Shown: positions 1 through 64,000 of the stretch, piece after piece
How the letters are laid out: each line of letters starts with the position of its first letter
Numbering within the stretch: the stretch's first letter is position 1
NCBI RefSeq assembly: GCF_036370855.1
Contig: NC_088113.1
Span: 21,782,501-21,846,500 of the forward strand
Length of the DNA: 64,000 nt
From: Dromaius novaehollandiae
Lineage: Eukaryota > Chordata > Aves > Casuariiformes > Dromaiidae
Direction: 5' to 3'
Notes under the pieces: generated by a model
The model's input: the letters and a program-made list of their open reading frames with translations, nothing else
Database searches by the model: none
Told to the model about the DNA's origin: nothing
Made by a program: the position numbers and the translations under genes

Positions 1-2042
1 GGGAAACATCTCTCCCCTTACAAAATACCCCTGGGATAACTCCGCAGCTCCATTCCCAGGGCACCGAGCCATGGGGCAGATCTGGGGCTGTGCAGAAGCA
101 CCCGGGGCTGCAAATGAAACTCTCCCAAACTGCATCAAGGACCGCTCTGTGGGCAGCCCTGGGCTGCCAGGTTGAACTTCACCAGGTTGAACCGGCGTCA
201 CATGTAACAAAGCTGCCATGTCCTCCCGTACAAGTGCAGACACTGCTAGGGATCGATGAGCAAATATACATCCCGCTCCAGGAATTAGTCAGCTCTTTAA
301 CAGGGCCTTCAAATAACAAAATACCTTTGTCCATAGTATTTTTTGCCACAGAGACACAGGTCCCCCCACCCTCTGATGTGGCTAGACCTGGCTGCAGTTG
401 CCCCTCAGCATGCAAGGAAACACTTTTAGGATTAAGGGTAACTTTTTTCCCCACTATTTGTCAGCAATTTAAATGACTCCTTTAGCAGAGGGCAGACACC
501 AGCACCTTGGTAAGAAGGGAGAACGTCCGCTCTTACTGCGGGCAGACGGCAAGCCTGAGCACAGCCTGCTTGTGCAAGAGGAACCAGGCCCTTGGCAAAG
601 GCTTTGCCCTGACAGCCGGCAATCACCTTGCACGCTCCAGCTCAGTGCAAAGGGGCTATTCTGAAAGGGAGCAGTTCTGCTTCAGACACCATCCACCACA
701 GATGGTAGCTCCATTAGAGCAGCAACACACTCACCCATTAGCCCTAAATATCTTTTATTTTTAAGCTCAGTGTGTTGTGGCAGGTGAACGAACATCACAT
801 GTGTACGCACATGCACAGTACGCACGCAGTACAAATGAACAACTGCAGAGCGCAGGACGGGGAGGAACGGGCGTGAGCTGCCAGGCCGTGGTGAGGGAGA
901 CCTGCTGGGGGCTGGAGTAGGGGTCTGTGTGCCCTTCCCATCTGGTGTGCAGGACCTCCCACACCCAGACTAGGTAATCAGGGCTGCTGTTGTGACAAAG
1001 CTGCCACAACTCATGCAACCTACTATGCAGACATCAGCTCACTGAGGATGAGGTGCAAATATCACTGTCAGTGCTAAAGCAGCACCATGAATGCAGGCTG
1101 TTGCACTGTACAGCTATCGACAGGCATACAGTCAGCACCTTTTCTTGCTCATGGCTCATATATAAGATTAACACAAAGAAACAGGAAATTCCTCCACAAA
1201 AGCATACCGTGACGGAGACGAGGATGAGATCAGGCACTGGTAACCTGTGGCAAAACACAGCTCAGGAAAATGGAACTATCCCAAAACCAATTGCTACAAA
1301 CCCTGGAAACAAAAACCTTAGGAGAAATCCAAGGCACTCTGCCTGGACACCCACAGCCAGCACACCCACACACCCCCAGCTGGGGTCTGCAGTCTCCCAC
1401 ACTGAGGAAAAGAGTCGAATTTGCATTCTGCTTAACCTGCTCTGGGCCTGGGGAGCACCAGGCTGCCCTGCTCTGCAGGGAGCACTGGGGCTGATGCAGA
1501 GCAGGGCACAGGCTGCTTGGTGGTCATGCTGCAGGGCGTCTTGAATCACGAACAGGGGCACTGCAAGGAGGAACCAAGAGAGTCACCTTGGCCGTCCCGG
1601 GACACAGCCTGAGAGCTGACGGGCCAGCGATGCCCCTTGTGCTGCGCCAGCCTCTGCCTGGCAAAGTGCAGCATCAGCCTAGGGTTCAGGCTGTTCCTTG
1701 TCTCACAGAAAGACAGTCTCTTTCCTGCTCCAACATGTTCAGCCTAATCTCTCCCTCATCTGTTCCAGCTACTGTCGTGTTCCCCCCTACCTTTGCCAAG
1801 TTCCCCTCCCGCCCCAGTTCCCCATCACCAGTTCACATTTCCAGCTGTACCCCATGTCTTCTGATTATTTCACACCTCCACTCATGCTGCCCTAAACTCG
1901 GCTCTGCCCAGGCCCCCACTGTCCTTGCAGGGTCAGAGGGAAGCTTGGAAAGAGGGCCTACGTCCTCCTGGCCTTGAGAGCCCAGAGCATGAATCCTCCC
2001 AAACGCAGCCAGTCAGACAGGAGACTGTGTCCCGTTCAGACA

Positions 2043-2057
2043 CCCCCCCCCCCCCCC
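2043..2057. repeat. Poly-C homopolymer run
   Basis: An uninterrupted run of 15 C. It is length-unstable sequence and a likely site of sequencing or assembly error. No gene context. Confidence 0.9.
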
Positions 2058-3764
2058 AGAGGCAACCCCTGCTCTGGCGAGGATGGGGAGCAAGGAAGAC
2101 AAGACGCTGAGAAGGAGAGCACAAAGCTAGAGCACAGGAGAGAGGCAATGGCAGAGACAGAAGCAGGGAAGGCAATTCAATTTTCAGAGCCTGTCCCACC
2201 AATTCAGCTCAGAAACACGATAAGAAACCCATTTCCAGCGATAGGCACCCTAATCCCCAGCCATCCTGCATTTCCATTTCTGAGAGGCGCTGGTTCCAAC
2301 AGGGAGGCATTTTCCCATCTAGGTTTGCTAGAAGGGACAGCACTGTATTAAATACCGATTTTCCCAGCACTGCTTAACTCCTTCTGTGCCTAGTCTGGCC
2401 ACTCGTGCAAGCACTGGAGGGTCAGGGCAGCCGAACAGCTGCTGCCCTGCACCCCGGAGCAGGAGAACCGAGCTGGGAGCCTCTCAGGGGCCCTTCCTGC
2501 GGGCTGCAGGCCAGACGGACAGGGAAACGGGGAAGAACTGAAATGCATCAGCAGTCAGGGCAGAGCAGCTTAGATCAGGAATTTATTATTGCTCAGGGCA
2601 GCACTCACACTCAACTGTGGAGCGAGACGCACAGTAATGCCTACATCCTTTGTTAAAACCGAGAGACAGACCCAAAGAATTCTAAGACTGGCTTAAAAAA
2701 CATTTGCAAGGAACACAGGCACTCGGAGGGCAGAGGATGCAGTCCCTGCAGTTACGGCCATGCCCGCCACGTGCCCAGCGCGGCCCCCACGTCTTCTCCA
2801 CAGTTCCGGCATTGCTGCGCGGGGTGCAGCCTTCGCCTCCCGGTTACTGGGGAGAACAGGGAGAAGAAAGGTGCAAAGGGAGAAGGGGTCGGCGGAAGAG
2901 AGACCAGCACAGGAACACGTACGATCGGTGGTGAGCACTCTCGCTGTCCTCAGGAGGGCTGTTCACAGCACCGGGCAACAGCTGCAGTCTCACTGGCATG
3001 TCACGTCCCCCACTGCTGTCCGCCGGGGTTGCTCGGGGCCAGCCTCCCCACGGATGTCTGGCTCATATCCCCAGCAGCCCCAGACCTCGCTATTAGCAAC
3101 AGCTATCTTGTGAGAGCCGCCTTCCTTCCAGCATGAAGCAGGACTCACCCCCACTGCCTGGAAGCCATTAAGCTGCTGCATTCCCTGGGCGCTAACACGC
3201 TGTCGTCCTCCTCCTTCCTCCCCCCAGCTGCCTGCAGCCAGCCCTCGGTGCTTCCCGCCACCCAGCCCAGCACGGCTTCTCATTTCACTGCCCTCCCTCT
3301 CTGCTGACAGTCACCATTTACCTCTCTCTGTTTCCTGGCATCAGGGCTCCTGACCGCAACGTGAACCAAGTCCCTCAGGCAGCTGCAGGTCCTGAGGGCT
3401 CCTGATCTGCCTGGCCACGGCAGCCGGCACAGCAGCTTGGTTCGCTCTCCCCGACACCAGACACAAAATTCCCCTCACAGAGGACGAATAAACCTGCATA
3501 TTCTGATGAGACTCTTCACGCCCCTCCTCTGACCGCTGCTACAAACCGAACCAGGGACCTCCGTCGGAAAGAGGAGCCCCAACAGCTGTAGCTTCACAAA
3601 CGGACAAGGCCAATGGTGCAAAGCTGGGGGACCACCAGTCGGTCCACAGCCAGAGGGCTCTCCCCAGCCCTCTGCATTGCTCCAGCACCAACCACAACTG
3701 TCCATTCGTCATCCACTAAACAAGGGGAAATTTAAAGGCTCATGTCTCTAAAACACAGAAAACA

Positions 3765-3830
3765 ATTCCTATTGCATTTTAATGGTGCTGTAATTTATTG
3801 GATCGGAAATGATGGATGGCAGCAGAAGGG
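3765..3830. other. Candidate conserved non-coding element
   Basis: An AT-rich block in a GC-rich neighbourhood, with the homeodomain-like core TAAT and a TTTATTGGAT segment followed by GATGGATGG. The complexity is high and it is not a repeat. It resembles a vertebrate developmental enhancer core in composition only. No comparison was possible. Confidence 0.2.
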
Positions 3831-6064
3831 GGCTGGGCCCAGTGCACAGGGCAGTGCTGATGCAGTGGGAGCAACAGATGTACAGCTGAGGGGAGAGCCT
3901 GGGAAGCTCCCAGGATTCGTGTTGCATGGGGCTGAAGGAATAACGCGATCTACAAGGACCAATTCCTTCTCACACCTTGCAATCCCACCCCGCAGTGCAG
4001 GATTTGAAGTAGAGGCTCCTGCAAGAAACATCCAGGTGAAGAACAAGAGAGCTGCAGCACTGTGCCAGCTATGCCTGCTCTCTGTGCTCCTGGGACGCAC
4101 TGTTTTGCTTCCCAAGCAGCCCTTGCTGGTGCAGTTGCAGATTCAAGGCACAAGCAATAGTTGCCCAGAGTGCTTCAGCCCTGGGGAAGAGGAGCACCTG
4201 GTGGAAAGACAGAGAACGAACATGAGCTTCACTGCTCCTCCCCCTCATAATCTCCCAGCTCTGGAGAGTTCGAGCTGCACTGGGCAGTAATTGAAACCAG
4301 GCTCTTTAACACAGGTGCCAATTATTGCTTGTTAATGCAGGCAGCTGATAGAAAAAGCAATCATTCAGCCCCACTAGGATGAGAAGCACAAGAGCAGAGA
4401 TGGTGGGGCTACTTATGCTAGCGTGGGATCTTGTAGGACAGTTCTGTGCTCTCCTGGTGCTTCAGCAAGCCCTCCTCTAGTGACACACAGGACAAGTTCC
4501 TGCACTCATGCCCTCTAGCTACACACCCCACTGCACCTCTGACACACCCTCATGCCTCCCCTCTTCCATAGCCAGCTTCCCCACCCTTCCCGGGAGGATG
4601 CCAGCTGCCTGTTCTCCTTTTCTCTGTTCAAAGCTCCCCTTTGTTTGCCTGTGTGGGGGAGGTGTGGCAGTGGGGGAGGCGGCTGATCCGGGGGAGCATG
4701 CTGATGATGGGGGAGCTGGATTCCCAGCAAAAACCTGCTGCTCCTTAGTCTTTTGTCCTCCAGGAACTGCTGACCTGGAGGGACAATACCTTGGGGAAAC
4801 CTCAGTGGGTAATGACAAGAGGAATGATCCACCTGCGCCAGCATCAAGTAGAGGGGAAATTAGCCTTTCAGGGTAGAAAGAAGGCTGAAGCCAAAGCCGG
4901 AGCCTGTAGTCAGGCAAGTGCAAATAAGAAACACGGCGCTGGGCCATGCTACCGGGCAAGCACCATCTGCTCTGACTCCTAGCATCCTCCACCCTGTCGT
5001 GGAAGATATATCAGCTGATACTGGGTTCAGCACAGCAGAACAAGATGGCTTTTCTTAGTTGGAGTCACACTGGGGCCCTAGATAACTGAATGGTCACTTC
5101 AGGCCTTAAAAATCTATGAAACTGTGGGCATAAGCTACAGCTGGTGCTGAGTAAGGAGGCAGCCCTGACACCTGCGGGAGGCAGGGAGCTTCCCTGCATG
5201 GTGCCCCATTTGGCTGGACTGCAGCAGGGGCAACCCCAGGCATCCCAGGGTCTACGAGCCGCCATGGATATCACCTGGCACCTGGGGATGGACCCAGGAA
5301 TGCCAGCACTTCCCAGCATGACCCTGCCTCTGCCTAGACCCACAACGGGCAGCACTTCTACAGGGGATGGCCGTGGGGAGCCCCAGGGTCACCCCTGGCC
5401 GTAGCAATACCTTCCTTCCCTGTGATGAGGCTGGTGCAGGGAGAGGCATCAAGAATATTCCCCTGCATCCCCGCCCCTTCCCCGGTGCACTGTCCCTGCT
5501 GCCCACACCGGGGCCCAGCGCACTGCTGGAGCACAGCTGCCTCCCCTGGCTGCACCACTGGCCAGGGAGTGCAGCTGCAGCTCCTGATCCAAGGGCAATG
5601 GGAGAAGCGAGGCTGCTGAACACATCGGCAAATGCAGACTTACAGCAGTGTTAGAGCTGGGAGGGGAAATCATCCCACCCTGCACGTGTAGGGGTATGAA
5701 GCTGCAACCACTGAGGGATGCATTGGCAGGTCAAGAACACGTTTGGAGAGAGACATGGCACATGCGCACTACATTAGCAGGGTCAGAGGGCCTGCACCAA
5801 GGAAGCCAAAAAACAGTGCTCTAGGGCAGGAGCTATGTTGGGTTTGCAGGATTCAGCCTCCCACAAGAAACAACTTTGGAGGAGAGTGTGCTAGACAGGA
5901 GCAGTGCATCCATCTGCACAGGGCATGCACAAGACAACCAGGGGGTCGGGACCTGCTGTGCATAACCCAGAGCTTGGGGGTAGTCCCTGCCTGCAGAGCT
6001 TACTAACAGGGCCAGCCTGTGTCTGCCTCACACTTTGGCCTGCCTTTAGAAGAGCATCTGTCAG

Positions 6065-6160
6065 GCTAGTGCAGTGACAGAGCAGTGCACTGGTTGGTGC
6101 CTTGCAGCCAAGCCTCCTGTTTCAGTCCTGGCTCCAGTGTCATCAGCCCTAACTTACCAA
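6065..6160 (+). mobile_element. Possible old tRNA-derived SINE head
   Basis: The segment carries CAGAGCAGTGCACTGG followed about 35 bases later by GTTTCAGTCCTGGCTCC. The second string resembles a degenerate RNA polymerase III B box (GGTTCRANTCC) with the 'CCTGGCTC' tail typical of tRNA-derived amniote SINE heads. No tail repeat or target-site duplication was found. It could be coincidence. Confidence 0.25.
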
Positions 6161-6499
6161 CATCACAAGTCCTGTCCTCCAAAACCACAGTAAGTTTTTA
6201 AACCACGCCTGCCTTTGTCTTTACTTGGGGGATTCCAGCTTTCAGGATCATTAGGACCTCTAGTCCCAGCTTTTCACTGCAGCCTAGCTTCTAGAGTCCA
6301 GGAACTTCATTCCTGACCTACTCAAAGCTGAGCCTCTCTGCAGGTACCAAACTGCAGTACCTGGGGCTCGGGTGATACTACTGAGGAATCACGAACAGGC
6401 TGCAGTTCCTCCTGCTGCAGGAGACACCCTTATGGCGTCTGTGGCAAGGCAGTAGCCCGAAACACGTATCAGTGCAGCCCAGGGCTCTGCCTAGGTGCC

Positions 6500-6855
6500 T
6501 CAGCCTGAAGAAGAGAGAGAGCTTGGGGGGGACCTCACAGCCATCTGTCAGTACCTACAAGGAAGTTACTGAGGAGATGGAGCCAGGCTCTTATCAACGG
6601 TGCACGATGAGATGATGAGAAACAACAGTCATAACTTGAAATAGAAGTTCAGACTGGAGATGAGGAAAAACTTTGTCCTTATGAGGACAGTCAAGCATTG
6701 GAGCAGGGGCTCAGACAGGCAGTGCAGTCTCTGTCCTTGGAGGCTTTCACAACCCACTGGATAAAGCCCTGAGCAGCCTGGTCTGATCTCAAAGCTGACC
6801 TTGCTCTGAGCAGGTCACTGCTCCCATCCCACCTAAATTACCCTGTGATTTCTAA
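6500..6855 (+). mobile_element. CR1 LINE, 3'-end fragment
   Basis: This matches the 3' end of chicken-repeat-1 (CR1) non-LTR retrotransposons in order. First comes a 'GGGGGGGACCTCACAGCC' segment, then a GTCAAGCATTGGAGCAGG segment, then CCTTGGAGGCTTTCACAACC, then AAAGCCCTGAGCAGCCTG. It ends in CACCTAAATTACCCTGTGAT and TTCTA, close to the CR1 3' terminus. It is truncated at the 5' end, as most CR1 copies are, and several per cent diverged, so inactive. CR1 is the dominant LINE of birds and other sauropsids and is the best single clue to the host group. Confidence 0.85.
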
Positions 6856-7104
6856 CTCAGTATAGCAGGAGAAAGGGCCTTTTGGCTTCAAAGCAACAGG
6901 GCAGGATGAGGCAAGCTGTCAGCTGTCTGCATCACCAACATGGTCCCCTCCCAACACATACTTTGCTGCCCTCCCAGTTCCATTTGTACACTGAATTACA
7001 CCAACAAGGCAGGTGAGCCTGCCTTGTGCAGGGGTGGGGGGACATGCTGAAACTTGAGGTTAGAAAAATTGCTGGGCTGAGACCAGCAGAGCAGCTTTTA
7101 GCAC

Positions 7105-7215
7105 GTTCATGACGATGGCGCCAATTAGTGCAATTACAGGGCTTGGCTGCATCTTCCTGACTGTGATTTTCATTAACAATCGCATGGTCAATTCTGCTAT
7201 TTTTCATCGGGCAAG
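7105..7215. other. Candidate conserved non-coding element
   Basis: A high-complexity block containing GCCAATTAGTGCAATTACAG, TTTCATTAACAATCGCATGG and a TTTTTCATCGG end. It holds three ATTA/TAAT homeodomain cores and a GCCAAT box within about 100 bases. It reads through an open frame on the plus strand, but that frame has no splice context or known domain. Composition and motif density suggest an enhancer core, and only cross-species alignment could confirm this. Confidence 0.25.
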
Positions 7216-7750
7216 CAGCCAGAAGCTGGCAGCAGCCTCTGCTCCTGGCAATGTCCACAGGAAGGGCAGGGACAGACCGCTCCTCTGGGAGGACAGGCTG
7301 GCAACACGGGCCCGGCCAGGCGCTCAGAAGTGCTGGCTCCTGGCAGTGACAAGACTGTCTGGGAGAGGAGAAATGTGTCCCATAGCTACCTGTCCTGTCA
7401 GAAAAGCACAGTCCTCGCAGGAGACTTAACAACACTCAGCACAGCTGGTCCCCCAGCAGTAAATACCATCATGAATAACACCACTCTCCAAAGCTCCAGA
7501 CAGCTCCGTTTTGGCTGCACCATCTTTCCTAAAGTAAAGCAAGACAAATGGCCCCCAAGGCTGTTCCCAAATCTATGACTCTTCCAGCAGCTACAGGATA
7601 TAGAACTTCTCAGGTTCACATGGCTCCAGGAAAAGGCGACATCTCCATATACTGGGTGCAGACTAGAAGCAAGAGTTCTTCAAGCATACTTGGAGTGCAG
7701 AGACTCAAGGCTGTGAACATCAAAACCTGCATACCCCAGGAATAAGGGAC

Positions 7751-7763
7751 GGGGGGGGGGGGG
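7751..7763. repeat. Poly-G homopolymer run
   Basis: Thirteen consecutive G. Likely length-variable. No gene context. Confidence 0.9.
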
Positions 7764-8399
7764 AACAGAGCCTCAGTGCAGAAGCAGGGATATAGAGATA
7801 GTGGCAAGGCTTTGCCACTGCAAAGATCATAGATGAATGTGAGCTCTCTGCAGCCCTAGGTTGGGTGGAAGCCAGCCTTCCAGCTGTCTGCACCCTCAGC
7901 TCTCCTTCCCCCACTTCACTAAGCACCAAACACATAGTAAAAGCTGCAGAGATATTCAACTGAAACAAGAAATGAAGCACAGCTTGAGGCAGCTCTACTG
8001 CTGGGCACCAAGCCCCGTGCTGCTGCTCTGCCTTGCCTGTCCTGGGCATCATGGAGCCAGGCTGGCTTTCCCACTATGAGATGGAGCTGCTGTGACACTA
8101 CAGTAAGCTTCCTGACCATCCTGCTCACTGGGCAGAGAACTGGGGAGTGCAGAGGGGTTTGCAGGGTCACGTCCCCTTGCTCTCAGGGTGTTTACTGTGT
8201 TGAAATTTCATCAGGAAGCCAAGCATCTGTTCTTCAAGAAGAGGTGGGGGCGGGGGGAAAAGGGGAAGCAAAATCAGCACGCGTGTAAACACCTGGTCTT
8301 ACAGGCAAGAACAGAGTTTGCAGGAGTGCAGTACCTCTGAGATTCATTCAGCTTTGCTTCCTTTGGTTAATTAGTTCAAACACCATCAATATTAAATCA

Positions 8400-8610
8400 T
8401 AGCCAGCATCCTCCTCTACATTGCTCATAGAAAGACAGGGGCACACGGAAGCAAGGGTGCACACATACAAAGGTATGCACACACATATGTCTGCACACAC
8501 ATGAATATATATTCACAGGCAAATGCATACACATAACCTGCATTTATGGACGAGTCATATTTCAAGTTTATGGCTGCATGTCAGACTGTGTGTGCATGTG
8601 CCTGCAGTGG
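8400..8610. repeat. Degenerate CA/TG-rich stretch
   Basis: A long interrupted run of CACACA and TATGCACACACAT-like words continuing to TGTGTGTGCATGTGCC. It looks like a decayed dinucleotide microsatellite. No gene is present. Confidence 0.5.
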
Positions 8611-11204
8611 TTCCGACCATGTTCAGCCTTTACACTCTTCCTTTGAGAAAGGGGGATGAACTGAACTGTGCCACACAATGCTTGACTGTAGAGAAACCTG
8701 TTTCTCCCATCCTCTAAAGCAGCCCCTAACTTGGGGGCACCTCAGCAGAGTCAGCATGACTAACTAGCACCACCCCTCTCAGAAGACTGCCGGTAGCAAC
8801 CAGTGGCACAGACAAACAGCAACAAAACAAACAGATTCACCAAATGCTAATTTACATCCAGGCTAGAGGTAGCATGAAACAAATAGTAATATAATGTTAT
8901 GTTGCACTAAAATTATTTACAGCATCACTGAGTTCATATCTGGGATCGAATGAGACACGATTCAAATGCCCTTCAGGCACACTGTTCGTTCCTCAGCTCT
9001 ACCTTATGCCTTTCCATGACAGTTGCCACATAGACAAGAAATACGGCCATAGCCCCTACTCACTCCCTGTGGTTAAATCAGCTCTGCACCCCTACGTGCT
9101 ACAAGCTCCCCTCTGCCTATCAGCAGAGACCAAGGCTAGAGCAGCTAGCCAGTGCTTCCACCTCGTTCCTGCAACACTGCTTGCTGGGAGGGAATGCTAA
9201 AGCAGCCAAGAACGGGGCGCTCTGCCCTGCACCCTGTGACATTCCCCACTAAAGTCCTAACCAGGCACGCCCCAGCACCAACATAGCTGAAGCCTGGTGA
9301 AGCTCTGGGGTTAGAGGAGCTTTGCATACACAGCAGGCAGGGTGAGAGCAAAAGCAGAGCGGACCGAGAAGCAGGGAAGAAGGTCAAAAAACGGTAAGAG
9401 AGCATCCATCACAGATGCTCTATCCCTAACATTACTTCTCAGAATTTAGTGAACACAAGTGCTTCTGGAAGGCTAAGAGGTGGAACTGATAGGGTAAGTT
9501 TCCCCAAAAAGACAGCTCTGCCCGACACAACGGCTGCACCTCCCTGCTTTAAAGCCAGTATTTGCCCATTTCTCACAAGTACCAACACTGTTTCCTCACT
9601 TTCTGTCTTCGCTGTACCCCACCTCTGCATCGCCCTTATCCAAAGCCTCAAAATTTATGATGGACAACTGGTCTCACATCACTGTTCACTCACCGCAAAT
9701 TGCATGATTTCCCCCCTCCTTCATCATGGTGCTCCTGCCGTTGCTCAAGGAGTGAAGCAGAGCAAGCAGCCACAGTGGCTGTGGGTGAACAGAAACACAA
9801 CTGGATTTGGGACCAAGAACCAGCAATACCAGCACGGGGAGGAAGAGGGAGAAAGGGGCACATGCACACTGTGCTTCCTCCCTCGCAAAGCTCAGGCTCT
9901 CACCAGAAGCTGTTACAAAAGCAAGATAAACCCACAAAACAATAGAATCCTCTCATTTTCTTTCTATGTCTCCCAGGCAACACCTAGCACTCAACAACAG
10001 TTTAGAGTGCAAAGCCCCCTCTGTTTGGCCAGTTAATGGCAGGAAGATGAAGAGACTTAAGCAGAGTTTCTCACAGGTTATTGTTTGGTCACCCCAGTCA
10101 GGCACCTGCAGCAGTGACATTTATATCCAACATTACACTGTATTTAAATCCAATCTTCAGTGCTGGAGCTCTGAAAGTCCAATGAAGGAGGTGCATTTCT
10201 GCTTCTAGTATACAGATCTGCAGCTACCCTTGCACACATGGGTGGGAGAGCATGACAGCACCATGAAGGAACAGCAGCACCTCTGCAATTCAGAAACCTT
10301 CCGTGCATTCTTTCCTGGGATCCTCAAGTCCCATCATCTCTGCTCCATAACTATTGGTATCTGCTGGGCTGGTGTAGCACTTTCATTTTACATATGCTGC
10401 AGCAGGAGTAAAAGGGATATTAGGAGCACAGCTAGCTGTTCAGCCAGGTCATTCCTTGGGCCTGGGACACAGTGGGTGCTTGGTCAGAAAGAACCACATT
10501 TACACACAGTCTAATTAACACTGGATTTGTTTGACGCTGCGTCTGTTTCAGTCCTGACCTTCCTGTTGAATTTTGGGGATAAAGACAGACAGAGTTCCAG
10601 GCAAAACCTTCAGGTTGGTGACTATTGCCAAAAGTCCTGCCAGACAAGACCTTTTAAAGAAGAGGTCCCCATGGGAACAACTGGGTGCTTACTGGGAGCT
10701 AGAGAGCAACTTCCTTCCTGCACTACTGGAGCAGAGCAAACCAGATGTTGGGGGCGGGGGGGGAGGACAGGAGAGAGAGAGAAGAAAGGCAAAAAAGGAT
10801 CCTGCCTGTTCTGCACACAAGTAGTCATAGCATAGTCAGCTCTATGCCAGGAAAGTTCCTACAGAGAATAATTGTACAAGGAAAAGTAATATAAAGACTG
10901 CAAGATAGCAACTCTTTCCTAGAAGCAGAGGACCTTGTGGATTATAGTCTCAGGCAGAAATCCTTGCAGGACCATCTTCATCAATTCCCATCGAGCTACA
11001 GAGCAAAAAAAAAACTTTCCAGCCTAGCACTGCAGATCCAGGGAAGAAGCAGAAGTATGCCAGGTTGAGCTGGATCAGGGCCTGCTTGCTGTGTGCTGGT
11101 CACAGAAGCAGGTGCAGAATATGCCCTGCCATGAACTCTGCTCCTTGCACCACAAGATCCTTGCCTGGTTTTCATAAGGCCGGAGGCAGACTTTTTCCCC
11201 CAGT

Positions 11205-11285
11205 GAAGCTCAAGGAGTAATTAATAATTAATTATCATCAAGCTCCTCATAAGGGCTTTTTTAATTCATGGGCAGGAATAGGATA
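11205..11285. other. Candidate conserved non-coding element (TAATTA cluster)
   Basis: The string GTAATTAATAATTAATTATC holds several overlapping homeodomain-type TAATTA cores, followed by CATCAAGCTCCTCATAAGG and another TTTAATTCATGG. Density of such sites and high complexity on either side suggest a regulatory element rather than simple repeat. No direct evidence of conservation is available here. Confidence 0.25.
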
Positions 11286-13039
11286 GAGATCCTCTGCCAT
11301 TCCAAGCTGGATACTAGAAGAAATTAGAACAGGATTCCTTTCCAGAGCAGACAAGTGATGCTCAGTTATTCCCACAAGCAAACTGGGCTACCTGTACCAC
11401 GTGCTGTGGTAGAATCATGAAGCAGTAGACACTTTTATGTTGCTCTTCCTAGGTTTTTCTTATCTTTTTCTCTGAAGAGGAGTAAATTTTACTGAACAAG
11501 GAAGCAGATGGCTACCAAGCCTCACCAGGAACAACTTTCCGGGGAAGGGTGAAGCACTAACTGCTCATCTCAAGAGCCATTCTTAGCCTCCGCACTGAAT
11601 GATAGCGTCATATCCAAGCACGAAGAGTTGTGTCCAGATCGCAAATGCACAGGGTAGACACTATCTCCTAGGGCATCTCTTCTGTCTTAAAGAAGGAAAA
11701 ACTCTGGAAGCAACAGACTACAAGGCTCTGAAGTTCACAAGAAGCACTTACATTGGCACAGTCAAATTTCACCCTCGAGCACAGTACGTGGTGCAAAACC
11801 TTGACTGTGAACAAAGCCACCTTTACCTTAGATTTGCAGGGACCTGAAATTCCGATCTAAGACCCATGCAGCAGAAGGATGCCCCAGATTCAGTTCTAGG
11901 ACAGTAACAAGCAAAATGCAAAGAGAAGCTGCAGCATTGCTAAACACAGATCACCCACAGGAAGCATCACTGCCCCACATGAAGTACAATATTCAGTTTT
12001 TCATCAGAACAGATAGGACTTACACCTATCAGTAGGGCAAAGGCAGTGAATCCTGCTGGAAGCATCATGAGTCCTAGCTATTAGAAAATCCAGCTAGATA
12101 GACTCTGCTGGCAGCTCTGCAAATTGGCATGAAAGCAGGTCACAGAACAAGCCATTCTCAGCTCCAGGCAATATCCCACTCGATGCACAGGATCTCTTGC
12201 TGTGCCAGCCTAGCCAGGAACTGCTGGTTCAGTAGCTTTAAGTGGGGTAGTTGCACCACCTGCTGTCTGTTCCAAAGAAAGCTACCAGCATCTATTAGAA
12301 CATGATTAAAGATATCAGTATGGACAATAGTTTTCTTTCCTCAGAACCACAGTTTTTTGCAGTACATGATCCTGATTAAAGTCACCAAGATTCTTTGTAT
12401 CTGAAAATCATGAAACGAGATCAGGAGAGGAACTCAGTCCAAAGAGTCAAAACGGTTCAAGTTCTCAAATACAACACAAGAAATTCAGTTTAATGCCTCT
12501 CAAAGCATTCAAATTTCTCAAATTTCCTCCCTGCCCACCCCCCAAAACTACAAAACCCAACACAGAACAAAACTTCCGAAGAGGCCAAAATTTTGCCAGA
12601 CAAGAAAACAGCCACGTTCTCAACCCCACTGGTGGCTTAGCAGGAAGCAAACAGTTGTGTCATAAATTCTACACTCTTCCACTTTCCTAGTGGCATGCAC
12701 TAGGAGTTGCAGCACTAACTGACCCAATCCAAAAGGACAAAGAGATCAGATGCCTACAGGAAGTCACAATACTAAGTTTCCTTAGGATGTGCGGTCTTGG
12801 AGATGTATAAAAGCAGACAAGTCAGTCTGCTCTCTTGGCTGGCACAAATACAGCAGGCTGCAGGAGAAGATCCCCTTAATACTAGAGATCACAGATCCTG
12901 TTCATAGCCAAGTATTTTGTGTGCCAGGCCTCAGAAATAATTGGGCATGCAGTAGCAAGGCCAGTGTGAATCTAAAAGGCAGTAAAGTTCAGAAGAATGA
13001 CCTCTACTTGCTGAAGCATAGCTATACAACATACAGACA

Positions 13040-13805
13040 GAAGGGAATCAGAAAACCACTTTATTAAAAAAAAAAAAACCCACCCACTCACATACTTTCT
13101 GCTAAGGTTATTCCTCAGGCAGTACCTCCTGTGATGTTGCTCTCTCCCCTGGGCCTGCTGGGCCAGCAGTACTCGCATCTCCCTGTCCTTCCCCCATTAT
13201 CACTCCACTATGTCCAATTGGTCCAAAATTGGGGCAGGCACTTACTTCTCACCTTATCATCCACACAGAACACAGGTTACCAGGCTCAAAGGTTCTTCTT
13301 CCCATTGGGGCAAGTCTTGGATTCATACATGATCATTTGCTCCCACTAAGAGAGGAGCTCCCACTTCGCAGAACCGTAAGGAAAATGTAGGAAGATATGT
13401 CTGCCTTCCCCCTTGGAAGCCAAAGCCTAAACAACGCTAAAATGATCCCTGAACCACCCAACCTGCAGTTCAGACATGCCCATGCTCACTCTACAGTTCA
13501 TGACCTACATTCACGCTGTACAGTCTTCAGGATTCCCCAATTAGTTTTCTGTAGTGTTCCCCAATCTCACCATTCCATTTTACTTCCACAGATCCAGGGC
13601 TTGTATTCCAAGTTTGCTCTCTGGGAGAGGGGCGCTGCCCATTTCATGTGCAGCCTCCACAGTACTGTAGGAGAACAGGACTCTCACCAGGCCCTGAATC
13701 TCCTTTGGGAAGTCATGGTCAGAGACTCTTGGACCTTCCTCCCAGATAGCTGTCAGGTAGGTCCAATAAGGACATAGAGTGAGGAACTTTGTGCTTCAGG
13801 CTCGG
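13040..13805 (-). other. SLC35C2: SLC35C2 3' UTR
   Basis: This is the stretch between the SLC35C2 stop codon and the first canonical poly(A) signal on the minus strand. AATAAA (read on minus) lies at 13,060-13,065, so cleavage is expected about 15-25 bases further down. No earlier AATAAA or ATTAAA was seen. The UTR is about 765 bases. The exact end is inferred. Confidence 0.5.
13060..13065 (-). terminator. Poly(A) signal of SLC35C2
   Basis: AATAAA on the minus strand. In transcript direction it is preceded by a run of T (A-run on plus at about 13,066-13,078). It is the only canonical signal within 750 bases of the stop codon. Confidence 0.55.
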
Positions 13806-16800
13806 TCAATGTTGCTGTGCAGTTCCAACATCCTCTTCCTCCTCCTCCCCACATTCAGTGTGTCGCAGCAGCAGCTCCAGGTCAGGGTTGGAGCTGGCCT
13901 CTTTGTGTAGCTTCAGTCCTTTTTCACCTGCATGTAGATAGTCCATTTAGTGACTAACTCACTAGAATATCCATCAAACCTGACATTAGCAAGGAGCTGG
14001 GATCAGACTCAGCTCCCAGTGAACTTACAGGAATAACTACAGAAAAACAGAAAAGGATTTAAAACAGAATCACCTTTTGAATTGATTGCTTTGAGAATGA
14101 CATGCAGGGAGATTCCTGAAAGACAGACAGCAAAGCCCAGCCAGTTCAAGAGACTGAGGTGGTCTCCCAGCACACGTGTGGCAAGGAGTAAAATGCAGAT
14201 TTCCTGTGGAAAGAAAAAACATGAGAGGTGGCAGGGCAGGACCTGATGGGGCAGGCATGAGATGTTTTAGAGCTCAGGCCTGTATCAAGATGCCAAGCTG
14301 CTAGTTTCCCTCAGCATATTCCTCAGTGTAGAGAGAGTTCTAAAAATAGATCCAAGAAACAGAACGATCTGCCAAACCCTAGGATCAGGGATTTTAAGTC
14401 TTTAGACTACACAGCTTGGCTACACAGCAATCCTGTGACTTCCAGATCAAGGATGACACGTTTTGCATGTCATCATTCAGCTCAAAAGCACCTGCACTAG
14501 ACTCTTCAAAGGAGTGGAGAATGTGCCATATGAGGTCAAATGAGTTACCTCAAACCAGTGGTTTGTCCTTATCCAGGTCTGATGCAAGAGAGCACCCTTC
14601 TTACCTGCCTCCCCTCCCACAGCATCCATCAATTATGAGGCCCATGTATTTGAGCCTCTCCTAGAGCCCAACAAACTTTGGACCTTAATGGTATTTCTTG
14701 TAAAGCAGCGATTAGCCTCTGCCCCTTGCTGTCAGGGTAGCAGGGACCACAGGGACTTCACTGCAGCGACTGCAAGGCAAAGCAGCAAGCTCCTATGCAA
14801 GGAGAACGGAAATAGCAGGAGATCATTTCTAGGGCTGTTAGGAAGTCCCCACCACTCAAGGGCCATTAGGGATGGCACAATATTTGCCTTCTGGTGTTAG
14901 CACAGGAACCATGCCTTACCTTAAAAATGCCAGCAATAGAAAGGGTGAGGCTAGATGTTCTGGAAACCAAGAGGAACTCAGAAAAACCTAGTCCAAAGGC
15001 AAGAATTCCACCCAAGAACAACTTTCCTATCAGAGAGAACAGCACTCCTGCTTCGTGGAAACGGAAGAGCTTCTCTGACACAGACAAAGGCAGGCCTATG
15101 GAACAAGAAAGTGAGTAGTAGAGTGCCTTTGCCAACACCCAGGATGCCCCACAACAACATAGGGATAGGCTGCTCACATTCCACTATCAGGAGGATGTTG
15201 AGCCAGTTCTTTAAGCCCTTATTTTCACGAGCATGCCATGCTACTATTCCTGTACACGCTTTAATATTCTGCCAATACAAAGGCTATCTTAGCCATTTTA
15301 ACTCCAGGTCTCTAACTACTTCATAAAATTCACAGCTGTTCACTTATCTTCATGAATCATCTTGGACAACCAACTGCTGAGCAGTCTCCCCAACCATTTC
15401 GGAAAGCTGCTCTTGCTTTCACTAATTAACTCACGCACCCTCAAAGACAGCAAAGAGAGGGAAGAGCCCCAGGAACATGAGCGGCTGCAGGTGAAACATG
15501 GTATCAATGGGGTTCTGGAGCCCTGAAAGAAGAGAATCAGTAACAGAACAGGTAACAACAGCCAGGGACAGCATAGCTCCTGGAGCCTTTACAAGTACTG
15601 CTTTTAGACATATACCTTATTTGCAGTGCCCATCCCTACGTTGCTGCAGAGGCCAAGCCACTTTCATTGCTTGTCAACAAACGACGCTGTCCCAAGGTTC
15701 AAACACCATTCCTTACGCAGGAAGTTTTATATCTGCAGCAAGGCTTCCACCTCCTCGCTCCCCTCCCCACCACCAGCACCATCACCCACTTCCTAACTCC
15801 CTACATACCCAGTTCAGCCTTCTGCATAAGTATCTGCGTGAGAGTCCAGCGAATACCCCCAAGGAAAGAAGCACACAGCACCAGCATGAACCCCTGTGTG
15901 TTGAACTGCGTGGACTTGTAGGTGAACATGAAGAGCCCCCCAGCGATGAGCAGAACCACCAGCACCAATGCCACCCTCTGGGCGAGAGCAAACACAAAGT
16001 CACTGCGGAGACTCCTGGAGCCGAACAAAGACAGACACCTCCTCTCCTTCAGATCCACCCACACATCTGCATTCCTCTTCCATTTATATATTTCTCTGTG
16101 CTACACAGCGTATTTTCCTGGGCCTGACCCTCCGCCTCCCTAAAGCATTGCACGGGACCCTTACCGCTTCCTCCAGTTTGAAGAGTAGTGAAAAGAACAA
16201 GATGAAGAGAACGGCAGAGGATTTGGTCATTGTGTAGCTGTAAGGACCAAAACACACTATCAGTCTTCTCCATTGCAGTCCTTCCCAGTAAACCACTATT
16301 AGGAACTAGACCACCCAGTTCTGTGTTGCTACCGACAAACTATCACTGTCTCCTGCATGCCAACCCCACTAGGCCGCCTGCCCATCCAAGAAACCGACCC
16401 TGGCAAAGGACTTTCCAAACCCGCCAGAGGAATCCCAGGGAGCATGGGATTTGTACTCACAGGGAGACAGTGACATATAGGAAGCTCCAGTTACTCAGCC
16501 CAATATCCAAGGAAGTTGACAAAGCTAAGGAAGCAAAGAAAAAATCCTGACGTTAACCTTCTTCCACAGCATAAAAAGAAAGCCCTGCTACTTGACCAGG
16601 AACACAGAGAGAAGAACAGACCTAGAAAACAACTACTTTCCTCTGATGAACTTTTCTATGCCAACGCAACCCAGATATTCTCAGCTCTTTATACTTCCGT
16701 CCTGTTCCCCGTGATTCAGGTAGGGCCCAGCACCATGCCAACATGCCAACAGAATACATACTACACACGAGTCCAGAAACAACCCTTGTCCTCCCTTTGA

Positions 16801-18450
16801 TTGAAAGCCAAAGTCACAGATTTGCAATATTTAAAGTATTTTTGAACACATCAGAGTGCGATGGCTCATAAGTAAGAAGGCCGCTGCAAGAAGTCCGAAG
16901 AGGCAAGTCTGGCAATAAACCTCATTACAGATCCTTAATCCTGGTCCAGCTCCTGTTACAGTCTCTTTCCCCTGGCACGAAGGTGGCTGAACCAGGATGA
17001 TGCACCACCAAGAACTGCCGAGGCACGTAGATGGTGGTCTGTACGCTGAGCACGAGCTTCCCTTGGTGGTCTCAGCTACTGCAGTTTTGTGCATCACATA
17101 CCATGAACTTACACGTCAAAAAGACCAAGAAGCTCTCACCAGAAAAAGCTACCAAAATAATATAAATGCATAACTTAACATCAGCATTACAAAGAAGAAA
17201 TATCCTGCAGAGATAACTTGCAGAGGAATCCTACACTGCTCTCGTACGTCACACGCGCATCCCCGGCTCCCTCAGAAAAACGCGTTCCGTTTGGCCTCTA
17301 TGTGTTTTACCCAGTTTTGTCACAACTGATAAGCACGGCATGCCTAAAGCAAACAGCTAAGTCTAGACCACAGGCACCGAAACGCGCCGGGCGCCCCAGC
17401 AGCGCCAGCAGCCGTGCGAGCCGCGCTCGCGGCCTCCCTGCTCACGCCTGCGCTGGGGGGTGCGGCCGGCACCGCTGCTGGGGGGGGTGTGGGGGGGTGC
17501 GGCCGGCACCGCTGCTGGGGGGGGTGTGGGGGGGTGCGGCCGGCACCGCTGCTGGGGGGGGTGTGGGGGGGTGCGGCCGGCACCGCTGCTTGGGGGGGGG
17601 GGGGTGCGGCCGGCACCGCTGCTGGGGGGGGGGGTGCGGCCGGCACCGCTGCTGGGGGGGGTGTGGGGGGGTGCGGCCGGCACCGCTGCTGGGGGGGGTG
17701 TGGGGGGGTGCGGCCGGCACCGCTGCTGGGGGGGGTGTGGGGGGGTGCGGCCGGCACCGCTGCTTGGGGGGGGGGGGGTGCGGCCGGCACCGCTGCTGGG
17801 GGGGGGGGTGCGGCCGGCACCGCTGCTGGGGGGGGGGGGTGCGGCCGGCACCGCTGCTGGGGGGGGGGATGCGGCCGGCACCGCTGCTGGGGGGGGGGGG
17901 TGCGGCCGGCACCGCTGCTGGGGGGGGGGATGCGGCCGGCACCGCTGCTGGGGGGGGGGGATGCGGCCGGCACCCGGCCCCGGCCCGCGCCCCAGCGCAC
18001 GCGGCTCTGCCGGAGGCCCGAGGCCGCCCCGAGCGCGGCAGCCGCCGCCGAGCACGCCCAGCCCAGCCCAGCCCAGCCCAGCCCAGCGCGTCGCTCCCGC
18101 CCCCGCGGCCCTTCCCCGGCGCCGCCCGTACCTGTGGGCGCCGCCCGGCGCAGGTAGTCGGCCCAGGAGAGCTCGGCCCGCGGCCGCCCGGAGCAGCAGC
18201 GCGCCAGGGCGCGGGCCAGCGCCGAGAGCCCGAAGACGACCAGGAGGTGCAGCAGCGTCATGAAGAGCGGGAAGCGGAAGCTCTGCGGGAACCGAGAGCC
18301 GCCCGTCACCGCCGCGCCGCGCCCCGCCGCCCGCCCCCGCCGCCCGCGCACCTTCATGAGCCACTTGTTGTAGAAGGTGATGCCGATGGAGAAGCCGTAG
18401 TAGAGCAGCACCAGCGCCGCCGCCAGCGCCGCCCGCCCCAGCGCCGCCAT
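13806..18450 (-). CDS. SLC35C2: Solute carrier family 35 member C2 (GDP-fucose-transporter-like)
   Basis: A multi-pass Golgi/ER-Golgi protein of the drug/metabolite transporter fold, reported to promote Notch fucosylation and related to the GDP-fucose transporter. Exons, 5' to 3' on minus: 18352-18450, 18132-18282, 16461-16524, 16165-16237, 15809-15977, 15439-15522, 14920-15095, 14074-14203, 13806-13927. The sum is 1068 bp, 355 aa plus stop, close to the human 365. All junctions are GT-AG and in phase. Recognisable segments are [14 protein letters not shown] in TM1, [69 protein letters not shown] and [16 protein letters not shown]. The tail is hydrophilic and acidic (EEEEED). The start sits at the first ATG after the CpG-island promoter and matches the family N-terminus. 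Intron 2 carries a large G-rich minisatellite. ELMO2 lies just upstream on the same strand. Confidence 0.95.
17457..17975. repeat. G-rich minisatellite with 174-bp higher-order duplication
   Basis: Sixteen tandem copies of the core GCGGCCGGCACCGCTGCT, each followed by a long G tract. Core starts are at 17462, 17499, 17536, 17573, 17606, 17636, 17673, 17710, 17747, 17780, 17810, 17841, 17871, 17902, 17932 and 17963. Spacing runs 37,37,37,33,30 twice in a row and then alternates 31/30. So 17462-17635 and 17636-17809 form a 174-bp tandem duplication of five units. The array lies in SLC35C2 intron 2. Its frames stay open in several registers on both strands, which creates spurious long ORFs. The G tracts could form G-quadruplexes on the plus strand, the template-opposite strand of SLC35C2. 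Confidence 0.95.
18055..18090. repeat. Pentanucleotide GCCCA microsatellite
   Basis: Several tandem copies of CCCAG/GCCCA in the CpG island part of SLC35C2 intron 2, just inside the exon 2 donor side. Confidence 0.7.
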
Positions 18451-18690
18451 GCCTGCCTGCCCCCCCGGCCCCGGCCCCGGCCCCGGCCCCTCCGCGCGGC
18501 CCCGCGCTGCCGACGTGGCCCCGCCGGGACCGCGACCGCGACCGGCTCCGCCCCACCGACGTGGCCCCGCCGACGTGGCCCCGCCCCGCGCCGCCGACGT
18601 GGCCCCGCCGGGAGCGGCGCCGGAGGCGGAGGCGCGCTCGGCCCGGGGCGGAAGGGCAGCCGGGCGCAGGAAGGGCGCGGAGGCAGTGGT
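18451..18690 (-). promoter_or_regulatory. SLC35C2: SLC35C2 CpG-island promoter with four ACGTGGC motifs
   Basis: Extremely GC- and CpG-rich DNA directly upstream of the SLC35C2 start. The word ACGTGGC occurs at 18513-18519, 18559-18565, 18573-18579 and 18597-18603, each within a longer repeated GACGTGGCCCCGCC block that also contains a GC box. ACGTGGC is the published Golgi stress response element core, bound by TFE3-type factors; the ACGTG/CACGT core also suits other bZIP or bHLH factors. There is no TATA box. The transcription start was not located precisely. The functional reading is an inference from the motif and the Golgi location of the product. Confidence 0.6.
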
Positions 18691-18955
18691 GCCACAGCAG
18701 CGCTACTGGTTATTATTGAAACTCATACAAAAGTCGTACAGTGGTGAGACAGGCGCTGGTGCCCGGCCCCGCCCCGGGCCGCCACACCGGCCCGGCCGGG
18801 GCGCCGCGGCGAGGGGGCGGGCACCAGCCCTGGGGCGCGCCGGCAGCCCTGGAGCCGGCAGTGCCCGCAGCAGGCCCTGCACAAGCAGCGGCGGTGCCGG
18901 TGTCGCGTTGCGGGGTCGGAGGCTGTCTGGAGCGGCCCCCGCCACTCGGCCTGCG
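18690..18955 (-). other. ELMO2: ELMO2 3' UTR with a non-canonical poly(A) signal
   Basis: This follows the ELMO2 stop on minus. It is short and CpG-rich, then turns AT-rich at its end. No AATAAA is present. The best signal is the variant AATAAT (minus) around 18,711-18,717, within TTTCAATAATAACC, preceded by two TGTA words (possible CFIm sites). It ends roughly 240 bases from the SLC35C2 start codon, so ELMO2 terminates inside the downstream gene's CpG island. Confidence 0.5.
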
Positions 18956-21900
18956 TCACCCGTAGTGATACACAAAGTCATAGCTGCTTGGCTCTTTAGG
19001 GATAGGGGGTGGTGCTTCAGGGATCTGGATGTTCTCCAAGTCCAGGAGTCTCAACTTCATTTCCATGCTCAGCAATGTGTCTAGGTCACTCTTGGTCAGC
19101 TCACTGGACATGTCCTTTCCCAAGAGCGCATTAAGCCCATCAATCCAGATACAGTACTGTGGAGAAGAAGGATAATTCACAACTCCGGGCATAAACCATA
19201 GCTTATATTGAATCTTTCCATCCATGCAACATATAGAAATACTCCAAGACAGCTCCAAAATAGGTAATGTAGGAGGGAGTTAACCTGAGGGGAAAACAGT
19301 GCCCACAGAAAGTTCCAGTGAAAGTTACAAACCTAGAGGTAAGCATGACCCCAGGCCTCCAGTGAAAGGGCCAGGAATTGGTATTGTGGCGAAACAGCAG
19401 AAAAGGTAAAAGAATTTTAGGCATCAGTGATTCACAGAATGGGCAAGAGTGAACAACCAACTCCATGGGAAGAAAGAAGCTAGCAGCCCAGACCAAGGGA
19501 AATTAGTGTAGAAATTTGTTAAAACAGAAGGACAACTGAGAAAAGGAAGAGTCACACAAAGCGTCAGCAACAATTTTTAAGAAAGAAACTGGTGGAAGAC
19601 ATCCTGCTCAATCCTTTAATGCAAAGCAACTGATCCTTCTTAGTCTCGAAGTACACTGTTAATTGCTTTACAGTCTACTGCTCAACCGCCGTCTTTCTTA
19701 CCTCGTATTTATTAGGTGCAATGAAGTTCAAGGTCTCATCAGGATCATATAATATCGAGAAGGCCAATTCTAACACTTCCTGAATGGAAAAGAATCTTTC
19801 ACTCATTAACTGAACAAAGCATCACAGCACCTTCTGCCTGCTAACCCAAAAAGTACAGTCACCTAGCTGCAGCTCAGTGCACTTTCCCAAATCAGTATTC
19901 TGAGCAACTCTGAGTAGCCTACAGCATAACAGGGCTATGCTTACAGTACCTACCAATTACAGACTAGCACTGGGAAAAGTCCCAGATATGAGATTTTTGT
20001 AAACAATACACGTGAGAAGTTGCAGTGGGGAAGACTGGCTTGCTTCTACTGTCTTCAACAGTATAGTGTTAGGCATTATTCATAGGCAAAAAGGGAGCAA
20101 TTACCTTGTTCTGTTTCAGTGCGCTTTTCTCCTTCATATGCGGACAATCCTTCCCTGTGACAATGGCTTTGATGTCTGCAACTGGAACTACAAGTGAAAA
20201 AGTAAGTGTCACAAACAGGAAATCCTAACCAGGAAGAGATAGAACTCGCTTTGTCTTTTCAAGTATCACACCTGTTTCTGTAGCCCATTGCTGGAGTTTT
20301 ACAAATCATTACCAGTAACAGAGTTGGCTGTTATAAGAAATACCAAGCAATTGCTAAGACTCACAAACTCACATTTGTGCAATGACCAAAAACTGATCTT
20401 ATCCTAGTCCAGGCTTCAGCCACTTCCTCTCTGGGACTGGTACAGGTAACAGCCTCCAGATGGCAGAGCAAAGAACACCACAGTGTGTTCACAGCAGTAA
20501 TCTGGACTTACTTTTTTCCTGTAGTGATTCAAAGGTCACTTCCCCTTGAGCGTTATCTTCCAGATCTCCATAGTGTAGCACCTTGTGATTCAGAGCCAGG
20601 CGACAATACCAAAATCTTTCTGAAACACAGAGAAGTAGCACAAGCTGACAAGATCATTCGCATAAGGTCTTACAGCCACTGTATTATAGTCTCCCCATCC
20701 AATCCTTCCACTCCCTCAACTCCTCAGCATTGCTTCCTGTTCATGAAGGGATGGCTGTATTCTTAAAAGTGCACACCTGCTGCATCCCAAACTACTGGCT
20801 GGTATAGCCAGCCAAGGTAACCAGCTTCCCTTTCTAGCAACATGCCAGCTCACAGGTTAATCCACCAGGTCTTACTTGCCTTCAGTTCTTCACACAAACA
20901 ACTGCAGAAGACAGTGTCACCTCACCTTGTCTTCTGCGATTTCCAATTTTTCGAAAGCTACTCCCCTCACAGAGCCTGTTCAGGCGCTGCTGCTTTATCA
21001 GCTCCAAGATCTCAGGCTGGATTTTCTCTCTCAGCTCCCTGGCAATCAAAAATGGAAGAGTAAGCAAGAATGGGAGATAACAGCGTGGAAGGCAACTGTG
21101 CCTGTTAGGCACTTACACAATGGGTGGTGACTGGAAGTCATCCTGGCTCATTCTCTCAGACTGGCGTAATCGCAGAATCTCAGAATAGCTCAGGCTGCGC
21201 AGTTTGCTCTTGAACTGGTCCAAGGAGTTGGGTTTGGAGGGGAGGGCCCGTGTGATCTGTTCCCTCACAACCTGCATAACCTGAAGAGGTTGGACAGAGA
21301 CAAAAGCAAGTCACATTCTTGCTGTTTAATGGAAGCAGAGAACTGCTGGAGAGCTCAGTAAGTGACCTCAAAGAACAGGCAAGAAATGACTGTGGCCAGG
21401 AATGTCAACCTACTGATGGCTTTGATGACGTGGAAGAACAAAAAATGCGCAGAGATCATACCAAATAAAGGTTGGACCATCCTCCTTTACAGCTCCAATC
21501 AGTACTCTGTCATACCTTTTGCCCCTTACTCTTTACAAAGTGAACCCATGTTCTTCTGTAAAAGGTTTTGTCCAGACACCTCTCCTCACTCTGACCTTAT
21601 TAAAGTCTTCTGCTGTCGCCCTCATTTCTTTCCAGGTCTTGTTCAACAGCTGGATGCAGATAGCAAACAGCTCCTCAAATGCACGGTCATGGGTGAAAAA
21701 CATGGGGTGATAGTCATTCCGGCCTTCATTGGCTTCAAGAAGAAAGAGAAACCACAGCCATCAGAGCAAATAGCACAAGAGCTACTAAAAGTAACTAAGC
21801 CCACTGCAGTGACAAGAAGCTGATGGTGTACAAGAGTACTAACTCAAAGAGACAAAGACAGCTCAGTGCTTTGTCTCCCCACAGAAAGTCCATGCTGGGA

Positions 21901-24900
21901 ATGGCAACTATCCCCAGTCTTCACCATGCAAGCCTCTCCTACAGATGAGCCCTTTTCAGACTAGTCCCCCAAATGACTGCTTGCAGTTGTTTTGCGCTTT
22001 CCTCTGGTAGTACTTCTTATCATGGCTAAGCTTTGAATGCTGCTTTGAGGCTGTCAGAACTATTTAACTCTTCTCAAGTTCTTGACAGTTTCTAGAGTGT
22101 TTTTCATACAGTGCCCTGCTGAAGCTTCAGGAGAGGGCCTTTCACTTGCCTCAAATTTTAGGAAAAGCAAAGTCCACACAGTGACATTCCTTACTTCAAT
22201 GCTGATACTACCAGAGGCGCACTGACAGTGCAGCTCCAAGCTCCCCATCCTTACAAGGCAGAAATGAGACTGACTTACAAATGCTTGTGAATCTTAGGCA
22301 GCCTCTAGCTACTTCATGAAGCATCAGCCCAACAACTTGGAAAGCCGGGAGTAAGAAGTGCTACTTACGGAGTTCCCCAACTTGCAGGATCTCGCAAAGC
22401 ATTCTCGTAAGCTCAATGGCACTGCGCCCAAAAGGACACTCATGCTTATCTTCTCGACTGCTGTTCTCCAGAACAATCTACAGGAAGAGGATGCAACACA
22501 CAGCCAGAGAGCTGCTGAGGTGTTAATGTCTGCAAAAAGTAGCAGCTTCACTTACCCTGATATAGGTGTCCTGATGAAATTTGGCTAAGTAGAGCATGTT
22601 GTCCAATGCCAGCATCCCTGGAGGAGTCTGAGTAAAATCCATTGCTGGATTGATGTGATTCTGTGAAAAGAACATGCAGAAATAACACAAACCAGTTAGT
22701 CTCAAGAAGTGGTGAGAGAAGCTTTTCTGATGAATCTTACATCTGCCTGTCCCTCAAGCACTCCTTCACCTCTATCCAAGTGGTAGACTTGATACCTGCT
22801 GACAACGCTATCCAAACTTTCTGGAAGACAGGCTGATTCTGAGTTCCTCACAGAATAGTTGTGCAGGGTGCATAAATACCTCCAGAGAATGTGCCTAATG
22901 AGCGCTGGGATTTAACCAAATAGCAAGTTCACAATAATGTCCCCTAGAGGTTTGAAACTCAGATATAGAAGTATGGTGAAGCAAACAGCTGCTTCAGTTC
23001 CTGTTTTCCCACCATTCTGACAGAGATGCCTTTACATGCTCTAAAATCAGCACTCTCTCTAGATGCATACAGTGAATCCCAGCATCTTGTAGTCCTTGGT
23101 GTACATGGCTTTGCGTTTTTCTGTTCCACTGCCAGGGACAGTGTTGCTGTCAGACTCTGCATCAAATGCAATTCTTCTCAGCTCAAATATGATGTCTCGC
23201 TGTGCCTGAGGGATAGAAGGCAGGAAAATAGCAACGTAAGCAATTGCTAGGGTAGTATTTTCACATAACGTACAGTCCCATCTCTCGTCAGAGCTCACAC
23301 AGTGAGCACAGACAGGTGCCAAAGGTGAAGTTAACCTTTATGTAAGAAGCAGCAATCTATTTCAAAAAGGCAAGTTTCAGTACATTGGACTGCCCCAAGT
23401 TTAGCTAAAGGCAATGTATAGGCATTCAGATATTGCTAAGATATTCCTCACTCAACGCTACAATGAATCAAAGAGCTGAGTAACAGGCACCTTAAAAAGT
23501 GTCCGGCTTCCTTGCACACTGCATCGGCAAATGCATGGGATAAAAGGATTTGCCCTCCATAGAAGTGGAGGAATCAGTTGGATAGCTAGTATCACATTAG
23601 TCAAGTAAGGACATGCCTTCCAGTGACCACTTATAGCCATAAGAGCTCTACAGCATACAGCAAGATAGTGATGAGAACATCTGAATCGCAAGGATGACAG
23701 TGCAAGGGGTGGTTTTGAAACTTTATAGCACCGTCTACTGCAAATTCTGCAGAGCTAAGCAGCTCAGGAATCAGGTCCCTTGTACCTCGTATCCCATCAG
23801 ATCTTACTCAGCTCTAATAGTGACCTGATCGTTGGGGTCCATCTTGGTCATCATTCTCTCTTCCAGGAGATTAAAGGTCAGGACCTGTAGCACGTACAGC
23901 TGATGCGCCATTTCTGTTTTAATTGGGCGGTTTCCTCTGATCACATGCTGTGAAAATAAAGGAAAGGAGAGGAATGAAGAGAGTACAAATAGACACTGAG
24001 AAGTTAGCTGTAGGCATATGTCAGGCAACATGTATATCTCTGTATATGAAAATTCAGCTGTTTAACCTCCATATTCCATCAGAAGCATGATGATACGCTC
24101 TTTAACAGCAGGAAGCAGCATGCTGTTAACGCACTTTTGAACAAGCAGCTCCAATTCCACCCTTGAAATATTCACTCTTCTGGAAGTGCCCTGAGGGCAG
24201 CAGGACTTACACTTTATTCAAGTGAGACCTCTAATAAAAAAACATTAGGAAGAGCTCTGATTTCATACTCACATTCAGGATTATAGATCTCAGGTGCTTC
24301 TGGGCAAAGGCATTAGCCATTTCCTGTTGGGGATTTAGAGATGAAATCGACATGAGTGAAACAGAAACAAAATACCTACATCATGCAGAAAGAAGAGGAA
24401 GAATGAAGCCTATGAACTGGAGATAGTAAAAGCAATTTGCCATGTGCCAGCACTACAGATGGTCTGTAGCATGGGGGTTTCACAAAAAAGCAAGCATCGA
24501 GTTGGGATGCAAGGGTCACCTTTACTGTGGCATAACTCATGGATGGCTGTCCTACAAAACAACATTAGTGTGGAAGAAAGCACTAGAGTAGTCCAAGAAA
24601 ACAAGAAAGCTTGGCCTAGTACTGTACATCTAACGATACTTCAGTATCAGGAGATACTGCAGCAGGGAGCGTACTGCATCTTGCCCAGAAAGTCTGGCAG
24701 CTGCAATAGGTTTTTGCAATGAGTATTCCACAGTAGAAAGAGGGCCCAGCTTTCTGCACCTAGGCATACACCCAAGGTAACATGGACCAGAGGGGACAGT
24801 TCTCCCTGACCCCCTTCATAACTCTTCCTCTGAGGTCTACACTTGCTTTGTCTCAGTTCCTAAACTGACTTTTAAACATCTCTTTAAGGACAATTTGCAG

Positions 24901-27900
24901 AAACACTTCAGGTTACAAAAAATAATAATAATAATAATAATTTTCATGCTTAAAGGAAAACTTCCAGGAAAGCTTCCAGTTACTACCTTTACCAAATGGC
25001 TTCCTTCCCTAGATGAGGTGTATTTCCCAGTCATCAAGTCATGATGACAAATAGATTTTAACTATCTGCTGCAAACCTTCAACTCTCAGACCAGTTGCAC
25101 ATGCACCTGCAAAATCTAACCTGTGCTTTCCTTATTAAGTCATGAAGATGTCCTTTTTAAAATATGAACAATCTTGTTACACCTGCTAGTAGAGCAGCAC
25201 AAGAGCTAATGTCAAGATGGGCTATTATCAGAAGTTTACTGGTACAAGCAAAACTGTTGAGTAAGGAAAATCTGTTGGCTGTTACGTCATCTGGAAGAAG
25301 TCCAAAAGAACTGCCAGTTTGATATCTCTTCATATTCCTTTGCTGCATAGATTGAGAATTGGAAGCAGATGTGCCGTCTTAGACAATTGTACCCAATCAG
25401 CTGTTCAATTCGAGCAGTCCAAGACTGTTCAAATTGTTCATATCAACCCTTCTCTTGACAGGCTGCATAAGGAGTATGGTGAAATGCATATATTAGCTTC
25501 ACTCTGAGTCCATATTATCACTCTTTTTGGTAACATATTGCTCAAGGCAGGAACCTGCTAGAACAGAAGAGTGATATGCTGGCTGATAGCCAAGCCACAG
25601 TGGCTACAAGTTCAGCAGTGCTCATATGTTACATACTATCAAAATGAGTCAGTGCTTTGGGTGGAAGGTATCCAAGAAGCATCTAGATGAAGTAGGAAGT
25701 GGTTTCAGAGGTAATACACTGCCCTCTGAGTTATTATTGTTTACTATTATTCAAGAAAAGTACTACTGTACTAGAATAAGGCCTGCTGTTAGAATTTGTT
25801 CATGCATACAACAAAAAATCCTTGCTCTACAGGAATTAGTTCGTACATGGGATGAAGTAACAGGTGATAAAACAGATAAACAGCAGGAAAGACAGACAAT
25901 TGAACAATATTGAATAGCTTAGTAAGAAGCATGACCACACACACGGCCTAACCACTGTCAAGAGATCTATGTTGTGCTGAGACTCCAGCCCTGCCCACTT
26001 TGCTGCTGGATGAGATCTTGTGGATTGTGTGCAAGGGACAGGGGGAGTGAAAGATCCTTTGCAATTTTATTTCCGTATGAAGTTTAGTATCTTAGCCAAA
26101 TTACTAACAGAGGAGCACATTCTTCCTCAATGGGATGTGCTAATTATATCCATAAATTCTAAAATTAATGCAACATTTATTAAGACCATAGTTTCCACCT
26201 ATGTAGGGACTACATTCTTGGCAAAAATAGAGTATTCTCTGCACTGCCCAAAAAATCTACAAAATGCAGCAGAATCTCAAGGGACAGAGGATTCCAAATC
26301 AACCTATTAACACCACAAGTGATTTCCCTTGGAGGTGACAAACATTCTTATGGTACAATACCCATGAAAGAGAGGGCACAGATCAGGCAGAATGTATGCT
26401 GTAGCCCCAAGACTATCAGCACTAAGTTTTGTGACTGCTCTTCCCAAACGTCTCTGCTGTTATAAGGGCCTAGCTGCATATGAATCTAACCTTAAGGCAA
26501 GTTAGATCTGTGGTGCAAACTCATGCTTTAGTAAGTTTAAAGTGACCCAGACTGCTACAGATCTGGTTCCAGTTTTAAAATTAGTTTACTTGATCAGCTT
26601 TATAGTTTCTAAAGTTTCCAAAGTTTAAGCAAGCCTTTTATGCATACAAGATATTAAAGATGATTCATAAGTTATTCAGATTTCTCCTGCTACTGAATCT
26701 TCTCTCCCTTCCCTTCCCCTGTCCCCCACCCCCAACCTGAGTGCATCACCAGAAGTCCCCCCACCCTTTTCCCTAGGCTCATCCATTATCTGAAGCCTGT
26801 ATGCATCATCTCTGGGGTAGGAGGAGGCATAACTGGAGAAAAGCTATTATGCCTACAGTTATGCATGACCAGCCCCCAGGCTTGGGTTACTTACAGTGAT
26901 GGGCAGGTCTAGCGGGTTAAGGAGCTTGTCCTGCTGGCAGAAAGCAAAAAAGGCACAAAGAGAAGCAGACAGGATTTAGCTCAGAGTCCAGAAAAAAAAG
27001 CACAAAGGGGGCACTAGAGAAGAAAGGCTTAACACAGCAAAGCTACACAATACAGACATACACACATCTTGCATGTAGCTGAGATCTCTGGGGTTTCCTC
27101 AGAGTAAGACAGGTGTTTTATTTCTCACATTTGCCAGCAGGGACATCCCCATAGGGCTCAAGAAAGGTCCTTTCTTTTGTTTGGTAAGTACATACAATGC
27201 CAAGGACACTACCCACAGCCTCCCTCTGCTTTGCACTAATCTCCCATAGAAAATTCGGGGGGGGGGGGGGGTGTTGGTTGTTTTGGGGGTTTTTGTTTTT
27301 TTCCCAGAATAATTCTGTGCTGGGTACAGGATTACTTTCTGTCTCCCCAGGCCTTTCACATTTCCTCCTGGGCATCTCCTCACCACAAATGTGCTGTTCG
27401 TTATCAATTGGATGGCCTTTTTTCTTCAGTGCTGCCACACTGAAATAGCATTTAAGCACTCGGCAAGGTCTGAGATCTGCCCCGCCCAGACAACATGATT
27501 TCTGAGATGAAGTAAGTAGCCAGCCGATAACTATTGTTGAGGTTTAACATTAAGAAGGAAGTACAGACCTGTCTCTTGTCCTCTGGCGCCTTCAAGAAGA
27601 GGGCATTGATCAGGGCAATGGCATATGTCTGAATCTCTTGGTTTGAACTGCAGAAACAAAAATGAGGAGATCAGACATAAGAATAGAACAGAGAGTACCG
27701 AGCATTACAGCCTACTTCTTTGCCTGCACTGTAAGAACATTTACTACAGCTGTCTTGTGTTTCAATGGACACGTAGGATCCAAGTAATCTACCCCAACGT
27801 CATTCAACCCTTCAGGACAGATACAAAGAGCTGACAGAGAAATTGCTGTCTGATAGCTACATTATTCAGAGGTGTGTTTTAAATGTAAAAGGATGTATTT

Positions 27901-30900
27901 TCAAACTGACAGAGATTGATGAAATTGATTTAGATCACACCACTCTTGGTGGGTGGACACTCACACTTGTAGATGGGAGATGAGCTGCCCCACGGTGATC
28001 TCTTCTGCTATCTTCTGATACAGAGTCTGACTGTTCAACACCATGCTTTCTAGGATGGCTAGGGATCGCTGGAGGATGGAGACATCTACCATAGGCTGAC
28101 TCACATACCCTGCAATCTAAAACCACATGAACCAGCAGGTCAGCTGACGTCCATCCAGGAAACCTCATGTGAGTTTCAGCTAAGGGAGACAGGGCTCGGA
28201 AAGCTGGGATAAAGTCTTTGGAGCACGCTGTGCTTTCAGAGTCATCTTGCTGTTCCCAAAATCTGCATTAAAGTATAAAATGAAACAGCACCTCCTCCCT
28301 CCCTTTTCCCAAACTCACCTGTTTGATGAAGGTTATTGAGACCATGTCCCAGGAGACAATGCCATGGTCCATGAGCTCCAAGAAGGCAGTCAAGGTGAAT
28401 GCCAACATCTCACTGTAACTGAGAAAATGAAGAATGCAGTTACAAGAGATCTGCACACAGAAAAAATACAGAAAAAGCTCATCCAACCTGAATAACCTGG
28501 GCAAGAGAAAAATGTCACCACCTTCTCCTTATAAAACAGACTACAATTTGGCAGCTGGGGAAGCAATAAAGTATCTGCATTTATGCAGACACTCTTATTA
28601 CTTTGTGGAACCATATTTTATTTTTATTGATTACAAACATTAATTAAAAGTAGCCCTGAGTCTAGCCACCAGAGACTGACAATCATCTGGATCAAAGGAA
28701 TAACAACAGAAGAAGCAATACAGTATTTATTCTCAAGCAGTGCATGGTACCACTACTCAAATTCAACACTTTCATTTGGGAGGGGGGGCGGCGGGGGGGA
28801 GTTCAGTACAGTGACATTCAGTTAAAAAAACAACAAAAAAAGAAAACCTTGAAAATGAGAAAGCCTCTTAAAGTGATCAACTGAAAATCTAGACCATCTA
28901 CAAGTGCTATGATTTTTTAAAACAATCTTTGTATTTGAGCTCCAGAGTAAATTTATAATCACAAAACAAGCAAAAAATCTTTGAAAAGGATAACCCCTCC
29001 ACACATACAAAAAAACCCACAAAAACCAAAAAACCCACACGTGTTCTAACATCAAAGAAAAATCAAGCAAAATGAAGTGTCATTCTGCAAATACAGGGAG
29101 ACAGGTTCAAACAAAACTCCAGAACAGATGAACCATGGAAAATTTAACACAGAATCAGAACAGAGCAGGATAAAGTCTGTGAAATGCAATGAAAACATGT
29201 TAGTTGCTAATTTATCAAAATATGAGCCTCATGTATGTTACAGCAACAAATTATCAAAACTTTAAAAGGGCTTTCAGTGAAGAGAACAATAATATCAGAA
29301 AAGCCAAGTGAATGATTTGCATCAGTGTTCATCACAGATGTGCTTAGGGAAATTTCCAAATCAGAGTCGATTTTTTTTCCTCCTCTCCCCCTTAAGAGGG
29401 AGAAAAGTCTTCAAATCTGTCATTTTAACATCACTATAAGATATTTTAGAACAATTCATTAATAAGAAAAATAAAATTCCAGGGACCAGACAATATTTAC
29501 CCAAGAATTCCAAAGAAACTAAAACATACCACTGTTAAACTACTAACTGTTCTGTATTGAAAGTGGCAAATATAATACTAATTTTTAAAGAGGATACCAG
29601 GGGGAATCTGAAGTAGTACATATCAGAAATTCTGGCACTTGTAACCAGAAAGATATGTGGCAACTATAATAAAACGAATACTACTACTAAAAAGAGGAAG
29701 AAGTGTCTAACAGGGAAGAACTGCCACAGCTTTTGCAGAGGGAAGTTATGTTTCACGTATATACTGAAGCCCTCTGAACAAATCGATGAGGACAGGATGA
29801 GAACGGTTCATGTACTACTTTTGGACTTCCAAAAAGATTTTCACAAGGTGCTTCACTGTTAGCTCTTAAAAACACCCACAAACAACCCTCAGCTGTTAAA
29901 GGGTAAAAACAAAAGCCCTTTCTTGGATTAATAGCTAAATAAAAGATAAGAAACAGAACAGTACAAGGTAAATGGGCAGATTTCAAACTGACAAAAAGTA
30001 ACAAGCAAGTTACCTCACAACTGCACAGCAGTACTAGAAAGAGTTACTGGGAAGAATGGAAAGAATTATTAGTGCTCTGGAATGGCTTCCATAGAACAGA
30101 GTCTTAACGGACTATGACTCTTTAGCTTAGAAGAGATATGACTAAGGGCTGACGTGAGAGAGATCTATATGGTGTGGAGAAGACATACAGACAACAATTC
30201 CTCATAACAAAATACGCAGAGGGAACCAAATAAATGTTAGGCGACATGTTTAAAATAAAGGAAGTATTTTTTCCGTATAGCACAAGGAACTGTGGAACTT
30301 CATTTCCACACAGTACTGTAGAGGTCAAAAGTATAAATGGGTCAAAAACAGATAGCAATAAATTCATGGGAGAAATGCCCAAAGGTTCTTAAAACAAAGA
30401 GTTACAGTTTCTGGTCAGGAAACCCAAAAGTTGAAAACTGCTGGAAGCTGGAGACTGTAGAGTGATACTTTCCCTGCTACACTTTCCTTAGCCCTTTCCC
30501 TTTCTTGAGATAAACAGACCTTCGGTGTGGCCCAGTGTAGCAATTCTTTTCATGACACAGGCCAGAAAGTGCCAGTCGCCTATATGAGAGCCAGCAACTT
30601 ATATTTGCTGTTGATTGGCACATACATGCCACCAGTTCTACAGGAGTGTTTTTGCATGCAATTGCATGTGGGTTTTTCATAGGCTGCCTTCTCACTTAGA
30701 CCACAGATTAGTAACTCTGCTCTGGGAGCTTATGGGCACAAGAAAGGTAATAAAAGTCACCTAAAATATCAAAGTGACCTTTCAAAACAAGTTTCACAAA
30801 TCACTACTTCTTCCCTTTTCCTTCTTGAGATTTAGCAAAAGACTAGAAAGCCTTTGTCTCAATTACTACATTTGCTGTCAGGTTAGTTGCTTAATGCCAC

Positions 30901-33355
30901 TTTAGCAAGCAATACTAGACCTTTATTGAGGCTCTATTCCATTAGCCCAATGGCCCTGTCCCAGAGTCCTGGAATATAGAAAACTTACTGGGACAGAAGC
31001 TTGGTCCCGCTCTCCACAAGCCGCGTCAGCACTGTAATCCCTTCCATGTTGATGAACTCTGTGGCAAAAGTTACATCTGCTGAAAGTTTAGCCAGTTCCT
31101 TCATGGCATCCAGTCGGGCTTCCATACTGTGCGACTGGATCCTCTCCATCAGTTGGCGAGCTGCCCTAGACTGGAAAGAAACAGGGAGGCTGTCCGTTAC
31201 AGACTAGTCGCCCACGGGCTGAATTCTGCCAGCAGTGGCAGCATTCTGTCAGGAGTCCTTGGACGGGCAGAGAACACACAGTCTAGAGAGATACCAGAAT
31301 CAACAGAGTAAGTAGCAGTCTGCAAGCCTAAGATGGACTAAAAAAGTGCTACCCTTGGCAACAACTACAGCTGAGCAGTAGGTGAGTCAAATGTTATTTT
31401 GCATGTTAGGGTAAATGCTCATTCCATCTTGGTAAGCTGAGTGGAGGTAGATATAGAAAGCTAGAATGAGACCATTAAAGAAACAGGATGTTAAAGAAAA
31501 TCTCTCTTAGATTCAGAGAGAACTGCAACGTCATTTTGTGTATCCACATCACATCCTGTAAGATTTCTCAGAAAGAGATCAGTGATACCCTCTCAGCCAT
31601 CTCTTGCCCAGATAACTCTTTCCTGTTCTATTTACTCTCACTCCATCAGCTTCAACAAAAAAATAAAAGTCCTCCATTCCCAACTATGCACCATGACATT
31701 TGCCTAAAAAGCTTTAAGAATTTCAGGGAAGGAAGATGCAGCAAGTCTGCAGAGGACAACTGGTTGAGGACACAACAGCAAGAATTCAATCCACTGGATC
31801 AAATTCGTCTATTATTTTTCTTTCTGCAGTAAGGCACCAGTACTGTTGCTTTCCAATTCATACTACCTACACTTACAATGAGAATGCGTCTGTCAGGTGC
31901 TTTGCGACATGCTAACCTAGGAGACCCAATAAAAACGCAGATAGGATTTATTTACAGAAAGTCCTATGAAAGGGCAGAGCATTGAAAGAAAAGATACATG
32001 TGCCACAACCAGGAAGAAAAACAAGAGTGTGCATTTCGCTGTGCAGATTAGCCCACAACAAAGGTAAGCCTCCTACAGTTTGGGGAGAGGGAGGCTGAGA
32101 GGCAAGAAAAAGCCTTTTATAGTAGGATAGCTACTGAGAAAAAAAGAAATGTGAGGAAGCATTTACCGGTGAGACTGCCAGCTGCAGGATAGTTCCATTC
32201 TTGATGTCACAGCGAGTCTGAAAGAAAAACAAACTTTAAGCTACAGCAAAGTGGGAAAAAGGAATGCAGCTGCATCTACAGTGCACATTTGTATGCATGA
32301 GTAAAGGGGTTTCTATAACCCACGACCCCACTAAGGGTATTGAATCAAGCCACTGAGTTCTTGCACCCATGGGCAAGCAAAGGGAGAAGTGCAAAGGCTT
32401 CTCAGTTGAATGACACTTTTTAAAAGTCTGAATATTTTTGATAGGAGAGACACTGCCCCTTAAGGAGTAGGGACAGTATTACCCCATGACACTGACCCAG
32501 GGAATCCTCCACTCTTGCCTAGAACATCAGCAGATTTCTGCTCCTCACACTGACCTGCTCTGTGATGTACAGCTGAGGCCCATCAGCATACCGTAAGGTG
32601 TAGTATTCAGGGTTTGGCAGCGACCACCTGGCAAAGGAAAAGGATACCTGAGTTTTTCTCCTCTTTCTTCTGTCTCTCAGTAAGGAAGAGGAGCTTGATC
32701 CCAGGAGGGCAGAAAAAACAAGCAAAGCCTCTGCACTGGAAACTAGGGCTCCCAATGAGGGGAGAAAAACTTCCTCGCGGGGAGGACTTCAGCCTCATCC
32801 AAGTCAAGCTCTGTGGAAACTCTGAAGAGGCATGTACTGCAGGAGCCTGAGGGCATACATATATATGCACACTCAGAAGAGGAATAATGGCACAAAACTT
32901 CTGTTTTCCAGGAGATCATTTTGTTCTTGATTAAACCCCGGACCATTCCATGGCCAAAACTTGGAGCAGACAACATGAATCATGCTAGAGGCACACTGAC
33001 AAGTAGCAGAGACTTTCCACAGTACCCCAGCAAGACTTGTGAGGGGGACAAACCTTCTCCACAAAGGCTCCCAGAGAACTAGACTCACCCATCACAGACT
33101 TCCTTGATGATGGATGCAAGAGGCCTTTTCTAGAATAGAAAGAGAGAGTCCTCAGTAACCATGTTGCTCTCAACCAGAACAGAATATAGCCCATTTCTGT
33201 GCTCCCCACATTCCTGTATCAAGTTTGCAGTGCAGGGGAGAAACTACCCCCTCCCCCATCTGGTTACCAGGTCTCACCTGATCTATTTCCAACAGCTGGG
33301 CATTGGCTCCTGGCCACTCAACAGCTACTTTCACAATGTCTGAAGGTGGTGGCAT
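18956..33355 (-). CDS. ELMO2: Engulfment and cell motility protein 2
   Basis: Scaffold that pairs with DOCK proteins to activate Rac in engulfment and migration. Exons on minus: 33278-33355, 33089-33129, 32555-32627, 32167-32217, 30989-31170, 28319-28418, 27965-28116, 27569-27647, 26895-26930, 24273-24323, 23825-23947, 23071-23205, 22556-22660, 22369-22477, 21596-21732, 21117-21280, 20926-21038, 20512-20619, 20105-20187, 19702-19779, 18956-19156. Total 2199 bp, 732 aa. The N-terminus [20 protein letters not shown] marks the ELMO family. The Ras-binding/armadillo part comes first, the ELMO domain lies at about 320-500 ([20 protein letters not shown]), the PH domain at about 565-685 ([18 protein letters not shown]), and the C-terminal DOCK-SH3 ligand is PPPIPKEP. 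The ELMO2 paralogue is chosen over ELMO1/3 from NPDEYY-type residues ([16 protein letters not shown]), [16 protein letters not shown] and the ending SYDFVYHYG. The reading frame is intact throughout. Confidence 0.96.
24917..24941. repeat. (AAT)n microsatellite
   Basis: About eight tandem AAT units in an ELMO2 intron. Likely polymorphic. Confidence 0.9.
25120..26880. other. AT-rich intron block of unknown origin (ELMO2)
   Basis: Most of the 2.57-kb intron between the 51-bp exon and the 36-bp microexon. It is more AT-rich than the introns next to it and carries two plus-strand open frames (25626-25913 and 26020-26310), antisense to ELMO2. I see no known protein motif, target-site duplication, LTR ends or poly(A) tail. 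It could be a decayed transposable element or ordinary intron. No function is assigned. Confidence 0.3.
26895..26930 (-). other. ELMO2: ELMO2 36-nt microexon (12 codons)
   Basis: Between acceptor CTGCCAGCAG and donor GTAAGTAACC lies a 36-base exon, in phase 0 on both sides, encoding [12 protein letters not shown]. It sits after residue 252, before [10 protein letters not shown]. Skipping it keeps frame and gives 720 aa, which is the length I recall for canonical human ELMO2. An alternatively spliced cassette is therefore plausible. Confidence 0.75.
27257..27271. repeat. Poly-G run followed by GT/T-rich tract
   Basis: Fifteen consecutive G in an ELMO2 intron, followed by TGTTGGTTGTTTTGGGGG and T runs. 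Possibly length-variable. Confidence 0.9.
28780..28800. repeat. Short G-rich low-complexity tract
   Basis: An interrupted G run (GGGAGGGGGGGCGGCGGGGGG-like) in the ELMO2 intron just before the old CR1 copy. Confidence 0.7.
29290..30400 (+). mobile_element. Ancient CR1/L3-type LINE copy, decayed
   Basis: This is in the 2.57-kb ELMO2 intron between the exons at 28.4 and 31.0 kb, opposite to gene direction. The order follows old amniote CR1/L3 consensus: TTTGCATCAGTGTTCATCAC, then CCAGGGACCAGACAATATTT with ACCCAAGAATTCC, then a GACTTCCAAAAAGATTTTCA reverse-transcriptase block corresponding to a DFQKAFDKV-type motif, then AACTGTGGAACTTCATTTCC, and GGTCAAAAGTATAAATGGGT with AAATTCATGGGAGAA near the 3' end. 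Frames are broken and internal parts are deleted, so it is inactive. Divergence is much higher than in the copy at 6.5 kb, suggesting a pre-avian insertion. Confidence 0.7.
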
Positions 33356-33413
33356 TGCTCCAGACTACTCCAGACTACTCCAGGTGCCTTTATGACAGCA
33401 TGCACTTCCACAC
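33356..33413 (-). other. ELMO2: ELMO2 5' UTR part of the first coding exon
   Basis: Upstream of the ATG on minus, a likely acceptor TTAACAG ends at 33,414, giving about 58 bases of 5' UTR. It contains a 10-bp direct repeat (GGAGTAGTCT twice, then GGAG) immediately before the start codon. Confidence 0.55.
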
Positions 33414-36400
33414 CTGTTAAGAGAAAAGACAGTGAGCAGCTCTCTGAAAACTATTTTAATTGTTACATTGCACCTACCACCAGGCTTCAAAAGACTACAC
33501 AAAACCAGTCTGATGGTTTGCTGGGTCTGCTAGATACAGGTAAAACATCCAGTGTACCAGAGACCATGGCCTCATACTAAAACAGCACATTGTGAAATTG
33601 TATGCCAACCTAACCTTCTAAGGAATATTTGGGGGGAATTTGTACTCACACAAGAAGGAACGTAACTCTATAATCAACAAAGCCCCCATCTGCCACCCAC
33701 TGTCCATACTCCCAGGTCAGCTTGGGGGACTGATAAAGCAATAGTTTCCTAGGCTCAGCTACTAACTTTATGTGAGAAAATGAATATACTGACCAGCATC
33801 TCCCTCCACTAGAGACCTAAATATTTTTTAAATTATTTTTTTCCTCCATGGGCTGGTGATTATTGATGTCACAATCACATTTCTCAGATTAGGCAGAGTA
33901 GCAGCAATTAGCTTTATCTCATTCTCTTCCTATAAAATCATAAATCCAAAAGCCATCATAAATCCAAAAACCAAATATCCATGACAGCAGAAAAGTTAAT
34001 TCAACATTTGCTCTGCAAGTCTACCTTTTGCTCCTACGTCTGCCTTAGGGCATAACCTTATGTCCAGGGTATAGTCCCAGAGAGTTGTCAGACATGCTGG
34101 TCTGTGCTTCATCTGTTAGTAAGAGGCTGGAAAGAAATGTATTTCCTCAGCTCCATTTTAGTCCTCTCCTGGGAGGAAGAAATGGTCCTGCTCTCTCCCA
34201 CAGGGCCATAGCCAGTAATCCATAAGGGAGACAATCCTCCCTACTAGCAGTTCTCAGATAGAAAGCCTTCGATCTACCAAAACAGAAGTCTGACCAGCCA
34301 CAAAAGAAGTTCTGTTCTTAAGGACTCTTCCTGAGACTCACTCTCCAACACACCCTGAAGGAGATAATAAGCACCCAAAGTACAATTCCCCATCTCCTAT
34401 GGGCAACACACTTCCCCTTTGCCAGAAGGGATGTCAGCCAGTGCAGAGCAGGGACACTGTTTTACAATTAATATATTAGCCTGATTTCTTTGGTCAGCTG
34501 AGAAAAGGATGTTAGGACAGGCTAAGGCCTGAAGGAAAAGCAGCAACCTTTGGAGTTTTCCTGAAGCAAAGCAAATGCCTGCTAAAAGGAAGTACAGAAG
34601 AGAAAACTTCCTGTGGATCAGCAAAGACCAAGCAGCTACAGAGACACCTAGCCCAGGATTTTGGTCTACATGGCTCTCTTCAAAAAGGGCATTTTTACAA
34701 AATCAGCCGAGTCTAACACCAACTATGCACATGCACCTTTTGTGAAAGATGACTATCTAGAGATGCACAGACTATCTAGAGTATTGCAGCTCATGCCTAT
34801 CCCCTCCTCCTCCCTAGCAGAGACTGGTATCACTGCACGAGCACATATGCAAACCCAGGTGTGCTAATGTTTCTCTGTACTTGCACGCACACACGTTTGT
34901 GTGCACACCCTTATCAAACCCTCATGACTTTACCTTCTCACTCTCGTTGAGGCAGCTTCCTCACCCACAATTTTCAGATACTCACTGCACAAACTGCAGC
35001 TCTCCTTTTTCTGGCTCCAAGCCTAGAAAATAGAAAGCTACGGTGTCCTGTGCAGCCTTCTGCAATAGTCACATTACAGTTACTCCTGTCTGCTGGAATT
35101 GAGGACATGGGAGTACAAGTTCAGCATTTCCTTGACAGCACCTCCTGGAAACACTCAATGTTACCATTGCAGCAAGCCTTGTCCCCAAGTCTCCACCAAA
35201 TCAGATACCACCTCTCTCTCTAGGGAGTGCCTTCACTGTAAAGTAATAAGCCCTTCCCCACTAAAACAAGCATTCCATACCATGAGAAGCCCTATCGAAG
35301 CTGCCTTGCTCAATGCACTCTACTGTCAGCATCTCTGTGGTCTTTACAGTTCCTGCAGGACAGAAGGAATTTGAATTCCAAAGCTATCTGGGGCTTCAGC
35401 CAACCCAAAAGGGAGATCAGCATTGCATCACCAGAACACCATCTTCCTCCACTCCTACAAGAGCCAGACCTGGCCCACGCTGCTATTCCACCCCTTGAAA
35501 AGTAACCGGAGTCCATGCTCAGATCGTGGTGTGGCAATGTAAACCATCCTACAAAAAAACATTCTTACCCAGGGAAAGAGTCATGCTGCAGCACAGCTCT
35601 TACTCACCTTGCATCTGGCCAGATTCTTATTTCACGATATTCCAACAATGCACAGCTTTCTCCTACTCACAGAGATGAATACACTCAGTACTCCTTCTGG
35701 CCTCCTTTCCTTGTTAGCATCAATCTTAAGAGCTGCTTAAGTTTTCATAAGCCCACAAAATGACACACCTCACATGGAAAAATGCCAGTCAAGATGAACC
35801 ACCGATAACTCACTCAAGTTCGGTTCAACCTTGTCAGGTTCTCAAAATAACAATGTCTCCAACCTTTCAGAGAAGCAGCACAGTGCAAGCTCAGGCTCCA
35901 GAAATGTGCACCAAGTAAAAATACTCCGGCTTGGACAAAATGAAGTCACACAGAAGAAGACTGCTCAGCTGAGAGCTCAGTCAGAACAGTATTTCAAAGA
36001 ATGCTGTGCAGCCCACAGAACGAGGCTGACTGACAAACAAACAGAAAGCACGGAGTGTATGCTGTCCTGTGGAGACACTGTCTCCATACCCAGTGAGCAT
36101 GTGTAAACCTACTACTTTTTTTTTTTTTTTTAAAGCAAATTTTGATTAGCACTGTTCTAGTGTCTCGCTCCAAAAGGAAAAGATACAGGCAATTTACTCT
36201 GTGCTGGGAGAGACATGTTAATACGGAGCAAATATATTCACAAGTGGCCTCTAAACACACAGCTGCTGGTGCCATTTTCATAGCCAGGACAATCAGCAAA
36301 TGGGACTGTACTGCTTTTTTTCCTACATTTACCCTGAAGCAGCTGGCTTCTTTTGTCCAAACAAAGTAAGTTAGGAATTAAGACAATAAAGCATATGGAA

Positions 36401-39400
36401 TCCAGAAGCAGAATAGCGCCTTGCCCCATCGCTTAGGCAGAACAAAGCACTTACGGATTTGCAGTAACTAGAAAGAAAGGAGTGTACCCAAACACATTTA
36501 GGAAACTGCAGCCCTCTGCACAGCACTCATTATTGGGGTTAATATTGATAGCAGGCCTACCTAGACCAGTTATCCCCAGACTGTTCACGAGCCAATGCTC
36601 AGTACTTGATGTTTCTGAGCATGCCATCCCAAGCATGCCACTCTGCAAATAAGAGTCCCCTCATCCTAAACACCTTACTTTTATTAATGTCTAAGTACAC
36701 TACAATAATGAGACAAGGCAGAACCAAAAAGCCTGCTGAAGCAATGAACTCTATAGCATCAGCCCTAAGAACTGATAGCTTATCTGATCCTTTCATATAG
36801 TAAAGAGAAAAATCTAATAAAATGATTAATCAGTCCTCCTCGCTTCCTTCTCCTGAATTACATAAGAATTCAGACATTCATATTGCTGTTGCAGCAATAA
36901 TGCAAAACAGAGGTAACTCATCAACTAAGTCTTTACCCACACTACAACAATTACTAGTGTACAAGAAGTACTGCAGCTTTCTATACACTCCCCAGACAAA
37001 ACACACAGTTTGCATGACAAACCCAAATCTGCAGGATGTACAAGTTTTCATCCATTAAGTCTAGAAACAGACAAACAGGTCTCAAATGGTACATGATTTC
37101 CACTCACAGTTCTCCATTCAGCAAGTAAAGCCTGCAACAGCCCAGACTTGAAAGCCTGAGATTTCGTAACCATGTGGCATAAGCACGCTATCTCCAATAA
37201 TCCAACTGGTTCGCAACAGCTGAAAAAATACTTGCTTCTTCCACAAATGAACCCACCCATGACTAAAAACCATCTAAAACCACTCCATATTCAAGGCGCA
37301 GCAAATACATAGCGAAAGAGGCAAGGCTCAGAGATCACCTCCTTGAGTATCAAGATCTGAATCAGCAAGTCTTTTAACTAATATACTCATAACCAGTTAG
37401 CATCTGACTGATTATCACTCCTCCCTTCAGCCTCTTGCAGTATAGTCACAGTTTATTTATGATGCAACTTATACAAAATATACAAGTTGCTACAAAAGTC
37501 CTCCAAATTAGGAGTGCGAGTTAAAAAGAAGTCTGTACCAGAGTACAAGGAAAAATGGTGCTTCACATGCCACAACAAAAATGCCCAGATTTTAGGTAGA
37601 AACCTCTACAAATCTCTAACATGCCTTCTCCCTTGTGAAGAACATGCATCATTTAGGGAGAGGAAGTGCACATTAAAACAAAAACATTAATACTATGGAA
37701 AATTCTACAGAATATAAAGTCTCCTGTTTCATTAATAAAAAGTGATGCAGAGGTTGGCCCACAGCTCCTAGAGGCAGTGCACTCTACCTGCAGGCTTGGG
37801 TTAAGGTGTCCTTCAATATCCTTGCTGTTGAAAACAAAAACAAGCGAAGTTGCATTATACTACTTTCACATCTCATTAAAAAAGCTTTCAGTTGCATACA
37901 AACTCAGAAAATAACTCACCATGACACATTAGACTATGTCTGCCCTGAACTTCTTCCACAAATGAACACCCAGTCACAGCTAGAAACCATGTTCCCTATT
38001 CCAGTCGGCAAAGATGCACAGCAAATATGCAAGTGAAAGAAACAGAGCTTGAAGACCATTTCACTGGACAGCCATACCACAGGACAGATACCACACAGCC
38101 CTACCGAGGAAGAGATTCAAACACTGAAGTGAATTAACTAAACAGAAAAACCCAGAAAATTAGGAATTAAAAATTCAAATAGCTAGGAAGCTCATCAGGC
38201 AGCCTGCATCAAACAACCCCTTGAAGGACCTACATAGATCAGTGACTCAGCAGCTTTCCAGAAGAGTAGAACAGAGACTGGACTAAAGACGCAAAGGATA
38301 CTTCAGGTCAATCTCTTAACAGGGGACTGTCTGATGAAAGTGTTCTGTGAAAAGATTTCACTGTATGTCTGCAGACAAGAGAGGTGACAAATGTTAAATT
38401 TTAAATTGTGTGACATTTTGCAGTGCACCACAGTGATATATCTGGCAAGACAACCATTTAGAAGCTCCTGGGAGGCAGCACAGAGGCTGCAATTCTATGT
38501 AATAATCTCTGTCAGTCACTTACTGGTCGCTCACAGCACATCCTTCTCAATAACAGCACGTAAGCAATTCCCAGTTTTTCACAGAGAGAGAGCAGCCAAG
38601 CTGAAATCCATCAAAGATGAATTCACTCTGCTTCTGCAGAGCGAGGTCCTTCACACAAAGCAGTGGTGTAGGGGTGGCTGCAATCCAAGAAGAAATCAGC
38701 AGAACAGCTCATAACATACTATTCAAAAGACGCCTGAGAAGCGGCAAGCTAAAACAACTAGAGTATTTTAAATAGAATTTGCCTATTCACAAACTCAGTC
38801 TTCTTTTCATTGCAGATAGCGAGCAAAGAGTGCTGCACACAGAATGAAAATGAGGAGGATGAAAGAACATTCCAAGGAAAAAAAAATGCCTAGTAGAAAA
38901 CCCCAATCAACCAGTGAATAGCTGCAGCTTCTGAAACCTGTGGATGCAGCAAAATGTCCTAGTCCATTCTCAACAAGTCCCCAGATGGTAGTACTAATAG
39001 AAAATGCAGTCCCCCCCAAAAAAGATGGAAATGACATTAGGACATTGACTGACTGGACAAGCGTGCGGAGAAGACAGCTTCCTCCACCGAGCAGAACGAG
39101 AGGGCACCAGACATCAGACCCCCATCTGAGGGCTATGTGACAGTCTTCGCCCTTGTCCCATAAAACCAACAAAGAGAAACATGCTTCACCACCAAAATCA
39201 CAGAACTACTAGACCCAGATCATCTGTTTTCTGGAATCTTATGGTCCCCCAAAGGCTTCCTGTGGCTCTACTCTGGCTGTAAAAGACTAAAAAGTCTGTG
39301 ACACTGGACTCTTCTCTTGCAACTGCCAACACAATTGGAAAGAGACTGCCTCCTAGCAAAGACAGAAATAGCTAGTAACAGGCAAAAAGAGAAAACTGCT

Positions 39401-39952
39401 TTTTAAAAAATTATTTTTAATCATTCAGTGAGCTGAGACAAGTCTGCAACTCCAGCCAGCAACACCTGAAGCCTGGGACAAAACCCACTTTGAGGTGCCG
39501 CTATAAAAATTTTCTAATGATGCGCTGTCCATTTACGCTTCAGGTCCGCCCGGCATACGGGGCAAGCGCCCAGCCCGCTCCTCAGAAGCCAAGGCGGCCG
39601 GGCAGGGCGGCCCCGCCCCAGCCCCAGCCCCAGCCCCAGCCCCAGCCCCCGGGACGCCGCCCGGCGGGCCCCCAGGACGGCGGCGGCAGCAGCCTGGGCT
39701 CCGGCGGCGCCGTGGGGGGGCCAGGCTCGGCGGCCGCGGCCAGGCCGGAGCCTCGCAGAGGGCCTGCCACCGCCCCGAGCCCGGCAGACGGAAGGGCCGC
39801 GGGCGCGGAGCGGCAGCAGGCCTCGCGGGGCGAGACGGGGGCGGCACCGGCGCCTCGGCCCAGCCCGACCCGGCCCGGCCCCCCGGGTCCAGGCCCGCGG
39901 CGCCCCGAGCTGCCGACACGCCCAGCTCCGCCCGGCCTGCGCCCGCGCTCAC
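33414..39952 (-). other. ELMO2: ELMO2 intron 1 (5' UTR intron)
   Basis: About 6.5 kb between the coding exon and the CpG-island first exon. I found no further coding exon in it. It holds a poly-T run at about 36,116-36,132, a short CA/TG stretch near 34,880-34,910, and otherwise unremarkable AT-rich intron. Additional untranslated ELMO2 exons, as known in mammals, could be hidden here. The upstream boundary depends on the inferred exon 1 donor. Confidence 0.45.
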
Positions 39953-40310
39953 CCAACGCAACGCGACGCGACGCGGCGGCAGCGGCGCCGCCTGGCCTGA
40001 CCTGACCTGACCTGACCCGGCCCGGCCCGGCCCGGCCCGGCTCCGCCGCCGGCCGCTCCGCGCTCCGGCCGCCCGCGAGCTCCGGCCGCCGCGGAGGCTC
40101 CCGGCCACTGGCGCCGCCGGACGCCACTCAGCCTCCGCCCCGCCGATTGGCCACGGCGCGCGCGTCACGCGCCCCCAGCGTGCTGCCATGACGACCGGCG
40201 GCGCGCGCCCCGCCCGGCCCCGCCCCGCGGCAGCCCCGCTCCCCCGCCCCACCCCCGCCTCGGCCCCGCCCCCGCCCCCGCCCCCGCCCCTTTGCTTCAG
40301 GCTTTCCCTG
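39540..40310 (-). promoter_or_regulatory. ELMO2: ELMO2 CpG-island promoter and probable non-coding exon 1
   Basis: Dense CpG island in a position expected for the ELMO2 first exon. On minus there is a CCAAT box (GATTGG on plus at 40,145-40,150), so transcription should begin near 40,050-40,100. A consensus donor GTGAGC (minus) at 39,947-39,952 would close exon 1. The putative exon has a (CCTGA)4 array at 39,996-40,015 next to (CCCGG)5 at 40,016-40,040. (CCCCAG)n lies at about 39,607-39,648. A run of CCCCCGCC GC boxes is at 40,263-40,290. The first exon is inferred, not shown by a transcript. Confidence 0.55.
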
Positions 40311-40479
40311 TAATCACCGGTCGCTGTGCTGCAGCAAGTGTTTTATTTCTAGCTGCCAGCTTCAGTTTAACGAGATTCCTCGTTCTGCACGGTTTTGTTT
40401 TGTGAAGTGAACGTATTCTCGGGGGAAAGGCGGCGGCTGTTTTGCTTTTTGTTCTGTCGAACCAAAATGCCCTGTGGTC

Positions 40480-43632
<3,153 letters not shown>

Positions 43633-43756
43633 GATGTTCTGTAATGTACCTGTGAACTGTGAGAAGACTGGTTAAGGGAATATACTAAGTAGTACCACCT
43701 GTCCAAACTTTGTTATGTACATTTTCTATTTACTGCTTGTAAAGCTTGCCCTTTTT

Positions 43757-43762
43757 AATAAA
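43757..43762 (+). terminator. Poly(A) signal of SNRPB
   Basis: AATAAA 125 bases after the stop codon, within a TTTTTAATAAAGTTGG context. The 3' UTR is therefore about 145-150 bases. Confidence 0.85.
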
Positions 43763-43784
43763 GTTGGAAAACCTTATACATGAA

Positions 43785-44635
43785 GTCATTGTTGTGCTGT
43801 CTTTCAGGGATGCAACTGTTAAAATTGCAGTACTGCAATTCTATCACATGAAAGGGCAGGTTTGATGGGAGAGGCTCTCTTTGTACAGGCAGCTCAGAAG
43901 TTAATAAACTAGCTCCTTATTGACCTGTGTCCTTTATAAGAATTAAGGTGTATCAATGAAATTTAGCAAGTGGCAGATGGTAAAAAAAAAAATTATCTTC
44001 ACCATCCTTACAGATTCTCTTTTAAGTCTACCGTGGTTATTAACTAGGTGGTTATGAAATTAATTAGAGGTCACAAATCAGACTACTTTCCCCTGCTTTA
44101 TGCAGAGTAAGTACAATGCTACTCATATTAAGAATAGTGATCATATTCAAGCCAGCCTGTTCTTCATAAGTGGAACTGCACTGCTTTTGGTTTAATACAT
44201 ATGCCAGGATAAGCAAACCTGTCATTAATTGCATACAATACTGTAAAGCAGCCCGTATTCTGGCCGCAGGCTTAGATTCTTGCCACATCATCTATAGCTG
44301 CTTTCATTTCAGGCAAGAGGAAGCTGTCTGCCTCTCCCCCTTTGGAATGATCCTTTCTTCAGATAGCATCCTCCTAGAAGTACTTCTAAACATTGTGATT
44401 GTTGTATCAGAACTTTTTTTCCTCCATTTCAGAAATAGGTTCTGAACCATACAAATCCTTTTCAGCCATATTAAGTAATATGGATCACACCAGGAAAAGG
44501 GCAAAGCAGTAAGTATTATCCAATTTTTGCCTCAGGACAGCAGCTTGATTTACATGAGTCAGACAAAGTATCCCAGCTCTCAGTTGCTCTAGGATTCCTA
44601 TAAAACACTCCAGCAAAAAGAAGAAACAAGCAAAA
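43785..44635. other. Intergenic gap between convergent SNRPB and DDX27
   Basis: About 850 bases of AT-rich sequence between the two poly(A) sites. No gene, repeat or RNA was recognised. An open frame at 44,170-44,445 has no domain and is probably chance. Confidence 0.7.
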
Positions 44636-44652
44636 ACAAAAAAACATAATCC

Positions 44653-44658
44653 TTTATT
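44653..44658 (-). terminator. Poly(A) signal of DDX27
   Basis: AATAAA on the minus strand, about 130 bases downstream of the DDX27 stop codon. It gives a 3' UTR of about 150 bases. Confidence 0.8.
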
Positions 44659-44785
44659 GGACAGGTTGCTACAACTGTTCAATTTCACTGAAGTTGTCAC
44701 CTCACAGTACAAAGAAATCCAGGCCCCTGTAGAGTGCGTCTGAAATACCTGCATTGTTCAAGTTACCCGGTTGGCAAAACAGTTC

Positions 44786-47700
44786 TTATTTTCTCTTGTA
44801 CCTGAAAGAGAAAGTTCCTGAAATCATGTTCCATCACAGCTGATAGATGTGGAACAGCACTGAACAGATTTTCTAGAAAATGCCTCCCCAAGCAGAAACC
44901 TAAGAACATGCTTTTAAAGGCAGTATCTTTGACTGCCCCAAGCATCAGACCTGCAGTAGTAGGGCAAGTTGCTGAAGCATGAATGGAAACCTTTTGGCAA
45001 CAGCTCTTTAAGCAAGCAGGGTAAAAGGAAAGAGAAAGCAGGAATAATTCTTGAATAAAGAAGTTGAGAGCTGTACCTGGACTTAGATTTGAAGTTTCCT
45101 CCTTTCCTGCACTGGGCCATACCCAAGCGTTTCCGATCTTCAAATGATGGACTGGGGGGGGGGGGGGGGAGGATTAAAAAAAACAAAACAAAAAAAACCA
45201 GTAAAATAAAAGTCACTGAAGTACATCACTCAGCTGATCTAGCTCTGACCCTCCTACTATTCACAGAGACAAGGAGTAGCGGATGTTTTTTGTTCATATG
45301 TTAGGATTCAGTATTTGTCTGGTACTGATCTAACCTTAGTCAAAAGGACTGGCTTGCCATTCCAGACATGCTTCTGACATCAGAAAGGGCTAACGCAAGA
45401 AGTACCTGTGGCATGGTAAAACAGCTTTCAAGATACTCTGCTCATGAGATAACTAGAGAGCATCATTCTCTGTTCCACCCAGGATCAGACAAAGTATCCC
45501 CAGAAAATCCATTGCTATTAAGATGTATTACCCTGCACGATACTGCTTCAGGGCCTTCCTGCTTGTGTTGGTAAGCTCTTCATCAAACACAGACAGCTTT
45601 TTCTTCCGCTTAGGGCCTAACACAAAACAGAGACAACAGTCAGAACCTTGGCTGTAAGGAGGAGGCCAAAGCATTATCCTGTTTACTAGAGCGCAGTAAC
45701 CTTGACTACTACAATCAGTGTAGCCAGCAGGAGAAAGAATGACTCTCTGTAACAAAAGCCTGACTGGCACCAGCAGCCATTCCTTCAACACAAGTAATGG
45801 CTACCACTACACAAATCTTACCTCACCTATATGTAACAAAATAACAGACATAAGACAGTGAGCTGTAAAATAAAAGCCTTCCTCTACCTGCTGGTACTGC
45901 TGCTGGTTCCTCTTCTGGCAAGGCTCGGGCTCGCTTTGCTCGGCGATTCCTTTTTGCCATCCGCTCAGCATACATTTGAGATTTTAAGATTTCAAACTGT
46001 GACCGCTCCTCTGGCTGGAAAATGTTAAAATGAAAGTATAAAGTGGTGTGAGCTTTTGCTGAGTGGAAACTAGGACAATCCACCCCAGCATCCCACTTAA
46101 CCATAAATCTACTTACTGTCATTTGGACTTTTTTCTGTGTATCCTGCATAAACTTTTTTCTTTTCTTTTTCCCTCGTAATGCTAGGTCAAACTCCTGCAG
46201 GGCTTTAGCCACTGGACAAAAACAGAGAAAAACATGGGATAAAGAAGAATATCTTAAAACACAGAGTAGAATCCAGTTGCTATGGAATTTAAAATGGCTA
46301 GCAGCCTCATGACTCACATTTCTCTTTTTTCCGCTCCTCATGGGTCTGGAACCAGCTTCGCTCCAAACCCTCACTCATAGTCTCCTGTTTTCCTGTCTCC
46401 AGCTGCTTCTTTGCTCTATTGATCTGAGAAGATTCAGGCAAAAAGTAAATTCATGGTTGCTAAGGAAAAATCTACCTTTTCCCTATCTGCAGTTATTAAA
46501 TTAAGTACATTAGAGCAACCTTCTTAAGCACTCCATCCATTCCACATCAACATCTTAAAAAACAAACAAAAACAAAAGACACACCCACCCACACATACAC
46601 ACCACCAAACCAACAACTCACCTGGGCTTCTGACTGCTGCATCTCACGCTCCTCACGCTCCAAGCACAGAACTGCATAGACATCTTTCTCTAGATTCTCA
46701 ATCTTCTCTCGGAATTTTAATATGACATCTGAAAAAAATCCAGCACAAACAATGTGAGAAGCAGCCCACACAATGTCCATCCTGCAATTCAGCACGTCTT
46801 TGTTATTCCAACATATTAGTGTCCCTCCTCTGTACCATGACATTCCCTGCCTGCCTCCCACCTCTTTTCCTCCCACCTCTTTTCCACCTCAGCAGAGTGC
46901 ATACCTTGTGGAAGAATTCTGACTTTCACTGGTGTTTTGGCAGTTTTCACAATATCCTTTAACATCTTGCGCTCTTCCTCACCCACGAGTGAAACCGATC
47001 GACCAGCCCTGCCGGCTCTTGCTGTCCGCCCTACCCGATGCACATAGTGTTTGGTGGTGTTGGGCATGGTAAAATTGATTACCTATGAAAGAAACAGTGT
47101 TAGTAGCAAAACATTAAAGGTTCCAAAGCTCGTGAAAAGGCTCAGCACTGCAAATACTCACCGTTTTGACACCTTCAATGTCAAGTCCTCGTGCAGCCAC
47201 ATCTGTAGCGACCAGAATATCAATCTGCTCATCCTTAAAGCGCCTGAGCAGAGATAGCAAATATATTGGCAGTGAATGCAGGAATTTGCTTCTGCCCAAA
47301 ACTTCCAACTTTTAACTTCTTTTTTCCTATGGGTACTCACTAAGCCTTGTAATACCTGAGTGCCTCCAGCCGCTGTGCCTGAGAGAGGTTCCCATGCAGC
47401 TCCCCAACCCGTAGACCCATCAGCCCAAGTAGGATGTGCATACGGTGAGCTTGCTTCTTGGTCTGGGTGAAAAGCATCACGTGATCAGGGAAGGTTCGTG
47501 TCAGCAGAGCTGAAAGAAATTCCTATCAGCAGCCTGCTTCGTAGTCACCTACCAAGTCCAACTTTTCCTCGCTCATCACTCACCTGATACAATGGCCTCA
47601 CGGTCCCCCTCTCGGTTGGGTCGGATCCGAATAAATTCCTGCCGCAGGAAAGGGGCAACATCTGTGTTGCTGTTCACAAAAATCCGGATGGGATTTTTCA

Positions 47701-50700
47701 GAGAAACAGAAGCCAAATCTTTCACCTACCAAAACATGTAAGGAAAACCATCCGTGTACTCTCAGGTAAGAGATTTACTAGACAATCTTCTATTCAGCTT
47801 TCTGCCTGAATATGCTTCCCAGCAGCATGCCTTACCTCCTCTGTCATTGTGGCAGAAAAGAGCATTGTCTGACGGTGTTTAGAGCATAACCTGATTATTT
47901 CCTTCATCTGCTCCTCAAAGTATTCATCCAGCATCCTACACAACAGAAACCCAGCAAGGCAGCTTGAACTGTTTCTAGCCAAGATCCATTACTTAGGGCA
48001 ATAAACACTGCCTTATACCCTGGGGTTTTCCCCAGGAAGCAAGCAGGAAGTTACCACTTCATTTTTCATTACTGTTCTGCCCAGTTTACCTATCTGCTTC
48101 ATCCAAAATGAGCACTTCAATACTGCTCAGGTGGAAAGAGGGGCAGTTGTGAAGATGATCGATCAGCCGCCCAGGAGTGGCAATAAGAATGTCTGGCCCA
48201 GAGCGTAGAGCTGCTTCCTGAGTCTTCACATCTAGGCCACCTGAAAGAGAGTAAACAAGGACCACTGACTCCCTGAGCAGGATGTAATAGAGTACATAGA
48301 TCCAAATACTCTGAAGATTGGGAAACAATTCCAATTAATACCACATTCACAATTAGAAATGACTACCTTTTCTTTATCAGAAAAAAAACAGAATTGCACA
48401 GTATTATAAAATAAGAATTGAAACTACAGCACACCTACTTAAAGCATGCCTGCAATAACCATAGAGCCACCAGTTTTAAAGCACAGGATTCCAAGTGCTG
48501 TACAGCATTTACAGCGAGATGTATGGTTTAGGTAAGCAACTTAATACTCACCTACAGCAAGGCAAGTTGTGATGTTGCTGAACTGTGCCAGCTGTTTTGT
48601 AACAGAGTGCACCTGAATACCCAGTTCTCGAGTTGGCACTAGAACCAATACTCGTGTTACTGGAGCCTGACGAGGTTTATAAATCAGGCGCTCAAGTACA
48701 GGCAGGATGAAGGCAGCTGTTTTACCTACAGAAGAAGAAGAAGAATAAGAAGAATTACCAAGTTATTGTGAATAGTTAGTTCTCCGTTTCCTACCTCCTG
48801 CTCAATTCCTACCTGTCCCAGTAGCAGCACAGGCACAAATATCCTTCCCCAGAAGGCCCACCGGGATACAAGCTTTCTGAATTGGGGTTGGTTGCTTGAA
48901 GCCAAGGGCTGTGATTGCCTACACAGGAGATAGAGCAGTAAAACTCTTTATATAAAAAAAAAAAAAACCCAAGCCTCGCTCAAAATAGCATTGACATATA
49001 TTGCAGATTAAAGAACAGTTTTTATGAGTTTGAAATAATAGCTCCTAAAAGGCTAACTATCATACCACCCTCTACCTCACATTTCCTGTTCTGGGAGGCT
49101 GCAAAGAGAGGAAGAATGTGACAGTTCTGATTAGTGGATGGGAAACTCTACATTTTCTACAATAACTTACGTACTAAGTAAAACAGCTAAATACCTTTAA
49201 CAAAGGTCGTGAAAGATTCATGTCCTGGAATGACAAGCTATCATCATATTGAGAGGCATCTTCAAAAAAGCTCTCTGCTTCCTAGAAACAGCAACAACAA
49301 AAAAAGCTGGAACAACATAGGCAACAACACAACACACGATCAAAGCTTTCTGGGCTCCTCTGTGACCTACAGTTTGTTAACGAAAGTCAACTTAAGATGA
49401 AATTATGGAGAATGATCTAGTATCATTCTATCCAACACTTACTACTTCTCTGTTTTTCCGTCTCTTCCGTTCCTTCACTTTGAGAGTATCTGCAGAAAAA
49501 GAGAAAAGCGATTGGAATTTAATAAGCACAGCTAAAGCCTTACAAGATATGGTGCCTGCTCTCTTCTTGTACTTTTTTGCTTTTGATGGCTCATTGATGG
49601 AGAGGCCTCAGAAACTAATATCAGACAAGCAATAGAGTAAAATGCCAAGCAAACATCTACCCTTGGGGCCAATTAAATAAAGTACTACAGCTACAATTCA
49701 GAATAAGCTTGATCAAGATCAGAAGTAGCATCACAGAGGTCTGTGGACAAGACAACACAAATTAAGAGATTCTTACTCGCTCCCACCAAGGTCTCACTGG
49801 AGACTTCTCTCCAATAAGCTAATAGTCTGTCAGATCCTTGCTCCTGACCACCTCTCTGTGTACTGCTAATACCTGCTTTAGCAAAGATACTTTCATCATC
49901 TAATGAGTTCTGGGACTCCACATCCTCTTCTTCCTCCCCATTGAAGTCTTCACACTCTCTCTCTTTGGTTTGACTATCCTCAGTCTCTGCATCTTCTTCT
50001 TCCACTTTTGCTTGTTTAGCTTCTTTTTCCTAGGAAGAGATATGAAATGGATGTCTTAAAAAGAATAAAAAAGAAATTTCAACCCTTTATATTATTTTAT
50101 TTTATTTTTTAATTACAAGCCCATTCACAAATGCATAGGTTTGTAAAACCTAAAGCATAAACAATTCTACATTTTCAGCAGCTCAGCAACCCATCAGGTA
50201 TGTCTGCAAACCAAACCAAGGTGATGAGCTGTGCCTTAGGCACTTGGGACTCAGGATACTTTCAGAGCCTGTGCCTCTGAATGGAGAAACTATGGAAAGC
50301 CAAACCCATACCGCTCTTTCAGTAATGGGAAGCACTAGGAGAATGTCCCTGACCTGGATCTTCCTTTTTTGTCTCACTTTCTCAATCTTCTCGTCCAGCG
50401 TCGTGGCTGTTCTCTAAACAGGAAATCAGGAGAGAGGAGCCGTTAGGGAAGCCCAAAAGAATGCAGGGCACAGCAGCCCCGCTCCCAGCCTCCGCTCCCG
50501 GCCCCCGGGCCTCACCTTGCCACGGAGCTGCCGCAACGCCGCCGCCCAGGCACCCTCTCCGCCCGCCTCCGCCTCACCGAAGACGAATGCGGTGCTGAAG
50601 TCCCCGCGGGGGAGACCCCGCAGCCCAGCACGGCTCGGCTCCTGCAGCGACACCCAGTGAGCAGCGACCGCGGGCCGGGCAGGCCGCGCTGAACCGAACA

Positions 50701-50890
50701 GGCGGGGCCGGGCCGGGCCAGGCCAGGCCAGCCCCACGCAACCCGGCCCGGCCCGGCCCCCAGCCCACGCAGCCTGGCCCAGCTCCCGGCCCAGCCGCAC
50801 CTGCTCATCCTCAGAGTCCCCGGAGTCGGTGTCCTCGGGCGCCGGGTCCCCCTCCGCAATGGTCCCCACCAGGCCCAGACGCTGCAGCAT
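44786..50890 (-). CDS. DDX27: ATP-dependent RNA helicase DDX27
   Basis: Nucleolar DEAD-box helicase acting with the PeBoW complex in pre-rRNA processing. Exons on minus: 50801-50890, 50516-50641, 50354-50413, 49873-50029, 49443-49489, 49195-49281, 48813-48918, 48552-48725, 48090-48240, 47836-47935, 47584-47725, 47356-47509, 47162-47243, 46905-47082, 46622-46728, 46318-46423, 46117-46211, 45888-46014, 45532-45616, 45077-45151, 44786-44801. Total 2265 bp, 754 aa; human is roughly 765-796. Motifs: Q motif GFKQPTPIQ (about 195), motif I ATGTGKT, PTRELG, motif [12 protein letters not shown] (about 330), motif III SAT, ARGLD, motif [13 protein letters not shown] (about 510). The N-terminus is acidic; the C-terminus is basic (GKKKRKKF) and ends SKSRYKRK. 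The start ATG gives [11 protein letters not shown], matching the family QRLGLVGTI. The last exon is 16 coding bases. Confidence 0.96.
45154..45169 (-). repeat. C16 polypyrimidine tract at the DDX27 exon 20 acceptor
   Basis: On plus this is 16 consecutive G. On the DDX27 sense strand it is 16 consecutive C ending in AG at the 3' splice site of exon 20 (45,077-45,151). The frame requires this acceptor, so a pure C tract serves as the polypyrimidine tract. Confidence 0.85.
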
Positions 50891-51035
50891 GGCCGCTACC
50901 GCCGCGCCCCGGAAGCCGCGCGCCAGCACGTGGTCGCGGGGACATCGGCGCGTGCGCGGAGCAGCCCGGGCCGACGGCTGGTGGGCGGGGCGATGGCGGC
51001 CCACGCGCCCCAGCCACGCCCCTCCTCCCCGGGAC

Positions 51036-51052
51036 GGAAAGGAAACTGAAAG
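51036..51052 (+). promoter_or_regulatory. Candidate ISRE near the DDX27 side
   Basis: GGAAAGGAAACTGAAAG contains the GAAANNGAAA core (GAAACTGAAA at 51,042-51,051) bound by IRF/ISGF3 factors. It is about 150 bases upstream of the DDX27 ATG and about 830 bases from the ZNFX1 ATG. Confidence 0.5.
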
Positions 51053-51278
51053 CGGTGGCGGCGGCGCTCGGCCCGCGGGGTCGTGACGGCAGGGGGGGCC
51101 GCCGCGCCGCGCCGCGCCGCGCCGCCGGGGCACCGGCAGAGCAGGGGGACGGACGGAAGAGAGACCGGTATCGGGGGTGTTGCCTGCGCTGCCGGCTGGG
51201 GCGGGGGCGGGGGGGCCGCGGGCCGGGGCGGGGGCGCTAGCGCTGGCGCTGGCTCTGGCCGCCGCCGCGGGGGGGGCG

Positions 51279-51613
51279 CCCCGGGGAGCGCGAGGCACCG
51301 ATCGCCCGGCGGGGGCGGGGCGGGGCGGGGCGGGGGGGCGCCCCGGGGAGCGCGGGGCACCGATCGCCTGGCGAGGGCGGGCAGGGCGGGGGGGGGTGCC
51401 CCGGGGAGCGCGGCGCACCGTTCGCCCGGCGGGGGCGGGCAGGGCGGGGGGGGCGCCCCGGGGAGCGCGGGGCACCGATCGCCCGGCGGGGGCGGGCAGG
51501 GCGGGGGGGGGTGCCCCGGGGAGCGCGGCGCACCGTTCGCCCGGCGGGGGCGGGCGGGACGGGGCGGGGGCGCCCGGGGAGCGCGGGGCACCGTTCGCCT
51601 GCCTTGGGCGGGG
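51279..51613. repeat. 58-bp G-rich minisatellite, six copies
   Basis: Units begin CCCCGGGGAGCGCG at 51279, 51341, 51399, 51456, 51514 and about 51572. Each continues GCACCG(A/T)TCGCC and ends in a GGGCGGG/poly-G tract. Copies 2 and 4 carry GGGGCACCGATC, while 3 and 5 carry GCGCACCGTTC and are preceded by GTGCCCC rather than GCGCCCC. So the array alternates A-B-A-B, giving a higher-order period of about 115 bp. It produces long open frames on both strands that are not genes. Confidence 0.92.
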
Positions 51614-51646
51614 GCGGCGCCTTTGGACGCGGCCGCGCCGGGAACT

Positions 51647-51659
51647 GGAAAGTGAAACT
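51647..51659 (+). promoter_or_regulatory. ISRE, proximal to ZNFX1
   Basis: GGAAAGTGAAACT is an exact match to the interferon-stimulated response element consensus GGAAANNGAAACT, on the ZNFX1 sense strand. It is 217 bases upstream of the ZNFX1 ATG and just 3' of the minisatellite. ZNFX1 is a known interferon-induced gene in mammals, so the site fits its regulation. Confidence 0.7.
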
Positions 51660-51875
51660 TAGGGTGGGGGCGGCCCCGGGCCGCAGCTCTCGGCGCCTGC
51701 AGCGGAGCAGGCCCGGGGCTCTGCCGGCGGCCGCGCGGAGGAGGGGGGAGCTCCGAGCACGACGCCGCTGGTTCTCTCCTTGAGGCGCAGGTGCGGTTCA
51801 GGCCCGGAGCACGGAGCAGCGCTCACCCCGGGCAGCTGCGGGAGACCGGCGGAGGCAGCCCCGGGGCCCCGAGCG

Positions 51876-54800
51876 ATGGACGGTGCCAGGCAGGAGCCTC
51901 GTTCCTGGCCGCTCCGAGCTGGTGAAAGAGGTGAGAGCTGCGTGGTTAATGCAGGGCAGTGGGTCACGAAGAGCTGAGGAATGACGCGCTACGGCGTGAC
52001 CCGTTCTTTCCTCGCCTGTGTACGTGCTGTATAACTTCCTCTGAAGTATAAATTTTTGCATTTCCTTATTTGCTTCCCAGATTCTGGTTGGGGCCCTTGA
52101 AGTGATGATGTGGTGCAACAATTTCTGTGCTAATTTATTCTGCTAGTGTTCACTGCTTCTCGGAGTATTCAGTTGAGGCCTTGATAAAGACTATACAGCA
52201 TATGCTTTCTGATAATGTGAGGGGTCAGGCTTTGTCCAGAAGGTCTGCGTTTTACCCGTGCTATATAAAGAAAGTTAGAGCTAGCTGCTGCTACTTTTTT
52301 CATTATTTAAATGACAGTTAATTCTGGGGGAAATCTTGTCCAGTGTAGAAAAATTCTTCTCTGGTCTTTCTTAGTTCTGTTCTCTGGCCTGTGGAAAAGG
52401 TGTTATTTTCTTAGTGTCTTCAAGACTTAACAGCATAAGTGAACTCTAGGCATGGCATTCTCTCTTTCTCTCTCTCTCTCTTTTTTTTTTAAAGTGGTCA
52501 GAAAAAAGGGTACCAAGGAAACACCAACATAAAGGCCTGGTTGTAAAATGCTATTTTTCTTTTAACATGACACAAGATGTCCAAAATATGCTGACTACCA
52601 GGCCAGAACACTCAGCTCTTATATCGGGAGGCAAGTTAATATGGTTGACTGTAACTGAGGAGTATCTTCTTATCTTTTTCTTTGTAGGGCATGCTGATCA
52701 TCGCTTTACACAAACAGGCAGGAACAGAGTTAATAATGAGTCAGGCCAGGCTCACAAGAGGGTAGCTCAGGCTGGGGAAAACCCCCAGGCTGGTAATTAC
52801 CCTCTTCTACCTGGGCAAAGAGAGGAGAGCTTTGGTGGTACTGGACGGTTCTTCAATCATGGAAGAAGAAACCAAGGTGGACAGGCCAACACTGGATCCA
52901 CAGGACACTGGAATGAACAGGAGAATGAGGGAAGGGGAAGGAGGTATCAAGGTGGACCAGCACATGACAGAGCCAGAGGGCCCTGGAATGAGCAAGAAAA
53001 TGAAGGTAGGGTGAAGAGGTATCAAGGTGGACAAGCACATGAAAGAACCAGAGGGCCCCGGAATGAGCAAGAAAATGAAGGTAGGGTGAAGAGATATCAG
53101 GGTGGACAAGCACATGAGAGAGCCAGAAGACCCTGGAATGAGCAAGAAAATGAAGGTAGGGGAAGGAGTTATCAGGGTGGACAAGCACATGAGAGAGCCA
53201 GAGAACCCCGGAATGAGCCAAAAAATGAGGAGAGGGGAAGGAATCATCAGAGTGGACAAGCCCACGATGGAGCTAGAGGGCTGAGGAATGGGCAGGAAAA
53301 CGAAGGTAGAGGAAGGAGGATGCAACCTGGGGAGAATCCTCATTTCTACCAGAACCCTACCCCAGGTGGCGTCCAGCTTAGTGAGCAGCCTCAGCAAACC
53401 AAAAGGATTGGCTACAAATTCCTAGAAAGTCTCCTCCAGAAAGACCCTTCCGAAGTTGTCATCACACTTGCTTCCAGTTTGGGTCTGAAGGAACTTCTTT
53501 CCCAAACATCTGTGAAACCCACTTTCCTTCAGCTCATCTGTCAAGTGCTTCGAAAAGCATGCAGTTCCCGAATGGATCGGCAGAGTGTCCAGCAGCTTCT
53601 TGGAGTGGTGAAGGAGTCCAACTTTCTCAAGATCTGTCTGCCACAGTATGTGTCTGACATGATAACTGAGGCAGTCCCTGCTGTACGACATCAGTACCCT
53701 GAGCATATTGGCAACATCATCTCGCTTCTTCAGGACCTGATCAGTATTTTCCCAGCCAGCTCTGTACAGAAAATCTCCATTCTCTTGACAGTCTTGCCAG
53801 CATCCATAAATGCCCTGCGAGCTTCTGGTGTGGACATCACAGAAGAAACAGAGAAGAATCTAAATAAGGTCCAGATGCTCGTGCAGCACCTGCAGGAGAA
53901 GAGACGTGAAGGCACACTGAGGGCTGACAACTATACCCTTATGCAACCTCGAGCTGATGGTCAGGAAGAAACTTATCGTACAATGACCATTTATCCAACA
54001 TATAATGAGGTACATCATGATGAGAAACCCTTTCTACGCCCCAATATTGTTTCTGGAAGATATGAGAGCACCAGCATTTATCTTGACACTCATTTCCGGC
54101 TTCTGAGAGAAGACTTTGTAAGGCCTTTAAGGGAAGGTATCCTGGAGCTTTTGCAGAGCTTTGAGGACAAAGGTTTGAGGAAGAAAAAATTTGATGACAT
54201 CAGGATCTACTTTGACACACGTATTATTACCCCCCTCTGCTCCTCATCTGGTATTGTTTACAAGGTCCAGTTTGACACAAAGCCATTGAAGTTTGTACGA
54301 TGGCAGAATTCCAAACGGTTGCTGTATGGATCCCTGGTCTGCATGTCTAAAGATCACTTTGAAACATGTCTTTTTGCTACTGTCTCAAATCGTGATAGTG
54401 CAGATCTGGCCCAGGGGATTGTGCAGCTATGTTTTAATGCACAGAGCCAGGCACTGCTGGCAGAGGTTCAGCCCTCAGACTCCTTCCTTATGGTAGAGAC
54501 AACTGCCTACTTTGAGGCCTATCGGCATGTGTTAGAAGGGTTACAGGAAATCCGTGAAGAAGATATTCCATTCCAGAAGTACATTGTGGAATGCGATGCA
54601 CATGTGAAGGAGCCAACATACCTGTCAATGGGCACTACTTACAACTTTGCACCCTTGATGGAAGACCCTCCAACAGATGAAGAGATGCACCCTGATGGCT
54701 TGAGAAGGCAGAGTGTCAATGTTCTAGATCCTAACCAGTGGCCTTCAATGGAAGCTTTGAGATTAGATGAGTCTCAGATGCAGGCACTGAGTCTTGCACT

Positions 54801-57800
54801 CACCAAGGAGCTGGCTATTATCCAAGGACCTCCTGGGACTGGTGAGAAACATTTGCTTTAGATCTCTGTCACTTAAGAAATTCTACTTGACTCCCCCAGT
54901 TAGAAAGACTGACGCTGAGAAAATCAGCTGCAGTGTCTCCAAAGCTTCCACCCATGCCTAGTGGATGCCTGAGTAGCCCAATTAGTGAGAGCTGTGGGAA
55001 AGAAGGTTAAAATATCCTCAAATACCCATACATACCTCTAAGTCAGATATGATCTTACATATCACTGACCTAGTTGCCAGTAGACCCCGGGCCAGGTTTG
55101 GGGGTGAAAAGATTTTCAACCATCTCTGATACTATGGTGTCTCTAGCTGAGCAACTGCTCTATTAGTCTTTGTAGCATGTTAGAACATTGGGAGCATTCA
55201 GCTCTGGTCCTCTAGATGTACAAAGCATTGCAGTGGTGACTGCAGGCATATGTAAACTCTCTCACAATTGTTGTGGGGAAGGTTGATGAATTTTAACTAT
55301 TATAAATGGTACCTGAACTCGGCAAGCATCCACTGCTTTTATTCTCCTAGTATCTGAATGTTTTATGTACAGCTGACTCTCATACATGGAGCCAGTGTCT
55401 GACCCCAGTTTATTAACCAAAAGGCAGCATTCTTGCAGAAAAGACTTGCTCAGTTACAGCCCAGAAAGGATAGCAGCAGTGACATGCTACTTTGTTTATA
55501 TATTGTAACCTAGCTACCTCTAGGGTAGGGTCTTGTTTGGCACAGGCGAGGTTTGCAGCTCAGAGGGAAGCCTTGTATCTTGTTTTGATTCCTGTGTTTC
55601 AGGGCATCCTGTAGAGAGTGGATTACCCTTTTCTGATTCTGAGCTTGTTTTGCAGGGAAGACCTATGTGGGTTTGAAGATTGTTCAGGCTCTCTTGACTA
55701 ATGAGCATGTGTGGCAAAGCACTGTCCAGAAATCTCCCATCCTTGTAGTGTGTTACACTAACCATGCACTGGATCAGTTCTTAGAAGGTAAGAGTGCCTC
55801 ATAAATATGCGGGGGGAGGAGAGAGAAATTATAGTATTTGCTCTTTGCTCTAACTGTCCCACCTCTGGGCATGACAACATGCCCTTATGGCTTTTGCTAC
55901 TGACTCCAGCCCCACTGATACACAATAAGAAAGCTTCTGTCAGATCAATCCAGTGTAGAGCTCATAGTCAAATGCTGTTCTCCCTACCCCTTGTCCTGCT
56001 GCAGAAAACAGAGCTTGGCTCTTCAGCACTAATATTTCTGTTTGATTCCCAGGAATATACACATTCCAAAAAAGCGGGATGGTGCGTGTTGGGGGAAGAA
56101 GCAGCAGCGAGGTCCTGAAACAATTCACCTTGAGGGAGCTGAGGAAGAAGTGTGAATTCCGACGCAACTTGCCAATGCATCTTCGCAGGGCCTACGTGAA
56201 TGTACGTGCAGTTTGCCAGAGACCACGGGGAACTGGGTTGTCTCTGCATTGGAGAAGCTAACTAAACTTCCTCTTCAAGACATGCTCTTTTACCTTGTCT
56301 TACACTGAAGTCAGCCTCTTAATCCTGTCCTTGTTCACTTTGATCAGTTTCTTGTCCTGCTGTTTCTGATCTTTGTTCATCTGAGTATGATGATGCCTGT
56401 CTTCTCTTTGTCATGAGTAGATAACCAGTCAGATGAAACAGGCTGAGCAGGAGCTCCATGAAGGAGCAAAGCACTTAGAGTGCACTACATACGGAGTGCT
56501 GCATGAGCGCCACTTGGAAGCATGCATTGCCCCCCAGCACTGGGACAGTCTGATGAACCATCTGGTAAGAGAGGTCCCTTTCTTAGGAGTCAAGCAGTCT
56601 CTGTGTCTCTTTACTGTATTCCTATGCCATTTGCAGAAAGGAGACTGAGGTTCCCAAGCACACTTTCTTTAGCCTCACTCAACTACTAGGAAAGAGAGAG
56701 TGAGTGGCAAGCCATGCCATTTGACTGTAGTCTCTAAAAAGGGTTTTTTTGGTGGGGACGGAGGGTTGTTTCTTTTGTTTTTTGGCTAGAGCTTTAAATT
56801 TTGCTTCTTTAAACTGCACTGACTTCAAATGATCTTTATCAGTGTAAAAATACAAGAGACCAAAAGAAAGCCCCTTAAACTGAAGGGAAAGAGGGACACT
56901 GATCTGAAGTGTCTGAAGATCTGAGCCTGCCCAGGCTTTCTAGCTCTGGATGTCACGCAGGGCACTTGTCCTAATTCTGCACTGCTGCAGGTTGTTGCTT
57001 TGACATTATTCTAAGACTCTGAACTGCGATAGATCTGGCCAATTTAACTTTCTTTATACTAGGATGAGGAGGAGTTTTACTACAGTGGTTCACAACACTC
57101 AATGATTCTGGAGTGGCTGGGCCTTGGTGTAACTGTCTTTACCCAAAGTGCTACAGAGAACCTAGGGGCTGAGAATCCAGGTAAGAAACTCATCCTCTGT
57201 AGGTGTCTGCCCAAGCAATGCATGCATGCCAAAGAAAAGACACTGCTACTTAACAAACACTGAAAGATGCATGATACTGTAAGGTAGTGGAAAGAAGATT
57301 AACCTTAATTTCCACACGGCGATCTGACTGCTGCATTGTGATTCTGCCAGAGTGGCTGTGGCTGCCTGCATGTAACTAGTGACCTTCACAGGTGGTCAGC
57401 AGGAAAGAGAAGAGGAGCAGGAAGTTGAAGCGGGAGAGGAACTGTTGGAAATCCCAGAGGAGGCTGACCTGATTCAAGCTGACAGAGTGATTGAGGATGA
57501 GGAGGCAGCAAAGCCTCGAAGGAGGAAGGAGGAAGAGCACAGGGCTGTTCATGAACTGGCCAGTGTGCTGCTGGCTTTGAAGCTGGAGAACCAGGAAGAA
57601 GGAACAGCCCAACCACAGCAGAAGGCTATGCAGTGGGAGGTAACTGCATGCACTAGCATACCCTGGCTCTGCTTGAGTTTATAAGGAGTAACATGGGAAT
57701 GCTAATACAGAAGAAACTTTGTGCTATAACTGCTTGTTTGGGGGGTTGGTTCTGCAGATAACTGCAGCTCAGAGGAAGAAAATGAAACAGAAGATGAGGG

Positions 57801-60800
57801 TTGAGCTCCGTAAACTGAGTGCAATGACAGAGTTGGAGGCCAAGACCATTCAGGATGTGTGGCAACTTGACCTGAGCTCCCGCTGGAGGCTTTACAGGTG
57901 ACAGAACAGTTTTACAGAGTCTGTAAGGCAAATGTGTCCTAGGACTGTTTCAGTTTGCAAGCTCCTTCTGTCAGTCTGAGGTGTTTCTGTCCAAACCTGT
58001 TCAGTTCATTATCTGAACATGCTTCTCCCTATAAGATATTTGTTCTCACTTTGCCTATATTGGCAGGACAGGGCTGTCATCACTGCTCTGTGGGTTGCAG
58101 ACTGAGTAGAGATGGTATTCCTCTCTTGCCCAGAAGACCCACAGGAAGTTTTGAACTGACTCTGCTCAAAACTTCCAGATCACTGTCCTCTTCCCCTTGC
58201 TGTGTATGATAATGGTGCTTCCTTCTCAGACACTGGCTGCAGACGTATCAGGGCTTTATTCGACGGAGGATTCTGCATCATGAACAGCAGTACCAGGCAG
58301 CAGCAGAGAGGCTGGCAGAACTGAGGCTGCAGGAAGATCTCTGCATTCTCAAAGAGGCTCAAGTTGTGGGGATGACAACTACAGGTACGTGGCAGTTGAG
58401 GAACAAACCAGCACCTCACTGTATCCAGTGATGGTAAAAAGGAAATTGTTGCCAAAGGATTAGTGTCCAGCGCTGCTTGATAGCCTGGGCCAGACTCCAC
58501 GTTAATCTGCAGCCTTCTTAATCTCTGACTCCTTTTGCAAATGTGGCTATCACAGACAAGCTGTCAGTTAGCTGTGTAAGCAGTCTCTGTTCTTGATTCA
58601 CTGCTCATGTCTGAGTTGAACACAGTTGATACCTGCACTGCTATCTCCACGTCACCTTTTGGTGAATGCAGGTTGCGTAAGTCTTGTAATCTGACCCTTT
58701 GGAGAGACAATTTTGGTTTATATAGGTGTGTTGATCCATGTGTTGAACAGGTGTCCTCTGTTTGAAGAGAAGGCCAGGAAAAGGCCAAGGCATAGGACTC
58801 CAGTCCCACATGCCTTCCCTAATACCTCTCCCTCTAGAAGCTGTTCTTGCTATGGCTCTGCTTTAAAGTGCAAAAGGATGAGACTTGGATTGTGGAATCT
58901 TGGGAAGACCCCCAGTCTCTTCTGGGACATAACACATGGTGGAACTCCCCACCCTGAAAACTCTCTCACTAAGTAATTATATTCTGCTAAAGCTTATCTT
59001 TTCTCCTTGCTCAGGTGCTGCCAAATACCGTCAGATCTTGCAAAAAGTGGAGCCACGAATTGTAATTGTAGAAGAAGCAGCAGAGGTCCTGGAGGCTCAC
59101 ACCATTACTACTCTGAGTAAAGCTTGCCAGCATCTCATCCTCATTGGGGATCACCAGCAGGTAACATCTATGCCTTTTCACCAAACACCAAATGTGAAAG
59201 GCTGCCAAGCCTTACAGCTTCTCAGTTTCCACAGATGTTATTGGCCCTATTTCCTGTGGTTCTGGAGTAAAGCTCCCGTGAGACTTGTCTTGTAGTTTAA
59301 CTATCACAAGTGGCATGCGCTTGAATCCAGTTTAGCTGTGACTGTACCTAACCTTGACACTTAGCAATTCTCCAAAGGACCAGGGTTGCAGGAAAAGGTG
59401 ATGGGTGAAGAATCTTACTATTGCCTAGGAGAAGTGCTAAAAAGTGGACTTCTATCCCTTCTCTTTCAGCTGCAGCCCAGTGCCAATGTGTATGACCTGG
59501 CCAAGAACTTCAATCTGGAAGTCTCTCTCTTTGAACGGCTGGTGAAAGTCAATTTCCCCTTTGTCCGCCTGAAATACCAAGTGAGGAACAGCTCTCGAAC
59601 ATTCTCTTATTGCGTTTGTGTTTTACTTGCTTTAAATTTAGAGTATGTCTAAATTCATATTTCTGCTCACAGAGCAGCCTAAAAGAAAAGGATGTGCTAT
59701 TTAATCCTGAGAACAATGGTAAGAGCTGTCAAACTGCCATAAACAGTATACTGCTGTTCCAGGCATTTTACCCTAGCTGACTGGCTATGCACTAATGCGG
59801 CCTGCAACACGGTGGTTCCTTACACCTTTTAGCGCTATGAACACGGCTTACTGCGGCATCTGAGAGAGTGGCAGCGCGAATCTTCTCAGGCTGCCTCTCG
59901 CCAAAGTGTTATATTTTTTTTGGTATCTGGAGAAGTTGTTTCTTCCTCCAGCAGTCCTGTATTTAAATTCTCTAGAAGAGATCACGTAGCGGTTAGGGTG
60001 AGGTGCTGGATTTTGTTATCTAGAACCCTGTTCTCCTTAGATTTGCACTGAGACCAGCATGCTTATCGCAACAGCCTTGCCAAATTATTTTCATGAAGGT
60101 CATCCTTGTCTTGTATTTGGCCATTGTATTTACAGTGAAACAACAGATTTTTGGTAGGGAAATATGGTGCTTCTTCCTCAAGACTGATACACAGCTGCTT
60201 TGTGTTTCAGCATCGCATGCGTCCTGAAATCGCTCAGCTTCTCAGTCCCCATATATACCAGGAGCTGGAGAACCATCCATCTGTCCTGAAATATGAAAAC
60301 ATAAAAGTGAGTTTTCAGCAGTCCAAGCACTTTCTCTTGTCCTCTGTTACTGGCTAAAACAAGTTTCTGTAGAATAACATTTAAGGATTTTAACTTCTTA
60401 AATCAAGTTCAGCTAATGAAACTGATATTTAAATCAAGGAAACAAGGGATACAGAATTAGGCAAGTAACTTGTAACTTTGTCTGGCATTAGTGATTGTGG
60501 GCGTTGTAAATGGATCCAGTACTGATGACTTCAAAAGAACAGTAAAAAAAGGAAGAGGGACTAAAAGAATTTTATGTGTTTGAAAGCTAGGAAGAAATCT
60601 TAAATGAGAGAGTTTCACAAATTATACGTTAAGATAGGTGACTTATTATTCGGGTCCTTTGTTTTGGCACCTTTACCTGTACACAAAATCTGCAAGCAGG
60701 ATCTATGCAGCTTAAAAGTATAAATCAATCATTATTGGCTAACATGTGCAACCAACAGCTAGGATTTAATGATTGATTAAGCTGAGCATTGGTATGCTTA

Positions 60801-63800
60801 CCTCACCATAAGGTGCCTGAAGTTCTTTGCAAGTCAGGCAGGCATCCTCCAGAAGAGGAAGGGTCAGCCTCTGCTACTGCTTTAATATTATTGAGATTCC
60901 ATCTTCCACTGACTCCCTGTTTTCTGATATTTATTTCCCTGCCCCACCCCAGTTGTGATTGTATACCTTTCCATGTTAGTGCTTATCTTCTTTTATCTTT
61001 GAACTAGTAACAATCGTACTGCCGTAATTTTACCTATCCTATCTTGCATAGCCCTGTTCTGCAGACTTTCACACAGCTCTCTGTCGCAACTTAATTTCCT
61101 CAGAATTCTAAGCCAAGGTTACACAGCAATGCTGTGTCCAAGCTAGGTCTTGAATCCTTGGAACCCAAACAGCTGAATACCCTGGGACAAAGAACTACAG
61201 GTGGTTACAGATAGAGGATTACAGCAGCTTAGTCTACTTAGCGCTCTCTTCATGAAAAGACTATTCATTAGTTGAAAGCTCTTTAACTGGCTGAGAAAGG
61301 TATACCAAAAACCACAGCAGAATGCTGAAGTCAGGCAGGAGAAAATTAATAGTGAGGACGATTATTTACTATTCTAGTGTCCTCTTGGTATTTTCAAATC
61401 CAGATGAAGTATTTTGTAGAAGAGGCCTTAGTTAAAAGTAGCTATTTAGGTCAGAAGAAGTAGAGTAAAATTTTGTGATCTCCTATGAGATAAGCTATTC
61501 TGGAGAAGGTTATGGTCCTATCTGGCCTTAAAACAAACTTGAGATTCAAAAACCATCAAAATTTCATCATCTTATCTAGTACATTAACCAACAGAGGTGA
61601 CCATTGAATTAAATTATACAGCAATTATTGCAACTGTGGACACCTTTGAAAACCAAAGATCTGCATGTGATCCATGAAAAGTGTTCTTTCCTGAAAAAAG
61701 CAGTCTCTGTGTTTTGGTGTAACAGCCCAAGAATTCCTTGTGGGTAGAATTCCAGTTTAATAGGAAAAAATATGAAGGTCCCCATTAACCCAAGGCAAAT
61801 GGAAGTTCTGAACATGTGAGCAGACAAATCACTAAACCGCTAGAGTTCATGACTACTGAGTGACTACTGGAAATGTTGTTAATCAGCTCAAAGTCTCCTC
61901 TGATGAATGTACTATGGAAATCTAAGAGGCAATTACTTTATGCAGTAACCACATATTGCAGTCCTCTCCTAAAGAATCTTCTCAGTAAGGGATAATCAGG
62001 GACATGGGAAGAGGTTATAGAGACAGAAGACAGAATTCTGCTTCTGAGATTCTTTTCTTTTGTTTCAGGGGGTCTTATCTAACCTCTTCTTTGTGGAGCA
62101 TGACTTTCCTGAGCAAGAGATCCAGGAAGGAAAAAGCCACCAGAACCCACATGAAGCCCAGTTTGTAGTGGAGCTGTGCAAGTATTTCTTGTGTCAGGAT
62201 TATCTACCTTCTCAGATCACCATTCTCACTACCTATACTGGGCAGCTTTTCTGTCTGCGCAAGCTCATGCCAGCCAAGACCTTTGCAGGTGTGAAGGTTC
62301 ATGTTGTGGATAAATACCAGGGAGAAGAGAATGATATTATCCTGCTGTCACTTGTGCGGAGCAACAAAGAGGAGAGACCAGGGTTCTTGCAGATCTCTAA
62401 TCGGATATGCGTAGCATTATCCAGAGCTAAGAAAGGGTTATACTGTATTGGAAATATGAGAATGCTTGGCAAGGTTCCTCTCTGGAGCAAGATCATTCAC
62501 ACCCTCCGGGAGAAAGGCCACATTGGCCGCTCATTGATGCTTTGCTGCCAAAACCACCCTGAAACCAAGACACTGGTATCTACTGCAGCAGACTTCAGCA
62601 AAGTCCCAGAAGGAGGCTGTAGTCGTCCCTGTGAATTTAGGTTGAGTTGTGGACATGTTTGCACAAGGGCATGTCACCCATATGACACACAGCACAGAGA
62701 GTATCAGTGCCTGAAGCCTTGTCAAAAGGTGCTTTGTGCAGATGGGCATCGCTGTCCACAGTTGTGTTATGAGCCCTGTGGACACTGCATGGTGAAAGTA
62801 GAGAAAACTATTTCTAAGTGTGGCCACCGACAGATGGTGCCATGCTCTACTCCAGACACTGAGTTTTTTTGCCAAGAACCTTGTCAGAAAAAGTTGAGCT
62901 GTGGGCACACATGCAACAAATTCTGTGGGCAGGAATGCACTACAAGGTGTCCTGAGCTGGTTACAGTTGCACTGAAATGTGGCCACATCCAGCAAGTGAA
63001 GTGCTGGATCACCGAGGAGATGAAACATGGGATGCCTGTGGAATGTAAAACTAAGTGTTCTGTCACCCTGGAGTGTGGTCATGTATGCCCAGGTTCCTGT
63101 CATACCTGCTTTGAAGGAAGATTTCATAAGCCATGTAACAGCCCATGCAAGCGCTTCTTAGTCTGCTCCCACAAGTGTCAGCAGCCATGTACTACCGAAT
63201 GCCCTCCATGTCAGCTGGACTGTCAGAACCACTGCATTCATAGCAGATGTAAAAAGAAGTGTGGAGAGCGCTGTTCTCCATGTGCAGAGCCATGTGAGTG
63301 GCGATGTCAGCACTACCAGTGTACTAATCTTTGCTCTGAACCATGCAATAGGCCTCGTTGCAATGTACCGTGTACTAAACCACTGCACTGTGGACATCCT
63401 TGTATTGGATTGTGTGGAGAGCCCTGCCCACAGAAGTGCCTTGTCTGTGACCATGAAGAAGTCACCCAGATCTTTTTTGGCTTTGAGGAAGATCCAGATG
63501 CTCGATTTGTACAGCTTGAAGACTGTGGCCATGTCTTTGAGTCCCAAGGCCTTGATCATTATATGGATGAAGATGATGATGTCATCAAGCTGAAAGTGTG
63601 TCCTGTCTGTCAGACGCCTATTAGAAAGAATTTGAGATACGGCACCATTGTGCAAAGGCGGCTGGATGAGATAGATAGAGTGAAGGAGAAAATCCAAGGC
63701 CCGATACAGGAAATTGAATCTAGCAGACAAAGACTACAGGCTGCACTAGCAAGGAATGCTGTTCTGCAGAGGAATCTACCCCTTAAGTACCTTATGCTGG

Positions 63801-64000
63801 AAGATAAACTAGGAGCCTCTGTTCTATCCACAAAGAATATTGGACTAATTGAGAACCAGCTTAACTTCTATGAACGTCTAGCTGATCTGACCAATTCTAT
63901 GAGCAAAATTGATGTGAGCGAGAGGAGAGCACTGAGGAAGCGGCTGGATGAAGTCCAGGATTGGCTGGATAAGCCGCGCCTCAGTTTTACAGGGCAGGAG
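51876..64000 (+). CDS. ZNFX1: NFX1-type zinc finger-containing protein 1 (SF1 helicase), 3' end outside window
   Basis: Interferon-induced SF1 helicase that senses viral double-stranded RNA with MAVS in mammals. Exons: 51876-51930, 52688-54841, 55656-55787, 56053-56201, 56421-56564, 57063-57180, 57392-57639, 57758-57897, 58230-58384, 59015-59160, 59470-59580, 60211-60306, 62069-64000 (open). At least 1860 codons; from human homology roughly 165 residues remain. Order: a 25-residue tandem repeat (about 76-226), armadillo-like region from GYKFLESLLQKDPSEVV, Walker A GPPGTGKTY across the exon 2/3 junction (about 737), acidic insert, VIVEEAAEVLEAH (Walker B-like), LIGDHQQLQPS, DKYQGEENDIILLSLVRS, ICVALSRAKKG. 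Then come the NFX1 zinc fingers with CGHxC/CPxxC spacing (about 1390-1680) and a coiled coil. The start in exon 1 is a best choice: it joins in phase, but it is less conserved than the rest. Confidence 0.94.
52461..52491. repeat. (TC)n then poly-T tract
   Basis: A TCTCTCTTTCTCTCTCTCTC run followed by about ten T in ZNFX1 intron 1, about 200 bases before the exon 2 acceptor. Simple repeat, probably length-variable. Confidence 0.85.
52860..53322 (+). repeat. ZNFX1: In-frame 75-bp tandem repeat in ZNFX1 exon 2
   Basis: The word CAAGGTGG or a close variant starts at 52873, 52948, 53023, 53098, 53173, 53248 and (degenerate) 53323, exactly 75 bases apart every time. Each unit encodes 25 residues of the pattern RYQGGQAHERARGPWNEQEN followed by EGRGR. 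The six copies differ by a few substitutions but by no indel, so frame is selected or copies are recent. The region is rich in Arg, Gly, Gln and Asn, with no hydrophobic core, so it is a disordered, RG/RGG-like N-terminal arm. The human protein, as I recall it, has only a short degenerate counterpart. Confidence 0.95.
54842..55655 (+). other. ZNFX1: ZNFX1 intron 2
   Basis: An 814-base intron that splits the Walker A motif (GPPGTG then GKT). I see no repeat, RNA or hidden exon in it. Confidence 0.8.
59864..59899 (+). other. Hairpin-forming GC-rich block in ZNFX1 intron 11
   Basis: GAGAGTGGCAGC and GCTGCCTCTC are complementary over ten base pairs with a two-base bulge and a 14-base loop. It lies in a GC-richer patch (about 59,800-59,920) of an otherwise AT-rich intron. 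No box C/D or clear H/ACA pair was found. It may be a structured RNA or chance. Confidence 0.25.
60307..62068 (+). other. ZNFX1: ZNFX1 intron 12
   Basis: The largest ZNFX1 intron visible, about 1.76 kb, AT-rich. No repeat, RNA or coding exon was recognised. Short open frames on both strands have no domain. Confidence 0.75.

Follow-up and report, generated by a model that had tools for sequence, protein, structure and literature searches.

A six-unit in-frame repeat array in the N-terminal arm of emu ZNFX1 and its single counterpart in human

Disordered helicase arms, protein repeats and ZNFX1

The arm of DDX4 is an example of the charge-block or RGG arms associated with condensates, and the locus described here, in the emu (Dromaius novaehollandiae), resembles it in that an RNA helicase carries a disordered arm at its N-terminus in which arginine and glycine are abundant and aromatic residues occur. 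The locus also resembles the coding minisatellites and protein tandem repeats with unit gain or loss treated in two surveys (PMC3995336, PMC5120217): its units are in frame, dN/dS between them is below 1 as a whole but approaches 1 in the youngest pairs, and unit number may differ between species, with one unit in the printed human arm and six in emu. Relaxed purifying selection between units is described as the general pattern for protein repeats in the same portion of Persi et al. 2016 (PMC5120217), with PRDM9 (2.7) as a positively selected contrast. According to the excerpt of Schaper et al. 2014 (PMC3995336) used here, most human protein repeats hold their unit configuration within mammals, and 5% (or 8%) are completely (or strongly) separated. 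The anatomy of the repeat is ordinary, and an expansion of this sort, though uncommon, is familiar in type.

As summarized in the consulted part of a review (PMC13270118), ZNFX1 has recently been described as a ubiquitin ligase that RNA activates and that in turn clusters RNA, and it forms RNA-activated higher-order assemblies, with two groups at odds over whether RNA itself gets ubiquitinated. For grouper ZNFX1, the part of the study drawn on here (PMC12585102) reports an N-terminus predicted to be disordered, constructs with the N-terminal domain that retain antiviral activity, and a contribution of this domain to TBK1 binding. The arm could matter to function, but these literature results concern ZNFX1 and not the repeat. 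A 2020 review (PMC7157566), in the section cited here, left the function of ZNFX1 in birds to future study, and among the titles and abstract openings of the open-licence ZNFX1 papers listed as matches, we noticed nothing on this repeat.

The array, its gene and the human counterpart

The window, i.e., the whole 64-kb stretch of emu DNA that was analyzed, carries a gene that had been named, from its sequence, as that of the antiviral RNA-sensing protein ZNFX1, and this name was confirmed by its match to human ZNFX1 (PDB 9q9z_A). Coding exon 2 (52688..54841, + strand, 2154 nt) scored 882.9 bits against this chain, with 871 bits for the alignment over query residues 199–718, from inside the sixth repeat unit onward, and a late exon scored 496.7 bits; 9q9z and 9eve were the only ZNFX1 chains among the PDB matches. 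Exon 2 also contains the Pfam family PF25396 (ZNFX1, E 4.8e-38), which places the protein among the ZNFX1 proteins, while later exons matched AAA_11 and AAA_12 above cut-off and make up, with the Walker A motif, an SF1 helicase core. There was no Pfam match in the N-terminal arm, so no zinc finger or other known fold was found there. As a candidate for the NFX1-type zinc fingers and the RZ finger, an ORF from 62048 that runs off the window is Cys/His-rich by eye, with no Pfam zinc-finger match at E 0.01.

In our gene model, for which splice sites were scored by site frequencies, a putative coding exon 1 (51876..51930, + strand; MDGARQEPRSWPLRAGER) begins with an ATG and is followed by a donor, GAG/GTGAGA, at 51931 (score 9.9), whose phase fits the exon 2 acceptor at 52688 (score 12.3). 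Exon 2 would encode the disordered arm with the array and then the conserved protein up to Walker A, ending at a donor at 54842 (score 8.9). Its junction with coding exon 3, which starts at 55656..55658 (+ strand) in the ORF KTYVGLKIVQ, rebuilds the Walker A motif GPPGTGK (GPPGTG-KT, joined as GPPGTG-KTYVG). As far as sequence can tell, the placement of the repeat in the second coding exon thus holds as a gene model, with donor and acceptor sites as expected and a junction that restores the motif. Since the array and the start of the conserved protein lie in one exon, skipping of the whole exon would lose both.

The array itself (52873..53322, + strand) comprises six units of 75 nt, i.e., 150 residues, and was recovered by TRF, direct repeats, an ungapped register, and shuffles. 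TRF placed an array with a period of 75 at 52908-53319 and gave it 5.5 copies, with 84% matches, 1% indels, and a score of 512. Direct repeats were spaced 75, 75, 75, and 75, and identity at lag 75 reached 0.81 vs a maximum of 0.395 when the 450-base array was shuffled 5000 times. In the ungapped register, the unit starts given in the preliminary description (52873, 52948, 53023, 53098, 53173, and 53248) proved correct to the base. Each of the six units spans 25 codons in frame, as it had claimed, and the units are stop-free, in fixed register, and head to tail. The range that it gave, 52860..53322, fits at its end and in its unit starts but begins 13 bases ahead of the first unit. With same-length, in-frame, head-to-tail units beyond chance, the locus is a coding minisatellite or protein tandem repeat.

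We refer to the units, all on the + strand, as U1 (52873..52947; QGGQANTGSTGHWNEQENEGRGRRY), U2 (52948..53022; QGGPAHDRARGPWNEQENEGRVKRY), U3 (53023..53097; QGGQAHERTRGPRNEQENEGRVKRY), U4 (53098..53172; QGGQAHERARRPWNEQENEGRGRSY), U5 (53173..53247; QGGQAHERAREPRNEPKNEERGRNH), and U6 (53248..53322; QSGQAHDGARGLRNGQENEGRGRRM). Across the 15 unit pairs, identity ranged from 67 to 93% in nucleotides and from 48 to 84% in amino acids, and 7 of the 25 amino acid columns are invariant in all six units. U2–U5 are mutually 77–93% identical in DNA, whereas U1 and U6, the edge units, are 67–75% identical to every other unit; U2 and U3 alone reach 93%, and the remaining 14 of 15 pairs differ by 12–33% in DNA. 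Mis-assembly of tandem repeats can occur, and a single assembly was seen. Nevertheless, a wrong unit number through an assembly artefact is very improbable: the 1.47-Gb assembly has only 271 contigs and a single locus that matches, and all six units differ mutually by at least 7%, so that long reads would place them. Globin exons lie on contigs C14 and C1, among others, and were taken as alpha-type on C14 and as beta-type near 218.6 Mb on C1; one exon of each type was compared with PDB chains. The best single alpha chain was 3wtg_A (alpha-A), from emu haemoglobin, at 142 bits, ranking below six entries of which at least five match twice at 97–100 bits per stretch. Together with a C1/C14 layout that is avian, this makes a bird genome likely.

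In this assembly, a same-genome repeat search, in which 19 of 19 first-look candidates were scored, matched the window alone, with no second ZNFX1 locus and no other protein with the repeat. Pattern matches in viral and prokaryotic contigs (4 and 24, respectively) included no relative that would represent a host-derived ZNFX1. Extra degenerate units in the flanks of the emu array were ruled out, as 3067 and 3887 of 5000 shuffles score as well, and the SGQAHKR immediately upstream of the array is a weak match to unit positions 2–8 (3.8 bits). One minus-strand frame across the array is also open, as a 204-aa ORF (52807-53421) that is stop-free within the array, probably as a mechanical consequence of a period divisible by three.

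A short degenerate counterpart in human ZNFX1 had been mentioned in the preliminary description, and one such unit, QEGHASDEARDQRHDQENDTRWRNG, is indeed found at the same place in the printed human arm (119 residues of PDB 9q9z). The six-unit profile puts this unit, which is also 25 residues long, at residues 57–81 of the 119 printed, with a score reached by 1 of 20,000 shuffled versions of the arm. The printed residues after and before it yielded no further unit better than chance, as 12,702 and 13,416 of 20,000 shuffles, respectively, reach the best score. HMMER alone gave a short and weak match on human (6.6 bits for the best stretch, 2.2 bits for the whole arm), and the emu arm scored 22 bits against 9q9z (E 0.001). 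The human arm aligns across one unit, then again from inside U6 into the conserved protein. Five of the seven invariant columns are retained in the human unit (Q1, G3, A5, N18, and R21), with N14 replaced by H and E19 by D. The gene is the same in human (9q9z_A, 9eve_A) and emu, and so is the unit length of 25, but human has one unit vs six in emu, and glycine numbers 7 among the 113 residues analyzed for the human arm vs 39 of 236 in the emu arm. The array is very probably an expansion relative to human, the one outside species compared.

Age of the duplications and selection on the units

Under a codon model, mean dS was 0.61 (0.39–1.08) for pairs involving U1 or U6 and 0.28 (0.15–0.48) among U2–U5, and the edge mean exceeded the inner mean in 200 of 200 bootstraps, for which the single best topology was kept. 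The U2–U3 pair had a dS of 0.11 (0.04–0.21), and the upper bound for the edge units was about 1.1–1.2; with 25 codons per unit, intervals on both dS and omega are wide. The 105 unrooted topologies were screened roughly at fixed kappa and omega, and the top two were fitted fully: the best joins U1 with U6, and the second, 1.5 log units lower after the full fit, does not. Counting-method dS values of 0.9–2.6 for the edge pairs were dropped as an age estimate; the codon model gives 0.51–0.92, and these lower values were used.

The outer units are the oldest and the inner ones the youngest. Rough ages come to ~150 My (100–270) for the edge, ~70 My (40–120) for the inner units, and ~27 My (10–52) for U2–U3, figures that are rough because synonymous sites may depart from the genome-average rate. 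Crown birds are ~90–100 My old. Taken together, this suggests that the array arose after the mammal split, with first duplications that may predate crown birds and inner duplications that followed and may be younger. The claim of lineage specificity therefore probably holds with respect to mammals, but the lineage concerned may be wider than this species or its order. A very recent or hypervariable array is countered by the old edge units and by the DNA divergence of 14 of the 15 pairs.

Alternatively, several units could already have been present in the amniote ancestor, and human would have lost all but one. The great age of the edge units, at the upper bound of their dS, would accommodate an ancestral array, as would the uneven identity of individual units to the human one, which is highest for U6 (12 of 25 by unit comparison and profile) and only 8 for U1. 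Across all six pairs, however, emu–human unit identity is 32–48% in amino acids (8–12 of 25), at most equal to the lowest value among emu units, and the printed human arm holds a single unit. The likeness of the emu units to one another, which is equal to or greater than their likeness to the human unit, is the pattern expected if duplication postdates the mammal split, and we consider an ancestral array unlikely.

Next to age, the comparison of synonymous and non-synonymous differences between units, which the preliminary description had proposed, pointed to purifying selection overall but not in the youngest pairs. Pairwise differences numbered 62, 70, and 131 at the first, second, and third codon positions, the excess at the third having a permutation p of 0.002. 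Relative to the consensus, 26.5 changes were synonymous and 35.5 nonsynonymous, with an expected synonymous fraction of 0.21–0.30 (kappa 1–6). Codon-model omega was 0.47 on the best topology (2dlnL 5.18 vs omega 1) and 0.42 on the second (2dlnL 7.45), and equal codon frequencies gave 0.45 (2dlnL 5.83). Bootstrap values, with one topology kept, ranged from 0.22 to 0.80 and were below 1 in 199 of 200 replicates. By counting, the nine pairs with U1 or U6 had omega values of 0.08–0.32, and the youngest adjacent pairs had values of 1.06 (U2–U3) and 1.44 (U4–U5), which weakens the argument that new copies are constrained; the most recent ones may evolve freely. Overall, the units are likely translated and constrained, with relaxed purifying selection on their amino acids.

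In the reading that we favor with moderate confidence, a disordered ancestral unit expanded in frame as a minisatellite, which lengthens a flexible arm and adds weak contacts. The starting point would be a 25-residue segment of the disordered arm, rich in Arg, Gly, Gln, Asn, and Glu, which is single in human and which unequal exchange or slippage may have duplicated in frame to six copies on the emu lineage. The most likely effect would be to extend the flexible polyampholyte, close to neutral in charge, that precedes the conserved protein, and repeated weak contact sites, in the form of the R/G-rich stretches and aromatic residues described below, could modulate the packing of ZNFX1 into RNA-driven assemblies.

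The nearest rival is a tolerated minisatellite, i.e., a disordered spacer that accepts in-frame duplications without a functional effect of copy number, and in which the constraint is no more than selection against aggregation, stops, and frameshifts. This would agree with the two youngest adjacent pairs at omega 1 or more, with a composition that gives no pointer to a specific binding function, and with relaxed purifying selection between units being common in protein repeats, as stated in the part of PMC5120217 considered here. It is less readily reconciled with the columns that are invariant across the six units and largely kept in the human unit, with the low counting omega in the nine pairs involving U1 or U6, and with a codon model that rejects omega 1 (2dlnL 5.2–7.4). 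A tolerated spacer is a serious contender to which we give somewhat less than even credence, and the lengthened arm with more weak contact sites is ranked first.

Arm composition, splice sites and neighboring features

The array and the human arm are both predicted to be disordered from charge and hydropathy (normalised hydropathy of 0.247 for the array vs a boundary of 0.430; 0.256 vs 0.439 for the human arm), and each emu unit has an R/G-rich stretch, with tyrosine, with or without tryptophan, in four of the six. The preliminary description had also linked arms of this type to RNA binding and the formation of condensates, a claim that the composition leaves unsupported, although the RNA-driven assemblies of ZNFX1 and the antiviral activity kept by the grouper N-terminal construct are compatible with it. 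The array contains 0 RGG, 7 RG, and 9 GR, and thus no RGG box of the RNA-binding kind, and its 27 R and 3 K against 21 E and 2 D give a net charge of +7 over 150 residues. Charge segregation is not raised, with a delta of 0.071 vs 0.061 (20% of 2000 shuffles as high) and an SCD of 0.51 vs a shuffle mean of −0.09 (sd 0.68), so that charge blocks of the DDX4 type are absent. In contrast to DDX4-type and RGG arms, the emu array is devoid of RGG, near-neutral, and within shuffles in its segregation, features that make a strong role of the arm in RNA binding or phase separation less likely.

An effect of the repeat on assembly or RNA contact is a tentative suggestion only, somewhat on the unlikely side, and a dosage role of copy number is speculation. 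We hold it to be improbable that unit number is a standing selected variable in birds, with a multivalent arm setting how RNA is clustered into ubiquitin-coated particles; if this were true, lineages with different antiviral repertoires would tune clustering by gain or loss of 25-residue units. In any case, the natural contrast between one unit and six offers a ready comparison for the role of the disordered arm.

Constraint could also act on the nucleic acid, through a purine-rich exonic splicing enhancer or through donor-like sites that give a short isoform. The purine fraction is 0.744 in the array, compared with 0.584 and 0.504 for the 5′ and the conserved portions of exon 2, respectively, and three evenly spaced donor-like AAG/GTAGGG sites, which the repeat itself creates and which were detected by score and phase (53006, 53081, and 53156, one each in U2, U3, and U4; 53006..53158, + strand), score 8.7 vs 8.9 for the real exon 2 donor and are all in phase 1, as is that donor. 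Splicing from 53006, 53081, or 53156 to exon 3 could thus yield an in-frame short isoform without much of exon 2. However, codon positions 1 and 2 change about half as often as position 3, which constraint on the nucleic acid does not predict, and of the candidate acceptors downstream in the exon, the two best (53353 and 53734) shift the frame, whereas 54497 and 53792 keep it but are weaker and remove conserved protein. We regard constraint at the nucleotide level as quite improbable. Removal of the array by within-exon splicing was likewise judged unlikely, given these frame shifts, weaker scores, and losses of conserved protein.

Human ZNFX1 has an antisense host gene, ZFAS1, that carries snoRNAs. 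An Rfam scan of the window (1–64000) gave 0 matches at the gathering score, and no ZFAS1 snoRNA was therefore detected there. Between the ZNFX1 start at 51876 and the apparent 5′ terminus of a minus-strand, DDX27-like gene sits a GC-rich minisatellite of 58 bp × 5.7 copies (51269-51599), apparently within a promoter region that the two genes share head to head. The name DDX27 is tentative; the helicase piece of this neighbor (48085-48333) matches DEAD-box chains in PDB, with DDX47 as the best, and its start piece matches nothing. DDX27 and ZNFX1 lie tail to tail in human, so that the gene order may be rearranged. Further away, a long GC-rich minisatellite with periods of 30 to 174 bp (17455-17974) lies beside or inside another minus-strand gene, presumably SLC35C2 from the reading of its ORFs.
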